Part shown: one piece after another, positions 1 through 64,000 of the stretch
Numbering within the stretch: the stretch's first letter is position 1
How the letters are laid out: every line of letters begins with the position of its first letter
Assembly (NCBI RefSeq): GCF_000695795.1
Contig: NZ_JNCA01000016.1
Location: forward strand, 124,001-188,000
From: Flavobacterium seoulense
Lineage (GTDB): Bacteria; Bacteroidota; Bacteroidia; Flavobacteriales; Flavobacteriaceae
Direction: 5' to 3'
DNA: 64,000 nt
The notes under the pieces: generated by a model
Database searches by the model: none
Seen by the model: the letters and a program-made list of their open reading frames with translations, nothing else
What the model was told of the DNA's origin: nothing
Program-made: the position numbers and the translations under genes

Positions 1-319
1 CTTCAACAAACATTGGTTTGTCTGGAGATGGTTTTCTATAGAAAGTACCAATCATTGGCGATTTGATAGTGATATATTTAGAATCTTCAGCAGCTGGTGC
101 AGCGGCAACCGGTGCGGCAGCGGCTGGTGCAGCAGGAGTTGCAACAATTTGTTGTACTGGCGCCTGAGCTGGTATTTGTTGTACATAAGTTGGCTCCGGA
201 GCACTACTTTCTAATGTTGTTCTAATGGTAATTTTAACATCATCCATTTCTAATTTTACCTCGGCAACACCAGAATTAGATACAAATTTGATTAGGTTCT
301 GAATTTCTTTTAAATCCAT
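1..319 (-). CDS. accB: Biotin carboxyl carrier protein of acetyl-CoA carboxylase, N-terminal part (runs off the window)
   Basis: Carries biotin for acetyl-CoA carboxylase, the first step of fatty-acid synthesis in the cytoplasm. The visible 106 residues begin MDLKEIQNLIKF, which is typical of AccB. An Ala/Pro/Gln-rich flexible linker follows at about residues 38-78, and then the start of the biotinyl domain (KSPMIGTFYRKPSP, residues 86-99). The biotinylated lysine motif lies beyond base 1, so the gene is cut by the window edge. It follows fabH by 24 bases on the same strand, the usual yceD-rpmF-fabH-accB order in Flavobacteria; accC would be expected next. The start is the ATG at 319. Confidence 0.93.
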   Translation of the reverse strand, partial: MDLKEIQNLIKFVSNSGVAEVKLEMDDVKITIRTTLESSAPEPTYVQQIPAQAPVQQIVATPAAPAAAAPVAAAPAAEDSKYITIKSPMIGTFYRKPSPDKPMFVE

Positions 320-343
320 AATATTTGTGATTTTAGTTTAAAT

Positions 344-1342
344 TTATTTTTTGTCGTATGCCCATTTCAGATAAATAGATCCCCAAGTGAATCCTCCTCC
401 AAATGCAGCAAAAATAATAGTATCGCCTTTTTTAAACAAATGCTCGAAATCATTTAAAACCAAAGGTAAAGTTGCTGATGTTGTATTCCCATATCTTTCG
501 ATATTCATTAACACCTTAGATTCCTCTAGATTCATTCGGCTTGCAGTAGCATCAATAATGCGTTTATTAGCCTGATGTGGCACCAAAAAGTCAACATCCT
601 CATTAGTAAGATTGTTTCTTTTCAGGATTTGTTCACTAGCATCAGCCATATTGGTCACTGCATATTTGAATACTGTTTTACCATCTTGTCTAATACTGTG
701 TCTTTTCTCTTCTATTGTTTGAATCGTTGTTGGATGAAGTGATCCTCCTGCGTCAATTTTCAAGAAATCACGACCTACACCATCACTTCTTAAATATTCA
801 TCCTGTAATCCTAAACCTTCAGTATTTGGTTCGAATAATACTGCTCCTGCTCCATCTCCAAAAATGATACAGGTTGTTCTGTCAGTATAATCAACAATAG
901 AAGACATTTTATCAGCACCTATTAGCAATACTTTTTTATATCTTCCTGATTGTATGTAGGCTGCAGCTGTAGACATTCCGTATAAAAAGCTGGAACAAGC
1001 TGCCTGTAAATCATAAGCAAAGGCATTTACAGCACCTATTTGAGTTGCAACATAAGCTCCAGTTGCCGAAACCTGCATATCCGGAGTGGCTGTTGCCATT
1101 AAAACCAAATCAATTTCTGAGGGATCTACATTGGCTTTAGCAATTAAATCTTCCGCTGCTTTTATGGCTAGGTAAGAAGTTCCTTTATCAGCATCTTTCA
1201 AGATTCTTCTTTCTTTAATTCCTGTACGTGAAGTAATCCATTCGTCGTTTGTATCAACCATGGTTTCAAGAACTTGGTTCGAAAGCACAAAATCTGGAAC
1301 ATAAGCTCCAACAGCAGTAATTGCGGCCGTAATTTTATTCAT
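344..1342 (-). CDS. fabH: Beta-ketoacyl-ACP synthase III (KASIII)
   Basis: Condenses acetyl-CoA (or a branched acyl-CoA starter) with malonyl-ACP to begin fatty-acid synthesis. The 332-residue protein has the normal family length. The catalytic Cys116 sits in AACSSF, His256 in PHQANKR and Asn286 in YGNTTS, giving the full Cys-His-Asn triad, and a glycine-rich FGDGAGA segment is present. The reading frame is open further upstream to a GTG at 1372, but the ATG at 1342 starts the conserved MNKITAAITAVGAYVPD region and is preferred. It lies between rpmF and accB on the same strand. Confidence 0.95.
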   Translation of the reverse strand: MNKITAAITAVGAYVPDFVLSNQVLETMVDTNDEWITSRTGIKERRILKDADKGTSYLAIKAAEDLIAKANVDPSEIDLVLMATATPDMQVSATGAYVATQIGAVNAFAYDLQAACSSFLYGMSTAAAYIQSGRYKKVLLIGADKMSSIVDYTDRTTCIIFGDGAGAVLFEPNTEGLGLQDEYLRSDGVGRDFLKIDAGGSLHPTTIQTIEEKRHSIRQDGKTVFKYAVTNMADASEQILKRNNLTNEDVDFLVPHQANKRIIDATASRMNLEESKVLMNIERYGNTTSATLPLVLNDFEHLFKKGDTIIFAAFGGGFTWGSIYLKWAYDKK

Positions 1343-1467
1343 TTTATTCGGATATTTTCCCTTTTGTCTCACACAGAAGGAAACGTTTAAAAGGGGTTAA
1401 AATTACAAAAAAAATTAAACCCTTTCTCTTTAAAAACTTCTTATTTAACGAAAATCATAAATAACAA

Positions 1468-1500
1468 AAAACTCCCACAATGTGAGAGTTCTCGTATTTT
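1468..1500 (-). terminator. Possible terminator after rpmF
   Basis: Arms 1470-1479 and 1481-1490 form an imperfect hairpin flanked by an A-run on the left, which is a T-run on the minus strand. It sits between rpmF and fabH, so the two may be only partly co-transcribed. The loop is tight and one base pair is mismatched, so support is moderate. Confidence 0.45.
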
Positions 1501-1514
1501 TTTATAAAAACGTA

Positions 1515-1712
1515 TTAAGCAAAAGTAGCTTCTGACTTGTCAATAACCACTTGTCCTCTGTAATACATTTTCCCTTCGTGCCAGTAAGCTCTATGGTATA
1601 AATGCGCTTCTCCTGTAATAGGACAAGTAGCGATTTGTGCTACTGTAGCTTTGTAATGTGTTCTTCTCTTGTCTCTTCTTGTTTTCGAAGTTTTTCTTTT
1701 AGGATGTGCCAT
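1515..1712 (-). CDS. rpmF: 50S ribosomal protein L32
   Basis: A 65-residue basic protein with the unmistakable L32 start [17 protein letters not shown]. It is a structural protein of the large ribosomal subunit. Only one cysteine ([14 protein letters not shown]) is present, so this is the zinc-free (C-) form rather than the four-cysteine form. It starts 9 bases downstream of the yceD stop, and the pair yceD-rpmF is one of the most conserved bacterial gene neighbourhoods. The ATG at 1712 is the only sensible start. Confidence 0.97.
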
Positions 1713-1721
1713 TTTACTATA

Positions 1722-2264
1722 TTATTTATCCGTTAATAGTTGCTTTAATTTGTCCCAACGCGGGTCAATATTTTCTTCTTTATCTTCTTTTTTAACCTCT
1801 TCCTTAACCTGCAATTCTTTTAATTTATCCAAAGCTTCTGTTTTCAAACTTCCGTCTTTCACTCCTGGATGAACTCGTTTTAAAGGCACCGAAAGCACAA
1901 TCATCTCATAAATATATTGTACTATATCTATTTCAAATTCGCCAAAAGGCAAAATTAACAGCTCTTCATTATCATTATTAAACACTTCACCAAAACGAAC
2001 TATTAATTTCATCTTACCTTTAATTGGCAAATCAAAATCTTCACCCGTTAAGTCGCAAGGAACATTAACCGTTCCTTTGTGCTTAAACTCTAACTCAAGT
2101 ATATTGCTCTTTTTATCTAAAACTACTGCTACTTTGATATCTGAATTTTGAAATTCATTATACTCAAAGTGCTCAAAGAACGCATTATTTATTTGATACT
2201 CAAAATGATGTTTCCCTAGCTTTAAGCCTACGAAAGGAATTAAAAATTCTTTTGTCCTATTCAT
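1722..2264 (-). CDS. yceD: YceD/DUF177 family protein
   Basis: A 180-residue protein of the DUF177 (YceD) family, whose members are linked to 23S rRNA accumulation or large-subunit assembly. The family core is visible as GTVNVPCDLTGEDFDLPIKG around residues 64-83, with a charged Lys/Glu-rich tail near residues 150-165 and the closing DPRWDKLKQL motif. It lies directly upstream of rpmF, as in most bacteria. A good two-part promoter precedes it. Function in this organism is inferred from family and neighbourhood. Confidence 0.88.
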   Translation of the reverse strand: MNRTKEFLIPFVGLKLGKHHFEYQINNAFFEHFEYNEFQNSDIKVAVVLDKKSNILELEFKHKGTVNVPCDLTGEDFDLPIKGKMKLIVRFGEVFNNDNEELLILPFGEFEIDIVQYIYEMIVLSVPLKRVHPGVKDGSLKTEALDKLKELQVKEEVKKEDKEENIDPRWDKLKQLLTDK

Positions 2265-2297
2265 TTCAACAAAATTTTGCCCCTAACTTCGGGAGTG

Positions 2298-2325
2298 CAA
2301 AGATATAAAATTATTATAAAACCAA
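2298..2325 (-). promoter_or_regulatory. Promoter for yceD-rpmF(-fabH-accB)
   Basis: Read on the minus strand: TTG, 17 bases, then TATCTTTG, an exact match to the Bacteroidota TTG/TAnnTTTG promoter. The transcript would start about 30 bases upstream of the yceD ATG. Confidence 0.7.
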
Positions 2326-2353
2326 TAACTTATTAATCTTTTTTTATTTACAT

Positions 2354-3397
2354 TTATTTTTCCTTAACTTTTAGCGGCTTTTCGGTCATTTCTTCATACT
2401 GAATCCTTGAACGATAGACATCTAAAGCCAAATACACCGCTTCTTTAAACGAATTAAAATCGGCAATTCCTTTCCCAGCAATATCATAAGCCGTCCCATG
2501 ATCCGGCGAAGTCCTGATTCTATCCAATCCAGCAGTAAAATTAACTCCTTTTCCAAAGGACAGAGTCTTAAACGGAACTAATCCCTGATCATGATAAGTC
2601 GCTATTATTGCATCAAATTTCTCATAATGCCCGCTTCCAAAAAAACCATCTGCCGCAAAAGGACCAAAAACCATTGTTCCTTTATCAAACATTTTTTTCA
2701 AAACCGGCTTAATCAACTCTTCATCTTCTTTACCAATAACACCTCCATCACCACAATGTGGATTCAAACCTAAAACAGCAATTTTAGGATTATTGATACT
2801 AAAATCACGAATTAAAGAATGCTTTACAGTATTTATTTTCTTTACAATCAAATCCTCTGTCAATCGAGAAGCCACTTCATTAATAGGCACATGATCCGTC
2901 AATAAACCTACTCTCAAATTATCCTGAACCATAAACATCAAAGCATCTCCGTCTAACTCCTGCTCTAAATAATCAGTATGCCCAGGAAACTTAAACTCTT
3001 CCGATTGAATATTGTATTTATTAATAGGCGCTGTAACCAAAACATCTACCAAACCTTCTTTTAATGCCTTAGTAGCAGCAACAAAAGATTTAATAGCATA
3101 CTCACCTACTTTTTCATCATTAGTTCCCAAATTCAAATCGACACCTTCTTTCCAAACATTGAGAACATTAATTTTCCCAACAACAACCTGGTCCAATTTA
3201 TCTATTCCATGAAGTGCTACCGAAGAATCAAGATTTCTCTTTATAAAAGACAAAATCTTTACATTAGCAAAAATAACCGGCGTACATAGTTCCAACATCC
3301 GAATATCTTCAAATGTTTTTAGAATAACCTCGCTTCCAATACCATTTAAATCTCCAATTGAAATTCCTACGATAATATTTTCTGCTTTTTTAATCAT
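2354..3397 (-). CDS. pdxA: 4-hydroxythreonine-4-phosphate dehydrogenase
   Basis: Catalyses NAD-dependent oxidation and decarboxylation of 4-phosphohydroxy-L-threonine in pyridoxal phosphate synthesis. The 347-residue protein has normal length. Family motifs seen are GDLNGIGSEV near residue 17, the metal-binding GHTDYLE near 140, LNPHCGDGG near 210, ATYHDQGL near 266 and RTSPDHGTAYDIAGKG near 297. The histidines in these motifs bind the divalent metal. It is divergent from ribE, with only 56 bases between them, and the two promoters nearly overlap. It is probably transcribed alone. Confidence 0.95.
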   Translation of the reverse strand: MIKKAENIIVGISIGDLNGIGSEVILKTFEDIRMLELCTPVIFANVKILSFIKRNLDSSVALHGIDKLDQVVVGKINVLNVWKEGVDLNLGTNDEKVGEYAIKSFVAATKALKEGLVDVLVTAPINKYNIQSEEFKFPGHTDYLEQELDGDALMFMVQDNLRVGLLTDHVPINEVASRLTEDLIVKKINTVKHSLIRDFSINNPKIAVLGLNPHCGDGGVIGKEDEELIKPVLKKMFDKGTMVFGPFAADGFFGSGHYEKFDAIIATYHDQGLVPFKTLSFGKGVNFTAGLDRIRTSPDHGTAYDIAGKGIADFNSFKEAVYLALDVYRSRIQYEEMTEKPLKVKEK

Positions 3398-3416
3398 ATC
3401 CCCAAATTTTTATTGC

Positions 3417-3424
3417 TAATTTTG
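3417..3424 (+). promoter_or_regulatory. -7 element for ribE
   Basis: TAATTTTG matches TAnnTTTG and ends 29 bases upstream of the ribE ATG. No clear TTG box is seen at the usual distance. Confidence 0.5.
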
Positions 3425-3429
3425 AACTG

Positions 3430-3437
3430 CAAATTTA
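3430..3437 (-). promoter_or_regulatory. -7 element for pdxA
   Basis: On the minus strand TAAATTTG matches TAnnTTTG, about 33 bases upstream of the pdxA ATG. It lies only 5 bases from the opposing ribE -7 element, so the two promoters face each other. Confidence 0.5.
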
Positions 3438-3453
3438 GTAAAATAAAACAAGA

Positions 3454-4041
3454 ATGTTTACAGGAATAATAGAAACCCTTGGCACCATACAGGAAATAAA
3501 AAAAGAAAAAGACAATATCAACGTAACAATAAATTCCTTAATTACACCTGAACTAAAAATAGATCAAAGTGTAGCTCACAATGGAATTTGCTTAACAGTA
3601 GTAGCCATAAAAGACAACACCTACACAGTAACCGCCATTGACGAGACCATAAAAAAGACCAATTTAGGCGAATGGAAAGAAGGAAATTTAGTCAATCTGG
3701 AAAGAGCCATGAAACTCGGCGATCGCCTTGACGGCCATATTGTTCAGGGTCATGTGGATCAAACAGGAACCTGTATTTCAATTCAGGAAACTAACGGAAG
3801 CTGGCTCTACACCTTTGAATATGATGACAAATTAAATAACATAACAATAGAAAAAGGCTCTATCACCGTAAACGGAGTAAGTTTAACAGTTGTAAATTCG
3901 AAGAAAAATCAATTCAGCGTAGCAATTATCCCTTACACGCACGAACACACTAATTTTAAAGATTTTGAAGTTGGGTCTAAAATTAATCTGGAATTTGACG
4001 TAATAGGAAAATATGTTTCCCGACTCAATGAATTAAGATAA
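3454..4041 (+). CDS. ribE: Riboflavin synthase, alpha subunit
   Basis: Dismutates two 6,7-dimethyl-8-ribityllumazines to riboflavin plus a pyrimidinedione. The 195-residue protein has the two tandem lumazine-binding barrels of the family. Each half starts with the characteristic pattern: MFTGIIETLG at residue 1, and GHIVQGHVDQTG near residue 97. NGICLTV in the first half and NGVSLTVV in the second are equivalent barrel motifs. It has its own -7 element and ends just before a strong bidirectional terminator shared with the convergent neighbour. Confidence 0.96.
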   Translation: MFTGIIETLGTIQEIKKEKDNINVTINSLITPELKIDQSVAHNGICLTVVAIKDNTYTVTAIDETIKKTNLGEWKEGNLVNLERAMKLGDRLDGHIVQGHVDQTGTCISIQETNGSWLYTFEYDDKLNNITIEKGSITVNGVSLTVVNSKKNQFSVAIIPYTHEHTNFKDFEVGSKINLEFDVIGKYVSRLNELR

Positions 4042-4052
4042 CAGAAACAAAA

Positions 4053-4080
4053 AACTCCAATCTACATTGGAGTTTTTTTA
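4053..4080. terminator. Bidirectional terminator between ribE and the small exported protein gene
   Basis: An 8-bp perfect stem (4053-4060 with 4067-4074) and a 6-base loop, with A-run before and T-run after. The TAG stop of the minus-strand gene (4062-4064) lies in the loop, so that gene's last codons form one arm of the terminator. Confidence 0.8.
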
Positions 4081-4391
4081 TTTTTACGCTCTACAGCCTT
4101 AACTATTACAAAAGAAGCAATCGCAACACCAACTACCATTGAAATATAAATATACCTGGAATTATTAATAGGTATTGTACAATAAGCTACAGGATCAAGC
4201 ATACAATCTTTCCATGCTTGAGGAGGATTATCCGGATCGTCACCCTCAAAATCCCTACAACAATCTTGCCCATCTGGAGGAGGAACACCTCCTGGATAAC
4301 CTGGGGGAGGAACAGTAACTTGTGAAAATACCGCTACGCTTATAAATAAACACATAATAAAAAAACTATATTTAAGCAATATCTTCCTCAT
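4062..4391 (-). CDS. Small exported proline/cysteine-rich membrane protein, unknown function
   Basis: I do not recognise this 109-residue protein. Residues 1-23 form a signal peptide (hydrophobic core, then AVFSQ). Residues 24-75 are rich in Pro, Gly, Asp and Cys (VPPPGYPGG, QDCCRDFEG, KDCMLDP, AYCT), so the domain is extracytoplasmic and probably disulfide-bonded or metal-binding. A single membrane span follows at about 80-100 (YIYISMVVGVAIASFVIV) with a basic end. This gives one short periplasmic domain tethered by its C-terminus. A consensus promoter precedes the ATG at 4391, and the stop lies in the loop of the terminator shared with ribE. Confidence 0.75.
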   Translation of the reverse strand: MRKILLKYSFFIMCLFISVAVFSQVTVPPPGYPGGVPPPDGQDCCRDFEGDDPDNPPQAWKDCMLDPVAYCTIPINNSRYIYISMVVGVAIASFVIVKAVERKNKKTPM

Positions 4392-4418
4392 GAATTTAAA
4401 AAAATCTCTTAATTAAAA

Positions 4419-4450
4419 CAAAGATATACCATTTAACAAATACACCCAAA
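4419..4450 (-). promoter_or_regulatory. Promoter for the small exported protein gene
   Basis: On the minus strand TTTG, 20 bases, TATCTTTG: a complete two-part match. The predicted transcript starts about 25 bases upstream of the ATG at 4391. Confidence 0.7.
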
Positions 4451-4452
4451 AG

Positions 4453-4490
4453 AAAAAACCTCTTTAAAACGTTAATTTTAAAGAGGTTTT
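4453..4490 (-). terminator. Terminator of the tRNA gene
   Basis: A perfect 15-bp stem (4455-4469 with 4476-4490) with a 6-base loop, placed 8 bases beyond the tRNA 3' end on the minus strand. The stem itself ends in a T-run on that strand. Confidence 0.8.
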
Positions 4491-4497
4491 ATAGTTG

Positions 4498-4571
4498 TGG
4501 TCCCACCTGGGCTCGAACCAGGGACCACCTGATTATGAGTCAGGTGCTCTAACCAGCTGAGCTATAGGACC
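4498..4571 (-). tRNA. tRNA with CAT anticodon (tRNA-Ile2 or elongator tRNA-Met)
   Basis: The 74-base gene folds into a full cloverleaf: a 7-bp acceptor stem with one G-U pair, a D arm containing AGCTCAGCTGGTTAGAGC, an anticodon stem CTGA/TCAG around loop CTCATAA, a T arm CCTGG-TTCGAGC-CCAGG and discriminator A73. CCA is not encoded. The CAT anticodon allows elongator Met or lysidine-modified Ile. Pairs C4-G69 and C5-G68 are, from memory, what TilS favours in E. coli tRNA-Ile2, which tips the call to Ile2 without proving it. A strong terminator follows. Confidence 0.93.
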
Positions 4572-4689
4572 GGTTAAGAGTTTGCAATATTACTACTAAT
4601 TTTTGTTTGCTCCAAATATTTTTGACTTAGTTTTTAAGATTAAAAACAACCCAAACTAAGAACAAACTGATAATTAGAACACTATCAAA

Positions 4690-5091
4690 TCATTTTATAC
4701 TTTGGCACAATTCAATCAAAACACCGTTAGTACTTTTTGGATGCAGAAAAACAACTAATTTATTATCAGCACCCTTTTTAGGAATTTCATTTAAAACCTC
4801 AAAACCATTATTTTGCAAGCGCTTAATTTCTTCTTCAATATTATCTACTTCAAAAGCGATATGATGAATTCCCTCTCCTTTTTTTTCTAAAAATTTTGCT
4901 ATTACACTATTTTCATTTGTTGCTGCCAAAAGCTCAATTTTTGTAGTATCAGTTTTAAAAAATGACGTCAAGACATCTTCACTTCCTACTTCTTCTTGTT
5001 TGTAAGGCTGAATCCCTAATAGCTTTTCGAACAAAGCATTCGAAACTTTTATATCTTTTACCGCAATACCTATATGATCGATTTTTTTCAT
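4690..5091 (-). CDS. mce: Methylmalonyl-CoA epimerase
   Basis: Interconverts (2R)- and (2S)-methylmalonyl-CoA in propionate metabolism. The 133-residue protein belongs to the glyoxalase/VOC fold with paired beta-alpha-beta modules. MKKIDHIGIAVKDI (His6 as metal ligand) opens the first module, GEGIHHIAFEVDNIE near residue 74 opens the second, and the last strand carries GVLIELCQ with the Glu ligand. It begins 14 bases after the stop of the large exported protein gene on the same strand, so co-transcription is possible, but the functions are not obviously linked. Confidence 0.9.
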   Translation of the reverse strand: MKKIDHIGIAVKDIKVSNALFEKLLGIQPYKQEEVGSEDVLTSFFKTDTTKIELLAATNENSVIAKFLEKKGEGIHHIAFEVDNIEEEIKRLQNNGFEVLNEIPKKGADNKLVVFLHPKSTNGVLIELCQSIK

Positions 5092-5105
5092 TTTATTCGA
5101 TTTTT

Positions 5106-7391
5106 CTATTGATTGATATAGCTGTTAAAATAACCGCATTCTCTGATTACGTCCTGATAATATTTAGTATCTGAATATTCATTTTTCAAAAGCTGGAATC
5201 CGTTCCAAGCCAGGAAATTCAGTTTATCACCATAAAATTCCCAATAATCTTTATTTTTAAAATAATAGCGTTCATTATAAAAATCATTGCGTTCGCATTT
5301 TGCTAACAAATAGATACATTTTGCTTTTTGTTCTTTTGTAACTGCAGCTGCTAACGCTTTTTGATAATACATTTTTGACACAGAACAATCCACAATCATT
5401 CTTTTAATCGATTCTCTAAAATATGTTGGACTCGAACCGTAACCAAGAATATTAACTTCATAAAATGTTCGCGCATTTCCAAAATGAGAGATATTATAAA
5501 ATGCATTTCCTAACAACAAATTATTATTATAAAGATCTTCATTTTTAGTCACTTTATCCTGCATTTCCTGAATTAAAGTCAAAAATTGCAGTTGCGTAAA
5601 CTTTCTTTTTTGATAAGCCGCATGTTCACAATCATGACAATCTTTTATATTTCCATTAAACGGATTCCCTAACAAAACTTGATTTTGTAAACTATCTGTT
5701 TCTTTCATGAAAACAATTGCTTCAGGAATTTTATTGGCAAATGTTGCTTTTACCGCCTGAAAAACACTAATATCTCTTAATTTTAAACCATAGACACTTT
5801 GTGCTATTTTTTCCATCTCGGTTTTATCCGATTTCAAAAGAAAATCTTTCATAGCCTGCAAATTTTGTGAATTATCGTAAAAAGAATTTTCTTTTCCTGT
5901 ATAATCATAATTTGTATGTGAAAACAACTCGGTCATAACCACCTTTTTTTGCGCTTTATACAAAGATGACAAATAGGTTTTACTCCAGTTTGAAGCATTA
6001 TAATAACGAAAATCTTCCAGATTTTTCTTTGGTAATTCATTATACAGCCAATTCAAATCTTTCAAAATTGTTTTTTCGGAAGCCGGATTGATTAATGTTA
6101 TTTTATTCAAATTATTTACAAAACGCAGCAATCGTAATTGATTTGAAGCCAATTCAGTTTTTGGCAATTTAGCTTCAACAACATCATAAATTTCATCTGC
6201 TTTAGCATAATTTCCGTTTAATGTTTGCAAATATCCCAAAGCAATATTCCATAAATACGGCTCATTGGTAGCATTTGAAGCTGCAATTTTTGTCACCAAA
6301 TTAAAAGTCGACTGATCTAATTTGGCTTTTTGTAATTTCTTATTTTCAGCAACCGATTTGTCTTTGTAATTCAGCTCCGTCTTATTTTCCTGATTATTAA
6401 TCAATCTGGTCAATAAATAATTAAGATGTTCACTTGAAGGATCTAATTCGAAAATTTTAGCAATTGCCGTTTCTTCATCTTTATAATAACCATGAATAGC
6501 CCAGAGTGCCGCTTTTTCCTTATTCGTTTTTGCCAAAGCTAAAGATTGATTCCAGTCGGATTCGTCTTGCGGATGAAAACTGTAAGCCGCCACAACCCGC
6601 ATTGCCGGACAATGATCAAAAACCTGACTGTACAAATAATTAGATTTTGCATATTCTTTTTCTTTGTGATACAATCCGGCAACATAACTCAATGCACGAT
6701 AATACAAAGTATTTTTAGGAACAGAAGCTTCTGTTTTTGTAAAAAAATCAATTGTTTTTTCTTTATTAGCATTATAGAAATAAGCTTTTAAAGTTTGAAA
6801 CCAATAACGGTTTTTCAGGAAACTATCAGAAGTTGTTTTATATTCTTTTTCTAATGCAGTTAGCGTTTTCGAATCTGAAAAAACTTTAACCTGTACAGGA
6901 TCATAACCCCAATATTCTTCTCCTACAGATGCTTTTTCGACTTGTTTAGCCAAAAATAGAAAATTCAAAAAAGCTTTGTTTCTTTTATCTTTTAGATTAA
7001 AAATTTTAGTCCATTTTTTCGAACTTTCATTTTCTTTTTTAGAAACATAAAATGCATTTAATTCTTCTATATCTTTAACACTTTGATCTACCAAAAAAAA
7101 CTTTACAGTTTCAGCATTCATACTACCACTCAGGTATTTTTCCCAATCGGCGGTAATTTCATCATTAAAACGGGAATTATGTTCGGTATCAAAACCTATT
7201 TTGTAAAAAACCTCGCCCGATAAAAACAAAGGCGAATAGGATTTATCAACGAAAATTTCAGGAGTAAAATTAGAATTATAGTACCAGTCTTCAAACCAGT
7301 CGCCACCACCACAAGCATAAATTACACTGTAAGCCAGTAATAAAACCGAACTAAAAACAAGAAACAACTTGCTCAAAAATAGTTTTTTCAT
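5106..7391 (-). CDS. Large exported protein with tetratricopeptide-like helices, unknown function
   Basis: A 761-residue protein with an N-terminal signal sequence (hydrophobic residues about 8-25). The sequence VIYACGGGDWFED follows, where Cys27 could be a lipidation site, so it is periplasmic or membrane-anchored. The middle is alpha-helical and rich in Tyr/Lys/Leu, with TPR-like stretches (ALSYVAGLYHKEKEYAKSNY, IALGYLQTLNGNYAKADEIY). A C-x2-C-x2-C-like cluster (KDCHDCEHAAYQ) lies near residue 590. Its first 41 bases overlap the end of the upstream lipoprotein gene, so the two are almost certainly translated from one mRNA. I cannot name a family or function. Confidence 0.85.
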   Translation of the reverse strand: MKKLFLSKLFLVFSSVLLLAYSVIYACGGGDWFEDWYYNSNFTPEIFVDKSYSPLFLSGEVFYKIGFDTEHNSRFNDEITADWEKYLSGSMNAETVKFFLVDQSVKDIEELNAFYVSKKENESSKKWTKIFNLKDKRNKAFLNFLFLAKQVEKASVGEEYWGYDPVQVKVFSDSKTLTALEKEYKTTSDSFLKNRYWFQTLKAYFYNANKEKTIDFFTKTEASVPKNTLYYRALSYVAGLYHKEKEYAKSNYLYSQVFDHCPAMRVVAAYSFHPQDESDWNQSLALAKTNKEKAALWAIHGYYKDEETAIAKIFELDPSSEHLNYLLTRLINNQENKTELNYKDKSVAENKKLQKAKLDQSTFNLVTKIAASNATNEPYLWNIALGYLQTLNGNYAKADEIYDVVEAKLPKTELASNQLRLLRFVNNLNKITLINPASEKTILKDLNWLYNELPKKNLEDFRYYNASNWSKTYLSSLYKAQKKVVMTELFSHTNYDYTGKENSFYDNSQNLQAMKDFLLKSDKTEMEKIAQSVYGLKLRDISVFQAVKATFANKIPEAIVFMKETDSLQNQVLLGNPFNGNIKDCHDCEHAAYQKRKFTQLQFLTLIQEMQDKVTKNEDLYNNNLLLGNAFYNISHFGNARTFYEVNILGYGSSPTYFRESIKRMIVDCSVSKMYYQKALAAAVTKEQKAKCIYLLAKCERNDFYNERYYFKNKDYWEFYGDKLNFLAWNGFQLLKNEYSDTKYYQDVIRECGYFNSYINQ

Positions 7392-8355
7392 AATTTTTTA
7401 TATTGAATTCGTCTAAGTCGTAAAAGATAATTTCTTTAGGTTGTGTTGCTGCATTTTCGCTTAAATCGGCTGCCATTTCTTTTAAATCATTTTTCGAAAT
7501 AGCCTCAATTTTTAGCTGATCTCCTTTTTTATAAAAAGTTCCATTTCGATAATTAGAAGTTGTAACAACAAAATTAGCATCGCCATCTAAAGCAAATTTC
7601 TTGTCCTTTTTCAAGTCTAAAACACTCATTTTACTTCGCAATCCTATTACTTTATTATCCCGAATGTGAATTCCCCAGGAATAAATAGGCAAAGCAAAAT
7701 TTAAAGTTAACGGATATTTTTTTAAACTTTTAATATAACGCTGCGCAATTTCGCGATCGTATATTGAATTTGAAGTATTGACACCAATAGTCCCCATATT
7801 GTAATACATCAAAACTCCCGAATCGACATTAGGAATAGCTGTTTTTTCGAAATATTTAATTTGATGCAAACGAATAGTTGCCGATAATTTCTTAGTTGAC
7901 ATTCGCTTAAAAGATTCCATAAACCGCAAATAATTTGCCTTACTACTCAGCGTCCAGTCGCAATCAATTTGAATTTCTTTGCAGGAAAGTCCGTTTTTAG
8001 TATTGATTAAATTTACAAAATCAAAGGTTTGTTTTGCCAATTTTTCTACATCCAAATTCTCTTTAAGCAATACTTTATTTTTAATAAAAACTACAGGAAC
8101 AATTTCGTTTACGTTTGGTTTTTCAGGAAAATGAATAGGACTTAACGGAATAGCTTCTTCAGTTTTTGGATGTAAATCGATATCAAAATACCGAATATAG
8201 ATTTTTTGAACTGCATTGTTTTTAATAGTTTCTTTTTCTGATGTTGACAAAGAAAAATTAGTTTTCCAGTAATAAAAAGAAACAGCAGGCTTTTCTTTTT
8301 GACTACAGGAAACCAAAAACAAAAATAATATCAGGTAAAAGAAATCTTTTTTCAA
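7351..8355 (-). CDS. Lipoprotein with TIM-barrel-like domain, unknown function
   Basis: A 334-residue protein starting with an SPII signal: a hydrophobic stretch then LVSC, giving lipidated Cys17. The body has alternating strands and helices. The acidic strand motif EIQIDCDWT near residue 144, followed by a helix and LSATIRLHQIKYF, recalls TIM-barrel proteins of the glycoside-hydrolase or DUF3142 kind; this comparison is from memory only. The aromatic run LPIYSWGI near residue 224 would fit a carbohydrate-binding cleft. The 3' end overlaps the start of the 761-residue exported protein, which suggests a functional pair at the cell envelope. Confidence 0.83.
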   Translation of the reverse strand: MKKDFFYLILFLFLVSCSQKEKPAVSFYYWKTNFSLSTSEKETIKNNAVQKIYIRYFDIDLHPKTEEAIPLSPIHFPEKPNVNEIVPVVFIKNKVLLKENLDVEKLAKQTFDFVNLINTKNGLSCKEIQIDCDWTLSSKANYLRFMESFKRMSTKKLSATIRLHQIKYFEKTAIPNVDSGVLMYYNMGTIGVNTSNSIYDREIAQRYIKSLKKYPLTLNFALPIYSWGIHIRDNKVIGLRSKMSVLDLKKDKKFALDGDANFVVTTSNYRNGTFYKKGDQLKIEAISKNDLKEMAADLSENAATQPKEIIFYDLDEFNIKNYEKTIFEQVVSCF

Positions 8356-8380
8356 AAATGATTAATTAAAATAAGCCTAA

Positions 8381-8388
8381 CAAATGTA
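8381..8388 (-). promoter_or_regulatory. -7 element for the lipoprotein/exported protein pair
   Basis: TACATTTG on the minus strand matches TAnnTTTG, 26 bases upstream of the ATG at 8355. No TTG box is visible. Confidence 0.45.
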
Positions 8389-8488
8389 AGTAAAACTCCT
8401 CTCGTACACGATTTAAAGTGTCCTAATAATTCGCTAAAAAATTTCGCTTAGCGAAAATATAATCGTTATTTTGTGGAATTAAATTTCT

Positions 8489-10177
8489 ATGATAATGATG
8501 TTGAAAAACACTTCAAAATACATTTTATTTTTATTCGTGATTTTACTTATTAGTTGTGCCAAAAGAGGTAGTATTACCGGCGGACTAAAAGACACCATTG
8601 CTCCAAGTTTAAGAACGAGTTTTCCTGAAAATTTTAGTACCAATTTTAAAGAAAAACAAATCAAATTAGAATTTGATGAAATAGTGATTCTAAAAAACAT
8701 TCGAAAACAATTAGTGATTTCGCCACCTATGAAAAACGAACCACTAATTATCCCTACAACTGCCAGCAAAACGATTACTATAAAAATAAAAGATACGCTG
8801 CAGCCCAATACCACCTACAGTTTTAATTTTGGGCAAAGTATAACTGATAATAACGAAGGAAATCCGCTAAATCAGTTTAAATATGTGTTTTCAACGGGTA
8901 CTTATATCGATTCATTAGCGATAGGCGGAAAAGTAAAATATGCTTACGAAAAAGAACCGGAATCATTTATTTCGGTTATGCTTTATGAAGTTAACGATGC
9001 TTACAATGACTCTGTAGTTTATTCCCAAAAAGATCCTGACAAAAAAATTCCAGGACCAACATATATTACTAATACATTAGATAGTTTAAAAACTTTTAGT
9101 TTAGAAAATTTAAAAGCAGGCAAATACCGCCTGATCGCTTTGAAGGATTTAAACAACAATAATAAATTTGATCCAAAAACCGAAAAAATAGGTTTTATCA
9201 AGGAGTTTATTACGATTCCAAATGACACTTTGTACGAATTAGAATTGTTTCAGGAAATCACTCCTTTTAAAGCATTTAAACCTACTCAGGAAACAGGAAA
9301 TAGATTATTGATGGGCTACGAAGGAAAAAAACCAGAAGCTAATTCGAAACCTAAAATCACTTTAAAACACAATAATGAAATTCTAACGAGTATCATTACA
9401 AAGATGCCTAAAAAAGATTCGCTCCAAATTTGGTACAAACCCATTAAAACCGATTCTTTAAAAGTAGAAGTTTCGCTAAACGAATACAACAAAGCATTCT
9501 CATTAAAAACAAGAAGCAATAAAAAAGATACTTTAACTATTAATTCTGTTGCTGCAGTAAGTTTTCAGGATCTTTTAGGAATTGAATCTTCGACACCATT
9601 AGTAAAATTCGACGAGTCGAAAATGAAATTAATCGATGGAGATTCGACAGCAGTAAAATTCACCACGATTTACGATGAATTCAATCAGAAGCTATTTTTT
9701 GATTTCAAAAAAGAGCCTGCTAAAAAATACATTTTAGACCTGCTTCCTGGCGCTTTAACTGATTTATTTGAGCAGACTAATGACACGCTTAATTTCCAGA
9801 TGAGTACTAAAGAACTCGAACAATACGGAAATTTGAAATTAAAACTGGAAAAAATAAAATCGTTTCCCGTTATTGTGGAGTTGCTAAAATCAAGCGGTGA
9901 AGTTGTTGCCAGCCAATACATCGAAAAAGATGCTACAATAGATTTCACACTTCTTGATCCGGCACAATTCACCTTACGGGCTATTTATGATGATAATAAA
10001 AACAAACAATATGATCCCGGAAACTTCATGGAGCAAAAATATGCCGAAGAAGTAATTTATTTTTCGGGAGAAATAGATGTCAGGGCAAACTGGGATGTGG
10101 AACAGGTTTTTGACTTGAGTATTCCTTATACACCTCCTCCGAAAACAGACCCTAAAAAGAAGAAAAAATCAAATTAG
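8489..10177 (+). CDS. Lipoprotein with N-terminal bacterial Ig-like (SbsA-type) domain
   Basis: A 562-residue outer-envelope lipoprotein widely seen in Flavobacteria. The SPII signal ends LLISC (lipidated Cys about 23), followed by AKRGSITGG. Residues about 37-130 match the Big_5/SbsA Ig-like domain: APSLRTSFP, IKLEFDEIV and NTTYSFNFGQSITDNNEGN. Later segments are beta-rich; LKDLNNNNKFDP and YDDNKNKQYDP look like calcium-type Asp/Asn loops. The end is Pro/Lys-rich. The role is unknown, and it is often annotated only as Ig-like domain protein. Its stop overlaps that of the convergent amidase gene by 3-4 bases, leaving no room for a terminator. Confidence 0.88.
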   Translation: MIMMLKNTSKYILFLFVILLISCAKRGSITGGLKDTIAPSLRTSFPENFSTNFKEKQIKLEFDEIVILKNIRKQLVISPPMKNEPLIIPTTASKTITIKIKDTLQPNTTYSFNFGQSITDNNEGNPLNQFKYVFSTGTYIDSLAIGGKVKYAYEKEPESFISVMLYEVNDAYNDSVVYSQKDPDKKIPGPTYITNTLDSLKTFSLENLKAGKYRLIALKDLNNNNKFDPKTEKIGFIKEFITIPNDTLYELELFQEITPFKAFKPTQETGNRLLMGYEGKKPEANSKPKITLKHNNEILTSIITKMPKKDSLQIWYKPIKTDSLKVEVSLNEYNKAFSLKTRSNKKDTLTINSVAAVSFQDLLGIESSTPLVKFDESKMKLIDGDSTAVKFTTIYDEFNQKLFFDFKKEPAKKYILDLLPGALTDLFEQTNDTLNFQMSTKELEQYGNLKLKLEKIKSFPVIVELLKSSGEVVASQYIEKDATIDFTLLDPAQFTLRAIYDDNKNKQYDPGNFMEQKYAEEVIYFSGEIDVRANWDVEQVFDLSIPYTPPPKTDPKKKKKSN

Positions 10178-10938
10178 GTTAATTGAAAAGAATCTTTATC
10201 GTTTAAGAAACCAAATCTTTTTCGCGTTTCAATTAATTGATCTTTATCTAAAACAGCCACAAAAACAGCCTCTGTTTCTTGTGGCTTTATTATATAATTA
10301 CCAAGGCTGTCCAACAATTGAGAATGTCCGGAATACTGGTGTTCATTCCAATCAATTCCTACCCGGTTTACAGCTGCAACATAACTCATATTTTCAATAG
10401 CACGCGCTTTTAATAATGCATCCCAGGCGGCAACTCTTTTTTCAGGCCAGCTCGCCACATACAACAACAAATCGTAGTTTTCTACATTTCGGGAAAACAC
10501 CGGAAAACGCAAATCATAACAAACCATCGGGCAAATTTTCCAACCCAGATAATCCACAATTAATTTTTGATTGCCTGCCGTATAGACTTTATCTTCTCCT
10601 GCCAATGTAAACAGATGTTTTTTATCATAAAACTGAATTTCGCCCGAAGGAAAAACAAACAGCATTCGATTATAAAAATTCCCTAATTCTTTTATAACCA
10701 AACTCCCAGTAATCGCTGTATTTTTGGCTTTCGCCAAAGATTGCATCCACAACACCATTTCACCTTGCATGGTTTCAGCCACAGCAGCAGGATTCATGGT
10801 AAAGCCTGTAGAAAACATTTCAGGAAGTACAATTAAATCAACAGAGTTATCAATTCCATTGATTTTTTCTTCGAAAAAAATTCTATTGGCTTTTGGGTTT
10901 TCCCAAATTAAATCAGATTGGATTAAGGCTATTTTCAT
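10174..10938 (-). CDS. Nitrilase-superfamily amidase (omega-amidase-like)
   Basis: A 254-residue C-N hydrolase. The Glu-Lys-Cys triad is visible as LPEMFSTGF (Glu about 41), YDKKHLF (Lys) and MVCYDLRFP (Cys about 138). The length and the FSTGFTMNP and CYDLRFPVFSRN motifs are those of the YafV/omega-amidase branch, which hydrolyses alpha-ketoglutaramate and related omega-amides of 2-oxo acids. That substrate assignment is from the family. It is cytoplasmic (no signal peptide), has its own promoter, and is convergent with the Ig-like lipoprotein gene. Confidence 0.88.
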   Translation of the reverse strand: MKIALIQSDLIWENPKANRIFFEEKINGIDNSVDLIVLPEMFSTGFTMNPAAVAETMQGEMVLWMQSLAKAKNTAITGSLVIKELGNFYNRMLFVFPSGEIQFYDKKHLFTLAGEDKVYTAGNQKLIVDYLGWKICPMVCYDLRFPVFSRNVENYDLLLYVASWPEKRVAAWDALLKARAIENMSYVAAVNRVGIDWNEHQYSGHSQLLDSLGNYIIKPQETEAVFVAVLDKDQLIETRKRFGFLNDKDSFQLT

Positions 10939-10956
10939 AACAAAAAAGTTGTTTCA

Positions 10957-10985
10957 CAAAGATACGGAAAGTTTGTTCCAACAAA
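10957..10985 (-). promoter_or_regulatory. Promoter for the nitrilase-family amidase
   Basis: On the minus strand TTTG, 17 bases, TATCTTTG. It abuts the terminator that closes the sdh operon. Confidence 0.6.
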
Positions 10986-11017
10986 AAAAGCGCATTCAAA
11001 TCAATGAATGCGCTTTT
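10983..11017 (-). terminator. Terminator of the sdhC-A-B operon
   Basis: A perfect 12-13-bp stem (10986-10998 with 11005-11017) and a 6-base loop, followed on the minus strand by a T-run. It lies 21 bases beyond the sdhB stop. Confidence 0.8.
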
Positions 11018-11037
11018 GTAATATAATTGAGAAATTA

Positions 11038-11784
11038 TTATCCTTTGATACTTGCTGACATGTACTCTCTGTTCATACGAGCAATGTTTTCAAGAGAAAT
11101 TCCTTTTGGACATTCTACTTCACAAGCTCCAGTGTTAGTACAGTTACCAAATCCTTCATCATCCATTTGGCTTACCATGTTCAATACACGATCCACCGCT
11201 TCAACCTGACCTTGTGGTAATAATGCAAACTGAGAAACTTTGGCAGCAACGAATAACATTGCTGAAGAGTTTTTACAAGTAGCTACACAAGCTCCACATC
11301 CAATACAAGTAGCCGCATCAAAAGCCTTATCAGCATCATTTTTGTTTACCGGAATGGTATTAGCATCGATAGTATTTCCTGAAGTATTTACTGAGATAAA
11401 TCCTCCTGCGTGTTGAATTCTGTCAAAAGAACTTCTGTCAACCACTAAGTCTTTTACAACCGGGAAAGCAGCTGCACGGAATGGCTCGATTGTGATTGTA
11501 TCACCATCTTTAAACATACGCATGTGTAACTGACAAGTAGTTACTCCTCTGTCTGGTCCGTGAGCTTCTCCATTAATGAATAAAGAACACATTCCGCAAA
11601 TTCCCTCACGACAATCGTGGTCAAAAGCTACTGGTTCTTCACCATTGTTAATTTGCTGTTCGTTAAATACGTCAAGCATTTCAAGGAATGACATATCAGG
11701 TTCGATTCCGTCGATTTTATAATCGACCATTTTCCCTTTATCCTGGGCGTTTTTTTGACGCCATATTTTTAATGTAAGTTTCAT
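11038..11784 (-). CDS. sdhB: Succinate dehydrogenase / fumarate reductase iron-sulfur subunit
   Basis: Transfers electrons from the flavoprotein to the quinone site of complex II. The 248-residue protein has the [2Fe-2S] ligands [13 protein letters not shown] (Cys about 59, 64, 67) with a further Cys at TTCQLH, the [4Fe-4S] motif [11 protein letters not shown] near residue 153, and the [3Fe-4S]/[4Fe-4S] motif [13 protein letters not shown] near residue 225. It is the last gene of sdhC-A-B and ends 21 bases before a strong terminator. A four-helix-bundle gene separates it from sdhA. Confidence 0.96.
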
Positions 11785-11805
11785 AATTTGTTATGGGTTA
11801 TAAGT

Positions 11806-12219
11806 TAAGAGTTAAACGTTATAGGGTTACTATTCCATTTTTGTCTTAGCTAAATAATTTATATATCCATTTAATATTGCTTTGGTTCTTTCAAACCGTT
11901 CTCTAAATTCTTGCAACAAATCTTCTTCAATATAACTTTCATCTAAAGCAGTAATCATCTGATTTAAAGCTTCGGTCAACGAACCTCTGGCAATTCTGCA
12001 AAATTGAATGTTTTCTTGATAATGATATCTTCCAAAACCTTCGGCAATATTATCACTAACAGATCTAGAAGATCGTTTAAGCTGACTTGTTAAGGCATAT
12101 TTTTCGTCAATTGGAAATTTCGGAAGAATATTTTGAGAAACAAAGATTCTTAATTCTCGTGCTGCTTTCCAGCATTCTAAATCTTCGAATGACTTTAAAC
12201 TCATAACCCTTAACTCTTA
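11806..12219. repeat. Inverted repeats flanking the four-helix-bundle gene
   Basis: TAAGAGTTAA at 11806-11815 and its exact complement TTAACTCTTA at 12210-12219 bracket the four-helix-bundle gene between sdhA and sdhB. Both copies sit in longer, less exact runs built of GGGTTAT and GAGTTAA words. This looks like the edge of a small inserted unit. Confidence 0.6.
11830..12204 (-). CDS. Four-helix-bundle protein (23S rRNA intervening-sequence / S23 family)
   Basis: A 124-residue helical protein of the S23/IVS-encoded four-helix-bundle family. The diagnostic features are the N-terminal FEDLECWKAARELRIF, the middle ALTSQLKRSSRSVSDNIAEGFGR and the QFCRIARGSLTEALNQM helix. Members were first found in intervening sequences of 23S rRNA, occur scattered in Bacteroidota genomes, and are distantly like the Avd protein of diversity-generating retroelements; no precise activity is known. 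Here it sits inside the sdh operon, 20 bases after sdhA and 45 before sdhB, flanked by inverted repeats. That position is odd and suggests insertion. Confidence 0.9.
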   Translation of the reverse strand: MSLKSFEDLECWKAARELRIFVSQNILPKFPIDEKYALTSQLKRSSRSVSDNIAEGFGRYHYQENIQFCRIARGSLTEALNQMITALDESYIEEDLLQEFRERFERTKAILNGYINYLAKTKME

Positions 12220-12224
12220 TACTT

Positions 12225-14225
12225 TTATTTATAACTACGTTGAACTAATTTAATGTTTTCGTAATTCAATGGTTCTTTGTGTAATACTGCATCACTTGGT
12301 TTTCCTTTGTATTCCCAAGCTGCAACATAAGCAAAGTTATCATCATCACGAAGTGCTTCTCCTTCTTCTGTTTGATACTCCTCACGGAAGTGACCACCAC
12401 AAGATTCATTACGGTGTAAAGCATCTTTAGCAAACAATTCTCCTAATTCTAAGAAATCGGCAACACGAATTGCTTTTTCTAATTCTTGGTTGAATTCTTT
12501 ATCAGTTCCAGGTACTCTTACATCTTTATAAAACTCTTCACGTAAAGCAGCAATTTCAACAATAGCTTCGTTCAATCCTTTTTCGTTACGAGCCATACCT
12601 ACTTTATCCCACATAATTTTACCTAATTTTTTGTGGAAATAATCAACTGAATGCGTTCCTTTATTATTGATAAAGTTAGCAATCAATTCTTTTACGCTTT
12701 TCTCAGCTTCTTCAAATTCAGGTCTGTCAGTAGAGATAGGTCCCATTTTGATGTCCGGAGCTAAGTAATCACCAATTGTGTAAGGCAATACAAAGTATCC
12801 GTCAGCTAAACCTTGCATCAAAGCAGAAGCTCCCAATCTGTTTGCACCGTGATCTGAGAAGTTAGACTCTCCAATTGAGAAACATCCAGGAATAGTAGTC
12901 ATTAAGTTATAATCAACCCATGTTCCACCCATTGTATAGTGAACCGCAGGATAAATCATCATTGGGGTTGTATATGGATCCTCGTCTACAATTTTATAAT
13001 ACATTTGGAACAAGTTACCGTACTTACTTTTTACGATTTCAGTTCCTAATTTAGTTACTAAAGCTTTATCATTAACATCTAAACCTTTTACATAAACTGC
13101 TTCAGAACCGTAACGTTGAATAGCCGCAGCAAAATCTAAGTAAACTGCCTCACCTGTTTTGTTAACACCAAAACCGGCATCACATCTTTCCTTAGCAGCA
13201 CGAGACGCAACGTCACGAGGTACTAAGTTACCAAAAGCAGGATATCTTCTTTCTAAGAAATAATCTCTGTCAGCCTCAGCTAAATCAGTTGCTTTTTTCT
13301 TTCCTTCACGAATAGCCTGAGCATCTTCTAATTTAGCAGGAACCCAGATACGTCCATCATTACGTAGAGACTCTGACATCAAAGTTAATTTTGACTGGTG
13401 ATCTCCTGAAACCGGAATACATGTTGGGTGAATTTGAGTATAACAAGGGTTGGCGAAGAAAGCTCCTTTTTTGTGGATTTTCCAAGCTGCAGTAGCATTC
13501 GATCCCATTGCATTAGTTGACAAGAAGAAAACGTTTCCGTATCCTCCAGAACCAATAACAACTGCGTGAGCTGAATGTCTTTCAATTTCACCTGTAATTA
13601 AGTTACGAGCGATAATACCTCTTGCTTTTCCGTCAATAACTACTAATTCAAGCATTTCGTGACGGTTGTACATTTTAATTTTTCCACGACCAATTTGACG
13701 GTTCATTGCAGAATAAGCTCCTAACAATAATTGTTGTCCTGTTTGACCTTGTGCATAAAATGTACGGGAAACCAAAGTTCCTCCAAAAGAACGGTTGTCC
13801 AATAATCCGCCATATTCACGAGCCAATGGCACCCCTTGAGCCACACATTGGTCAATAATATTAGCAGAAACTTCAGCTAAACGGTGTACGTTTGCCTCAC
13901 GAGCACGGTAATCTCCTCCTTTTACAGTATCGTAGAACAATCTGTAAACAGAGTCACCGTCTCCTTTATAATTTTTTGCTGCATTGATTCCCCCTTGTGC
14001 TGCAATAGAGTGCGCACGACGTGGTGAATCCTGAAAACAAAATGCTTTTACGTTATATCCTAATTCTGCTAAAGTAGCAGCTGCAGAACCCCCAGCTAAA
14101 CCTGTTCCAACAACAATAATATCTAAATTACGCTTGTTAGCAGGGTTTACTAAATTAATATGATCTTTATAATTTGTCCATTTGTCCGCAATTGGACCAT
14201 TTGGAATTTTTGAATCTAATGCCAT
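12225..14225 (-). CDS. sdhA: Succinate dehydrogenase flavoprotein subunit
   Basis: Oxidises succinate to fumarate with covalently bound FAD at the inner face of the membrane. The 666-residue protein shows the FAD-binding [18 protein letters not shown] near residue 41, the flavinylation His in [17 protein letters not shown], the active-site HPTCIP near residue 266, [12 protein letters not shown] near 329 and [20 protein letters not shown] near 458. The size and motifs are those of the type-B (Bacteroidota/Bacillus) enzyme. It starts 12 bases after sdhC. Confidence 0.97.
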
Positions 14226-14237
14226 TATAATTGAATA

Positions 14238-14903
14238 TTAATGATTGAAATGATGAAATAATGCTATAAATACGAATCCTAAAGGAACGATTACAGAAAA
14301 CCATAACCCGAAATTTTTCATTCCTTTAGTATATTTATTATTTGCTCCTACTGATTGAAAAGAAGAACTAAATCCGTGACGTAAGTGTAATGATAACAAT
14401 ACAAATGACAAACTGTATAAACCAGTACGAACCGGACTTACAAATTTCTCAGCTAATTCATGAGCATATCTCGTTTCATCAGCTGGATTGAATTCTACAT
14501 ATTTATATACAATCTCCGGAACCCAGAAATCATAAAAATGCAATGCTAAAAATGCCAAAATTACTGAACCTGAAATAATCATGTTACGAGAAGCCCAACT
14601 TGCATTAGCAGCTCCATTATAACTTGCATATCCTATTGGTCTTGCTTTTTTGTTTTGAATATCCAAAACAAATCCCATGATAAAGTGAAAAATAACACCT
14701 ACAATAAGAATTGGCTGAATAACAAATTGAATCAAAGGATTCGTTCCCATAAAATGAGACATCGCATTAAAAATGTCGGCACTAATTACCGAAGTCAAAT
14801 TGATTAAAAAATGCTGCGCTAGGAACAACATCAAAAAAAGTCCTGAAAGTGCCATAGCTACTTTTTTTGCTATTGACGATTTCAATAATCCAGATTTTGC
14901 CAT
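14238..14903 (-). CDS. sdhC: Succinate dehydrogenase cytochrome b subunit
   Basis: The membrane anchor of a type-B complex II, binding two haems b and menaquinone. The 221-residue protein has five hydrophobic spans, at about 17-37, 60-80, 110-130, 160-180 and 195-215. Histidines suitable as haem ligands lie in LAQHFLIN, GVIFHFIMG, LALHFYDFW, LLSLHLRHGF and FHHFNH. It is the first gene of the operon and has a full TTG/TAnnTTTG promoter upstream. The start is the ATG at 14903. Confidence 0.94.
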   Translation of the reverse strand: MAKSGLLKSSIAKKVAMALSGLFLMLFLAQHFLINLTSVISADIFNAMSHFMGTNPLIQFVIQPILIVGVIFHFIMGFVLDIQNKKARPIGYASYNGAANASWASRNMIISGSVILAFLALHFYDFWVPEIVYKYVEFNPADETRYAHELAEKFVSPVRTGLYSLSFVLLSLHLRHGFSSSFQSVGANNKYTKGMKNFGLWFSVIVPLGFVFIALFHHFNH

Positions 14904-15266
14904 AATATTTTAGAATATAATTTAAAAAGTACACAAAAATAATTCAATTAGTAGGTAACTACAACCTTTTCGCTCTTATTTAGAAACGTTATAAAGTTTT
15001 TGTTAAAAAACAGCAGTTTTTAAGCCTAAAAATAAAGTTAAATTACTGATATACAATATTATAAATAATTTTATTTTGATCAATAGAAGAAAAAAACTCA
15101 CAAAAACCAATAAATTATTACCAATCAAAAGCATAAAAATTACACATTTAATAATTTTAAACTTCAAATTCTTTAAAATCAACAAAAAACACAAAATCAC
15201 GCTATTTTGTGTACTAAAAAAAACAGCTTTTTCAAAGCGTCATTTTATCTTTACGGTCTTAAAAAA
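14904..15266. other. Intergenic region between sdhC and mvaS
   Basis: 363 bases of very AT-rich sequence. It holds the sdhC promoter near its left end and a weak -7-like TATCTTTA (15247-15254) before mvaS. Short open frames on both strands here are rich in Lys/Ile/Leu and look like chance. I see no RNA gene or clear hairpin. Confidence 0.6.
14934..14964 (-). promoter_or_regulatory. Promoter for sdhC-A-B
   Basis: On the minus strand TTG, 20 bases, TATTTTTG: a complete two-part match, about 30 bases upstream of the sdhC ATG. Confidence 0.65.
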
Positions 15267-16634
15267 ATGAAAATGAAAACAGGAATTGACGCAATCTCAT
15301 TTGACGTTGCTAAACTACATTTACCCATAAAAACATTGGCAGAAGCCAGAAATATAGAACCCGAAAAACTAGAAAAAGGACTCGGATTACTTAAAATGAC
15401 ATTGCCGGATACACATCAGGATACGGTTGTTTTTGCTGCAAATGCGTTGACAAAACTTATTCAGGACAACAAAATAGGCCTAAACGAGATTGCAAGAATA
15501 TATGTTGGAACCGAAAGCGCTATTGACAGTGCTAAACCTGTTGGTTCTTTTCTTGTTGACCTGATGGAACAAAAATTTGGAGAAAATACTTTATCCGAAT
15601 GTGATGTGGTTGACTTTACTTTTGCCTGTATTGGCGGTGTCGATGCTATGCAAAACTGTCTTGACTTCATCAAATTAAATCCAAATAAAAAAGCAATTGT
15701 AGTCACTACTGATTTTGCAAAATACGATTTGAATTCGACTGGCGAATACACTCAGGGCGCTGGAGCAACAGCAATGTTAATCACAGTCAATCCAAGAATT
15801 ATTGCTTTCGAAAACAATTGGGCAACAAATACTAAAGGTGTTTTTGATTTTTTCAAACCTTTTAGAACAGTTTCTAAAGAAGCCATTACAGGAAATGCAA
15901 ATAATGATGTTTGGTTTGACAATCTGGAAAGCAAAATCGAAATCCACAAAGACCAACCTGTTTTTGACGGACAATATTCGAACCAATGTTATATGGATCG
16001 AACAAGAAATGCTTATTTTTCATTTAAGAAACTAAAAGAAACTTCTGCTACTTTATACAATTCATGGAGCAGTATCATCATGCACCTGCCTTATTCATTT
16101 CAAGGACGCAGAATGCTATCTGAGATTTATACTTTGGATGCACAAAATTCAGTAATTACTGGTAACGAAACTCCAGCTGAATACCAAACTAAATTAAAAG
16201 AAACCAGCAAATCTGCAGAATATAAAACTTTTGTCGAAGAAAAATTAATGCCAGCCGAATTAGCTTCTTCATTAATTGGAAATTTATATACAGGTTCAAT
16301 TTTTATGGGATTTCTTTCGACTCTGGCACATTTTTATGATTCGAAAAAAGAAATTTCAGGAAATACTTTTGGATTCCTTGCTTATGGAAGCGGATCTAAA
16401 TCGAAAGTATTTGAAGGAACGATTCAGCCCGAATGGAAAGCAGTAATTTCAAATATCAATCTTTTTGAAACCTTAGAAAAAAGTTTCGAAATTGATTTTG
16501 AAACTTACGAGAAACTACACAAAAAAGAGCAAAAACAATCTATTCAAACTCCAAAAAACGAATGGGTTTTAGACCGGATAGAAAGCGAAATCCCAAATTT
16601 ACTGGGGGCCCGCTATTACAAATGGATTGATTAA
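15267..16634 (+). CDS. mvaS: Hydroxymethylglutaryl-CoA synthase
   Basis: Condenses acetyl-CoA with acetoacetyl-CoA to HMG-CoA, the entry to the mevalonate route of isoprenoid synthesis used in Flavobacteria. The 455-residue protein has the thiolase fold. Glu83 (VGTESAID), the nucleophile Cys121 (FTFACIGGVDA) and the basic region MDRTRNAYFSF near residue 255 are in family positions; GSGSKSKVFEG is the C-terminal glycine loop. The frame is open upstream to 15207, but the ATG at 15267 begins the conserved MKMKTGIDAISFD and is preferred (15273 is equally possible). A long hairpin follows the stop. Confidence 0.93.
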   Translation: MKMKTGIDAISFDVAKLHLPIKTLAEARNIEPEKLEKGLGLLKMTLPDTHQDTVVFAANALTKLIQDNKIGLNEIARIYVGTESAIDSAKPVGSFLVDLMEQKFGENTLSECDVVDFTFACIGGVDAMQNCLDFIKLNPNKKAIVVTTDFAKYDLNSTGEYTQGAGATAMLITVNPRIIAFENNWATNTKGVFDFFKPFRTVSKEAITGNANNDVWFDNLESKIEIHKDQPVFDGQYSNQCYMDRTRNAYFSFKKLKETSATLYNSWSSIIMHLPYSFQGRRMLSEIYTLDAQNSVITGNETPAEYQTKLKETSKSAEYKTFVEEKLMPAELASSLIGNLYTGSIFMGFLSTLAHFYDSKKEISGNTFGFLAYGSGSKSKVFEGTIQPEWKAVISNINLFETLEKSFEIDFETYEKLHKKEQKQSIQTPKNEWVLDRIESEIPNLLGARYYKWID

Positions 16635-16685
16635 ATTCGTAAAAGCTATATTTTAAGACTTAGACAAAATATCTTTGTCAAAAAA

Positions 16686-16740
16686 AATTAACCGCAAATT
16701 CACAAATTATTATTTTTAATTTGCGAATTTGCGGTTAATT
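16686..16740. terminator. Long intergenic hairpin with AACCGCAAA core
   Basis: A perfect 16-bp stem (16686-16701 with 16725-16740) containing AACCGCAAA/TTTGCGGTT, between mvaS and pepP. The inner arms can extend further through A/T pairs. No long T-run follows, so it may be a terminator or a dispersed hairpin element; similar cores occur at 38523 and 57650. Confidence 0.6.
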
Positions 16741-16836
16741 AATTTATAAAGAAACTGATTCAATCTATTTTAGTCTGTGCTAATCTGTGACTAAAATTAC
16801 AAAAGCAAGCAGCTTTAACTATTAAAATTCCGCAAA

Positions 16837-18129
16837 ATGAAATACCATCAAATTGATCGTAACTTATTTATAAAAAACCGCAGCAAATTTACAGCTCAAA
16901 TGAAGCCTAAAAGTGTTGCGATTTTTAACTCTAATGATATTTATCCCGTTAGTGCCGACAGTACTTTGCCATTTGCACAACATCGTGATATTTTTTATCT
17001 AAGCGGAATCGATCAGGAAGAAAGTATCTTATTGCTTTTCCCGGATGCTCCTTACGAGCACCAAAAAGAGATTTTATTTTTAAAAGAAACCAGCGAATTA
17101 ATTGCCATTTGGGAAGGAGCTAAATTAACTAAAGAAGAAGCCTTTGCTGTTTCAGGAATTAAAACGGTTCACTGGTTGCAAGATTTCGAAAAGGTATTGG
17201 CAGAATTAATGTCGTATTCCGAAACGATTTACATTAATACTAACGAACATTATCGTGCTGCAATTGAAACCGAAACCCGCGAAGCACGTTTTGTAAAATG
17301 GTGGAAAGAAAAATACCCAGCTCACGCTGTTGCCAAAAGTAATCCTATTTTACAAAGACTTCGTTCAGTAAAAGAAAGCGAAGAATTAGATTTAATTCAG
17401 CATGCCTGTAATATTACCGAAAAAGGTTTTAGAAGAATTCTTTCATTTGTAAAACCTAATGTGATGGAATATGAAATCGAAGCCGAATTCATTCACGAGT
17501 TCATTCGCAATCGTTCCAAAGGTTTTGCTTACACGCCAATTATTGCTTCAGGAAATAATGCTAATGTTTTACATTATATCGAAAACAATAAACAATGTAA
17601 AGAAGGTGATTTAATATTACTCGATGTTGCTGCTGAATATGCTAATTATTCCAGTGATTTAACCCGAACCATTCCTGTTTCCGGACGTTTTACCGAAAGA
17701 CAAAAAGCAGTTTACAACGCTGTTTTAAGAGTAAAAAATGAAGCTACAAAAATGCTGACTCCGGGAACACTCTGGAAACAGTACCAGACAGAAGTTGGTA
17801 AAATCATGTCGTCAGAATTATTAGGTTTAGGACTTTTAGACAAAGCCGATGTTCAGAACGAAAATCCCGATTGGCCAGCTTATAAAAAATATTTCATGCA
17901 CGGGACTTCACATCACATGGGATTAGACACCCATGATTACGGATTATTACACGAACCTATGCAGGCTAATATGGTTTTTACCGTTGAGCCAGGAATTTAC
18001 ATCCCAGAGGAAGGTTTCGGAATTCGTATTGAGGATAATGTTGTTATTCAGGAAAAAGGTGAAGCATTTAATTTGATGAAAAATATCCCGATTGAAGTGG
18101 AAGAAATTGAGAGTTTGATGAACAGTTAG
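16837..18129 (+). CDS. pepP: Xaa-Pro aminopeptidase (aminopeptidase P)
   Basis: Cleaves N-terminal residues preceding proline. The 430-residue protein has the AMP_N domain (residues 1-135, with the PFAQHRDIFYLSGI segment) and the pita-bread metallopeptidase domain. Its metal ligands are visible: Asp in LLDVAAEY, Asp in SSDLTRTIPV, His in MHGTSHHMGLDTHD, Glu in FTVEPGIYIP and Glu in GIRIEDNVVI. No signal peptide is present, so it is cytoplasmic. It is followed by a short repeat-rich intergenic segment. Confidence 0.95.
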   Translation: MKYHQIDRNLFIKNRSKFTAQMKPKSVAIFNSNDIYPVSADSTLPFAQHRDIFYLSGIDQEESILLLFPDAPYEHQKEILFLKETSELIAIWEGAKLTKEEAFAVSGIKTVHWLQDFEKVLAELMSYSETIYINTNEHYRAAIETETREARFVKWWKEKYPAHAVAKSNPILQRLRSVKESEELDLIQHACNITEKGFRRILSFVKPNVMEYEIEAEFIHEFIRNRSKGFAYTPIIASGNNANVLHYIENNKQCKEGDLILLDVAAEYANYSSDLTRTIPVSGRFTERQKAVYNAVLRVKNEATKMLTPGTLWKQYQTEVGKIMSSELLGLGLLDKADVQNENPDWPAYKKYFMHGTSHHMGLDTHDYGLLHEPMQANMVFTVEPGIYIPEEGFGIRIEDNVVIQEKGEAFNLMKNIPIEVEEIESLMNS

Positions 18130-18141
18130 TGTTCCGTTTTT

Positions 18142-18173
18142 AGTTCTCAGTACTCAGTACTAAGTACTCAGTT
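18142..18173. repeat. Short tandem/palindromic AGTACT repeats
   Basis: Three AGTACT palindromes with CTCAGTACT repeated in a 32-base stretch just after pepP. It is non-coding. Confidence 0.6.
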
Positions 18174-18246
18174 CATATAAATAAAACAAAAACGGCTCAC
18201 AATAAATTATAAACCGTCTTTTATTTTCTACATCTAAAAAAGAAAT

Positions 18247-18441
18247 TTATGACTCATCTTTAGTACTACGAACTAGACTTATACCAGACATGAAAAATAC
18301 AATTCCAAGTATTCCATAAACAATTAATGCTTTTACATCTCTAGTTTCTCCAGACGTCCCGGTAAACAATACAGCTGTATAAATTAAACCTACAATACCT
18401 AAAATTGTAAGTAATCCTCCGAAAAATCTTTTAAGATTCAT
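18247..18441 (-). CDS. Small two-span membrane protein, unknown function
   Basis: A 64-residue protein with two hydrophobic segments (about residues 9-27 and 38-57) separated by the polar loop GTSGETRDVK. The start MNLKRFFGG and the tail SLVRSTKDES are charged, giving a helical hairpin in the inner membrane. No family is recognised with certainty; similar short proteins are common beside stress genes in Flavobacteria. It follows the ferritin gene on the same strand but is separated from it by a terminator. Coding potential rests on length, hydrophobic pattern and the good ATG at 18441. Confidence 0.65.
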   Translation of the reverse strand: MNLKRFFGGLLTILGIVGLIYTAVLFTGTSGETRDVKALIVYGILGIVFFMSGISLVRSTKDES

Positions 18442-18544
18442 GATATTTAGTTTTAATATTTCTAATCAAATTTACTATCATATATTTTTAAAACATTACA
18501 CAATTACCTAAATTAATTATATGATTCACAGAAGATTAACCAAT

Positions 18545-18583
18545 AAAAAATCCCTTAACAATTTTCATCATTAAGGGATCTTT
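18545..18583 (-). terminator. Terminator of the ferritin gene
   Basis: A 9-bp stem (18550-18558 with 18571-18579), with an A-run to its left giving a T-run on the minus strand, 20 bases beyond the ferritin stop. Confidence 0.7.
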
Positions 18584-18601
18584 TCAACTTTATTACTTGG
18601 T

Positions 18602-19123
18602 TTATTCTCCAATTTTAGCAATTTGCACATCTAATGCAAATTTTCCTGCTGCTTCATTTTCATTGATTAATTCGAAAAACTCTAAAGCTCTACGTGCGTT
18701 TTTCTCCTCTTCTCTTTGTTCAGCAACATACCACATCATGAAATCTTCTGTAGCATAATCATTTTCTGCTCTACATTTTGCAATTACTTTATTAACTGCT
18801 TTAGTTACAGCGATTTCATTTTGCAAAGCAATTTCAAATACTTCTCTAAAAGAAGCAAATTCCTGTTGCACTTCGGCAACAGCAGGTGTAATTGCAATTC
18901 CACCCATATCTGTAATATATTTAAAAACTTTTAAAAAGTGCTCACGCTCTTCTTCAGCTTGTTTGTATAAATATTCAGCTGTATTAGCGTATCCGTTTCT
19001 GTCTAACCAAGCTGCCATAGCTAAATACTTATTAGAAGCATCGCTTTCAATTTTAGCTTGTAAGTTTAATATTTGTTCGATTCCTTCTGACAGGGAAGTA
19101 GTATTTCTTAGTAGATCTTTCAT
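18602..19123 (-). CDS. ftnA: Ferritin
   Basis: A 173-residue non-haem ferritin that oxidises and stores iron in a 24-subunit shell. The four-helix ferroxidase residues are seen as QAKIESDASNKYLAMAAW (Glu, Tyr), EEEREHFLKVFKYI (Glu, Glu, His) and VAEQREEEKNARRAL (Glu, Gln). These are the prokaryotic ferritin pattern rather than that of bacterioferritin, which would carry a haem-binding Met. A promoter with TTTG and TAATTTTG boxes precedes it. No Fur-like palindrome was evident. Confidence 0.94.
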   Translation of the reverse strand: MKDLLRNTTSLSEGIEQILNLQAKIESDASNKYLAMAAWLDRNGYANTAEYLYKQAEEEREHFLKVFKYITDMGGIAITPAVAEVQQEFASFREVFEIALQNEIAVTKAVNKVIAKCRAENDYATEDFMMWYVAEQREEEKNARRALEFFELINENEAAGKFALDVQIAKIGE

Positions 19124-19143
19124 GACGTTTAGATTTTATAATT

Positions 19144-19176
19144 CAAAATTACAAAAACTTAAACGATATGAGCAAA
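19144..19176 (-). promoter_or_regulatory. Promoter for the ferritin gene
   Basis: On the minus strand TTTG, 21 bases, TAATTTTG, about 20 bases upstream of the ATG at 19123. Confidence 0.6.
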
Positions 19177-19209
19177 CCTATGAGAAATTTGAATTTATTC
19201 TAAGTAAAA

Positions 19210-19566
19210 TCAAGCTAAGTTTGCGATTAATACATCGCAAAGCATTGAATTCAAACTCAGGGTAAATTTAGTTCCATTTAATAATTCTCTAAGCTGAACT
19301 ATTTCGCAAATGGTAAGATTACGTGAGAAATTTTTCTTTGTAGTTTCGATCAATTGTGCATCTGACTGATCTGATAAATCATAAAGCATATTCATAATAT
19401 CAACGCTGTTCACTTTTCTTTGAAAAATCAAGAAATCCTGAACTTTATAGCTGGAAACAGTGTCAACAAAGTTTACAACGATACTATCAGTTGTATCACA
19501 TTGGTAAGTATAACCTTTTTCAGTTTCAAATAAAACGTTACTTGTTAAATCACTAATTTGCTTCAT
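19210..19566 (-). CDS. Conserved-looking hypothetical protein
   Basis: A 118-residue soluble protein that I cannot assign. The frame runs upstream to 19632, but the ATG at 19566 (MKQISDLTSNVLFETEKG) sits at the right distance from a complete promoter and is preferred. The N-terminal half is beta-like (GYTYQCDTTDSIVVNFVDTV). The C-terminal half is helical with LTICEIVQLRELLNGTKFTL. There is no signal peptide, membrane span or metal motif. It lies between ferritin and an alpha/beta hydrolase gene and is divergent from the latter. Confidence 0.72.
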   Translation of the reverse strand: MKQISDLTSNVLFETEKGYTYQCDTTDSIVVNFVDTVSSYKVQDFLIFQRKVNSVDIMNMLYDLSDQSDAQLIETTKKNFSRNLTICEIVQLRELLNGTKFTLSLNSMLCDVLIANLA

Positions 19567-19586
19567 TGTTATCAATAATAATGGTG

Positions 19587-19618
19587 CAAATTTATATAAA
19601 TTAAATGAATTACACCAA
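19587..19618 (-). promoter_or_regulatory. Promoter for the 118-residue hypothetical gene
   Basis: On the minus strand TTG, 21 bases, TAAATTTG, 20 bases upstream of the ATG at 19566. Its position favours that start over the longer frame. Confidence 0.6.
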
Positions 19619-19703
19619 TAATTAAGACTCATTTAAAATAACATTTATTGCTTTTAGCGTTAAAAATATCAAAAAATGAATTTCTAATACAACTTATATC
19701 TTA

Positions 19704-19733
19704 TTTGAAATCCTTTATAAAATCTTATTTTTG
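19704..19733 (+). promoter_or_regulatory. Promoter for the alpha/beta hydrolase
   Basis: TTTG, 18 bases, TATTTTTG; the -7 element ends 17 bases before the TTG start codon at 19751. Confidence 0.65.
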
Positions 19734-19750
19734 CATAAACAAATAGTCAA

Positions 19751-20533
19751 TTGAGCCAGATAAAATATAAAAACACCACAATTTCATACACAGATATTGG
19801 AAAAGGAACCGCTGTAGTTTTACTTCATGGTTTTCTGGAAAACCAAACAATGTGGAATACCTACATTGAAACTTTTGCTAAAAAAAATCGGGTGATTACT
19901 ATTGATTTATTAGGTCATGGCGCAACAGAATGTATGGGATATATTCATTCTATGGAAGACAATGCCGATGTAGTTCATGCTGTTTTAAACAAACTACATC
20001 TTCGTAAAGCCATATTTGTAGGGCACTCCATGGGCGGTTATGTTGCTTTGGCTTTCGCCGAATTATTTCCGGATTACGTAAAAGGACTGGTTTTATTAAA
20101 TTCTACTTCCAGAGCCGACAGCGACGAAAGAAAAGCAAACCGGGATCGGGCGATTAAAGCTGTAAAACAATCTTTTTCTAACTTTATTTCTTTGTCAATT
20201 GCGAATTTATTTAGCGAAGAAAACCGAGAAAGATTTAAAAGAAATATTGAATTAGTAAAAACTGAAGCTTTAAAAACACCCTTACAAGGAATTGTTGCTT
20301 CACTAGAAGGAATGAAAATCCGTATGGATCGCGAAGTTTTGCTGCATTTAACACCTTACCCAAAAATGCTGATTCTTGGCAAAAAAGATCCTGTGTTAAA
20401 TTATGAAGAAACCATAGAACAAATTGAAGACACCGAAGTTCAATTAATCACTTTCCCTGACGGACACATGAGCCATATTGAAAACGAACCAGAATTGACT
20501 CAGGTACTATTAGATTTCTTCAAAAAACTCTAG
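19751..20533 (+). CDS. Alpha/beta-fold hydrolase
   Basis: A 260-residue serine hydrolase. The oxyanion-hole LLHGF is near residue 26, the nucleophile elbow GHSMGG gives Ser93, the acid is Asp in LGKKDPVLNY, and His239 in FPDGHMSHIE completes the triad. The substrate cannot be told from sequence; relatives include esterases and the MenH-like group. It starts with TTG, which is supported by the promoter position and by MSQIKYKNTTISY being the natural first strand. Its stop overlaps that of the convergent AddB-like gene by 4 bases. Confidence 0.88.
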   Translation: MSQIKYKNTTISYTDIGKGTAVVLLHGFLENQTMWNTYIETFAKKNRVITIDLLGHGATECMGYIHSMEDNADVVHAVLNKLHLRKAIFVGHSMGGYVALAFAELFPDYVKGLVLLNSTSRADSDERKANRDRAIKAVKQSFSNFISLSIANLFSEENRERFKRNIELVKTEALKTPLQGIVASLEGMKIRMDREVLLHLTPYPKMLILGKKDPVLNYEETIEQIEDTEVQLITFPDGHMSHIENEPELTQVLLDFFKKL

Positions 20534-23292
20534 ACTTTTTCCTCAAACGGAATCGTTTCATCTAAAATTTCTTTTAGTAATAATACAATTTGTTCGAGAT
20601 AATTAGTCATTATTTCATTATTTATAATCTGCTGAATCTCTTTATCTTCTTTGAAAACAAAAGGTAAAAAACCCGATTTTAAATTTTTAAAAGATATAAT
20701 TCCTGCTTCAATAGGCTTCCCGTTAGCCTCTTGTTCATACATAAAAGCGTAAGCTAAAACCTGAATAATTTTATCGCTTTTAATTTCCTGCGTTAATCCG
20801 TTCCAGGATTTTAAAATCACATTTGTTTTATCGACTTTTCCTGTTTTATAATCAATAATTCGAATATTTCCGTTACGCTCTTCAATTCGATCTACATTTC
20901 CTTTTATCAAAACAGGAAATGGTAAACCGGGATGATTCAAAGTACGTTCGAATGTTTTTTCTAAAGCAATAATCTTAATGGCATCACCGTCTTTTATACT
21001 TACTAATTCTACTCTCAGGAAATTTGAAACATTACGTTTAGCTACTTCAAACGCAAGCAAATTACGTCCTTTTTTAATTTCTCCTTCTTTATAAACAAGC
21101 TTAAATTGTTTTAAAACCTCAGCATCAATAAGACTAAAACAGTTTTCAATATCTTTTTCAGAAATGAATTCCCCAATAAAAGGCGTATATAAAGCCAACA
21201 AAGTTTCGTGAATAATCGTTCCTAAAGTATTCAAAGCTATATTCTCTTCTACTTCTTCTACTTCTCTAATTCGCAAAATTTTCTGAAAATAAAACTGAAT
21301 TGGATTTCGTATATAACTCGTCAATGCCGATGGCGAAAAACCTTCATTAGCAATTATTCTCAACCGTTCCATTACCGATGATGATTTTTCAATTACTAAT
21401 GGCTTATAAGCAGTTTCAGGTAAAACAGCATTATAAATTTCATGTGACACATTATGATTTGCCTGTTTTTCGACTTCTAACTGGGTAATAAATCGGCTTT
21501 TTTCTCCGGCATCGAGTCCTTCACTTTCGGTATTGTATAGCAAATAAATATTCTTTGCTCTTTGTAATAAATGATAAAAATGATAGGTATAAATAGCGTC
21601 TTTTTCTTTAAAAGTAGGTAATCCTAATTCTCGTTTCACATCATACGGAATGAAAGAGTTTTGCGATTTCCCTGCCGGAAATTTACCTTCATTCATTGAA
21701 GTCACAATGACGGTATCAAAATCAAGAACACGGCTTTCCAGAACTCCCATAATTTGCAAACCACTTAATGGTTCTCCTTCAAAAGAAACCTCGACCAAAT
21801 CAATTACTTGCTTATAAATAGCATGAAGAGTTTCTATTTTATCAATATGCTGATGTTTCGAATAATAATTAATCAGCTTATTAATTACTTTAAAAATGGC
21901 AAAAACAAAGGTCTTGGCTATTTTTTCCTCTTCATTATCATTACTCAAATTATTTTTTATTGTCAATAATAATTTTGACACTGTTTCTAAAACAGCAATT
22001 GAACCATTTTCCCATTTTTGAAATAACAACAAAAATAAGTCCGTTGGTTTTTCATTTAATTCTATCAGCTTTTGATAACTGATAAAAGTATAATTATTAC
22101 TATTGATTCGGTTTACCAATGCAGTAGTTTGAGCATAAGGTTCCACCAAAGGATGTGTCAAAACATCTAAAACATCTTTATAATAAAACACATAACTTTT
22201 TGCATTTCTGGACAAAGCATTTGTATGCATTTTAAATAATTTAGCAATCAATATCTGAGCTGGATTATTTTTACCCGAATACCCCATAGTAATATTTAAT
22301 GCTCCAACTGTTGATGGCAGAGAGTATAAAAGCGGAACTAAAAGATTTTCTTCTCCTAGAACAATTGCCACTTTGTCTAATGAAGTCGTTGGATTTTCAT
22401 TAATAATATTTTCAATAATACTTCCTGTAATTTTGGCCTGACCAATGCTTTTTGGTGTTCCAATAATCTGGATATTTTTTGATTGCGAAAAATCATCTAC
22501 AATCCATTCGAAAGGATTTGACTTATAATGTTTCCAATTTTCCTTAAATCTTCGTAAAAACAAAGCAGCATCATGATAAGGATCATTTAAAAAAACCTGA
22601 TCGGCATCCCAAAATATCTGAGCCTTATTATCAGCAATAAGATGTTGGATAATTTTTTCTTCAGATGCATTTAAAGCATTAAAACCGGCAAAAACAAACT
22701 GTTCTTCATTAATAGTATTTGAAAAATGATTCAAATTCCGAACTGCTTCACGGTAAATTAATCCTTGATAACCTACTCCTTTATTTAGCAAATGACTGTA
22801 TAATGTCTGGTAATAAAGCGGTAATAATTTCCAAAAATCAATATATTTTTCAAGTAATGTAGTTTTATTTTCTACTTCAATCCCCCATTTTTTAATATCT
22901 TCAATATCTTTCAAATAAGATAAAACATGAGTTGAATCCAGTAAATAGCGATCAATTTCATTAAAATCCTGCAATAATGTTTTAGCCCAATTTGCAAACA
23001 ACTCAAACGATTGCTGGTTTGATTTATCCGTTACAGACAAATACACTTCATAAAATTCAAACAGTAATTCTATAGGATCGATAGCCCGAATCTTTGCAAT
23101 ATCCTGAATAAAATCTTCGATACTAATAATTTTTGGCGCAAAAATATTTTTATCAACTTGCTTCTTAAGCGCTTCAATCAAAAAAATCTTAGCACGTTTA
23201 TTAGGCAAAACCACAATTGTGTTTGCTAATTTCTCTGAATATTTTTCGATTAAAACCTGAGCGATTTTATCTAAAAAAGTAGTATTTATCAT
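20530..23292 (-). CDS. addB: AddB-like helicase-nuclease subunit (PD-(D/E)XK nuclease)
   Basis: A 920-residue partner of the AddAB enzyme, which resects double-strand breaks for RecA loading. The N-terminal VVLPNKRAKIFLIEAL is the degenerate Walker region seen in AddB proteins. FDTVIVTSMNEGKFPAGKSQNSFIPY near residue 520 is a helicase-like segment. The C-terminal nuclease is marked by SPSALTSYIRNPIQFYFQ near 650, the NVDRIEERNG strand and IIDYKTGKVD near 810. The AddA-like gene lies about 1.8 kb upstream on the same strand with an OmpA gene between. Its stop overlaps that of the alpha/beta hydrolase. Confidence 0.88.
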   Translation of the reverse strand: MINTTFLDKIAQVLIEKYSEKLANTIVVLPNKRAKIFLIEALKKQVDKNIFAPKIISIEDFIQDIAKIRAIDPIELLFEFYEVYLSVTDKSNQQSFELFANWAKTLLQDFNEIDRYLLDSTHVLSYLKDIEDIKKWGIEVENKTTLLEKYIDFWKLLPLYYQTLYSHLLNKGVGYQGLIYREAVRNLNHFSNTINEEQFVFAGFNALNASEEKIIQHLIADNKAQIFWDADQVFLNDPYHDAALFLRRFKENWKHYKSNPFEWIVDDFSQSKNIQIIGTPKSIGQAKITGSIIENIINENPTTSLDKVAIVLGEENLLVPLLYSLPSTVGALNITMGYSGKNNPAQILIAKLFKMHTNALSRNAKSYVFYYKDVLDVLTHPLVEPYAQTTALVNRINSNNYTFISYQKLIELNEKPTDLFLLLFQKWENGSIAVLETVSKLLLTIKNNLSNDNEEEKIAKTFVFAIFKVINKLINYYSKHQHIDKIETLHAIYKQVIDLVEVSFEGEPLSGLQIMGVLESRVLDFDTVIVTSMNEGKFPAGKSQNSFIPYDVKRELGLPTFKEKDAIYTYHFYHLLQRAKNIYLLYNTESEGLDAGEKSRFITQLEVEKQANHNVSHEIYNAVLPETAYKPLVIEKSSSVMERLRIIANEGFSPSALTSYIRNPIQFYFQKILRIREVEEVEENIALNTLGTIIHETLLALYTPFIGEFISEKDIENCFSLIDAEVLKQFKLVYKEGEIKKGRNLLAFEVAKRNVSNFLRVELVSIKDGDAIKIIALEKTFERTLNHPGLPFPVLIKGNVDRIEERNGNIRIIDYKTGKVDKTNVILKSWNGLTQEIKSDKIIQVLAYAFMYEQEANGKPIEAGIISFKNLKSGFLPFVFKEDKEIQQIINNEIMTNYLEQIVLLLKEILDETIPFEEKV

Positions 23293-23304
23293 TTTATAAA
23301 AATA

Positions 23305-23336
23305 AAAAAAACGCCCCGATAAATCGGGGCGTTTCC
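23305..23336 (-). terminator. Terminator of the OmpA/TSP3 gene
   Basis: A 12-bp GC-rich perfect stem (23309-23320 with 23323-23334) and a run of T on the minus strand. It would stop OmpA transcription just before the AddB-like gene. Confidence 0.8.
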
Positions 23337-23355
23337 TATAATTATTTAGAAGAAA

Positions 23356-24774
23356 TTATTTGATTAATTTCACTTCAGTTCTTCTGTTTAATGCTTTACC
23401 AGCAGCAGTTTTGTTAGTTGCAACCGGCATAGTTTCACCGTATCCAACTGATTTAATTTTGCTTGCAGAAACACCTCTTTCAATCAATGCATTTGAAACT
23501 GCAGCAGCTCTAGCCTCAGAAAGTTTTTGGTTAAATGCATTAGAACCATCGCTATCAGTATGTCCTTCAATTAAGAACTCAGAATTTGCATAGTTTTTAA
23601 GAACACCAGCCATTGCATCTAATCTCTTAGGAACATCAGCATCTTTGAATGTAGATTTACCAGAATTAAAGTAAATAAATCTAGCTTGAGATTTTAATTG
23701 ATCCATAACTTCTGGAGTTACTTCTGGACAACCTTTATTACTAGCCGGACCAGCAACATTAGGACAAGCATCATCTTTATCAGCTACTCCGTCTCCATCA
23801 GTATCTGGCCAAGGACAACCTGCATTTTCTTTAGGACCAGCAACATTAGGGCATTTATCATTTTTATCAGCCACTCCGTCGTTATCAGCATCAGGACAAC
23901 CTTTTAAAGAAGGTAAACCAGCAACATCCGGACAAGCATCATCTTTATCAGCTACTCCATCACCGTCAGTATCAGGACAACCATTAAATGCTGCTAAACC
24001 AGCAACTTCTGGACAAGCGTCTTCAGAATCAACAATTCCATCTCCGTCAGTGTCTGGACATCCGTTGAATTGTTTTAAACCAGCAACTTCCGGACAAGCA
24101 TCATCTTTATCATATATTCCATCACCATCAGTATCTTTTCCTCCAAATTTGAAAACAATACCTGCTGTGTGTTGAAAGTGAGAACGTACTAAAGGATTAT
24201 CATTATCAAATGCTTTCTTGTAAGAAGTTCCAAGTGCTAAACCAACATTTTCAGTAAACCAAAAAGTTAATCCTGCACCAGCATTTACAGTTCCAAAGCT
24301 ACTATCCCCTAAGAAAGTATATCCTCCACCTAAGTGTAAACTTGGATCAACAACTTTAGAATTAATTAGCTCCATGAAACTATATCTCACTTTACCATCA
24401 ATTCCATAATACATTAAGTCTCCTGGATTAGTTACAACATAACCACGAGAATCATGTCCTGGAGCAGTAGGATTGAAAGTAACTAATTTATCAATTTTAT
24501 TAACCGAACCCTGAAGTCCAAAAGAGAAACCACTACCAATGTAACGAGATACACTTAAGTAAGATACAGAAGGAAGAATATTCCAGTTATTTTTTACATC
24601 AAATGGTTGTGAAAAATGACGATCCAACCAGTTGTTACCACCACCTGCGCTTGTTTTTGTATCAACCGCATTTACTCCAAATTCAATTGCCCACGGATTG
24701 TTACTGTCTTGTGCCTGAGAACTTATCCCCATCACCATCATTACAGCAACAAATAGTTTGTTTAGATGTTTCAT
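23356..24774 (-). CDS. OmpA-family outer-membrane protein with thrombospondin type-3 repeats
   Basis: A 472-residue protein with a signal peptide (residues 1-21, ending SSQAQ), an N-terminal beta-barrel region to about residue 210, then five calcium-binding TSP3 repeats of the form DTDGDGxxDxxDxCPxVAG (about 215-350), and a C-terminal OmpA domain. The OmpA domain carries the peptidoglycan-binding signature [22 protein letters not shown] near residue 405. It links the outer membrane to the cell wall and is normally abundant. It has a full promoter and its own strong terminator, so it is a single transcription unit placed between addA and addB. Confidence 0.94.
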
Positions 24775-24811
24775 ACTTATTTTTTTTAATTACAATTTAG
24801 TTAATTATTAA

Positions 24812-24842
24812 CAAAAGTAACTCCTAATTATTGAATTACAAA
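24812..24842 (-). promoter_or_regulatory. Promoter for the OmpA/TSP3 gene
   Basis: On the minus strand TTTG, 19 bases, TACTTTTG: a complete match, about 38 bases upstream of the ATG at 24774. Confidence 0.65.
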
Positions 24843-25051
24843 ACAGAATGTTAAAAAAACCTTATATAATTCCCATATTGATACTTATCAAATGCAGTAA
24901 AAAAATTATAAAAAATAGTAAGAAAACTCAATACAATCAAAGGAAATTTGGTCGTATCATATTATATAAATTAACTTGAAAAAATTTAAAAAAATAACAA
25001 GTTTTTTTCTGTTAAAAATAAAATTTTAAGGTTTTTTCTTTCGTAATTTAT

Positions 25052-28000
25052 TTAAAAGTGTTTAACTTCTATTTTCTCGCTAATGTATACTAATATTTTT
25101 TTCTCAACATAAAATCCCATTAACTCAATCGCATCCTGATAGTCTTGTAACTGTTTCTGATATTTTGAATTATGAACTCCAGTTTTGTAATCTAATAAAA
25201 GAACTTTTTTGTCTTTTGTAATCACCATTCTATCCGGTTTTATAATTCTTCCTGCTTTTTGAATAATGGTTTGTTCATTTAAAACTTCATTTTCTTCTGT
25301 AAAAAAGACTTTTAATTCGTTATGATTTACGATTTCCTGAATCGTATTAAAAACCAAATCTTTTTGAGTTGAATTTATCAAACCATTTTCAATAGCTCTA
25401 CTTATAGCTAAACCAACATCATTTTTTGTTTTTACAAAAGATAAGATTTCATGAATTACATTTCCATACTCAATAGATTCCTGTTGATGTGTTCCCCACA
25501 TTAAAGCTTCTTTTTGCGCAATTTTAATATTCTTAGGGTCTAATGTTTGCTCAACAATTCCAATATTTTTAGATGTATCAAGGTATTTACTTGCTGATGA
25601 AATTTTAGTTTTATTTCCAAATTCATACTCAAACAACTCCTCCTCAAAAACTCCTTTATTCATCAAATAATTAATAAAAAAAGTACACATGTTATTTTTA
25701 GGAATTTCACCTTTTTTAGACAAATTCATATTCGAAATAACATATAATTGTTCTTCTGCACGAGTTAGAGCAACATACAACACATTAACATTATCTAATA
25801 ATTCCTCTTGCTTTTTTTGGTCATAAATTGATTTAGCTCCTTCACCAAATCCTTCTACAGCACTACTATTATCAATCAATACCTTTGGCAAACCTAAGTC
25901 CATTTCTTCTGCATCGAGCCACAATTTATCTTTTGGTTTTCTATTATAATCTTCCTCAGCAAAAGGCATGATTACCACCGGAAACTCTAATCCTTTCGAT
26001 TTATGAATGGTCATAATTCGAACCGCATTATTTCCTTCCGGCGAAGGAATACTGAATTTCTCTCCATTTTTGTCCCAAAAAACCAAAAAATCAGCTATTC
26101 CGGCCTGATTTCGTACATCACGCTCTAAAACAATATCTAAGAAATATTGAATATAAGCATTCCCTTTTTGATTAGTATTAGAAAGAAACTTTGAAACAAT
26201 TATCTCAACCGCTTCATAAAGCGACTTTTTTCGAATGTTTTGAAATGAAAGCGAAATATCAAATTGCATAAGCCATTTTTCAAAATCGGCTTCTTGTCTC
26301 TGTTCCATTCCTTTTGCAATAAAATCATGAACAGCTAATTGATCCTGAATATTTTCGGCAACATAATACAAGAAAAAGGCTTTCGACTCTAAATCGGCAT
26401 TATTTTTAAGATATTTTAAAAGATGAATGATAAAACGTACCTCAGTTGCATTTTGAATCATTAAAGTTTCTGAAGACAACAAAGGAATATTTTGCTCCGT
26501 CAAATAATTTGCAATTGCAATTCCTTCACTTCTTTTACGGGTCAGGATCACAATATCCTTATATTGAAAACCTTCTTGTAAAACTTTATGAATAGTATTT
26601 AAAGTAGCCAAAACATACAATTCTGTCTTATCCAAAACTTCTTCTTCATTGTCTTCAGCTACCTCAGTTTTTGGGATAAAAGAAATATTGATATAACCTC
26701 CTGTCTTATCATTTGTATGCTGATAACTGTGGTTTTCATATAAATTTTTATAATCTAAATGCTCAAATTCAGAAGAAATTAATCTAAAGAAATCATTATT
26801 GAATTCTATTATTTGCGAATAGGAACGATAATTTTTATCTAAATGCTCTAACTTTTTATCTGGATTGTTAAACGGATTTACCTCCTTACTTAATTCTATA
26901 AACTGTTCAGCTTTTCCGCCACGCCAACGGTAAATCGATTGTTTTGGATCACCAACAATCATTAAAGTTCCTTTATTTCCATAATCGTCCTGACCTGAAA
27001 GTGCATTATCAATCAACGGAATCAGATTTTGCCATTGCATCTCCGACGTATCCTGAAACTCATCAATAAAAAAATGACGGTAACGCTCGCCCAGTCGTTC
27101 GTATATAAAAGGAGCTGGCTGGTTTTGAATTTCGCGATGAATGATAGCATTAAATTCAGATATTGAAAGTACATTTTGCTCTTCCTGAATTTTAGCCAAT
27201 TCATTACTTACCGTGTTCAACAATGAAAGTGGGGTTATATTTTTAAGGAAAGCTTTATAAAAATCTCTTTTTTCGAAATTTTCATAAATCGTTTCCATAA
27301 TTTGCAAAAGTTCCGGAATTAGATTTTCGATTATAGCCCGATCCTTAGCCGTTTTATTAATTTTTATATCCTCAAATTCGTGGTAGGTTTTATTTTTTGG
27401 ATTAAATTTTCCATCTACAATACTTTGAATATGTTTAGGAAAATAAGCTCCTGAAAATGATTTTACATCAATTCCGTTATTATCAATTAAAAGCAATGCG
27501 TTTTCGGCAAAAACTACGTTTTCTTTTTCTAAATCCTTACAAACGGCGATTAATTTCTTTTTAATTTCAACAAATTCAGTTATAGTTTTATCCTGAAATT
27601 GCAGAATCTCATTTCGATTATTTTCATTCAAAACCAATTTTCCTGTTTCCATTATTTCTCTCGAAATATCCCAGGATTTATCATCATCGGTTTTTTCCAT
27701 CGTAAAATCGATGAGCAACTTCGTTAGAGTTTCGTCTTCACCCGCCTGAGCAATAATGGCATCTATGGCTTCAGTCAATAAATTTTCGGTGTCCAAAGTC
27801 ACTTCAAAAGTCATCGGTAAATTCAAATCGTGTGCAAAAGCACGAATGACTTTATGTGTGAATTTATCAATAGTCGAAATATCAAAAGCTGCATAATTAT
27901 GAATAATATGCTTGATAATTTGCTGTGATTTAGTTTTAATCTGAATCAGCGAAAGTTGGGTAGCTATAGCCAAATCCCGCATTAAATCCTGAGCTTTTAC

Positions 28001-28213
28001 AGAAGGTTCATCCTTAGCAAATTCAGACAAACTGCCCACAATACGGCTTTTCATTTCGTGTACCGCCTTATTGGTAAAAGTAATGGCCAGAATATTACGA
28101 TAAGCATCATTCTTTGGGGAAGTCAGAATGATTTTCAGGTATTCTTTGACTAAAGTATAGGTTTTTCCGGAACCTGCCGAAGCGTCGTATATTGAAAAAG
28201 AGTGTCTTTGCAT
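25052..28213 (-). CDS. addA: AddA-like UvrD/REP helicase with C-terminal nuclease domain
   Basis: The helicase-nuclease subunit of AddAB, about 1053 residues. Motifs run in order: Walker A YDASAGSGKTYTL (residues 9-21), LAITFTNKAVHEM, FIDEFQDTSEMQW (Walker B), GDPKQSIYRWRGG, TIHKSKGLEFPVVI and LYVALTRAEEQLYV. The C-terminal nuclease strand is LLLDYKTGVHNSKYQ. The frame reaches a TTG at 28237, but the ATG at 28213 starts just before the conserved HSFSIYDASAGSGKT and is preferred. It is divergent from rbfA, with the Flavo-1-like element between. It pairs with the AddB-like gene downstream. Confidence 0.92.
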   Translation of the reverse strand: MQRHSFSIYDASAGSGKTYTLVKEYLKIILTSPKNDAYRNILAITFTNKAVHEMKSRIVGSLSEFAKDEPSVKAQDLMRDLAIATQLSLIQIKTKSQQIIKHIIHNYAAFDISTIDKFTHKVIRAFAHDLNLPMTFEVTLDTENLLTEAIDAIIAQAGEDETLTKLLIDFTMEKTDDDKSWDISREIMETGKLVLNENNRNEILQFQDKTITEFVEIKKKLIAVCKDLEKENVVFAENALLLIDNNGIDVKSFSGAYFPKHIQSIVDGKFNPKNKTYHEFEDIKINKTAKDRAIIENLIPELLQIMETIYENFEKRDFYKAFLKNITPLSLLNTVSNELAKIQEEQNVLSISEFNAIIHREIQNQPAPFIYERLGERYRHFFIDEFQDTSEMQWQNLIPLIDNALSGQDDYGNKGTLMIVGDPKQSIYRWRGGKAEQFIELSKEVNPFNNPDKKLEHLDKNYRSYSQIIEFNNDFFRLISSEFEHLDYKNLYENHSYQHTNDKTGGYINISFIPKTEVAEDNEEEVLDKTELYVLATLNTIHKVLQEGFQYKDIVILTRKRSEGIAIANYLTEQNIPLLSSETLMIQNATEVRFIIHLLKYLKNNADLESKAFFLYYVAENIQDQLAVHDFIAKGMEQRQEADFEKWLMQFDISLSFQNIRKKSLYEAVEIIVSKFLSNTNQKGNAYIQYFLDIVLERDVRNQAGIADFLVFWDKNGEKFSIPSPEGNNAVRIMTIHKSKGLEFPVVIMPFAEEDYNRKPKDKLWLDAEEMDLGLPKVLIDNSSAVEGFGEGAKSIYDQKKQEELLDNVNVLYVALTRAEEQLYVISNMNLSKKGEIPKNNMCTFFINYLMNKGVFEEELFEYEFGNKTKISSASKYLDTSKNIGIVEQTLDPKNIKIAQKEALMWGTHQQESIEYGNVIHEILSFVKTKNDVGLAISRAIENGLINSTQKDLVFNTIQEIVNHNELKVFFTEENEVLNEQTIIQKAGRIIKPDRMVITKDKKVLLLDYKTGVHNSKYQKQLQDYQDAIELMGFYVEKKILVYISEKIEVKHF

Positions 28214-28239
28214 AAGTTTTTGTTGTTGATTACCCAAAA

Positions 28240-28321
28240 CCCTAGCCCCGGTAGAAGCGGCATCCTCTTGTATTGCGTTAGCAAATACAAGAGATAGAGC
28301 GGATAACGGGAAATAGCTCCT
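28240..28321 (+). ncRNA. Structured element resembling the Flavo-1 RNA motif
   Basis: An 82-base element with conserved-looking words CCTAGCCCCG, AGAAGCGGCATCC, AGAGCGGATAACGGG and AGCTCC. It folds with an outer helix (AGC 28244-28246 with 28316-28318, CCCG 28247-28250 with 28307-28310), purine-rich internal strands (GGTAGAAGCGGCAT and ATAGAGCGGATAA), and a perfect 10-bp inner stem (28265-28274 with 28284-28293) with a 9-base loop. From memory this matches the Flavo-1 motif of Flavobacteria, whose function is unknown. The strand follows that remembered orientation. It is non-coding and lies between addA and rbfA. Confidence 0.6.
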
Positions 28322-28342
28322 AAAAAATCAGAAACTATAAAA

Positions 28343-28375
28343 TTGCATTTTTAATGCTTAAAAGTAGTATTTTTG
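28343..28375 (+). promoter_or_regulatory. Promoter for rbfA
   Basis: TTG, 22 bases, TATTTTTG. The -7 element ends only 4 bases before the rbfA ATG at 28380, so the transcript probably starts at or next to the start codon. Confidence 0.6.
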
Positions 28376-28379
28376 CAGT

Positions 28380-28772
28380 ATGGAAACAAACAGACAAAAA
28401 AAAATAGGCGGAGTTATCCAAAAAGATTTGGTGGATATTCTTCAGGGTGAAGTGAGAAAAAATGGTGTTAGTAACTTAGTTATTTCGGTATCTAAGGTAT
28501 CGGTGACTACTGATTTATCTGTGGCTACCGTATATTTAAGCATTTTTCCTCAGGAAAAAGCGCAAGAAACTTTAAACGGAATTAAATCGAATACTACATT
28601 GATTAAACACGATTTAGCACAACGCGTTCGTAAACAATTACGCCGGGTTCCTAATCTGGTTTTCTTTATTGACGACTCTTTAGATTATATCGAAAAAATT
28701 GACAACGCTTTGAAAAACCAGGAAAATCCAATTGAAAACAGGGATTTATTAGAAAAAAGAAGACAGTTTTAG
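28380..28772 (+). CDS. rbfA: Ribosome-binding factor A
   Basis: A 130-residue 30S maturation factor acting on the 5' end helix of 16S rRNA, important at low temperature. The KH-like core shows ETNRQKKIGGVIQKDLVDILQ at the start, VISVSKVSVTTDLSVATVYLSIFP in the middle, and LRRVPNLVFFIDDSLDYIEKID near the end, with AQRVRKQLRRVP being the family hallmark. It is followed after 3 bases by the FtsX-type permease gene, so the two form an operon. No leader is evident between the promoter and the ATG. Confidence 0.95.
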   Translation: METNRQKKIGGVIQKDLVDILQGEVRKNGVSNLVISVSKVSVTTDLSVATVYLSIFPQEKAQETLNGIKSNTTLIKHDLAQRVRKQLRRVPNLVFFIDDSLDYIEKIDNALKNQENPIENRDLLEKRRQF

Positions 28773-28775
28773 CAA

Positions 28776-29975
28776 TTGAATTTTCCACTTTACATAGCCA
28801 AACGCTACATTCGTAGCAATAGCAAAAACAACGCTATTAACATTATTAACCGTATCGCAAGTATGGGAATTATTGTTGGCGCTATGGCTTTATTCGTGGT
28901 TTTATCGGTTTTTAGCGGATTGAAAGTTTTTAGTCTTTCGTTTAGTAATGACATTGATCCTGATTTAAAAATTTCGAGCACTTTAGGTAAATCTTTTTTT
29001 ATTACACCTGAACAAGAAGCTGAAATAAGGAAAATAAATGGCGTTGTTTCTTATTCTAAAATTATTGAAGAACGTGTTTTATTTACTTTTGATAATAAAC
29101 AAGAAGTAACTTATCTTAAAGGTGTTGACACCAACTACAATAAAGTTAACGATGTCAATAAAATTATCTATAACGGACAATGGCTTGAAAAAAACACGCT
29201 TCAGGTGGTTGTAGGTTTTGGTTTTGTTCAAAAACTTTCCTTAGGATTATTGGATTTCAACAAACATCTGGAAGTTTTAGTTCCAAAAGCAGGTAAAGGG
29301 ACTATTGAAAGTGCCGAAGATGCTTTTAATAAATCGGAGATTTTCCCGGTAGGAATTTATGCGATTAACGAAGATTTGGATTCTAAATACGTCTTTGCTG
29401 ACTTAGGCTTAGCTCAGGAATTATTAGAATACAAAAGCAATCAAATTTCGGGAATTGAACTTAAAGAAAAACCTAATGCCGATGAAATTGCAATTATCAA
29501 TCAGTTAAATACTATTTTTAAAGGAAAAGTAACGGTAAAAAACAGAGCACAACTCAATGAATCGCTTTATAAAATGCTGAATACCGAAAATATTGCTGTG
29601 TATTTAATTTTTACTCTTGTAATAATTGTGGCGCTTTTTAACCTGATTGGAGCTTTGATTATGATGATTCTTGACAAAAAAGGAAATCTAAAAACACTTT
29701 TTAATCTGGGAGTTGAAATTAAAAACTTACGCAAAATATTCCTGCTACAAGGCACTTTACTAAGTCTTTTTGGCGGCCTTATCGGATTGACCCTTGGAAT
29801 CGTAATTGTACTTTTACAACAACATTTTGAATGGGTCATGATAACTCCAACACTAGCTTACCCAGTAGTTTTTTCGATAGAAAATGTACTAATTGTTATG
29901 CTTACAATTGTTTCTCTAGGCTTTATCGCTTCATTAATAGCCAGTAGTCGTGTGAGTAAAAAGTTGTTGGATTAG
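28776..29975 (+). CDS. FtsX/LolC-E-type ABC transporter permease
   Basis: A 399-residue inner-membrane permease with the MacB/LolCE layout. There is one N-terminal span (about 28-50, GIIVGAMALFVVLSVFSGLKV), a large periplasmic domain (about 51-265), then three C-terminal spans at about 270-290, 320-345 and 365-390. The start NFPLYIAKRYIRSNSKNNAINIINRIA is typical of LolC/E permeases, which release lipoproteins or serve other envelope substrates with a separate LolD-type ATPase that is not in this window. It starts with TTG 3 bases after rbfA. Confidence 0.88.
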   Translation: MNFPLYIAKRYIRSNSKNNAINIINRIASMGIIVGAMALFVVLSVFSGLKVFSLSFSNDIDPDLKISSTLGKSFFITPEQEAEIRKINGVVSYSKIIEERVLFTFDNKQEVTYLKGVDTNYNKVNDVNKIIYNGQWLEKNTLQVVVGFGFVQKLSLGLLDFNKHLEVLVPKAGKGTIESAEDAFNKSEIFPVGIYAINEDLDSKYVFADLGLAQELLEYKSNQISGIELKEKPNADEIAIINQLNTIFKGKVTVKNRAQLNESLYKMLNTENIAVYLIFTLVIIVALFNLIGALIMMILDKKGNLKTLFNLGVEIKNLRKIFLLQGTLLSLFGGLIGLTLGIVIVLLQQHFEWVMITPTLAYPVVFSIENVLIVMLTIVSLGFIASLIASSRVSKKLLD

Positions 29976-29994
29976 AAATTATAATTTTCATTCT

Positions 29995-30987
29995 TTACAC
30001 CACTTCGTAACCTGCATAAGCCTGAGTAATCTCATCTAAAACAGCAAATAACTCTTCAGGATGATCCAGCGTAACTAATTTTTGTTTGTAGGTTTTAAAC
30101 GAATGGATTCCTTTAAAATAATTCGTATAATGCGGTCTGGTTTCAACAATTCCTAATCGCTCACCTTTCCAGTCCATTGCCCAGGTTAAGTGATTGCGAA
30201 CAGCTTCTACTCTGTCGGCAACTGTAGGTTTTGCTAAATGTTCACCAGTTTTAAAATAATGCTTGATTTCGTTAAAAATCCATGGATAACCAATAGCAGC
30301 ACGACCTATCATGATTCCGTCGATACCGTATTCGTTTTTATACTGTAATGCTTTTTCAGGCGAATCAATATCTCCATTTCCGAAAATTGGCATCGTAATT
30401 CTTGGGTTGTTTTTCACTCTTGCAATATGCGACCAGTCTGAATGACCTTTGTACATTTGGGCACGGGTACGAGCATGAATACTCAAAGCGGCAACACCAA
30501 TATCCTGTAAACGCTCAGCCACCTCATCGATGTTAATCGAACTATCATCCCAACCCAAACGGGTTTTTACCGTAACAGGCAAATGAGTACTGTCGATAAC
30601 AGCTTTCGTTAAACGAATCATCAAATCGACATCTTTCAAAACTCCGGCACCGGCACCTTTACAAACTACTTTTTTTACCGGACAACCAAAGTTAATATCA
30701 ATCAAATCCGGATTTACAGTAGAAACAATTTTTGACGAAAGTGCCATTGCTTCTTCATCACCACCAAAAATCTGAATTCCAACAGGACGTTCGTAATCAA
30801 AAATATCCAGTTTCATTCGGCTTTTAATCGCATCACGAATCAAACCTTCAGAAGAAATAAATTCAGAATACATCATATCAGCTCCGTGCATTTTACACAA
30901 ACGACGAAATGGCGGATCGCTCACATCTTCCATTGGTGCAAGTAACAGTGGGAAATCCGGTAATTCTATGTTGCCTATCTTAATCAT
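29995..30987 (-). CDS. dusB: tRNA-dihydrouridine synthase B
   Basis: FMN-dependent reduction of uridine in tRNA D-loops. The 330-residue TIM-barrel protein shows LAPMEDVSDPPFRRLC near residue 16, INFGCPVKKVVCKGAGAGVL near 97 with the catalytic Cys, VTVKTRLGWDD near 138, SIHARTRAQMYKGHSDW near 165 and GIMIGRAAIGYPWIF near 222. The motifs are those of DusB. It is convergent with the permease gene, 20 bases away with no clear hairpin, and has a TATTTTTG -7 element. Confidence 0.95.
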   Translation of the reverse strand: MIKIGNIELPDFPLLLAPMEDVSDPPFRRLCKMHGADMMYSEFISSEGLIRDAIKSRMKLDIFDYERPVGIQIFGGDEEAMALSSKIVSTVNPDLIDINFGCPVKKVVCKGAGAGVLKDVDLMIRLTKAVIDSTHLPVTVKTRLGWDDSSINIDEVAERLQDIGVAALSIHARTRAQMYKGHSDWSHIARVKNNPRITMPIFGNGDIDSPEKALQYKNEYGIDGIMIGRAAIGYPWIFNEIKHYFKTGEHLAKPTVADRVEAVRNHLTWAMDWKGERLGIVETRPHYTNYFKGIHSFKTYKQKLVTLDHPEELFAVLDEITQAYAGYEVV

Positions 30988-31003
30988 CTTCTGAAATTTG
31001 CTG

Positions 31004-31011
31004 CAAAAATA
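31004..31011 (-). promoter_or_regulatory. -7 element for dusB
   Basis: TATTTTTG on the minus strand, 16 bases upstream of the dusB ATG. No TTG box at the right distance. Confidence 0.45.
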
Positions 31012-31027
31012 CGGCTTTCATACAATT

Positions 31028-31795
31028 CTAAAAAATTTTCTTCTCAGTAAGGTATTTCCAATAGCGTTTTGGCACATGTTGTAAGTGAAGTTTGCTGTTT
31101 TTTCGCTCCTTAATATTCGTGTGATCAAAATATTCCCACCAAAGTTTCTGGTAATTAAGTTCAGTTTCTGAAAACACCTGATTGTTTTTATCATTTAAAG
31201 ATTTTATGTCCAAATCCATCGAAACAATTTCAACATCATTTAAATCATAATACACTCCATATTTTCTTCGTAAATCATAAATGAGCCACTTTTGATCCTG
31301 ATAACGGTTTTTAAAATGCCGGATTATTAAAGTCAGAACATCAAAATCGGGATCAATTTTAGCAAAATAAATTCCGTCTTTCAATTGTTCAAATCGAATA
31401 AAAGCTTCCATTCGGTGTTTTTCTCGCCCAACACTTTTTGTTATTTGTGCAATTTGCAAAACCGAATCTCTGGAATAATTTTTCAGCACATTAACTCCAG
31501 GATTTTCTACCGAATAATTAATTACATCAAACAATAAATCTTCTACATTTTCCTTTTCAGAAAGAAAAGTATAAATCAAATTTCGAACACCTTCAGCTCC
31601 TAATTGTGAATTTAATTTTTTAATTACCCGATCTGATTTTACATTATCGGTTATAATTTCGATTGAGCTTGCAAATAAATATTGCTGATTATTCTCTGCC
31701 TTAATAATTTTTGGACTCGAATATTTGAACTCGTAAATCTCAAAAATGGCGGTCAAAAAACCTTCAAAAGTACTATCGTAAGAAAGCAGCGTCAT
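31028..31795 (-). CDS. DNA metabolism protein of the TIGR03915 type, partner of the radical-SAM protein
   Basis: A 255-residue protein that begins TLLSYDSTFEGFLTAIFEIYE, the signature start of the TIGR03915 'probable DNA metabolism protein' family, and ends HTNIKERKNSKLHLQHVPKRYWKYLTE. Members are found almost only next to the radical-SAM partner and are suggested to act with it in DNA repair or modification, with a link to uracil-DNA glycosylase-like domains. The mechanism is not known. The longer TTG-started frame (31819) is less likely than the ATG at 31795. It overlaps the end of the radical-SAM gene by 23 bases, so translation is probably coupled. Confidence 0.85.
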   Translation of the reverse strand: MTLLSYDSTFEGFLTAIFEIYEFKYSSPKIIKAENNQQYLFASSIEIITDNVKSDRVIKKLNSQLGAEGVRNLIYTFLSEKENVEDLLFDVINYSVENPGVNVLKNYSRDSVLQIAQITKSVGREKHRMEAFIRFEQLKDGIYFAKIDPDFDVLTLIIRHFKNRYQDQKWLIYDLRRKYGVYYDLNDVEIVSMDLDIKSLNDKNNQVFSETELNYQKLWWEYFDHTNIKERKNSKLHLQHVPKRYWKYLTEKKIF

Positions 31796-33053
31796 TGAGT
31801 AGCGATAATTGGTTATCAAACGGTTTTTCGAATTTGGACTTCATGTCTGTCAGAATAATTTCTTTTAGATTCAAGGCTTCCAGGAATTTTAAATGCGTAT
31901 TTTCATTACTAACCGAAATAAAATATTTGGCCCGATTTACCGAAACTCCTATTTTCTTAAGATGTTCCATCGTTAAATTTTGAAATCTTCTGGCATGAAC
32001 AATCTTGTGTGCCGATTTTACTCCAATTCCCGGAACACGCAAAATCATTTCTAAAGGTGCATGCTGAATAATTACTGGAAATTGAGTAATATTTCGTAAA
32101 GCCCAACCCATTTTTGGATCGACTTCTAAATCCAGAAACGGATTTGATTTTTCCAAAATTTCATTGGCTTTAAAACCATAAAAACGCATCAGCCAGTCGG
32201 CCTGATACAATCTGTTTTCACGAATTAACGGAACTTGTGTCCCAATAGCAGGCAATCGTGTATCATTAGAAATAGGCACATAACCCGAATAATACACTCG
32301 CTTCATGTTGAAATTATTATAAAAATGATCGGCAACGTGAATGATTTGAAAATCATTTTCCTGTGTTGCGCCTACAATCACCTGCGTACTTTGTCCTGCC
32401 GGAGCAAATTTTGGCGTGCTCTTAAATTTTTTCTTTTCTTCTTTGTATTGAATGAGCTCATTTTTCACAAATCCCATTGGCTTAATCATATCCTGATGAT
32501 TTTTGTCAGGCGCCAATAATTTCAACCCCGATTCGGTAGGAATTTCTAAATTCATACTCAATCTATCGGCATATAAACCCGCTTCACGCATTAAATCATC
32601 GGACGCTCCAGGAATACTTTTTAGATGAATGTATCCGTTAAATTTATGTTCCAAACGTAATTTTTTAGCAACACGAACCAAACGTTCCATCGTATAATCG
32701 GCATTTTTGAAAATTCCGGAACTTAAAAACAAACCTTCAATGTAGTTCCTTCGATAAAAATTGATGGTTAAATCGACCACTTCTTCGACAGTAAAAGCAG
32801 CGCGCTCAATGTCGTTACTTTTTCTGGTAACACAATAAGCACAATCGTATATACAAAAATTAGTCAGCAAAATTTTTAGCAATGAAACACATCGTCCATC
32901 TTCAGTATAGGTATGACAAATTCCAGACGCTGACGAATCTCCAAGACCTTTGTTAGTATTTTTACGATTTCCACCACTGGAAGAGCAGGACACATCATAC
33001 TTGGCTGCATCGGCTAAAATTTCCAGTTTTGCTTTTAATTTATCGTAATTCAA
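31773..33053 (-). CDS. Putative DNA modification/repair radical-SAM protein (TIGR03916 type)
   Basis: About 426 residues. The radical-SAM cluster motif Cys-x3-Cys-x2-Cys is visible in LTNFCIYDCAYCVTRKSND, after the family start DAAKYDVSCSSSGG. A helix-hairpin-helix DNA-binding segment (LRVPGIGVKSAHKIVHARRF) lies near residue 350. These fit the rSAM family linked to DNA repair. There is no ATG near the start. The frame reaches a TTG at 33083, but that codon lies inside the -7 element (33081-33088), so the TTG at 33053 just before NYDKLKAKLEILADAAKYDV is preferred. It forms a two-gene operon with the downstream partner. Confidence 0.87.
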   Translation of the reverse strand: MNYDKLKAKLEILADAAKYDVSCSSSGGNRKNTNKGLGDSSASGICHTYTEDGRCVSLLKILLTNFCIYDCAYCVTRKSNDIERAAFTVEEVVDLTINFYRRNYIEGLFLSSGIFKNADYTMERLVRVAKKLRLEHKFNGYIHLKSIPGASDDLMREAGLYADRLSMNLEIPTESGLKLLAPDKNHQDMIKPMGFVKNELIQYKEEKKKFKSTPKFAPAGQSTQVIVGATQENDFQIIHVADHFYNNFNMKRVYYSGYVPISNDTRLPAIGTQVPLIRENRLYQADWLMRFYGFKANEILEKSNPFLDLEVDPKMGWALRNITQFPVIIQHAPLEMILRVPGIGVKSAHKIVHARRFQNLTMEHLKKIGVSVNRAKYFISVSNENTHLKFLEALNLKEIILTDMKSKFEKPFDNQLSLLNDAAFLR

Positions 33054-33080
33054 AGGAAAGATTTTAGAATTTTGGGTTAA

Positions 33081-33088
33081 CAAAGTTA
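33081..33088 (-). promoter_or_regulatory. -7 element for the radical-SAM gene pair
   Basis: TAACTTTG on the minus strand. Its position rules against the TTG at 33083 as start and implies a leader of about 25 bases before the TTG at 33053. Confidence 0.5.
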
Positions 33089-33162
33089 GCTAAAATTCAG
33101 TGCTTAAATTTCTAATTTTGGTTAAATAATTTCCAAAATTTAATGAATTTCAAATTCGCAAA

Positions 33163-33188
33163 TTGTTAAAAACTTTAGCTTATCTTTG
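33163..33188 (+). promoter_or_regulatory. Promoter for lepA
   Basis: TTG, 15 bases, TATCTTTG; the spacing is slightly short. The leader to the ATG at 33237 would be about 45 bases. Confidence 0.5.
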
Positions 33189-33236
33189 CAGCTTAAATGC
33201 TATGGCATTTGGTTTTAAAATTGACAGATACAGAAG

Positions 33237-35033
33237 ATGAAGCATATTAGAAATTTTTGCATTATTGCGCATATTGACCACGGAAAAAGCACCCTGGCTG
33301 ACCGTTTACTTGGGGCAACTCAAACCGTTACGGCTCGTGAAGAAAAGGCTCAACTACTAGACAATATGGACCTGGAACGTGAGCGTGGAATCACGATTAA
33401 AAGTCACGCAATCCAAATGGAATATAAATACAAAGGCGAAGAATATATTCTAAACCTAATTGATACTCCGGGTCACGTAGATTTCTCTTATGAGGTTTCC
33501 CGATCTATTGCTGCTTGTGAAGGTGCACTTTTAATTGTAGATGCTGCACAAAGTATTCAGGCGCAAACTATTTCGAATTTATATCTGGCTTTAGAAAATG
33601 ATCTGGAAATTATTCCGGTTTTGAATAAAGTAGATTTACCATCAGCTAATCCTGAAGAGGTAAGCGATGATATTATCGATTTATTGGGCTGTAAACTTGA
33701 AGATATTATTCATGCTTCGGGAAAAACCGGTTTTGGTGTTGAAAACATTTTAGCTGCCATTATCGAAAAAATTCCTGCTCCAAAAGGAGAAAAAGAAGAA
33801 CCTTTACAAGCTTTGATTTTCGATTCTCACTACAATCCGTTTCGTGGAATTGAGGTAATTTTCCGTGTAATGAACGGAGAAATCAAAAAAGGTCAAAAAA
33901 TTAAATTCATGGCTACAGGCAATGAATATTTTGCTGATGAAGTAGGAACACTGAAATTAAACCAAGTTCCTAAAAATGTGATTTCAACAGGAGATGTTGG
34001 TTATTTAATCTCAGGAATCAAAGAAGCCAAAGAAGTAAAAGTAGGAGATACCATCACCGATGCTAAAACTCCTACCACTAATATGATTACTGGTTTTGAG
34101 GATGTAAAACCAATGGTATTTGCCGGAATTTATCCGGTTGACACCGAAGATTACGAAGACCTTAGAGCTTCGATGGAAAAATTGCAGTTAAATGATGCTT
34201 CATTAGTATTTAGTGCCGAAAGTTCTGCAGCTTTAGGTTTTGGTTTCCGTTGTGGATTCTTAGGAATGTTGCACATGGAAATTATTCAGGAACGTTTAGA
34301 GCGTGAATTTAACATGACTGTAATTACCACAGTTCCTAACGTTTCTTATTTGGCTTACACTAAAAAAGAGCCAGATACAGCCATCATAGTAAACAACCCT
34401 AGTGATTTACCTGATGCTACAAAGTTAGACCGCGTAGAAGAGCCTTATATCAAAGCAACAATTATTACCAAAGCTGATTTTGTGGGTAACGTAATGAGTT
34501 TGTGTATTGAAAAACGTGGACAAATTACAAACCAAACCTATTTGACAACCGAACGTGTTGAATTAAATTTCGATATGCCATTGGCTGAAATTGTATTCGA
34601 TTTTTACGATAGATTAAAAACGGTTTCTAAAGGATATGCTTCATTTGATTATTCTCCAATAGGAATGAGAGAATCAAAATTAGTTAAAATGGATATTTTG
34701 CTAAATGCGAATCAACTGGATGCGCTTTCAGCATTAATTCACGCTGATAACGCCTATACTATTGGTAAAAAGATGTGTGAAAAATTGCGTGAATTAATTC
34801 CGCGTCAGCAATTTGAAATCCCGATTCAGGCTTCGATTGGAGCTAAAATTATTGCTCGTGAAACCATCAAAGCACTTCGTAAAGACGTTACTGCAAAATG
34901 TTACGGTGGGGATATTTCGCGTAAACGTAAACTTTTAGAAAAACAGAAAAAAGGTAAAAAACGTATGCGTCAGGTAGGAAACGTAGAGATTCCTCAAGAA
35001 GCATTTATGGCTGTACTTAAATTAAATGATTAA
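33237..35033 (+). CDS. lepA: Elongation factor 4 (LepA), back-translocating GTPase
   Basis: A 598-residue translational GTPase of normal length. The G1 motif [15 protein letters not shown] is at residue 11, G2 in [12 protein letters not shown]3 [10 protein letters not shown]4 LNKVDLP, followed by domain II, the EF-G-like domains, and the specific C-terminal domain with [27 protein letters not shown]. LepA affects ribosome assembly and elongation under stress. It has its own promoter and is followed by a terminator. Confidence 0.97.
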
Positions 35034-35075
35034 TTTTTTTTCTAGAAAGCAGAGAAAAGAATATAGAATAAAGAG

Positions 35076-35110
35076 AAAACCTGATGATGAAAATTGTCAG
35101 GTTTTTTTGT
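35076..35110 (+). terminator. Terminator of lepA
   Basis: A 9-bp stem (35076-35084 with 35097-35105) closed by a T-run, 43 bases beyond the lepA stop. Confidence 0.75.
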
Positions 35111-35137
35111 TTAGATTATTTTGAATATTTTTTTCAC

Positions 35138-35145
35138 TAACTTTG
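35138..35145 (+). promoter_or_regulatory. -7 element for the toxin-antitoxin pair
   Basis: TAACTTTG ends 5 bases before the ATG at 35151, so the transcript is probably leaderless or nearly so. Confidence 0.5.
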
Positions 35146-35150
35146 TTATT

Positions 35151-35372
35151 ATGGAAACTATAAAACTAAATATCGATTTGAGCCTCAATCAATTGATTGA
35201 AGCTATTAAACAACTGTCACCTAAAGACAGATTAAAAATTAATGATGTTATTTGGAATGATAATATAGAAATCCCTGTTGAACATCAAAAAATAGTTTTA
35301 GATAGAATGGCGAAATCCAAAGCAAATCCTAAAAGACTTTTGGACTGGGATGAAGTTTCTAAAAATCTATAA
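35151..35372 (+). CDS. Antitoxin of the addiction-module (Unstab_antitox-like) type
   Basis: A 73-residue acidic/helical protein. The arrangement LIEAIKQLSPKDRLKINDVIW then HQKIVLDRMAKSKANPKRLLDWDEV matches the short addiction-module antitoxins (PF09720-like) that pair with ParE/RelE toxins: an N-terminal helix with Leu-Ser-Pro-x-Asp-Arg, and a C-terminal Trp-Asp-Glu-Val ending that wraps the toxin. The frame runs upstream to a TTG at 35121, but the ATG at 35151 follows the -7 element and starts the conserved part. The toxin gene starts 4 bases after it. Confidence 0.82.
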   Translation: METIKLNIDLSLNQLIEAIKQLSPKDRLKINDVIWNDNIEIPVEHQKIVLDRMAKSKANPKRLLDWDEVSKNL

Positions 35373-35376
35373 CTAA

Positions 35377-35682
35377 TTGAGTTATCATTTAAAAATAGAT
35401 GAAGATGCATTCAAAGATATTCAAGATACTTTTGAATGGTATGAATTACAATTAAAAGGATTAGGTTTACGCTACAAAACACAAACCAAGAAGCAAATTA
35501 ATGATTTAAAAAAAGATCCTTATCTGTTTTCAATAAAATACAATAGTATTCGCTGTCGAAAAATTGAAAAATTTCCTTTTCTTATTCATTATGAAATTAA
35601 TGAAGAAACTAAAACAGTCACAGTATTCGCAATTTTTCACACTTCCAGAAATCCAGAAATTTGGAAAAGAAACAATAAGTAG
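35377..35682 (+). CDS. RelE/ParE-family toxin
   Basis: A 101-residue toxin of the RelE/ParE superfamily. Features are the N-terminal strand-helix YHLKIDEDAFKDIQDTFEWYELQLKGLGLRY, the helix KQINDLKKDPYLF, then RCRKIEKFPFLIHYEIN and TVFAIFHTSRNPEIWKRN, the classic ParE C-terminus. ParE members poison gyrase while RelE members cut mRNA. The sequence looks more ParE-like, but the target cannot be fixed from it. It starts with TTG, 4 bases after the antitoxin stop, so both are on one mRNA. Confidence 0.85.
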   Translation: MSYHLKIDEDAFKDIQDTFEWYELQLKGLGLRYKTQTKKQINDLKKDPYLFSIKYNSIRCRKIEKFPFLIHYEINEETKTVTVFAIFHTSRNPEIWKRNNK

Positions 35683-35756
35683 AAGTACTTCTGTTTTACA
35701 TTTTTGAAATGTATCTTAGCTTCTCAAAAGCTTAGTAACTCAGAACCTTCTAAAAA

Positions 35757-36710
35757 ATGGACGAAACCCCAAAACGATTTGACCGTATTGTTGCTATTTT
35801 GATTCAATTACAGTCCAAAAAGATTGTAAAAGCACAGGAATTGGCTAATCGGTTTGATTGTAGTTTACGCACTATTTATCGTGACATTCGTACGCTGGAA
35901 GCTTCGGGCGTTCCTATTTATAGTGAGGCAGGCGTGGGTTATGCTTTGATGGAAGGTTATCGGTTGCCTCCGGTTATGTTTACGCGTGAAGAAGCCAGTA
36001 GCTTTATTGCCGCCGAAAAATTAATGCAAAAATTTACCGATGTTACTCTTGGCAATCATTACGCTTCGGCAATGTACAAGTTAAAAGCCGTACTTCGAAG
36101 TGATGATAAGGATTGGGTTTCCAGCATTGAATCGAATATTTTAATGCAGTCTTCAGAACAGCTTTTTAATGATAAATCGCCTAATACTTTAGCTACTATT
36201 TTTGAAAGTATTGCCGAAAAAACACAGGTAATTCTGTCGTATGAAGCTATTCAATCGGAAGGAATTACAATGCGAAATATTGAGCCTGTTGGAGTTTTCC
36301 ACGACAATAACAATTGGTATATGTTAGGCTATTGTCATTTACGGAAAGATTATCGTCAGTTTCGGACTGATCGGGTTCATGAAATCAAGAAAACCGAAAT
36401 TCCTTTCTCGATAGAACACGATGCTTTAGAAACCTATTTGGATAAAGATAAAAATGTTTCCACTACCAAAATCAGGATTTTGATTGATCGAAAAATTGGA
36501 AAATATTTGAAAAACGACCGAAAATATTATGGTTTTGTTTCGGAAAAAACAATTGGAGATAAAACAGAAATGACATTTATGTGTAGCACATTGGAAGGAT
36601 TTTCACGTTGGTTTTTAATGTTTGGAGATTATGCAACAATATTGGAACCCGAAAATTTGAAAATCCGAATTCTGGAATTATTAGAAATAAACAAACAGCG
36701 TCTTTTATAA
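35757..36710 (+). CDS. YafY-type transcriptional regulator (HTH_11 + WYL)
   Basis: A 317-residue DNA-binding regulator. Residues about 5-60 form the helix-turn-helix (RIVAILIQLQSKKIVKAQELANRF, CSLRTIYRDIRTLEASGVPI). Residues about 140-230 form the WYL ligand-binding domain (SYEAIQSEGITMRNIEPVGVFHDNNNWYMLGYCHLRKDYRQFRTDR). The WCX-like C-terminus follows. WYL proteins sense nucleic-acid or nucleotide ligands in many cases. The ligand here is unknown. A TATCTTAG sequence (35713-35720) just upstream is a weak -7 match. The convergent DinB-fold gene may be a target, since YafY-DinB pairs are common in Flavobacteria. Confidence 0.9.
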   Translation: MDETPKRFDRIVAILIQLQSKKIVKAQELANRFDCSLRTIYRDIRTLEASGVPIYSEAGVGYALMEGYRLPPVMFTREEASSFIAAEKLMQKFTDVTLGNHYASAMYKLKAVLRSDDKDWVSSIESNILMQSSEQLFNDKSPNTLATIFESIAEKTQVILSYEAIQSEGITMRNIEPVGVFHDNNNWYMLGYCHLRKDYRQFRTDRVHEIKKTEIPFSIEHDALETYLDKDKNVSTTKIRILIDRKIGKYLKNDRKYYGFVSEKTIGDKTEMTFMCSTLEGFSRWFLMFGDYATILEPENLKIRILELLEINKQRLL

Positions 36711-36732
36711 AAAACACTGTTTGTATTTATAA

Positions 36733-36793
36733 ACCATTAAGACATTAAGAAAATTAAGTTTTTAGCCTTAATGAAACTTAATATCTTAATGGT
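36733..36793. terminator. Long hairpin between convergent YafY and DinB-fold genes
   Basis: A 17-bp stem with one mismatch (36733-36749 with 36777-36793), built of CATTAAG/CTTAATG words, with a second smaller A/T hairpin inside. Placed where a bidirectional terminator is expected. Confidence 0.6.
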
Positions 36794-36802
36794 AAATTAA
36801 AT

Positions 36803-37282
36803 TTATCTCTCCCAGAAAAAAGGTGGTTCGATACCTAAAGCACGTAAATACACATATCCCTGACCACGATGATGCACTTCGTTATCAATAAAATATAAAA
36901 TATTCTGGATAATCGGAAATTCATATTGACCAAATAAATTAAAAGTCTCGTTAAAATCTTCTATGGTTAATTTTTCCCAATTCTGATTGATTTCTTCAGT
37001 GGCTTCATCCCATTTTTCAAGATATTGCGCTTTGAAAATTAATTTTTCTTCACCCTCTGCAAAAGGCTTAACTTCTCTGTTTACAATTCCTTTTAAGGCC
37101 GGCGATGCAATAGCCAAAAGCTCCTCGATTAATTTTGCAAAAGTTCGCATTCCTCCTATCGAAAATTCAAAGAAATCTTTTTCTGGAAATAATTCGATCA
37201 CTCTACGTGTTAAGGCGCGATGTCCTTGCCAATGTTTCAATAAATCTTCCGGAGTAATCACTTGTGCTGCTAACGTTTTCAT
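36803..37282 (-). CDS. DinB-fold (damage-inducible) metalloprotein
   Basis: A 159-residue four-helix DinB/YfiT-like protein. The three metal-binding histidines can be placed at LLKHWQGHR (about His17/21), NEVHHRGQGYVYLRALG (about His137/138) and the helix between. The ending GIEPPFFWER is typical of Bacteroidota DinB-family proteins. These are thiol-S-transferase-like enzymes of mostly unknown substrate, and are not DNA polymerases. Convergent with the WYL regulator gene. Confidence 0.86.
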   Translation of the reverse strand: MKTLAAQVITPEDLLKHWQGHRALTRRVIELFPEKDFFEFSIGGMRTFAKLIEELLAIASPALKGIVNREVKPFAEGEEKLIFKAQYLEKWDEATEEINQNWEKLTIEDFNETFNLFGQYEFPIIQNILYFIDNEVHHRGQGYVYLRALGIEPPFFWER

Positions 37283-37311
37283 AATTTTAAAGTTTTATAT
37301 TTTTACTTTTT

Positions 37312-37319
37312 CAAAAGTA
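37312..37319 (-). promoter_or_regulatory. -7 element for the DinB-fold gene
   Basis: TACTTTTG on the minus strand, 29 bases upstream of the ATG at 37282. Confidence 0.45.
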
Positions 37320-37428
37320 AATACGGCTGGTGACAACAGTTTGTCAGTAGCTTTTCAATTTCTTAAAATTATTTTCAAAACTAAAATCACTTGCAAATAG
37401 ATTTCTTTTCAGCTAGATAAAAGCTTCG

Positions 37429-37436
37429 TATCTTTG
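37429..37436 (+). promoter_or_regulatory. -7 element for thiL
   Basis: TATCTTTG ends 22 bases before the thiL ATG at 37459. Confidence 0.5.
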
Positions 37437-37458
37437 CCAGCAAAACATTTGAATAAAG

Positions 37459-38505
37459 ATGATCGAAGATAAAAATCCGCAACGCACCAGTATATCTCAA
37501 TTAGGCGAATTTGGCTTAATTGAACATTTGACTAAAAATTTCGAAATTAACCAAAGTTCAACACTTAAAGGAATTGGCGATGATGCTGCCGTTTTAGATT
37601 TCAAAGACAAAAAAGTAGTAGTTTCGACCGATATTATGGTTGAAGGCGTTCATTTTGATTTGGCTTACATGCCATTAAAACATTTGGGTTACAAAGCAGT
37701 TGTTTCTAATGTCTCCGACATTTGTGCGATGAATGCCAAGGCTACTCAAATTACAGTTTCGATTGCTGTTTCTAATCGTTTTCCGCTGGAAGCTCTGGAA
37801 GAATTATTCCACGGAATTACATTGGCTGCCAATGAATACAAAATAGATGTTATTGGTGGCGATACGACTTCATCGCAAAAAGGATTAATCATAAGTATTA
37901 CTGTTTTAGGCGAAGCTGATGAAGAAGAAATTGTTTATAGAAATGGTGCAAAATCAACTGATTTATTAGTAGTAACCGGCGATATTGGCGCAGCTTACAT
38001 GGGATTGCAGGTTTTAGAAAGAGAAAAGCAAGTATTTCAGGTAAACCCAAATTCGCAACCTGATTTAGAATTATATACTTATTTAATTGAACGCCAATTA
38101 AAACCCGAAGCCAGAGCAGATGTTCGCACTTTATTACACGCTTTAGAAATAAAACCAACAGCAATGATCGATATTTCGGATGGCTTATCCTCTGAAATTA
38201 TTCATATCTGCAAGCAATCTAAAGTGGGTTGTAATTTATATGAAGATAAATTACCACTTGATCCGCAATTTATCAATGTATGTGAAGAATTTGATATCGA
38301 TAGTACTACTGTAGCGATTAATGGCGGTGAAGATTACGAATTGCTTTTTACTATCCCGATTGATGATTTCGATAAGATTAAAGGAAATCCTAATTTTTCT
38401 ATCATTGGACACATGACTGAAGAAAGCGAAGGAATTCATTTAGTTACTCGTGCTAATACTAAAATTCCTTTAAAAGCCAGAGGATGGAATGCTTTGAGCG
38501 AATAA
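37459..38505 (+). CDS. thiL: Thiamine-monophosphate kinase
   Basis: Phosphorylates thiamine phosphate to thiamine diphosphate. The 348-residue protein of the PurM/SelD-like ATPase fold shows GIGDDAAVLDFKDKKVVVSTDIMVEGVHFDL near residue 38 (Mg/ATP Asp residues), GYKAVVSNVSDICAMNAKATQ near 78, DVIGGDTTSSQKGLIISITVLG near 132, the MIDISDGLSSEIIHI strand near 236 and NGGEDYELLFTIP near 284. It is a single gene with its own -7 element and a terminator after it. Confidence 0.94.
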   Translation: MIEDKNPQRTSISQLGEFGLIEHLTKNFEINQSSTLKGIGDDAAVLDFKDKKVVVSTDIMVEGVHFDLAYMPLKHLGYKAVVSNVSDICAMNAKATQITVSIAVSNRFPLEALEELFHGITLAANEYKIDVIGGDTTSSQKGLIISITVLGEADEEEIVYRNGAKSTDLLVVTGDIGAAYMGLQVLEREKQVFQVNPNSQPDLELYTYLIERQLKPEARADVRTLLHALEIKPTAMIDISDGLSSEIIHICKQSKVGCNLYEDKLPLDPQFINVCEEFDIDSTTVAINGGEDYELLFTIPIDDFDKIKGNPNFSIIGHMTEESEGIHLVTRANTKIPLKARGWNALSE

Positions 38506-38520
38506 ATTTCAAGAATTAAT

Positions 38521-38570
38521 AAAAAACCGCAAACTCAAGATTATTTTCATGGAGTTTGCGGTTTTTATTT
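38521..38570. terminator. Bidirectional terminator between thiL and the response-regulator gene
   Basis: A perfect 14-bp stem (38523-38536 with 38552-38565) with A-run and T-run on the two sides. It carries the AACCGCAAA/TTTGCGGTT core shared with the hairpins at 16686 and 57650. Confidence 0.8.
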
Positions 38571-38576
38571 TTTTGA

Positions 38577-39266
38577 TTAAAAAATCAATCCTTTATTTTT
38601 AGCTGCTTTAACAAGATCAGTATCATCACCTTCAATAACTTCGAGCAATTCCTTAAGATTTGTCTTCCTGGATTCTATTGCATTTAAAGATATAGGTACA
38701 AATTGAGGTATGTCCTGAATTTTCGTTCCTTTTGACAAATGAAATAATATTTGTTTATCGAACAAATCAATTTCGATCGAATTATCATGCGAACCAAGCA
38801 TTTCTAAAATTGATTTACTATAGTAGATCTCATCGTTAATTACTTTATCAAAGGTGTTTAGTAATTCATCAAAAGTTAAATCATTTTTAATAACTAATCC
38901 TCTTGGATTTACCTTGTTAATCAAGGTTTTTAATTTTAAAAACTCCGTAAACATCGTCAACATGATAATTTTGCAATTTGGCATATATTGCAAAATCAAT
39001 TTTGCTAAATCTTCTCCTGAGTGAAGCCCTTTTTCTTCATAAGGAGGCATACTAATATCCAGAAATGCGACATCAAAAACTAAATCATCGGTATTCGTAA
39101 TTAATTCATATGCCGATTCACAATCTTTGGCTTCTGAAATCGAAAAATCATATTCAACCGGATTGTACCTTGTTATAGCATTTTTATATCCCTGAATAAT
39201 AAAAGGATGATCGTCAACAATTAAGATGTTTTTTTTAAGTTTGACTTGGAGGCTTTCAGTTGTCAT
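38577..39266 (-). CDS. Response regulator (receiver plus short C-terminal helix-turn-helix-like domain)
   Basis: A 229-residue regulator, the partner of the TPR sensor kinase whose stop is 19 bases upstream. The receiver is complete: ILIVDDH (Asp18/19), phospho-acceptor Asp70 in FLDISMP, Thr/Ser in LTMFTEF, and Lys in VIKNDLT. The C-terminal 70 residues (FDKQILFHLSKGTKIQDIPQFVPISLNAIESRKTNLKELL) resemble a shortened LuxR/NarL-type DNA-binding domain. This kind of domain follows HisKA_3 kinases in Flavobacteria, though the usual LuxR motif is weak. It is the last gene of the unit before the thiL terminator. Confidence 0.88.
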   Translation of the reverse strand: MTTESLQVKLKKNILIVDDHPFIIQGYKNAITRYNPVEYDFSISEAKDCESAYELITNTDDLVFDVAFLDISMPPYEEKGLHSGEDLAKLILQYMPNCKIIMLTMFTEFLKLKTLINKVNPRGLVIKNDLTFDELLNTFDKVINDEIYYSKSILEMLGSHDNSIEIDLFDKQILFHLSKGTKIQDIPQFVPISLNAIESRKTNLKELLEVIEGDDTDLVKAAKNKGLIF

Positions 39267-39285
39267 TCACTTAGATTATTATCGA

Positions 39286-41319
39286 TTATTCTAACGGAAT
39301 GGTTACCGTAGTTGTTGTTCCTTCACCTTTTTTAGATTTTATAGCAAATTCTCCATTACATTCTTTCGCACGTGAAATCATATTTTGCAAACCAATTCCT
39401 TTTTTCTTAAGATTAACATTGAAACCAACACCATCATCAGCAATTACCAGAACAATGCTATCTTCTTGTTTTTTAAGATCTACTTTAATTGTCGTTGCAT
39501 TAGCATATTTATTAATATTTTGCAAAGACTCCTGAATAATTCTGTATAAATTAATCTTCACTGAATTGACAGCTAAATCCCATTTTATAGACGAATCAAT
39601 ATTAGAAATCAATTTAGATGGAAATGTTTTTCTTTGTTCCTCAAATAAATTGTCGACAATTGCAACGAAGTTATTAATTAATTCTGATTTTTCTCTATTT
39701 AAATCATGTGAAATTTCACGAATATCCTGTTCAATATTTTTTAATTCGGATAAATAATCATTTCGCTGACTAACAGCTAAATCATCATTAAATTGATTCA
39801 AGCCTTCTAAATTCATCCGTACACCAAACATCCTACCCAAAACACCATCATGCAATTCCTGCGCCACACGTTTTTTTTCCTGAACTCTATTAGCTTCAAT
39901 AGTATTTTGTTGAGATATCATCAAATTATAAATATCCTCATTGGCTTTTTGCTGTTGCTGTTTGTATAAAAGCTCTCTGTTTTTAGCTTTTTGCGATTTA
40001 ATGATATAAATAAAAAGTCCTAAAATAGTTAGGCAACTAAAAAAGTAAACCAGATTTCGATTTTTGGTTGCAAGATCAGTATTCTCCCCTTTTATTTGAT
40101 CAGTATCATATTGAATACGTGTAAATTTTTCCCCAATTTTTCGTTCATCTTTCTGTAACTCTTCATTAATACGAATATACTCTTTAGTATAATTGGATGC
40201 ATTTTGAGGATCAACAATACTAATTTGTTTTAAAGCAAGTAAAATCTCCCTCGGTCTGTTGATTTTTTTTGCCAAGAAAAGCGCTTCTTTGGCAAACTGT
40301 AATGATTTCTCTGTATCATCTTTAGAACTATAGTACTCCGAAAGATGAATCTTACTTGAAGGAATTTCAGAACGAAAATTCAAACTATCTCTTATCTTTA
40401 ATGACTTATAGAACAATTCAGGTAACTCATCATCTTCATTCAAATTATATTTTGAATATCCTAAATTGTCTAATAGTAAAGCATAAATTCTTAAATCCTG
40501 ATTATCTATTTTTTGTTGTTCGATACCCTTTAAGAAATAATCTTTTGCTAGTTTGTATTTTTTTAACTTCATATAAACCAAGCCTAGATTTAAATAAGAA
40601 ATCGCCATTGTTTGACTTTTCCCTATTATTTGCATTTCATCTAAACTTTTCAAGGCTTTTTTATGATATAAAATAGCATTTTCATATTCATCCATTCCAT
40701 TATATACTAAGCCTAATAAGTTATAAGCGTCATAAAAAATCTCAACCTCACTTTTTTCATTTTTTATAATGCGAAGTACATTAAAGATTTCTTTTTCACT
40801 GTTTATAAGATCACCCACTCTATATAATAATTCAGCCTTATTAATAAGTGCTTTGGCTAATTGAATTTTATCATTAAGCTTTGCATATACTTTTTCAGCT
40901 TTATAATAATATAAAAAAGCAGAATCTGAAACTGATTTTTGAAGATAATAATCACCTAAATAACTAAACGCTTTTGCCATACTAACAGTATCGGCCGCTC
41001 TTTCAGAATTATTTAAAACTAAATTTACTGTTTGATTGTATTCTTTCCAATAGTTAAGATTATAATATCTATTAGCTACTTTAAATAAATTAACTCTGTT
41101 TAATGAATCATTATCCTGATTTATAACGACCTCATTTGCTTTAAGAATATATTCTAATCTTTTTTGTTTTGAGAGATTAAAGTCATTGGCTGAATCAAAA
41201 TAAATAGACAAACTATCATTTACAACATTGAAATATTTACCATTTGATTTTCTTTGGTTACACCCAAAAAAAATAAATAATACCATTACCAATATTAACT
41301 TTAAACTATTTGTTTTCAA
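39286..41319 (-). CDS. TPR sensor histidine kinase (HisKA_3 type)
   Basis: A 677-residue hybrid of sensor and kinase. Residues 1-20 are a signal with lipobox-like FFGC (Cys20). About 60-400 is a series of TPR helices (ALINKAELLYRVGDLINSEK, SYLNLGLVYMKLKKYKLAKD), expected in the periplasm. A membrane span lies at about 425-443. Then comes the HisKA_3 dimerisation helix with phospho-His in VAQELHDGVLGRMFG, and the HATPase domain with VIADDGVGF and GIGLQNM. It starts with TTG at 41319, supported by the -7 element 21 bases upstream. It pairs with the downstream response regulator. Confidence 0.92.
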   Translation of the reverse strand: MKTNSLKLILVMVLFIFFGCNQRKSNGKYFNVVNDSLSIYFDSANDFNLSKQKRLEYILKANEVVINQDNDSLNRVNLFKVANRYYNLNYWKEYNQTVNLVLNNSERAADTVSMAKAFSYLGDYYLQKSVSDSAFLYYYKAEKVYAKLNDKIQLAKALINKAELLYRVGDLINSEKEIFNVLRIIKNEKSEVEIFYDAYNLLGLVYNGMDEYENAILYHKKALKSLDEMQIIGKSQTMAISYLNLGLVYMKLKKYKLAKDYFLKGIEQQKIDNQDLRIYALLLDNLGYSKYNLNEDDELPELFYKSLKIRDSLNFRSEIPSSKIHLSEYYSSKDDTEKSLQFAKEALFLAKKINRPREILLALKQISIVDPQNASNYTKEYIRINEELQKDERKIGEKFTRIQYDTDQIKGENTDLATKNRNLVYFFSCLTILGLFIYIIKSQKAKNRELLYKQQQQKANEDIYNLMISQQNTIEANRVQEKKRVAQELHDGVLGRMFGVRMNLEGLNQFNDDLAVSQRNDYLSELKNIEQDIREISHDLNREKSELINNFVAIVDNLFEEQRKTFPSKLISNIDSSIKWDLAVNSVKINLYRIIQESLQNINKYANATTIKVDLKKQEDSIVLVIADDGVGFNVNLKKKGIGLQNMISRAKECNGEFAIKSKKGEGTTTTVTIPLE

Positions 41320-41339
41320 ATGTAATTTTCCTGTTTTTT

Positions 41340-41347
41340 CAAAAATA
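41340..41347 (-). promoter_or_regulatory. -7 element for the TPR kinase / regulator operon
   Basis: TATTTTTG on the minus strand, 21 bases upstream of the TTG start at 41319 and just beyond the terminator of the repeat-protein gene. Confidence 0.5.
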
Positions 41348-41366
41348 CTAATTTAAAATTAGTTCC

Positions 41367-41397
41367 ATAAAAAAAGGCTATCAAAATTGATAGCCTT
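41367..41397 (-). terminator. Terminator of the repeat-protein gene
   Basis: An 11-bp stem (41374-41384 with 41387-41397) with a T-run on the minus strand, 23 bases after the repeat-protein stop. It separates that gene from the kinase operon. Confidence 0.7.
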
Positions 41398-41419
41398 AAT
41401 ATATTTAGTTATTTTCTAA

Positions 41420-41695
41420 TTAATCTGTTTTGATTGTTCTAGTTCCTCCATCATTTGAAGTAAAATCGGTTTTAATCGTTCTGGTTCCTCCGTCGTTAGA
41501 AGTATAATCAGTTTTGATTGTTCTAGTTCCTCCATCATTTGAAGTGTAATCAGTTTTGATTGTTCTGGTACCTCCGTCGTTTGAAGTATAATCAGTTTTA
41601 ATTGTTCTAGTACCTCCATCATTAGCAGAAGTTGTGAATGATGTTAAAATCATTACTAAAGAAAATAGTCCGATTGTTACAATAGATTTTTTCAT
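41420..41695 (-). CDS. Small exported protein made of 14-residue tandem repeats
   Basis: I know no family for this 91-residue protein. Residues 1-24 are a signal peptide (MKKS, hydrophobic core, TTSA). The remaining 67 residues are four full copies and one 11-residue partial copy of NDGGTRTIKTDYTS (25-38, 39-52, 53-66, 67-80, 81-91). The only residue change is Tyr to Phe in copy 4. The DNA copies differ at many third positions, all synonymous, which shows that the protein is selected. The mature product would be a small, Thr-rich, charged repeat peptide outside the inner membrane. Upstream is a LytTR regulator and downstream a TPR kinase, all on the same strand. A strong terminator follows. 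Confidence 0.85.
   Translation of the reverse strand: MKKSIVTIGLFSLVMILTSFTTSANDGGTRTIKTDYTSNDGGTRTIKTDYTSNDGGTRTIKTDYTSNDGGTRTIKTDFTSNDGGTRTIKTD
41423..41623 (-). repeat. 42-bp tandem repeats (4.8 copies) with alternating codon choice
   Basis: Copies span 41582-41623, 41540-41581, 41498-41539, 41456-41497 and 41423-41455. Copies 1, 3 and 5 use AAT GAT .. ACT AGA, while copies 2 and 4 use AAC GAC .. ACC AGA, so the higher-order unit is 84 bp. Confidence 0.9.
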
Positions 41696-41765
41696 AATTT
41701 GGGTTTTTTATGTTTTAATACTTTTTTACTTGTTTAAAAGAAATTGCCTTTGCTTTTTCTTGAAG

Positions 41766-41813
41766 TAAAATTACATAGCTAACCCTTGTTATATAGGTGT
41801 TTTCAGGTGTTTA
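41766..41813 (-). promoter_or_regulatory. Candidate activator site and -7 element for the repeat-protein gene
   Basis: AGGTGTTT occurs twice at exact 10-base period (41795-41802 and 41805-41812). A near-consensus -7 element TAATTTTA (minus strand, 41766-41773) lies one turn and a half away. The direct repeat occupies the -33 region, as expected for an activator-dependent promoter. It is unproven. Confidence 0.35.
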
Positions 41814-41872
41814 TGGTAGAATGTACCCAATTATGAGTGAATGAATATCAAATCATGGTAGATGGTTATTTT

Positions 41873-42709
41873 TTAAATTTCAAGATAATTCCCATTAGAA
41901 ATTTCAGAAATTATTAAATCTATATTAGACTTATATGATTTAGAGAAAGGTAATTTTATAGATGTATTTTTAATGTAACACAATGCATTTCCTGTATGTA
42001 TTCTGGAAATACAATTACTATTAACAATATAACTGTTATGAATACGAACAAAAGGGTAAGGCAAAACTCCTTCAAAAAGCTTAAGTGTTTTAAAAGCAGT
42101 AACCATTTCACCATTGATTAAATGAATATCTGTAGAATTATTATCTGCTTGAAAATAGGCAATATCTCTAGTATCTATATACCTGTAATCACCATATGAC
42201 TTAACACATAATATAAGAGGATCTCGTTGAATTCCGAGTGTTTCAGACTTAACAACTCCTGTAACAATAATTTCTTCAGGTTCAAAATCAGTTTCTTTAG
42301 GATTAACCGTTACTGGTTCTGATTGATCCACTTTATTAGATTTACTAATTTTCAACAATGACTTCACCATATCAAATCGGGTTACCGGTTTGATAAAATA
42401 ATCTGATACCTCATATTGTATCGCTTCAAATGCTAATTCTTTTTTAGAGGTTGTTACAATAATCTTAGGAACAACATTTAAATACCTATACAATTCACTA
42501 ATAAGTGCTAATGACAAATTGCTTTTTTTGTCAGCAGGTTCAATTTCAAGAAAAATTAATTTGGGTTTGTGTTCGAGAATTAAATTGAGCCCTTCATTAT
42601 AATTACTGGCAATACCCAAAAATATAAGTTCTGAAAAACCATCGGTGATCGTTTTCGTCTTTTCAGCACTTTCTTTATTATCATCAATTATGATGTATGA
42701 GTAATTCAT
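41873..42709 (-). CDS. LytTR response regulator with atypical receiver (Glu at the phospho-site)
   Basis: A 278-residue regulator. The receiver (1-120) keeps the acidic pair Asp9-Asp10, the Thr of VTTSKKE and the Lys of YFIKPVTR. However, the phospho-acceptor position reads LIFLEIEPADK, with Glu55 where Asp is expected. The C-terminal LytTR DNA-binding domain (about 175-275) includes FQADNNSTDIHLINGEMVTAFKTL and PYPFVRIHNSYIVN. The frame extends to 42736, but the ATG at 42709 precedes the receiver strand MNYSYIIIDDN. The next gene on the same strand is the tandem-repeat exported protein. No kinase gene adjoins it upstream. Confidence 0.9.
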   Translation of the reverse strand: MNYSYIIIDDNKESAEKTKTITDGFSELIFLGIASNYNEGLNLILEHKPKLIFLEIEPADKKSNLSLALISELYRYLNVVPKIIVTTSKKELAFEAIQYEVSDYFIKPVTRFDMVKSLLKISKSNKVDQSEPVTVNPKETDFEPEEIIVTGVVKSETLGIQRDPLILCVKSYGDYRYIDTRDIAYFQADNNSTDIHLINGEMVTAFKTLKLFEGVLPYPFVRIHNSYIVNSNCISRIHTGNALCYIKNTSIKLPFSKSYKSNIDLIISEISNGNYLEI

Positions 42710-43065
42710 AGATGGCAATTCCCTACGATTAGGCATAAATAATTATAACAATTGAAACATAAATGCTTCAACCATCTATTAGAAAATCAATGTGGTAGTT
42801 TTGGGAAAACTATACTGAATATTTAGTTAAAAAAACTAACATTCTAGAAGTTAAAAATAAACATTAAACCTTTTTAACCGATTAATTGTCGTTAGAAATC
42901 GATTAAATGCGAATAGTGATTGATAAAGGGTAAAAAAAACCGACCAAGAGTAAAATCGCCTTTTTTCATTGCTTAAAATTTTACAATCATTTCTTACACA
43001 AGACTATCTAAAACAAAAAAAAGCTCTCCGTTTTGGAGAGCTTCTTACTATAGTATGAAAAAAAA
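42710..43065. other. Intergenic region between the LytTR gene and glyS
   Basis: 356 bases, AT-rich. It holds the glyS terminator (43012-43043) at its right end. I see no TAnnTTTG promoter for the LytTR gene, no RNA gene and no credible small frame. Confidence 0.6.
43012..43043 (-). terminator. Terminator of glyS
   Basis: A 9-bp GC-containing stem (43021-43029 with 43035-43043), 5-base loop, and an A-run to the left giving a T-run on the minus strand. Confidence 0.8.
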
Positions 43066-44607
43066 TTACATTTTCATTAACCAGTTTTTCGTTGAAACTT
43101 CATTTTCGATAATATTTCTTAACTCAGAAATTTTTACGCGATCTTGTTTCATAGTGTCTCTGTGACGAATTGTTACAGTTTGATCTTCGATTGTTTGATG
43201 ATCTACAGTGATACAAAACGGAGTTCCTAATGCATCCTGTCTTCTGTAACGACGTCCTACAGCATCTTTTTCATCATAAGTCACACTGAAATCCCATTTC
43301 AAATCTTCGATTATTTTCTTAGAAATTTCAGGTAATCCATCTTTTTTAACTAATGGTAAAACCGCTGCTTTTGTTGGCGCTAAAACTGCTGGTAGTTTTA
43401 AAACTGTTCTTGTTGAACCATCTTCCAAAGTTTCTTCCTGTAAAGATGTTGCAAAAACTGCTAAGAACATTCTATCTAAACCTACCGAAGTTTCTACTAC
43501 ATAAGGAACGTAGTTTTCGTTTAATTCAGGATCAAAATACTGTAATTTTCTACCTGAATATTGTTCATGTGCTTTTAAGTCGAAATCTGTACGAGAGTGA
43601 ATTCCTTCTAATTCTTTGAATCCAAAAGGAAAATTAAATTCGATATCAGCAGCAGCATTAGCGTAATGAGCTAATTTTTCGTGATCATGAAAACGATAAT
43701 TTTCTTTTCCTAACCCTAATGATAAATGCCATTTTAAACGCGTTTCTTTCCAGTGCTCGTACCATTTCATTTCTTCGCCTGGACGTACAAAAAACTGCAT
43801 TTCCATTTGTTCAAATTCACGCATACGGAAAATAAATTGTCTTGCAACAATCTCATTTCTGAACGCTTTACCTGTTTGAGCAATTCCGAAAGGAACTTTC
43901 ATACGTCCTGATTTCTGAACATTTAAAAAATTCACAAAAATCCCTTGTGCTGTTTCCGGCCGTAAATAAAGATCCATTGCATTTTCAGCAGAAGCTCCTA
44001 GTTTAGTTCCGAACATCAAGTTGAACTGCTTAACATCTGTCCAGTTTTTAGAACCCGTTTCAGGATCAGCTATTTCAAGCTCTTCGATCAAAGCTTTTAC
44101 ATCTTCTAAATCTCCGTTTCCTAAAGAACGTCCTAAACGCTCTCTGATTTCTTTTTCGCGTGCTAAATATTCAACTACTCTTGCATTTGTAGTAATAAAT
44201 TCCTGTTCGTTGAATGCATCCCCAAAACGAGCTTTAGCTTTGTCAATTTCTTTTTGTGCTTTTTGATGAATTTTTTCAGCAAAATCTTCAACCAAAACGT
44301 CAGCTCTATATCTTTTTTTAGAATCTTTATTATCAATTAATGGATCATTGAATGCATCAACGTGACCCGAAGCTTTCCAGGTAGTTGGATGCATCAATAT
44401 TGCAGCATCAAGGCCGACGATATTTTCATTCATCTGAACCATTGATTTCCACCAATATTCACGGATATTCTTTTTTAATTCGACACCGTTTTGTGCGTAA
44501 TCATATACTGCACTTAAACCATCGTAAACTTCGCTTGACGGAAAAATAAATCCGTACTCTTTTGCGTGCGAAACCACATTCTTAAATATATCTTCTTGTT
44601 TTGCCAT
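43066..44607 (-). CDS. glyS: Glycyl-tRNA synthetase (alpha2 type)
   Basis: Charges tRNA-Gly. The 513-residue protein is the single-chain class II enzyme of the eukaryote-like/Bacteroidota kind. Motifs are FPSSEVYDGLSAVYDYAQNGVELKKN at residue 22, LRPETAQGIFVNF near 217, FRNEIVARQFIFRMREFEQMEMQFF near 258 (motif 2), and ETSVGLDRMFLAV near 378 (motif 3), followed by the anticodon-binding domain with LPLVKKDGLPEI. A TATTTTTG -7 element lies 7 bases upstream of the ATG, and a terminator follows. Confidence 0.95.
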   Translation of the reverse strand: MAKQEDIFKNVVSHAKEYGFIFPSSEVYDGLSAVYDYAQNGVELKKNIREYWWKSMVQMNENIVGLDAAILMHPTTWKASGHVDAFNDPLIDNKDSKKRYRADVLVEDFAEKIHQKAQKEIDKAKARFGDAFNEQEFITTNARVVEYLAREKEIRERLGRSLGNGDLEDVKALIEELEIADPETGSKNWTDVKQFNLMFGTKLGASAENAMDLYLRPETAQGIFVNFLNVQKSGRMKVPFGIAQTGKAFRNEIVARQFIFRMREFEQMEMQFFVRPGEEMKWYEHWKETRLKWHLSLGLGKENYRFHDHEKLAHYANAAADIEFNFPFGFKELEGIHSRTDFDLKAHEQYSGRKLQYFDPELNENYVPYVVETSVGLDRMFLAVFATSLQEETLEDGSTRTVLKLPAVLAPTKAAVLPLVKKDGLPEISKKIIEDLKWDFSVTYDEKDAVGRRYRRQDALGTPFCITVDHQTIEDQTVTIRHRDTMKQDRVKISELRNIIENEVSTKNWLMKM

Positions 44608-44614
44608 AGTGGTG

Positions 44615-44622
44615 CAAAAATA
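44615..44622 (-). promoter_or_regulatory. -7 element for glyS
   Basis: TATTTTTG on the minus strand ends 7 bases before the ATG, so the leader would be only a few bases. Confidence 0.5.
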
Positions 44623-44705
44623 GGAAAAGTGAATTTAAAAAAAAGAAAATAATTAAAGTTTGAAGCATTGATTTTTATAATTTTAGAAATAATAAAGCTC
44701 CTGAT

Positions 44706-45389
44706 ATGTTTAAAAGCATCATAAACCTATTCTTTCCTAAAAGCTGCTCTGGTTGCGATACTATTTTAGTAGCAAATGAAAAGGTAATTTGTACCATTTG
44801 CCGACATAATATTCCGTTGACCAACCATCATTTATTGGAAGAAAATGAAGCTTACAAAAAATTTTATGGCCGAATTCCTGTCGAATATGCCTCAGCATTT
44901 TTATATTTTCATAAAAAGGGAATCGTTCAAAAACTCATTCATAATTTAAAGTACAAAGGACATGAAGAAATTGGAACCATTCTTGGCGACTGGTATGCCG
45001 AAGATTTAAGAGAAATTCTATCAATTTTAAAAGCAGATGAAATAATTCCAGTTCCGTTGCATCCTAAAAAATTTAAAGAAAGAGGTTATAATCAGGTAAG
45101 GACTTTTGGACAATCATTTTCAAAAAATCTACATCTTAACTATAACGAAACGATTCTGTTTCGAAAAGTCTATTCGAAAACCCAATCAAAGAAAAATCTT
45201 TTAGGACGAACCGAAGCAATCGATAATATATTTGATGTTCACTATACCGAAAAAGACCACAATAAACATTTTATCCTTATTGATGATGTCATCACAACTG
45301 GCGCCACTCTTGAAGCTTGCAGCCATGCTTTGTTGAAAATTCCCGGAGCAAAAATCAGTATTATTTGTATGGCAATGGCACAATCTTAA
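44706..45389 (+). CDS. comF: ComF-family phosphoribosyltransferase-like protein
   Basis: A 227-residue protein of the ComF/GntX family, needed for DNA uptake in competent bacteria. An N-terminal zinc-ribbon-like part has paired cysteines (FPKSCSGCDTI and ICTICRHN). The C-terminal phosphoribosyltransferase domain has VPLHPKKFKERGYNQV near residue 116 and the PRPP loop FILIDDVITTGATLEAC near residue 194. Whether it binds PRPP catalytically is unknown. It is a single gene divergent from glyS. Confidence 0.9.
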   Translation: MFKSIINLFFPKSCSGCDTILVANEKVICTICRHNIPLTNHHLLEENEAYKKFYGRIPVEYASAFLYFHKKGIVQKLIHNLKYKGHEEIGTILGDWYAEDLREILSILKADEIIPVPLHPKKFKERGYNQVRTFGQSFSKNLHLNYNETILFRKVYSKTQSKKNLLGRTEAIDNIFDVHYTEKDHNKHFILIDDVITTGATLEACSHALLKIPGAKISIICMAMAQS

Positions 45390-45541
45390 CACTTTTGAAA
45401 GTTAAAATTTCAAAATTATTACAAGAACACAAACCACTAATCTCTAGACGAAAAACTACAACCTGCACAATAAAATAACAAAAAAATACATTATTTAATT
45501 TATTTAATGAAGCATAGTTTCCAATTACAAATAGAAATGTT

Positions 45542-45549
45542 TAATTTTG
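45542..45549 (+). promoter_or_regulatory. -7 element for the superoxide dismutase gene
   Basis: TAATTTTG, 36 bases upstream of the ATG at 45586. A TTTC at 45518 is 20 bases before it. Confidence 0.5.
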
Positions 45550-45585
45550 GAATAAATTATTTATAAATCTTAAACAAAAAATATC

Positions 45586-46194
45586 ATGGCTTTTGAATTA
45601 CCGCAATTACCATATGCGTATGACGCATTAGAACCACATATTGATGCTCGTACAATGGAAATCCACCACACAAAACATCATAATGCGTATACTACTAATC
45701 TAAACGCTGCTATTGCAGGTACTGATTTAGAAGGAAAAACAATTGAAAATATCTTAATCAACTTAGATAAATCTAACGCTGCTGTTCGCAACAATGGTGG
45801 AGGTTTTTACAATCACAATTTATTCTGGACAGTGATGTCTCCAAACGGTGGCGGATTACCAACAGGTGATTTATTAGCTGCTATCGAAAATGCTTTTGGA
45901 TCATTCGAAGAATTCAAAGCTAAGTTTGCTAAAGCCGGAGCAACTCAATTTGGTTCAGGATGGGCTTGGCTATGTGTCCAAGAAGGTGGAAAATTGGATG
46001 TTTGCGGAACTCCAAATCAAGACAATCCATTAATGCCAGGTGTTGGTTGCGGTGGAACTCCAATCTTAGGAATGGACGTTTGGGAGCACGCTTACTACTT
46101 AAACTACCAAAACAGAAGACCTGATTATATTGAAGCTTTTTTCAGTGTAATTAACTGGACTGAAGTAGCTAGAAGATATGCTTCAGAGAAATAA
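45586..46194 (+). CDS. sodB: Superoxide dismutase (Fe/Mn)
   Basis: Dismutates superoxide. The 202-residue protein has the four metal ligands: His in [15 protein letters not shown] (about residue 28), His in [13 protein letters not shown] (about 76), Asp and His in [19 protein letters not shown] (about 164 and 168). Fe and Mn forms cannot be told apart safely by eye; NCBI-style annotation for this family is usually Mn/Fe. There is no signal peptide, so it is cytoplasmic. Two hairpins follow the stop. Confidence 0.95.
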
Positions 46195-46215
46195 TCTAAA
46201 GAAATTAGAATAAAG

Positions 46216-46257
46216 AAAAAAGACGGATGATCAAAGATTATCCGTCTTTTTTTATAT
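46216..46257 (+). terminator. Terminator of the superoxide dismutase gene
   Basis: A 13-bp stem (46216-46228 with 46240-46252) followed by a T-run, 22 bases beyond the stop. Confidence 0.85.
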
Positions 46258-46306
46258 CTAAAATCTATTTTCTATTCTCTATATTCTTTTCTTCTTTAAG
46301 AAAAAT

Positions 46307-46336
46307 AAAAAAGGTGGAATTGCTTCCACCTTTTTT
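46307..46336. terminator. Second hairpin, terminator for purF on the minus strand
   Basis: A perfect 12-bp stem (46307-46318 with 46325-46336) with an A-run left and T-run right, so it can act both ways. It lies 127 bases beyond the purF stop. Confidence 0.75.
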
Positions 46337-46462
46337 GCCCCAAATCTACCATAAACTTAACCTACTAATATTATGGTGTAACAAATATATCTTAGTAATA
46401 TCTTATCTACAAACATTCAAGACAAACAACCTAAAAAACCGATAAATAACTCAAATTATCGA

Positions 46463-48361
46463 TTAGTAAGCTCTTGCATCCTTACCTTCGTAAAAATTCA
46501 TGAAGGCACGGTTTACCACTCTGTTACCTCCTGGCGTAGGATAATCTCCTGTAAAATACCAGTCTCCTAAGTTTTTAGGACAAGCAACATGTAAATCTTC
46601 TACCGTTTGGAAAATGATTTTCACTTCGGCCTTAATTGAAGGAGAACTTAACATTTCGGCAATTTTATCTGAAATCTCCTGATCAGTGAATGGCTCATAA
46701 ATAGCGTTTACATAATTCACCACATCAGTATCCTTATAATTTTCCTGAGCTTTACATTTAGCATACACTTCATCAACAATATGATACAAGTTTCTTTCTT
46801 TCAAAAGTGCTAATGCTGCTCTAAAAGCAACCAGACCTTCTAATTTTGCCATATCGATTCCGTAACAATCAGGGAAACGAATTTGTGGTGCCGAAGAAAC
46901 AATAACAATTCGTTTTGGATTCAAACGATCCATCATTTTGATGATACTCTTTTTCAGCGTTGTTCCTCTCACGATACTATCATCAATAATAACTAAATTA
47001 TCCGTTGGCTTGATAACTCCATAAGTCACATCATAAACGTGAGCTACTAAATCATCACGGCTATCATCGGCAGTAATAAAGGTTCTAAGCTTAGCATCTT
47101 TAATAGCTACTTTTTCAGTTCTGATTTTTACCGCTAATAATTCCTGTAAGGTTTCTGCAGTTAATGTATTTCTATTCGCTAGAATATAATTATTTTTTCT
47201 TTGATTTAAGAAATCCTGAGCTGCTTCAACTAATCCGTAGAAAGAAGTTTCAGCTGTATTAGGAATATATGAGAACACCGTATTATCAGTATCCTGGTCG
47301 ATTGAATTTAAAACCGCAGGCAAAATCAATTTTCCTAAATTCTTTCTTTCCTGATAAATTTCGGCATCACTACCTCTTGAGAAATAAATACGCTCAAATG
47401 AACATGATTTTTTAACCGTAGGAGTTAAAATTTCTTTCATAGAAACTGTTCCGTTTTTCTTGATGATCAAAGCATTTCCCGGATCGATTTCCTGAACACT
47501 TTCAAAAGGAACATTAAACACAGTTTGAATAACTGGTCTTTCAGAAGCCACAACAACTACTTCATCATCCTGATAATAATAAGCCGGACGAATTCCTGCC
47601 GGATCTCTAAAAACAAAAGCATCTCCATGACCTAATAAACCAGCCATTGCATAACCTCCATCTAAGTTTTTAGCAGAACGAGCCAGTATTTTAGCAATAT
47701 CTAAACGTTCAGCAATTACAGGCGAAGCACTTTGTTTAGAATAACCTTCAGCCTTACAATCCTGATACAACTGCATCACTTCTTTATCTAAAAAGTGACC
47801 TATTTTTTCCATTACTGTAACTGTATCCGCCATTTCTTTTGGATGCTGCCCTAATTCAACCAAATTTTGAAAAAGCTCTTTAACATTTGTCATATTAAAG
47901 TTTCCTGCCAAAATAAGGTTACGATGCATCCAGTTACTTTGTCTCAAGAAAGGATGTACGCTTTCAATACTATTTTTTCCAAAAGTTCCATAACGAACGT
48001 GACCTAAAAACAATTCTCCTATATAAGGAATATTAGCCTTTTGTGCCGCTACATCATCTGCATATTCCGGGTGCGCTGTCAACTCTTCATTCACTCTTTC
48101 GTTAATTTGAGCAAATACATCCTGAATAGGCTGTGATTGATTAGAACGCACTCTGCTGATGTATCTTTCCCCAGGTTCAACATCTAGTTTTATACTGGCA
48201 AAACCGGCACCATCTTGTCCGCGATTATGCTGTTTCTCCATCATTAGATACATTTTTTGTATCCCGTAAAAAGCAGAACCATACTTTTCCTTGTAAAATT
48301 CAAGCGGTTTAAGTAGTCTAACTAAAGCTATTCCACATTCATGTTTTAAAGCGTCGCTCAT
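46463..48361 (-). CDS. purF: Amidophosphoribosyltransferase
   Basis: Makes 5-phosphoribosylamine from PRPP and glutamine, the first step of purine synthesis. The 632-residue protein is the longer Bacteroidota form. The nucleophile Cys9 (HECGIALVRL) follows an 8-residue leader that is probably removed. HNRGQDGAGFA and FLGHVRYGTFG mark the glutaminase domain, and LVIIDDSIVRGTTLKKSI near residue 455 is the PRPP loop. No promoter is visible upstream, but a terminator lies downstream. The PfkB-kinase gene is 84 bases upstream on the same strand, with a terminator between. Confidence 0.94.
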   Translation of the reverse strand: MSDALKHECGIALVRLLKPLEFYKEKYGSAFYGIQKMYLMMEKQHNRGQDGAGFASIKLDVEPGERYISRVRSNQSQPIQDVFAQINERVNEELTAHPEYADDVAAQKANIPYIGELFLGHVRYGTFGKNSIESVHPFLRQSNWMHRNLILAGNFNMTNVKELFQNLVELGQHPKEMADTVTVMEKIGHFLDKEVMQLYQDCKAEGYSKQSASPVIAERLDIAKILARSAKNLDGGYAMAGLLGHGDAFVFRDPAGIRPAYYYQDDEVVVVASERPVIQTVFNVPFESVQEIDPGNALIIKKNGTVSMKEILTPTVKKSCSFERIYFSRGSDAEIYQERKNLGKLILPAVLNSIDQDTDNTVFSYIPNTAETSFYGLVEAAQDFLNQRKNNYILANRNTLTAETLQELLAVKIRTEKVAIKDAKLRTFITADDSRDDLVAHVYDVTYGVIKPTDNLVIIDDSIVRGTTLKKSIIKMMDRLNPKRIVIVSSAPQIRFPDCYGIDMAKLEGLVAFRAALALLKERNLYHIVDEVYAKCKAQENYKDTDVVNYVNAIYEPFTDQEISDKIAEMLSSPSIKAEVKIIFQTVEDLHVACPKNLGDWYFTGDYPTPGGNRVVNRAFMNFYEGKDARAY

Positions 48362-48414
48362 TGTAATAATATTTGTGTTGTGTGAGTTTTATACTAATAA
48401 GAACAATACTAATT

Positions 48415-48438
48415 AAAAAAGCCCCGTTTCCGAGGCTT
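48415..48438 (-). terminator. Terminator of the PfkB-kinase gene
   Basis: An 8-bp stem with one mismatch (48419-48426 with 48431-48438), GC-rich, followed by a T-run on the minus strand. Confidence 0.7.
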
Positions 48439-48445
48439 CAAGGCA

Positions 48446-49369
48446 TTATAATTCTATATCAAATTGTGTCAATGACTTAAATTGCTTTAGTCGGGACACA
48501 ACCTCTTTTTTATCTAAACCAACCATTCGTTCAGTTCCAAATTTCTCTACGCAAAAGGAAGCTAAATTAGAACCGTAAATAATCGCATTTTTCATATTTT
48601 CGAAAGAAACATTCTCGCTTTGAGTAATAAACCCTGCAAATCCTCCTGCAAAGGTATCTCCCGCTCCTGTTGGGTCAAATACTTCTTCTAAAGGCAATGC
48701 CGGAGCAAAAAACACATTATTACCATGAAATAACAATGCACCGTGCTCTCCTTTTTTAATAACAACATATTCAGGACCCATAGCCTGAATTTTTGCTGCT
48801 GCTTTTACTAAAGAATATTCACCCGAAAGTTGTCTTGCTTCTTCATCATTAACTGTAATTACGTCTACACGTTTAATTACGTCTAACAATTCAGGTAATG
48901 CGCAATCCATCCAGAAATTCATAGTATCTAAAACTACTAATTTTGGTTTGCTTTCTAATTGATCTAAAACACTGCTTTGTACTATTGGATGTAAGTTTCC
49001 TAACATCACCACATCGGCATTTTTATAATTTTCAGGAACTTTTGGCTGAAAATCTGCCAATGTATTTAATTCAGTTACTAAAGTATCTCTTGAATTCAAA
49101 TCATTATGGTAACGACCGCTCCAAAAGAAAGTTTTCCCTCCTTTTACTACTTCAAGTCCGGAAATATCAATATTTCTTTCAGTAAATAAATCTAAATATT
49201 CTTGAGGAAAATCATCGCCTACCACTGAGACGATAGCTGATTGTAAGTTAAAAAAAGCCGCTGAAAGTCCGATATAAGTTCCAGCTCCACCCAAAATCTT
49301 ATCGGTTTTTCCGAATGGGGTTTCAATTGCGTCGAAAGCAACTGTTCCAACAATCAATAATTTATTCAT
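48446..49369 (-). CDS. PfkB-family carbohydrate/nucleoside kinase
   Basis: A 307-residue ribokinase-fold enzyme. LLIVGTVAFDAIETPFG starts the first strand. The substrate region GGAGTYIGLSAAFFN is near residue 27, and DPTGAGDTFAGGFAGFI near residue 233 is the anion hole with catalytic Asp. The substrate is not obvious. Relatives include ribokinase, adenosine kinase and fructokinase; the neighbouring purF and purN make a nucleoside or ribose substrate attractive but unproven. It has a full promoter and its own terminator. Confidence 0.88.
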   Translation of the reverse strand: MNKLLIVGTVAFDAIETPFGKTDKILGGAGTYIGLSAAFFNLQSAIVSVVGDDFPQEYLDLFTERNIDISGLEVVKGGKTFFWSGRYHNDLNSRDTLVTELNTLADFQPKVPENYKNADVVMLGNLHPIVQSSVLDQLESKPKLVVLDTMNFWMDCALPELLDVIKRVDVITVNDEEARQLSGEYSLVKAAAKIQAMGPEYVVIKKGEHGALLFHGNNVFFAPALPLEEVFDPTGAGDTFAGGFAGFITQSENVSFENMKNAIIYGSNLASFCVEKFGTERMVGLDKKEVVSRLKQFKSLTQFDIEL

Positions 49370-49392
49370 TTGATGAATTTCGAATTAAAGTG

Positions 49393-49424
49393 CAAAGATA
49401 GTTCATAAGTTACAATCTTGCAAA
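49393..49424 (-). promoter_or_regulatory. Promoter for the PfkB-kinase gene
   Basis: On the minus strand TTTG, 20 bases, TATCTTTG; complete match, 24 bases upstream of the ATG at 49369. Confidence 0.65.
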
Positions 49425-49444
49425 AGTTAAAATCGACAAAATTA

Positions 49445-49924
49445 TCACAAAATTCTACCCTCTTCATTCTCATAAAAAGCATCTATTGACAAGGCTTTTT
49501 GGTTTGACGCAAAAACCGCTAAAGCATCGCAACGCTCGTTTTGGGGATGATTATTATGTCCTTTTATCCACTTGAAATCAACCTGATGCTTTCTATAAAC
49601 TACCAGAAACCGTTTCCATAAATCGGGATTTTTTCTAGCTGCAAAGCCTTTCTTTTCCCAACCTAAAACCCATTTCTTAACCACTGAATCTACTACATAT
49701 TTTGAATCTGAAATCACCAAAACTTTCATATTGGGATTTTTCAGTTTTTCGAGTCCCACAATTACAGCCAGTAATTCCATCCTGTTATTAGTAGTATGCC
49801 TGAAACCTTCATAAAATTCTTTTTTATGCGAAGTTCCTACTAATTCCATAACTACACCATAACCTCCAGGTCCGGGATTTCCCTTTGCAGCGCCATCAGT
49901 ATATATATGTACTTGATAATCCAA
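49445..49924 (-). CDS. rnhA: Ribonuclease HI
   Basis: Degrades the RNA strand of RNA-DNA hybrids. The 159-residue protein has the metal-binding residues Asp10 (IYTDGAAKGNPGPGGYG), Glu50 (TTNNRMELLAVI), Asp73 (VISDSKYVVDS) and the C-terminal Asp in NERCDALAV, with the basic handle KKWVLGWEKKGFAARKNPDLW. It starts 2 bases after the purN stop on the same strand, so the two are co-transcribed. Confidence 0.95.
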   Translation of the reverse strand: MDYQVHIYTDGAAKGNPGPGGYGVVMELVGTSHKKEFYEGFRHTTNNRMELLAVIVGLEKLKNPNMKVLVISDSKYVVDSVVKKWVLGWEKKGFAARKNPDLWKRFLVVYRKHQVDFKWIKGHNNHPQNERCDALAVFASNQKALSIDAFYENEEGRIL

Positions 49925-49926
49925 AC

Positions 49927-50496
49927 TTATGATTTAGCTTTTAACACGTCCTCAACAACACCCGGAAAATATCTCTGTTCTAATTCATGGATTTTTTCAG
50001 CTACAACTTCTGGTGTATCAGTTCCTAAAACTGTTACTTGTTTTTGAAAAATAATAGCTCCTTCATCATAATTCTCATTAACATAATGAATAGTTATACC
50101 TGTTTCTTTCTCTTTATTTTCAACAATTGCTCTGTGTACATGCATTCCATACATTCCTTTTCCGCCATATTTAGGCAACAAAGCCGGATGAATATTAATA
50201 ATACTATCTGGATAAGTTGCAACAAGTTCGTCAGGAAACTTCAATAAAAACCCTGCTAAAACAATTAAATCAGGCTGAATATCTTTTACTTTTTGTATTA
50301 AAGCACTTTCATTAAGATCCGCTTTTGTAAAAATCTCAACCGGAACAGCATTATTTTTAGCTCTTTCTATCACTCCGGCTTTGGCATTATTAGTAAAAAC
50401 ACTAACCACTTCTCCAATAGCACCTCCTTTAAAATGTTTTATAATATTTTCAGCATTTGTCCCAGATCCAGAAGCAAAAACAACTATTTTTTTCAT
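49927..50496 (-). CDS. purN: Phosphoribosylglycinamide formyltransferase
   Basis: Transfers the formyl group of 10-formyl-THF to glycinamide ribonucleotide, the third step of purine synthesis. The 189-residue protein shows VFASGSGTNAENII near residue 5, DLIVLAGFLLKFPDELV near 75, the active-site INIHPALLPKYGGKGMYGMHVH near 97, and GITIHYVNENYDEGAIIFQ near 133. It is followed by rnhA after 2 bases. It is divergent from acpP; no consensus promoter was visible. Confidence 0.94.
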   Translation of the reverse strand: MKKIVVFASGSGTNAENIIKHFKGGAIGEVVSVFTNNAKAGVIERAKNNAVPVEIFTKADLNESALIQKVKDIQPDLIVLAGFLLKFPDELVATYPDSIINIHPALLPKYGGKGMYGMHVHRAIVENKEKETGITIHYVNENYDEGAIIFQKQVTVLGTDTPEVVAEKIHELEQRYFPGVVEDVLKAKS

Positions 50497-50613
50497 AATT
50501 CATCTCGTTTTAGTCACACAAAAAAAAGAATAAAAAACGAAATTAAATAACATTGAGAAGTCTTTGTTCAAAATTATTTTTTATTTTAGATGTCACATTT
50601 ATCAACTAAATGA

Positions 50614-50642
50614 TTGTTTTAAAATAAAGTTTTTTATTTTTG
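50614..50642 (+). promoter_or_regulatory. Promoter for acpP
   Basis: TTG, 18 bases, TATTTTTG; complete match, 29 bases upstream of the acpP ATG. Confidence 0.7.
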
Positions 50643-50671
50643 CCCCAAATTAAATTCTAAAATTAAAGATT

Positions 50672-50908
50672 ATGTCAGACATTGCATCAAGAGTAAAAGC
50701 GATTATCGTAGACAAATTAGGCGTTGACGAAAACGAAGTTGTAACAGAAGCAAGCTTCACTAATGATTTAGGAGCTGACTCATTAGACACTGTTGAGCTT
50801 ATTATGGAGTTCGAAAAAGAATTTGACATTCAAATTCCAGACGATCAAGCTGAAAACATTGCTACTGTTGGTCAAGCTATTTCTTACATCGAAGAAGCTA
50901 AAAAATAA
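50672..50908 (+). CDS. acpP: Acyl carrier protein
   Basis: Carries growing acyl chains on a phosphopantetheine arm. The 78-residue acidic protein has the attachment Ser37 in the universal [15 protein letters not shown] motif, preceded by TNDL, and the ending [14 protein letters not shown]. Its promoter is complete, and a hairpin terminator follows the stop. fabF and rnc lie downstream on the same strand, the common acpP-fabF-rnc order. Confidence 0.97.
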
Positions 50909-50915
50909 TAAACTC

Positions 50916-50962
50916 ACACCCGGTTTTAAAATTTAATTTTTAAATATCGGGTGTTATTATTT
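50916..50962 (+). terminator. Terminator of acpP
   Basis: A GC-rich 7-bp stem (50916-50922 with 50948-50954) with an AT-rich inner part, followed by a T-run. It probably lets acpP be made in excess over fabF. Confidence 0.7.
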
Positions 50963-51092
50963 TTTTTAAAAATCAAAAATCCGATTGAATTTCAATCAAT
51001 TACACATAAAAAACACCCATGGCTCTTAGGTTTTTAAAACACAAAAGAAAGCGTGGGTTTTGTTTGTTTAAAGATAATAAAATACAGAATAT

Positions 51093-52346
51093 ATGGTATT
51101 AAAACGAGTTGTTGTAACAGGTTTAGGTGCTCTTACTCCTATTGGAAACAATATTGAAGAGTATTGGAATGGTCTAATTAACGGAGTTAGTGGGGCTGCA
51201 CCAATAACTTATTTTGATGCTTCAAAATTTAGAACCCAATTTGCCTGCGAACTTAAAAACTTCAATGTTGAAGATTTCATAGACCGTAAAGAAGCCCGAA
51301 AAATGGATCGTTATGCACAATATGCCATTGTTTCTTCTGACGAAGCAATGAAAGATGCTAATTTTGATCTTGATACAATTGACAAAGACCGTGCAGGAGT
51401 AATTTGGGGTTCAGGAATTGGCGGATTAGAAACTTTTCAAATAGAAGTTCTTAATTTTTCTGCTGGTGACGGATCACCTCGATTCAATCCTTTCTTTATC
51501 CCAAAAATGATCGCTGATATTGCCGGCGGACATATTTCGATAAAATACGGCTTCAGAGGTCCTAACTTTACAACAGTTTCTGCTTGTGCATCTTCAACAA
51601 ATGCATTAATCGACGCATTCAACTACATCCGTTTAGGTCATGCTGACATTATTGTAACTGGAGGTTCTGAAGCTGCGGTAACTATTGCAGGTATGGGAGG
51701 ATTTAATGCAATGCACGCTTTATCTACAAGAAACGATGATCCAAAAACAGCTTCAAGACCAATGGATAAAGACCGTGACGGATTTGTACTAGGAGAAGGA
51801 GCAGGAGCAATTATTCTTGAAGAATACGAGCACGCTGTTGCACGTGGTGCTAAAATCTATTGCGAAATAGGTGGTGGTGGTATGTCAGCTGATGCACATC
51901 ATATCACAGCTCCACACCCAGAAGGATTAGGCGCGAAAAATGTAATGCTAAACTGTTTAAGAGATGCTGGTTTAAAACCAACTGACGTTGACGGAGTAAA
52001 CATGCACGGAACTTCAACTCCTCTTGGAGACATGGCAGAAAGTAAAGCAATTGAACAAGTTTTTGGAGAACATGCTTATTCCATGAATTTGAATTCAACA
52101 AAATCTATGACAGGTCACTTATTAGGTGCTGCAGGAGCAATTGAAACAATTTCGGCAATTCTTTCTATAAAACACGGAATCGTTCCTCCTACAATTAATC
52201 ATTTTACAGATGATGAAAAAATTGACTCTAAGTTAAACTTCACTTTCAACAAAGCTCAAAAAAGAGATATGAATGTTGTTATGAGTAATACTTTTGGTTT
52301 TGGAGGTCATAATGCTTGTGTATTAGTAAAAAAATTAGGATTCTAA
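51093..52346 (+). CDS. fabF: Beta-ketoacyl-ACP synthase II
   Basis: Elongates acyl-ACP chains. The 417-residue thiolase-fold enzyme has the nucleophile Cys in TTVSACASSTNAL (about residue 166), His in NMHGTSTPLGDMAE (about 307) and His in SMTGHLLGAAGAIE (about 344), the Cys-His-His triad of KAS II. The start VLKRVVVTGLGALTPIG is canonical. It follows acpP and precedes rnc by 9 bases, so fabF and rnc are co-transcribed. Between acpP and fabF lie the acpP terminator and about 130 bases without a clear promoter. Confidence 0.97.
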   Translation: MVLKRVVVTGLGALTPIGNNIEEYWNGLINGVSGAAPITYFDASKFRTQFACELKNFNVEDFIDRKEARKMDRYAQYAIVSSDEAMKDANFDLDTIDKDRAGVIWGSGIGGLETFQIEVLNFSAGDGSPRFNPFFIPKMIADIAGGHISIKYGFRGPNFTTVSACASSTNALIDAFNYIRLGHADIIVTGGSEAAVTIAGMGGFNAMHALSTRNDDPKTASRPMDKDRDGFVLGEGAGAIILEEYEHAVARGAKIYCEIGGGGMSADAHHITAPHPEGLGAKNVMLNCLRDAGLKPTDVDGVNMHGTSTPLGDMAESKAIEQVFGEHAYSMNLNSTKSMTGHLLGAAGAIETISAILSIKHGIVPPTINHFTDDEKIDSKLNFTFNKAQKRDMNVVMSNTFGFGGHNACVLVKKLGF

Positions 52347-52355
52347 TTTGATACT

Positions 52356-53096
52356 ATGAGTATATTCAAAAAAATATTCAAGAAATCCCGTTCTCAAGAA
52401 GACGGGATTTTTTTTGATGCTATCCAAAAAATACTTGGCTTCCCTCCTAATGAGTTAATTCATTACCAAAAAGCATTCACGCATCGTTCCTCCGGAAAAC
52501 TAGATTCCACAGGAAATCCTGTAAGTTATGAGCGTTTAGAATTTTTAGGTGATGCGATGTTAAGCTCAGTAATTGCAGCACATTTATTTAACGAAGCCCC
52601 TTTTGGAGACGAAGGTTATCTTACTAAAATGCGCTCTAAAATTGTGAGTAGAGAACATTTGAATGAATTAGGAAAAGATCTGGACTTAATTCGGTTTGTA
52701 GAGAGCAAAGTTCCGGTACAGCATTTTGGTGAAAACATACACGGAAATATTTTCGAATCACTCATTGGCGCCATTTATTTAGACAAAGGTTATCCTTTTT
52801 GCGAAAAATTTATTCATCAAAAAGTAATCATTCCGTATGTTGATATCTCAAGACTGGAAGGTAAGGTAATTAGCTATAAAAGTTTGATTATTGAATGGTG
52901 TCAAAAAGAGAAAAAGCTATTTCATTATGATATTTTTGAGGACAATGCCATAGACGGACAACGCTTATTTGGAGTAAAACTAAGCATTGACGGAAAAGTA
53001 GTTGCAAAAGCGAGAGCAACTTCTAAAAAGAAAGCCGAAGAAAAAGCTTCTCAGCGTGCCTATTTTGCTTTTCAGGAAAAAATGGACAAAAAATAA
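52356..53096 (+). CDS. rnc: Ribonuclease III
   Basis: Cuts double-stranded RNA in rRNA processing and mRNA turnover. The 246-residue protein has the nuclease signature ERLEFLGDAMLSSVIAAHLF near residue 59 (catalytic Glu/Asp), a second acid site in GNIFESLIGAIYLDKGY near residue 130, and a C-terminal dsRNA-binding domain with KSLIIEWCQK at its start and KARATSKKKAEEKASQRAYF at its end. It follows fabF in the standard arrangement. Confidence 0.96.
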   Translation: MSIFKKIFKKSRSQEDGIFFDAIQKILGFPPNELIHYQKAFTHRSSGKLDSTGNPVSYERLEFLGDAMLSSVIAAHLFNEAPFGDEGYLTKMRSKIVSREHLNELGKDLDLIRFVESKVPVQHFGENIHGNIFESLIGAIYLDKGYPFCEKFIHQKVIIPYVDISRLEGKVISYKSLIIEWCQKEKKLFHYDIFEDNAIDGQRLFGVKLSIDGKVVAKARATSKKKAEEKASQRAYFAFQEKMDKK

Positions 53097-53204
53097 GACT
53101 AAATTCCTCAAAACTATAACGTTTTCGTTTTAAATTTAACGAAATGATTATATTTTCAACACTTAAACTTCGACAGAAATAGTATATTTACATCTTTATT
53201 TTTA

Positions 53205-53699
53205 ATGAAGATGGCTGTTCATAAATTAAGTCTTGACGAATTTGATGAGATTGATTACAATCTTATTGCAATTCACACTTCTTTAGAAGATTACCGATTG
53301 GCATATTTTATCAATCAAAAACTTCCTGTAAATCTGGCGAAGAGCGCTGATGAAGTTCAAATAAATATCAAAGAAGGAGAAACAAAATTTTCAAGGTTTT
53401 ACTTTTATGACGAAGAAAATACAGTAGCCTGGAATTTAGTTCAAAATAGAAACGAGGTCTATCAAGAACAAAACAATCAAGTACAGGATTTATTTTCAAA
53501 TTCAACCGAAGGTATTTCGACAAAAGTATATTTATTGCCGGAATTTAAAAAAGCCGACTATTTTTTAAAAATAGACAATACTGATGACAGCATTGATGTC
53601 AATCAAATAAAAATGATATTAAATACAATAGACAATATAACAACAGTATATACTGTTGAAACAAGACAAATAAAATCTAAAAACAATCTAATTTTTTAA
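53205..53699 (+). CDS. IPExxxVDY family protein
   Basis: A 164-residue protein of a family found only in Bacteroidota and named after its conserved IPExxxVDY sequence; here it reads LPEFKKADYFLKID near residue 112. The start HKLSLDEFDEIDYNLIAIHTSLEDYRLAYFINQKL is characteristic. Function is unknown. The family sits between rnc and pyk in many Flavobacteria, as here. Its stop codon overlaps the first base of the pyk ATG, so the two are translationally linked. Confidence 0.9.
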   Translation: MKMAVHKLSLDEFDEIDYNLIAIHTSLEDYRLAYFINQKLPVNLAKSADEVQINIKEGETKFSRFYFYDEENTVAWNLVQNRNEVYQEQNNQVQDLFSNSTEGISTKVYLLPEFKKADYFLKIDNTDDSIDVNQIKMILNTIDNITTVYTVETRQIKSKNNLIF

Positions 53700-55141
53700 T
53701 GCAAATGATTACAACAAACAAGAAAACTAAAATTGTGGCTACCCTTGGGCCTGCTTGCGGCACAAGAGAAATCATAAAGGACATGGTTGAAGCTGGTGTA
53801 AACGTATTTAGAATTAACTTCTCACATGCTGATTATACTGATGTAGAAAACAGAATTCAAATTATTCGTGATCTTAATGAAGAATTTGGCTACACAACAG
53901 CTATCCTTGCCGACTTACAAGGCCCTAAACTTCGTGTTGGTGTAATGAATGATGGTGTTTTTGTTAATGATGGTGATTTAATCACATTCACAACTGCCGA
54001 AGACATTATAGGTACTGCCGAAAGAGTTTTCATGAAATACCAAAACTTTCCTAACGATGTAAATCCAGGGGAAAGAATTTTATTAGATGACGGAAAATTA
54101 ATTTTCGAAATTGTATCTACTGACAAAAAATCAGAAGTGGTTGCTAAAGTAATTCAAGGTGGAGAATTAAAATCTAAAAAAGGTGTTAACCTTCCTAATA
54201 CTAAAATCTCTCTTCCGGCTTTGACTGAAAAAGATATTGCTGATGCTATTTTTGCTATTGGTCAAAAAGTAGACTGGATTGCACTTTCATTTGTAAAAAC
54301 TCCACGTGATTTACAAGACTTACAAGAATTAATTGCTGAGCACGCTGAAAATAAAATTCCAATTGTTGCCAAAATCGAAATGCCAGAAGCATTAGAAAAC
54401 ATGGACAAAATTGTAGCTTATTGTGATGCATTAATGGTAGCCCGTGGAGATCTAGGAGTAGAACTTCCTGCTCACGAAGTACCATTGGTTCAAAAAGACT
54501 TGATTCGCAGAGCTAAAACAGCAAGAATTCCTGTTATTGTTGCTACACAAATGATGGAGACGATGATCAACAGTTTGACTCCTACAAGAGCCGAAGTAAA
54601 TGACGTAGCTAACTCTGTAATGGACGGTGCCGATGCAGTAATGCTTTCTGGAGAAACTGCTGCTGGAAATTACCCAGTTCAGGTAATCCAAAAAATGACA
54701 CAAATTTGTGAGGCTGTAGAAAACTCTGAATTAATTCAGGTTCCACAAAACACACCACAAATCAAAACTAAACGTTTTATTACTAAAACTATTTGTCGTC
54801 AGGCAGCAATTATGGCTAACTCTATTGAAGCAAAAGCCATCTCTACAATGACTAATAGTGGTTATACTGCTTTCCAATTATCAGCTTGGAGACCTAGTAC
54901 TGCTGAGATTTTAGTTTTTACTTCAAACAAAAGAATTCTTACTCAATTAAGTTTACTTTGGGGAGTTAGAACTTATTTCTACGATAGCGAAGAAAGCACC
55001 GACAATACAGTTATTGATATCAACAGAATAGCAAAAGAAAAAGGACATGTTGTTACAGGTGATTATATCATCAACTTAGCTTCTATGCCAATTTCTGAAA
55101 AAGGAATGGTAAACACCATGAGAGTTTCTGAAATTAGCTAA
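53699..55141 (+). CDS. pyk: Pyruvate kinase
   Basis: Last step of glycolysis, making pyruvate and ATP. The 480-residue protein shows KIVATLGPACGTREI near residue 10, NVFRINFSHADY (substrate Arg), ILADLQGPKLRVG, IPIVAKIEMPEALENM (catalytic Lys and Glu), LMVARGDLGVELP and ATQMMETMINSLTPTRAEVNDVANSVMDGADAVMLSGETAAGNYP. The start ATG overlaps the upstream stop by one base. MQMITTNKK has a second ATG at codon 3 that could also be used. A strong terminator follows. Confidence 0.97.
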   Translation: MQMITTNKKTKIVATLGPACGTREIIKDMVEAGVNVFRINFSHADYTDVENRIQIIRDLNEEFGYTTAILADLQGPKLRVGVMNDGVFVNDGDLITFTTAEDIIGTAERVFMKYQNFPNDVNPGERILLDDGKLIFEIVSTDKKSEVVAKVIQGGELKSKKGVNLPNTKISLPALTEKDIADAIFAIGQKVDWIALSFVKTPRDLQDLQELIAEHAENKIPIVAKIEMPEALENMDKIVAYCDALMVARGDLGVELPAHEVPLVQKDLIRRAKTARIPVIVATQMMETMINSLTPTRAEVNDVANSVMDGADAVMLSGETAAGNYPVQVIQKMTQICEAVENSELIQVPQNTPQIKTKRFITKTICRQAAIMANSIEAKAISTMTNSGYTAFQLSAWRPSTAEILVFTSNKRILTQLSLLWGVRTYFYDSEESTDNTVIDINRIAKEKGHVVTGDYIINLASMPISEKGMVNTMRVSEIS

Positions 55142-55160
55142 TCCTATTTCATTGAATATA

Positions 55161-55198
55161 AAAAATCCGTCCCGATTATTCGAGACGGATTTTTTTGT
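55161..55198. terminator. Terminator of pyk
   Basis: A 9-bp stem (55163-55171 with 55184-55192) followed by a T-run. The A-run on the left lets it also serve the convergent sensor-kinase gene. Confidence 0.85.
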
Positions 55199-55226
55199 TT
55201 CTGAAAAACTTCCGGTTAAACTTTTA

Positions 55227-56588
55227 TCACAGTGGCAATGTAAATTTAAAAGTACTTCCTTTTCCTAGCTCACTTTCGGCCCAAATTTCACCATCATGTT
55301 TTTTTACAAATTCGCTACAAAGTAACAATCCGAGTCCTGTTCCTATTTCATCTTCTGTTCCTCTTTGCGTTACTTTTCCATTTATTTTAAATAGTTTAGC
55401 TTTAATTTCATCTGAAATCCCAACACCTGTATCTGTAATAGATACAACAGCTCTTTGAGTTTGCTTTTCCATTCTTACAGTTACTTCTCCATCTTTTTTA
55501 GTAAATTTAATAGCATTAGTTAGTAAATTTCGAACAATGGTATCAATCATATTTTTATCTGCCTGAACTTCAATAAATTCAGCCGATTCAAATAAAAGCG
55601 TTATATTTTTATTTAATGCCGCATTCTTATTGAACTCTACATTCTCTTTAATTAATGCATTTAAACCAATTTTTCTCGGACTAAACTCAATCATTCCCGT
55701 TTGAACCTGAGACCAGTCTAAAAGATTTTCAAGCAACTTGTAGCTATTCTTACTCGACTGATGAAGCATTTGGCTAATCTCCTTAATTTCCTCATTACTG
55801 TATTCATCAAAATTCTCGGCTAAAATTTCCGAAAGTCCCACTGAACCTCCCAAAGGCCCTCTTAAATCATGAGCAATGATAGAAAAAAACTGATTTCTGT
55901 CTTTTAAAAGTTTTTTGATTTTAAGATCTTGCTTTTCTTTTATTAATAACAAAAAACCAACTGTACTTGTTAACGATAATAAAAACAAACTAATGTTATA
56001 AAAACCATCAAAAATACCATGTGCAAAAAAGCTCTTTTGAGGATTGAAATAATTAAAAACTACACGAAGTACAAGCAAAATTTCAAAAGCAGCGAAACAA
56101 AACCCGTAAAAAAACCTGAAGAAATTATGCCCTCTTTCAGTAAAATATTTAATCGTTGGTCGTAAATAAATAGCAAACAAACCTATTGCAGCTATCAAAA
56201 CTCTTGTATTAATAGTACTTTCTAAAAATGTTGCTATGTTAAAAGCTATAATCGCAGTAATTGTGATTCCTATTTGAATCTTGATTGATTGCTTCGATTT
56301 CGTTTTTAACATCGACAACACTGCCATAGTTTCATAACAGCAAGAAGAAAAAACAATCGAATTAGCAATATTTATCGAAATAAAATCAGGAATTATATTT
56401 CTTAAAAAAAGAAATATCCAGCCAATTGTCAATAATAATTTTCCATAGCCAAACCAATTTAAGATCTTCTTACTATCACTAGTGGCATACGAAAACGAAT
56501 AACTAAAAATAAGAATGCAAACAAATAAGTTCCCTAAAAAATAAAGTTGGAAAACAGTTTTGGGGTCAATCAGTAAAAATTGAAACAT
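55227..56588 (-). CDS. Multi-span membrane sensor histidine kinase
   Basis: A 453-residue kinase without an adjacent regulator. The N-terminal half has about seven hydrophobic spans (residues 10-30, 40-60, 65-85, 100-120, 130-150, 165-185, 195-215). The HisKA helix has the phospho-His in FSIIAHDLRGPLGGSVGLSEIL near residue 235, and the ATPase has the N box near 330 (DTIVRNLLTNAIKFTKKDGE), ITDTGVGI and GTGLGLLLCSEFVKKHDG. The signal sensed is unknown. Being alone suggests its partner is elsewhere. It is convergent with pyk. Confidence 0.9.
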   Translation of the reverse strand: MFQFLLIDPKTVFQLYFLGNLFVCILIFSYSFSYATSDSKKILNWFGYGKLLLTIGWIFLFLRNIIPDFISINIANSIVFSSCCYETMAVLSMLKTKSKQSIKIQIGITITAIIAFNIATFLESTINTRVLIAAIGLFAIYLRPTIKYFTERGHNFFRFFYGFCFAAFEILLVLRVVFNYFNPQKSFFAHGIFDGFYNISLFLLSLTSTVGFLLLIKEKQDLKIKKLLKDRNQFFSIIAHDLRGPLGGSVGLSEILAENFDEYSNEEIKEISQMLHQSSKNSYKLLENLLDWSQVQTGMIEFSPRKIGLNALIKENVEFNKNAALNKNITLLFESAEFIEVQADKNMIDTIVRNLLTNAIKFTKKDGEVTVRMEKQTQRAVVSITDTGVGISDEIKAKLFKINGKVTQRGTEDEIGTGLGLLLCSEFVKKHDGEIWAESELGKGSTFKFTLPL

Positions 56589-56821
56589 TAAAATTTATTA
56601 AAAAAAATCAATGGGTAAATGTACAAATTAAGAGAACATTTCAAACTTATTTATGTTTAATTTTCATATTTATTCTCTAGCTAAGTATCTAATTAATAGT
56701 TAAGAAGAAAATTATTTCAAAACAAAAAACATTTTGTTTTATGGTTACTTATAAATCCATCTAAAAAACTGCTTTTTGAAAAATTAAGAAGAATTAAACA
56801 GCTATCTTGAAAAATATCTTT

Positions 56822-56829
56822 TATATTTG
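56822..56829 (+). promoter_or_regulatory. -7 element for the Bax-inhibitor family gene
   Basis: TATATTTG, 23 bases upstream of the ATG at 56853; no TTG box at standard distance. Confidence 0.45.
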
Positions 56830-56852
56830 ATGCAATAAAAATCGTTCAAATT

Positions 56853-57620
56853 ATGAATTTTCAATCCAAAAACCCATTTTTAAACAATAAAAGCTTTTCG
56901 CCAACATCCAGAGCAGAGCAAGTTCATGAAGCCACTGTAATTGGTTACGACCAAAACATGACACTTTCAGGCACAATCAACAAAACGCTTTTATTATTTT
57001 TATTACTTACCGCATCAGCAATGGTTATCTGGTGGTTAGCCTTTAATGGATTAAACCCAATAGTTCCCGCAATTGGTGGTGCAATTATAGGATTAATTTT
57101 GGTTGTAATATCTGCTTTTAAACCGCAATATTCTGGTTATTTAGCACCTGGATATGCCTTATTTGAAGGTTTATTTATTGGAGGAATTTCGGCTATTTTT
57201 GAAGCACGTTATCCTGGAATTGTTATTCAGGCTGTTGGAGCAACGTTTGTAACCTTTGCCGTTTGTTTAGGATTATATAAATACCAAATTGTAAAAGTAA
57301 CCGAACAATTTAAATCAGTTGTAATCGCTGCAACATTAGCCATTGCAACTTATTATTTAATTTCATGGTTATTTTCTATGTTTACCAGTTTTGTTCCTGT
57401 TCATCACGGAAACTCAATGATGAGTATTGGTATCAGTGTTTTTGTAATTATCATTGCAGCTCTAAACTTATTCTTAGATTTTGATCGTATCGAACAAGGT
57501 GTACAACAAAGAATGCCAAAATACATGGAATGGTTTGGCGCAATGGGATTAATGATTACTTTAGTTTGGTTATATATCGAATTTTTAAGATTGTTATCTA
57601 AACTTTCAAGCAAAGATTAA
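56853..57620 (+). CDS. Bax inhibitor-1 / YccA-family membrane protein
   Basis: A 255-residue inner-membrane protein with seven hydrophobic spans. The N-terminal NPFLNNKSFSP is polar, followed by GTINKTLLLFLLLTASAMVIWWLAF. The family signature LFEGLFIGGISAIFEARYPG is near residue 103, and ALNLFLDFDRIEQGVQQRMPKYMEWFGAMGLMITLVWLYIEFLRLLSKL forms the end, with the acidic DFDRIE typical of calcium-leak TMBIM proteins. The bacterial role is not settled. It is a single gene followed by a hairpin terminator. Confidence 0.92.
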   Translation: MNFQSKNPFLNNKSFSPTSRAEQVHEATVIGYDQNMTLSGTINKTLLLFLLLTASAMVIWWLAFNGLNPIVPAIGGAIIGLILVVISAFKPQYSGYLAPGYALFEGLFIGGISAIFEARYPGIVIQAVGATFVTFAVCLGLYKYQIVKVTEQFKSVVIAATLAIATYYLISWLFSMFTSFVPVHHGNSMMSIGISVFVIIIAALNLFLDFDRIEQGVQQRMPKYMEWFGAMGLMITLVWLYIEFLRLLSKLSSKD

Positions 57621-57649
57621 TAAAGAGAGTTATTTTTTATAAAATATTG

Positions 57650-57697
57650 AACCGCAAATTTGCATATGATTATAATCTGCAAATTTGCGGTTTCTTT
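57650..57697. terminator. Bidirectional terminator with AACCGCAAA core
   Basis: A perfect 15-bp stem (57650-57664 with 57678-57692), T-rich on the plus side, between the Bax-inhibitor gene and the convergent DNA polymerase IV gene. It shares the AACCGCAAA core with 16686 and 38523. Confidence 0.75.
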
Positions 57698-58780
57698 TTA
57701 AAAATCAAATTTCAACTGAACAACTACTGCTTTCTTCACTTCGGTATTTAAATTACTCATCGAAATTCCTAGTAATCGGACAGAATCCTTCATTTTTTCC
57801 TGAAACAATAATTCCTTTACGTTCTCTAAAATTAATCCTTTATCATCAATAAAATAAGGCAAAGTTTTACTTCGGGTCTGTTGGCTAAAATCGCTATATT
57901 TAATTTTTAAAGTTACCGTTTTTCCCGAAACATTATATCTTTTAAGCCTTCGTTCCAAACTATTTGCAATAAGTTCCAATTGTTCCAACATAAAAATTTC
58001 CGAAGAAAGATTGACTTCAAAAGTATGTTCGGCAGCTACTGATTTTGCTATACGACTCGATTTTACTTCACTATTATGAATGCCGCGAACTACATGGTAA
58101 TAGTAATTTCCGGATTTTCCAAAATGTTTTTCTAGAAACTCCAGCGATTTATTTTTTAATTCCAATCCTGTAAAAATACCCAGCTGATACATTTTTTCGG
58201 TAGTTACTTTACCAACTCCATAAAACTTTCGAATAGGTAAAACTTCCAAAAAAGGAATAATTTCTTCGGGAGTAACCGTTTTTTGCCCATTAGGTTTATT
58301 AAAATCACTGGCAATTTTAGCAACAAATTTATTCACAGAAATTCCAGCCGAAGCCGTCAAACCTACTTCATTAAAAATACGATTTCTAATTTCCTGTGCC
58401 AATAAACTCGCACTCGGATTTCCTTTTTTATTTTGGGTTACATCAAGATAAGCTTCATCAAGCGAAAGCGGCTCAACCAAATCAGTATAATCACGAAAAA
58501 TTTTATGAATTTGTGCCGAAATCTCTTTGTAACGATCAAATCGGGGTGGTACAAAAATAAGTTCCGGACAATATTTCTTTGCCAAAACACCACTTATTGC
58601 TGAGCGAACTCCAAATTTTCTAGCCTCATAACTCGCAGCCGATACCACACCACGCATTTCTGATCCGCCTACAGCAATGGGTTTTCCACGTAACTCGGGA
58701 TTATCCATTTGCTCCACAGAAGCATAAAAAGCATCCATGTCGATGTGTATTATTTTTCTATTTGGATTCATTTCAGGCAT
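57698..58780 (-). CDS. dinB: DNA polymerase IV (Y family)
   Basis: A translesion polymerase of 360 residues. The catalytic acids are in IIHIDMDAFYASVEQMDNPELRGKP (Asp near residue 14) and LSLDEAYLDVTQNKKG (Asp-Glu near residue 104); SAASYEARKFGVRSAI follows the first. The little-finger region ends SLERRLKRYN..KTVTLKIKYSDFSQQTRSK. The start is either 58780 or the second ATG at 58771; the -7 element lies right before the first. No LexA-like site was recognised. The C-terminal beta-clamp motif is probably the ending VVQLKFDF. Confidence 0.94.
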   Translation of the reverse strand: MPEMNPNRKIIHIDMDAFYASVEQMDNPELRGKPIAVGGSEMRGVVSAASYEARKFGVRSAISGVLAKKYCPELIFVPPRFDRYKEISAQIHKIFRDYTDLVEPLSLDEAYLDVTQNKKGNPSASLLAQEIRNRIFNEVGLTASAGISVNKFVAKIASDFNKPNGQKTVTPEEIIPFLEVLPIRKFYGVGKVTTEKMYQLGIFTGLELKNKSLEFLEKHFGKSGNYYYHVVRGIHNSEVKSSRIAKSVAAEHTFEVNLSSEIFMLEQLELIANSLERRLKRYNVSGKTVTLKIKYSDFSQQTRSKTLPYFIDDKGLILENVKELLFQEKMKDSVRLLGISMSNLNTEVKKAVVVQLKFDF

Positions 58781-58784
58781 GTTA

Positions 58785-58792
58785 CAAATTTA
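58785..58792 (-). promoter_or_regulatory. -7 element for dinB (polymerase IV)
   Basis: TAAATTTG on the minus strand, 4-5 bases from the first possible ATG (58780); this position would favour the second ATG (58771) as start, or a leaderless mRNA. Confidence 0.4.
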
Positions 58793-58906
58793 TAGTCAAT
58801 TTGTCAAAATGAAATCAAATACCCTTAAAATATTTAATACATTTGAAGTCCAAAAACTTAGTCCAGACAGCCCTGAAAGAAAAAGCGCCACATTAATTTA
58901 CAAAAG

Positions 58907-59374
58907 ATGTTAGAAATAGAAAGAAAGTTTTTAGTCACTTCAGATGCTTATAAAAAAGAAGCTTTTTCGAAAAAACGAATTATTCAAGGTTATTTAAGCT
59001 CAAATCCTGAACGTACAGTTCGCATTCGAATTAAAGAAAACAAGGCTTATTTAACCATAAAAGGAAGTTCTAATGCGAGCGGAATGTCTCGTTTTGAATG
59101 GGAAAAAGAAATCCCAGTTGATGAAGCTAAAAACTTATTGCTGCTTTGTGAAAAGGGAGTAATTGACAAAACACGTTTTGAGGTCAAAGCGGGCAATCAC
59201 ACTTATGAAGTGGATGAATTTTACGGCGAAAATGAAGGATTGGAAATGGCCGAAATTGAACTACAATCGGAAGCTGAATTGTTTGAAAAACCAGAGTGGT
59301 TAGGTGCAGAAGTGACTAATGATGAACGATATTACAATTCGTATTTAAGTAGGAATCCGTTCAAGAACTGGTAA
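58907..59374 (+). CDS. CYTH-domain protein (triphosphate tunnel metalloenzyme)
   Basis: A 155-residue protein of the CYTH fold. The signature EIERKFLV is at residue 3, RTVRIRIKENKAYLTIKG near residue 36, the Lys/Arg-rich strands follow, and ELFEKPEWLGAEVTNDERYYNSYLSRNPF ends the domain. Relatives hydrolyse triphosphate or triphosphorylated substrates, and the short bacterial form can be a tripolyphosphatase or an adenylate-cyclase-like enzyme. The substrate here is unknown. It is convergent with the RlpA gene, separated by 3 bases. Confidence 0.9.
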   Translation: MLEIERKFLVTSDAYKKEAFSKKRIIQGYLSSNPERTVRIRIKENKAYLTIKGSSNASGMSRFEWEKEIPVDEAKNLLLLCEKGVIDKTRFEVKAGNHTYEVDEFYGENEGLEMAEIELQSEAELFEKPEWLGAEVTNDERYYNSYLSRNPFKNW

Positions 59375-59377
59375 TTA

Positions 59378-59887
59378 TTATTGTACTATTTCTTCGATAG
59401 TCACAATCATGGAACCTGCTCCTTTGTTTTTAGCAATTTCCATAAAAGCTCTTTTAGTCAAATCAATTTCTCTTGATCGAACAAATGGTCCTCTGTCTAT
59501 CACCTCAACAATAACTGATTTTCCATTTGCTTCATTAGTAATTCTCAATTTAGTGCCAAAAGGAAATTTTTTATGTGCGGCAGTGTAATCATTATTATTA
59601 AATCTTATCCCACTAGCTGTACGCTTCCCGTTAAACTTATTAGCGTAATAAGATGCGTGAACACTTTTTTTATAGACTTTTAACTTGCCTATTATCTCAT
59701 CATGAATGGTGTCTCTTACCACATTATTTTTAGCAACAAAAGCAAAAGGTTTTACTGTATCTAAAAGCACAGTAGTTTTAGGATTTGTTTTTGAAACGTT
59801 CGTATTTTGCTTCGCTGAATTTTTATTCTGAGCATTAGCAACAAAAACAGTAATAAATAAAAAAAGTAGTGTTATTGATTTTTTCAT
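59378..59887 (-). CDS. rlpA: RlpA-family septal ring lytic transglycosylase-like protein
   Basis: A 169-residue exported protein. Signal peptide residues 1-19 (MKKSITLLFLFITVFVANAQ). The C-terminal double-psi beta-barrel begins HASYYANKFNGKRTASG near residue 77 and contains AHKKFPFGTKLRITN and the catalytic-type Asp in VIDRGPF near residue 131. RlpA homologues cut peptidoglycan strands lacking stem peptides. The middle segment (residues 20-75) is an unstructured Lys/Asn/Thr-rich linker. The classic SPOR domain is absent, so cell-pole targeting would differ. Confidence 0.88.
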   Translation of the reverse strand: MKKSITLLFLFITVFVANAQNKNSAKQNTNVSKTNPKTTVLLDTVKPFAFVAKNNVVRDTIHDEIIGKLKVYKKSVHASYYANKFNGKRTASGIRFNNNDYTAAHKKFPFGTKLRITNEANGKSVIVEVIDRGPFVRSREIDLTKRAFMEIAKNKGAGSMIVTIEEIVQ

Positions 59888-59933
59888 ATTAACTTTTTAG
59901 TTCGAATCTATTCTATTAAACAAAAACCAGATA

Positions 59934-59958
59934 AAAAAAGTCCTAAAAAGGACTTTTT
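59934..59958 (-). terminator. Terminator of the four-span membrane protein gene
   Basis: A 9-bp stem (59935-59943 with 59950-59958) with an A-run to its left giving the T-run on the minus strand. Confidence 0.7.
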
Positions 59959-59965
59959 AAGTTTT

Positions 59966-60391
59966 TTATTGAAACCATAACGACCAAGGAATTCTACTTA
60001 GTATAAGTAATAGCCCTAATCCGTAGAAAATAGAAAAAGTTTTAAATTTTGATTCGCTTGTGGTTAATTTTTTATGCTTAGACCATCCAATTGTAATTAA
60101 TGTGATGGCAATAAGATTAATTAGAGGATGTTCTAATGAAGTTAATCTTAATAATTTGTCTGACATTTGTCCCAAAGAACTCAACCCCATTGGAGAAACA
60201 AAATATAAAATCAAACCAATTAATAATTGAGTGTGTATTCCTATTAATCCAAAAAGGGCAATCTTTCTATCTTTAGGAGTAAACTCTTTTTTTGATGCTA
60301 AACCTATAAAGGCGTTTACTACTGCAATTACTAATAATAAAAGAGCTAAATAAGCCCAGCCAGAATGGAATTTTTGAATAAATGAATACAT
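59966..60391 (-). CDS. Four-span membrane protein, often annotated as cytochrome B in Flavobacteria
   Basis: A 141-residue integral membrane protein with four hydrophobic spans (about 10-28, 42-63, 85-105, 118-138). Histidines lie near the membrane face of several spans: QKFHSGWA (His9), IGIHTQLL (His53), SLEHPLIN (His88) and WSKHKK (His105). His53 and His88 could bind haem, which may be why similar proteins carry the cytochrome B label. There is no CxxCH or known quinone motif, so this is weak. Function unknown. Confidence 0.75.
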   Translation of the reverse strand: MYSFIQKFHSGWAYLALLLLVIAVVNAFIGLASKKEFTPKDRKIALFGLIGIHTQLLIGLILYFVSPMGLSSLGQMSDKLLRLTSLEHPLINLIAITLITIGWSKHKKLTTSESKFKTFSIFYGLGLLLILSRIPWSLWFQ

Positions 60392-60430
60392 GATTTTTTG
60401 GTATTTTTTTTAACAAATATAAACAAAAAA

Positions 60431-60473
60431 GATATAAAAAAAACCTCCTAATGCTAACTGCAACAGAGGTTTT
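60431..60473 (-). terminator. Terminator of pgi
   Basis: An 8-bp stem (60440-60447 with 60466-60473) with a T-run on the minus strand, 70 bases beyond the pgi stop. Confidence 0.65.
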
Positions 60474-60544
60474 CGTAATTTAGAATCAATATCGTTTTTA
60501 ATTTTACCTGAAAATCAAATACTTATAAAAAAAGCCACTAAGTG

Positions 60545-62188
60545 TTATTTATTTCTTAAAAAATGACTCAATAAGGAAGCTGTAGAACTATCATGATTTT
60601 TTACTTCATTCGAATTGATTTCGTCTAAAATAGAATTAGCTAATTGCTTTCCTAATTCCACTCCCCATTGATCATAACTAAAAATATTCCAGATGAATCC
60701 TTGTACAAAAATCTTATGTTCATATAAAGAAATTAACGACCCCAAAGATTTAGGTGTCAATTTTTGAATCAGGAAAGTATTGGTAGGTTTGTTTCCGGCA
60801 AATACTTTAAATGGCAAAAGAAACGCAGCTGCTTCAGCCGAAAGTCCTTTCTTATCAAATTCTGCCTGAACTTTTGCTTCTTCTTTTCCGTTTAACAAAG
60901 CTTCAGTTTGTGCAAAAAAGTTAGACATCAATTTATCATGATGATTGTTATCACCATATAACGGTTGTACATAACCAATAAAATCAGTAGGGATTAACTT
61001 TGTTCCCTGGTGAATTAATTGAAAAAAGGCATGCTGTGCATTCGTTCCTGGCTCTCCCCAAATAATAGTTCCTGTTTGATAATCGACTTCTTTACCATCG
61101 CGACCAACACTTTTACCATTACTTTCCATTGTTCCTTGTTGTAAATAAGGTGCCAGTTTTTGTAAATATTGCGTATACGGAATTAAAGCTTCGCTCTCTG
61201 CTCCAAAGAAATTATTATACCAAACACTTAATAAAGCTAAAACTACCGGAATGTTTCGATCAAAATCAGCCGTTTTAAAATGTTCGTCCATTTCATTTGC
61301 TCCGTTTAATAATTCTTCAAAATTATCAAAACCTACTGCTAAACTGATAGACAAACCTACGGCACTCCAAAGAGAGAAACGTCCTCCAACCCAGTCCCAC
61401 ATTGGGAAAACATTGTCTGGATTAATTCCGAATTCAGTTACTTTTTGCAAATTAGTAGAAACTGCCACAAAATGCTTGGCTACATCTTCCTGAGAAGCTG
61501 ATTGTAAAAACCATTTTCTAATCGTTTCCGAATTAGTTAAAGTTTCCTGAGTTGTAAAAGTTTTAGAAACAATTACAAAAAGTGTTGTTTCCGGATTTAG
61601 TTTCTTGATAATTTCGTTCACATGATCGCCATCAACATTGGAAACAAAATGAACATTCAAATCATTTTTATAATATTGCAACGCTTCTACCACCATTGCT
61701 GGTCCTAAATCTGAACCACCAATACCGATATTCACCACATCTGTAAATGCTTTTCCTGTATAACCTGTTCTTTTTCCCGAAGTAACTTCGTTAGTAAAAG
61801 CCTTAATTTTGTTTTTTACTTCATAAACTTCCGGAATTACATTTACTCCGTTTACGTTGATTACTTCTGATTCTTTTGCTCTTAATGCTGTATGAAGTAC
61901 GGCTCTATTTTCAGTTTGATTGATAATTCCTCCTCCAAAATAATCTTCAATTCCACTTTTAAGACCCATTTCATTAGCCAATTCAAGCAACAAAGCAATC
62001 GTTTCTTTATTGATAATATTTTTAGAATAATCAATTAAAAAATCATTCCAAAGGATACTGAATTTTTCTGCTCTTGTAGCATCTTGTTTAAACATTTCCT
62101 GCATAGAAACGTTTTTCAATTCTTCAAAATGCTTTTCAAGCTTTTTCCATGAAGCTGTTTTTGTTGGGTTTAGAGTACTTAAAGCCAT
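60545..62188 (-). CDS. pgi: Glucose-6-phosphate isomerase
   Basis: Interconverts glucose-6-P and fructose-6-P. The 547-residue protein has normal bacterial length. Motifs seen: [14 protein letters not shown] near residue 152, [17 protein letters not shown] near 205, [17 protein letters not shown] near 260, [24 protein letters not shown] near 313 and [17 protein letters not shown]-like [15 protein letters not shown] near 388 with the catalytic His. The C-terminal [13 protein letters not shown] and [15 protein letters not shown] complete the signature. Single gene with its own terminator. Confidence 0.96.
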
Positions 62189-62276
62189 GTAATATTTTTG
62201 TTTAGTGTTTTTAGATTTGGTCGTAAAAATACTGAAATTAGTTGTAAATGCCGAAGCGATTTAAGTTATATCTGAA

Positions 62277-62325
62277 TAAAAAAAACAGGAGAAGCAATTG
62301 GACTACAACTACTTCTCCTGTTTTT
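62277..62325 (-). terminator. Terminator of the M23 peptidase gene
   Basis: A perfect 14-bp stem (62281-62294 with 62312-62325) with A-run and T-run, 26 bases beyond the stop. Confidence 0.85.
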
Positions 62326-62350
62326 TTATTCAACTTAATTTGTCTTTAGA

Positions 62351-63583
62351 TTATAAATTCCCAATGCTATCTAATTCGCGTTTTAAAGGTTCGATAGCTT
62401 TAGCAAATCGGGCTTTGTTTTTGCTTTCCATCGGTGTTCCTGTAGGCAGTTTCAATCGTAATGCATCTACTTGTACACCATTTTTCCAAAAACGGTAGCA
62501 TACATGTGGTCCCGATGCTAATCCTGTACTTCCTACTCTACCAATAACATCTCCCTGATTCACACGCTGACCGCGTCTTACTAATATTTTTGACATGTGT
62601 AAATATTGAGTAGAATAAGTACCATTGTGCTTAACTTTTACAAAGTTTCCGTTACCTGCCGTGTAACCTGTAGTTTCTACAACTCCTGCTGCAGTTGTCA
62701 TGATAGGCGTTCCTGTAGGCGCTGCATAATCGGTTCCTTTATGTGCTTTCCAACGGTGTTGTACAGGATGAAATCTGCTCATGGTAAATCTCGAAGTAAT
62801 TCGGCTAAACTTAATAGGCGATTTCAGAAAAAGGTTTTTCATTGTTTTTCCATCTTCGTCATAATAATCAACTTTTCCCGAAGCTTCATTTTGCACAAAC
62901 GGAAAAGCATACATGATTTTGCCTTTGTATTCGAAAAAAGCACCTTCAATATCACTCACACCATTATAAATAGAATCGTTGATATAGCGTTCGTTAAAAG
63001 CAATTCCGAATCGGTCGCCTTTTTTCAATTTAAAAAAATCAATAGACCAGGAATAAATTTTAGTGATTTGAGTTGCTAAACTTGCCGCAACACCTGCATT
63101 TGTTAAGGTTTCTGATAAAGAACCTTTTAAAACACCTGTAATCAGCCTTCGTTTATAAGTTACCGGTCTTACCTTTTTATGAGCAACTACTGCCGAGTCT
63201 CGAAGATCAAAAATATAATAACTTAAATCATCGGGCTGATAAATAAAAACCTGTAGCTTATTTGTTTTATCTTTAGAACGCAACATAGTGTAAGCCTTAT
63301 TAGGTCTAATAACACGTACATCAAAAGTATCTCTGATACTGGTTACAATTTCATGGATTTTTCGGTCTCCAATATTCTGTTTATTTATAATTGTACCAAA
63401 AGTATCTCCTTTTTTAACTGTATCCTGAACAACATTATAATCAGCAAAATTAAATCCGAAATCAGAATTCTCTTGTTTTGGTTTTACTTTTTCAACGATA
63501 GCTTTTTCATCAGTATTAGCATCTGACTTTTTACACGAAACTACTACTATTAATGCAATTATAAATGTTAGAAGGTATTTCAA
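62351..63583 (-). CDS. M23-family murein peptidase lipoprotein
   Basis: A 410-residue lipoprotein: the SPII signal ends VVSC (Cys17). A LysM-like or OapA-like region lies at about 50-200. The peptidase domain is at about 270-400, with HRWKAHKGTDYAAPTGTPI (metal His and Asp of HxxxD) and TGLASGPHVCYRFWKNG. The usual HxH reads His-Val-Cys here, a variant I recall in Bacteroidota. It probably cuts cross-links in peptidoglycan. The dioxygenase-family gene is 31 bases upstream on the same strand, so the two may be co-transcribed. Confidence 0.9.
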   Translation of the reverse strand: MKYLLTFIIALIVVVSCKKSDANTDEKAIVEKVKPKQENSDFGFNFADYNVVQDTVKKGDTFGTIINKQNIGDRKIHEIVTSIRDTFDVRVIRPNKAYTMLRSKDKTNKLQVFIYQPDDLSYYIFDLRDSAVVAHKKVRPVTYKRRLITGVLKGSLSETLTNAGVAASLATQITKIYSWSIDFFKLKKGDRFGIAFNERYINDSIYNGVSDIEGAFFEYKGKIMYAFPFVQNEASGKVDYYDEDGKTMKNLFLKSPIKFSRITSRFTMSRFHPVQHRWKAHKGTDYAAPTGTPIMTTAAGVVETTGYTAGNGNFVKVKHNGTYSTQYLHMSKILVRRGQRVNQGDVIGRVGSTGLASGPHVCYRFWKNGVQVDALRLKLPTGTPMESKNKARFAKAIEPLKRELDSIGNL

Positions 63584-63614
63584 ACTGTGTTTATTTTTTC
63601 AATTCTACTTATTA

Positions 63615-64000
63615 TTATTGTTCTTGTCCCCAATTAGCCAATTCAGTTTCGCTCCATAATTCTGGAAAAAATATTCTCCTTTGGTATTTAGGATGCATGT
63701 ATTTTCTCCAATCACTTCCACCAGTTGCCTCACCATCACCCATACCACTTTGATCAATATACTTGATAGCAACATTGAGATGCTGCATTACCCAGGTAAT
63801 ATTTACTGTGTAATCAAAATGACGCATTGCTTCTCTCAAAACACCCGATTCCTGTTCTTCTACAGAAAGCTGTTTGTATTTTTGCCAAATATTTATAGGC
63901 TTGTACTTTTCTATATAATCTAAAAAAGTCGCTTTGTATTTTTTTTCGAAAACTTCTAAGGTATATGATTTTTTTCCGGTCTGATAATCTTTTCCTGCTG
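63615..64000 (-). CDS. Tryptophan 2,3-dioxygenase family protein, C-terminal part (runs off the window)
   Basis: The C-terminal 128 or so residues of a haem dioxygenase. The sequence FDYTVNITWVMQHLNVAIKYI contains the His that binds haem in this family, and GEATGGSDWRKYMHPKYQRRIFFPELW near the end matches the ATGGTxW-type substrate loop and tail. The upstream coding frame stays open to base 64000, so the start lies outside. Its product would open tryptophan to N-formylkynurenine; substrate is inferred from family. The M23 gene lies 31 bases downstream. Confidence 0.85.
   Translation of the reverse strand, partial: AGKDYQTGKKSYTLEVFEKKYKATFLDYIEKYKPINIWQKYKQLSVEEQESGVLREAMRHFDYTVNITWVMQHLNVAIKYIDQSGMGDGEATGGSDWRKYMHPKYQRRIFFPELWSETELANWGQEQ

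Follow-up and report, generated by a model that had tools for sequence, protein, structure and literature searches.

The best reading of a small gene in Flavobacterium seoulense is that it encodes a precursor carrying several copies of a signalling peptide, probably a pheromone that passes from cell to cell and is sensed outside the cytoplasm by the histidine kinase encoded next to it; we regard this reading as likely. The gene lies in the window (the whole 64,000-nucleotide stretch of DNA analysed, from a genome of 3.79 Mb), in which an ORF with an ATG start encodes an exported-type protein of 91 aa. The parts of the precursor are as follows:

41420–41695, minus strand: precursor gene, a signal peptide plus 4.8 copies of the 14-residue unit NDGGTRTIKTDYTS (ORF, TRF and relatives)
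41624–41695, minus strand: signal peptide, residues 1–24, with the cleavage point assumed from where the repeats begin (genus-wide leader conservation)
41423–41623, minus strand: repeat array, five cores (NDGGTRTIKTD) with four spacers ([YF]TS) between them (copy comparison)

The N-terminal signal peptide was recognised by eye, and the 67-residue region C-terminal to it is repetitive over its entire length. TRF identified 4.8 copies with a period of 42 nt (41421–41623), and the region matched itself at 52 of 53 positions when shifted by 14 residues, compared with a maximum of 20 in 20000 shuffles. The ORF and both repeat analyses confirm the preliminary description of an exported 91-residue protein made of 4.8 tandem 14-residue copies. 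Its count of one residue change among the copies was also correct but can be refined: the change (Y to F) sits within the spacer (YTS/FTS). The final copy lacks the spacer, and several spacer-bearing relatives likewise end before it; for these reasons, the unit is better read as the core NDGGTRTIKTD followed by the spacer YTS. The cores are hydrophilic and charged and contain no Cys, and GG pairs are located inside the repeat units. A second minus-strand ORF (41416–41622) was set aside as, in our reading, a by-product of the repeat in another frame. No match was found in a Pfam search, and two weak NCBIfam matches (E = 0.01 and 0.034) were dismissed as lying far below the cut-off, in line with the earlier statement that no known family covers this protein. 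Elsewhere in the window, an 81-bp tandem repeat (23749–24135) encodes thrombospondin type 3-like repeats of an outer-membrane-type protein, which we read as ordinary.

The precursor belongs to a family in Flavobacterium that has no name, and whose leader is conserved while the repeat unit is specific to the species. Relatives were found in 65 of 199 Flavobacterium genomes by a single-sequence search and in 116 by a profile search, at least two of the latter appearing spurious (G076 and G098, weak matches to long ORFs); the remaining 83 genomes had no profile match. Among 397 Flavobacteriaceae genomes, the profile gave six matches, three within the genus and three outside it (L105–L107), and the latter were set aside because their fetched flanks contain no TPR kinase and the ORFs resemble ordinary exported proteins. 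After removal of duplicate fetches (L033 = L097 and L036 = L041), 66 distinct loci were obtained, and in 58 of these a TPR-sensor histidine kinase gene follows immediately downstream of the precursor, mostly after a gap of ~90–130 nt. The rules applied were a leader pattern, a kinase ORF of at least 600 aa and a gap of <600 nt; the eight loci that failed them (L045, L073, L077, L085, L086, L089, L094 and L095) include some at contig ends. The mean pairwise identity of the precursors is 0.71 over residues 1–20 (the leader) vs 0.20 over the last 14 residues, and 53 different 15-residue C-terminal ends occur among the 58 linked loci. Examples of the repeat units of relatives are IGGNHTPIGGYTSE, IGGNGGNETRKAIE, EIGGRKDVDTGNF, DIIGQGATGGNMKV and AAGSGSTGGNVRLD. 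The copies within one array are near-identical, and many of the changes between copies are located in spacers.

Comparison of neighbouring copies in the window precursor revealed 24 synonymous changes vs 1 amino-acid change. A clear array was present in 40 of 58 loci, and adjacent copies in these gave a pS of 0.281 (352/1250.7 sites) and a pN of 0.037 (154/4113.3 sites), a ratio of 0.13. The 18 loci in which the script found no clear array were left out; these have either one or two copies, repeats that have diverged (a few loci) or nothing clearly repetitive. The selection on the protein sequence proposed from the single gene is thus borne out. A neutral, functionless tandem duplication would fit the variable copy number among close relatives (L071 has 6 copies and L074 has 3) and the units changing together within each species, but the excess of synonymous changes argues against it, as does the retention of the same position in 58 of 66 loci, and its probability appears negligible.

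The same comparisons bear on a structural repeat protein (a fibre, amyloid subunit, adhesin or ice-binding solenoid), which exact Thr-rich tandem repeats might suggest and which the preliminary description had offered in its fibre/amyloid and beta-solenoid/ice-binding options. These options found no support: between species the unit is almost wholly different and varies freely in both number and sequence, some precursors having only one or two copies, and the gene is linked to a sensor kinase. AF2 modelled the entire repeat with low confidence (mean pLDDT 48), largely as coil with little strand; such a model excludes no fold. The Pfam search gave no match. We consider a structural role very improbable.

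The link to the adjoining two-component genes, which the preliminary description missed, carries the explanation. The neighbouring features in the window are as follows:

38577–39266, minus strand: NarL-type response regulator, the proposed kinase partner, with the phospho-acceptor Asp70 conserved (domain match; Asp in 56 of 56)
39286–41319, minus strand: TPR-sensor histidine kinase of 677 aa with a TTG start, the proposed receptor (domain matches and hydropathy)
40060–41253, minus strand: sensor (TPR) region of the kinase, residues 23–420 (AF2 model; co-divergence with the peptide)
41374–41397, minus strand: terminator-like hairpin between precursor and kinase, with a T-run at 41369–41373 (coordinates read from the sequence)
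41873–42736, minus strand: LytTR regulator in which Glu64 replaces the phospho-acceptor Asp (domain match; Glu in 52 of 54 loci)

Among the 58 linked loci, the LytTR regulator is present in 54, the NarL-type regulator in 56 and GlyS in 48, and the genes usually run GlyS, LytTR, precursor, kinase and NarL, all in the same direction. In 44 of 58 loci, a script rule identified a hairpin with a T-rich tail in the gap from precursor to kinase, and this hairpin may lower read-through. Some loci contain at least two TPR-kinase genes around a single precursor (L044–L047, L053, L060, L068, L081, L086, L092 and L093). Mutations in a LytTR gene and in a kinase gene with an adjacent number are mentioned in a report on evolved F. 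johnsoniae lines (PMC10197871), and these genes may or may not represent the present cassette.

Bacteriocin loci typically pair diversifying small secreted peptides with two-component genes, so that a bacteriocin-like or otherwise toxic peptide whose production is controlled by the neighbouring regulators would show a similar arrangement. However, the recurring neighbours of the precursor are regulators and housekeeping genes such as GlyS, and no immunity, ABC-export or modification gene recurs among the named neighbours. RiPP precursors have a modification enzyme encoded alongside, and none was seen among these named recurring neighbours. The hydrophilic, charged and Cys-free cores and the covariation with the kinase sensor described below also argue against a toxic peptide, which we regard as quite improbable.

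The kinase consists of an export signal with a Cys near the N-terminus, a TPR region (residues ~23–420), a transmembrane segment (~421–442), HisKA_3 and HATPase_c. By hydropathy, only two hydrophobic segments are present, with the TPR sensor between them; because the N-terminus is hydrophobic and a single transmembrane segment follows, the TPR domain is predicted to lie outside the cytoplasm. A Cys follows the hydrophobic run in all 58 kinases, and the kinase His is intact in all 58. The mean identity by region is 0.37 for the leader, 0.39 to 0.52 for the sensor, 0.59 for the ATPase domain and 0.72 for the DHp domain; the sensor is the least conserved part apart from the leader. AF2 predicted a confident superhelix for residues 23–428 (pLDDT 88.8). 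The closest solved fold is that of LGN, a binder of partner peptides (5a6c, Z = 28.7, rmsd 3.5, 320 aligned residues), and the model is also similar to the pheromone receptors Rap (8rst, Z = 25.8, rmsd 6.2, 340 aligned) and NprR (5dbk, Z = 25.3, rmsd 5.9, 342 aligned). Because TPR folds are common, this likeness supports a binding groove and no more.

The peptide and the sensor diverge together. In partial-correlation tests on 48 loci (10 of the 58 were omitted for want of a usable GlyS), the peptide distance correlated with the sensor distance when the kinase domain was controlled (partial r = 0.388, p = 0.0005; reverse test 0.057, p = 0.20), and the same test with GlyS controlled gave 0.418 (p = 0.0005) vs 0.073 (p = 0.12). 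With GlyS controlled, the peptide distance also correlates with that of the kinase domain (0.240, p = 0.0005), and shared ancestry is controlled only in part in these peptide–sensor correlations. When the two halves of the sensor were compared with the peptide in the 48 loci, the values were 0.342 (p = 0.0005) for the C-terminal half and 0.081 (p = 0.13) for the N-terminal half. The association is also visible in the 78 pairs of loci with kinase identities of at least 85%: the mean sensor identity was 87% (74 to 99%) in 17 pairs with the same core, 67% in 28 pairs with intermediate cores and 62% (34 to 77%) in 33 pairs with different cores. Extreme pairs are L081/L093, with 85% identity in the kinase and 34% in the sensor, and L050/L067, with 99% in GlyS, 91% in the kinase and 49% in the sensor.

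In TPR domains, helices A line the groove. With helices A and B assigned by hand, 18 of 111 positions in helices A covaried with the peptide vs 5 of 107 in helices B (p = 4.6e-5), and helices A are no more variable than helices B (column entropy 1.53 vs 1.71). The helix A distance correlated with the peptide when B was controlled (0.349, p = 0.001), compared with 0.0 (p = 0.48) for helix B when A was controlled; when the kinase was controlled, both helix sets kept a correlation (A 0.422; B 0.264, p = 0.001 for B). The covariation is concentrated on the groove side of the sensor.

The region upstream of the precursor contains the following repeats:

41809–41821, minus strand: operator-like direct repeat TTCTACCATAAAC (upstream-region motif counts)
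41829–41841, minus strand: operator-like direct repeat TTCACTCATAATT, 20 bp from TTCTACCATAAAC (upstream-region motif counts)
41851–41863, minus strand: third, weaker direct repeat ATCTACCATGATT (aligned by eye)

CATTCAC occurs in 48 of 58 regions upstream of the precursor vs 1.4 in shuffles, a contrast that is overstated because the loci are related, and the best spacing of the direct repeats is mostly 20–21 bp. A pair pattern drawn from the window's own site had a single match in the genome, at the precursor promoter with 0 mismatches, and a backward control also gave 1 match (≤3 mismatches); since the spacing was fixed at one value and no more than 3 mismatches were allowed, other targets could be missed. 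An earlier, misaligned pattern was discarded (3 forward vs 2 backward-control matches, 0 at the precursor promoter). The LytTR regulator encoded upstream would act on these repeats in the precursor's own promoter. Given the Glu at its phospho-acceptor position, it would probably do so independently of phosphorylation; in 26 homologues outside the genus, the residue at this position is Asn in 16, Asp in 4, Glu in 3, His in 1 and Cys in 1, with one unread.

Taken as a peptide-pheromone (quorum-sensing-like) cassette, the precursor, kinase, NarL-type regulator and LytTR regulator would work as follows. The multi-copy precursor would be exported through Sec and cut at the [YF]TS spacers, releasing cores of approximately NDGGTRTIKTD; of the options in the preliminary description, it is the processed peptide that holds up, with cleavage itself a prediction. 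The core would be a species-specific ligand that, having left the cell, binds in the groove of the TPR sensor, predicted to be extracytoplasmic, of the downstream kinase, which would then relay the signal by phosphotransfer to its putative partner, the NarL-type regulator. An AgrB/PCAT-type exporter is absent from the named neighbours of the precursor within the loci, and neither a processing protease nor an outer-membrane exit route was identified.

Kinases with related sensors extend well beyond the genus. Sensor matches were found in 263 of 397 Flavobacteriaceae genomes, representing 172 of 237 genera. In a sample of 47 extra-genus kinases (27 best loci and 20 picked by hand further down the ranking), a small ORF with a signal lies immediately upstream of 45; of the two exceptions, L145 has a candidate that fails the tail rule and L142 has none. 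Such an ORF preceded 0 of 35 further large ORFs from those flanks, a control from which kinases had been removed (10 of 45 with cut kinase ORFs still included), and 5 of 257 in Flavobacterium loci, a later control in which the initially omitted GlyS ORFs were restored. Most of these small ORFs begin with a leader of the lipoprotein type and contain one copy only, and TGD, TGG or GG is often found in the tail; nine of them, searched together with one repeat precursor, had no Pfam match and no NCBIfam match above the cut-off. A LytTR homologue occurs in the fetched flank of 26 of the 47 kinases, and many of the others have, in our reading, a LacI-like gene. Outside Flavobacteriaceae, none of 21 TPR loci had a small signal-bearing ORF. 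On balance, it is somewhat more likely than not that a peptide language exists throughout Flavobacteriaceae: small exported precursors, with one copy in the other genera seen and several in many Flavobacterium, would be read by TPR histidine kinases that co-evolve with them and have their sensors outside the cytoplasm.

Several further arrangements were observed. In a second clade of TPR kinases (L145–L149, L151, L152, L154, L155, L159 and L160), a LacI-like gene replaces LytTR, and the small lipoprotein-type ORF upstream has a CTKQDLNEDD-like start and a TGG-type tail. Two Flavobacterium genomes (L163 and L165) carry a lipoprotein-type small ORF in place of the repeat precursor. A small upstream ORF is present for 54 of the 77 TPR-kinase ORFs in the Flavobacterium loci, many loci having extra kinases that lack one. 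By eye, no repeat precursor was seen upstream of three further kinase matches in the genome of the window (L099–L101). At L100 (G000 contig C21, ~132,300), a 105-aa ORF (2859–3176 of the locus, plus strand) has a signal-peptide-like start and three imperfect repeats of L[KQT]GPA[YF]KNxxPW and adjoins another HisKA_3 kinase and a NarL-type regulator of this genome.

The main alternative to a pheromone shares everything with it except exit from the cell: the peptide could be a private ligand of the TPR kinase in the same cell, one that stays in the periplasm or anchored in a membrane and reports on the envelope through its release or breakdown. The host is Gram-negative and the sensor would, by hydropathy, face the periplasm; most precursors of other genera have a lipoprotein-type leader and could remain anchored; and the search for an exit route gave none. 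Species-specific cores that co-diverge with the sensor are nevertheless more easily explained by selection on a signal that must be specific between cells, and the presence of several copies in one precursor suggests dose, although neither point is decisive. We consider a same-cell ligand unlikely but worth keeping in view, and the cell-to-cell pheromone the better reading.

Quorum sensing by peptides is generally seen as a chiefly Gram-positive trait. The present cassette is best read as functioning like such systems, in that the peptide gene lies beside a candidate receptor with which it diverges, yet it belongs to none of the RRNPPA, agr and Com groups. With the RRNPPA family (Rap, NprR and PlcR), it shares a TPR superhelix as the candidate peptide-binding domain, as judged from the AF2 model, structure matches and Pfam TPR matches. 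In Rap–Phr systems, a small exported propeptide is encoded beside the TPR receptor, and some propeptides are described with several pheromone copies, up to 8, separated by short spacers (PMC11343458); these duplicated Phr propeptides form a close parallel to the present precursor. However, Rap–Phr systems occur in Bacillota and use a cytoplasmic receptor and an imported peptide, whereas the present host is Gram-negative and its TPR domain, predicted to be extracytoplasmic, is part of a membrane histidine kinase. RRNPPA proteins act through an HTH domain or by binding a regulator and have no kinase domain, in contrast to the HisKA_3 and HATPase_c domains found here. In the agr and ComCDE systems, as they are generally known, the peptide gene likewise adjoins genes for a histidine kinase and a response regulator, LytTR-type regulators occur, and a conserved kinase is combined with a sensor and a peptide that diverge together. 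Their sensors are multi-pass membrane domains and their peptides leave through AgrB or a double-glycine ABC transporter, whereas here a TPR sensor lies between two hydrophobic segments of a HisKA_3 kinase, the leader is of the Sec type and the GG pairs are inside the units.

The yeast α-factor, which is processed by Kex2, offers a parallel in organisation. Its precursor MFα1 is a polyprotein of identical pheromone repeats and spacers whose repeat number varies between relatives, and concerted evolution is among the keywords of the paper describing it (PMC5850478). MFα1 is eukaryotic, its receptor is a GPCR, and it has no homology to the present precursor. Other close counterparts are the unnamed small exported ORFs of other Flavobacteriaceae, which occupy the same place relative to homologous kinases but differ in being single-copy and in mostly having a lipoprotein-type leader. 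No paper on the precursor family was found in the open-access PubMed Central literature, although other journals may hold some, and no word starting with 'Bacteroid' or 'Flavobacter' occurs in the main text of a review on quorum sensing in bacteria from 2026 (PMC13220807).

A candidate signal can be read from each genome, in several near-identical copies and beside its likely receptor, so that specificity, receptor switching and species-specific communication become testable with synthetic peptides of ~11 residues. The precursors would supply a candidate ligand for a large class of TPR-sensor kinases (263 of 397 genomes and 172 of 237 genera). If the proposed reading is true, these Gram-negative bacteria would possess an equivalent of the peptide quorum sensing known from Gram-positive ones, with a receptor type of its own and near species-specific signals.
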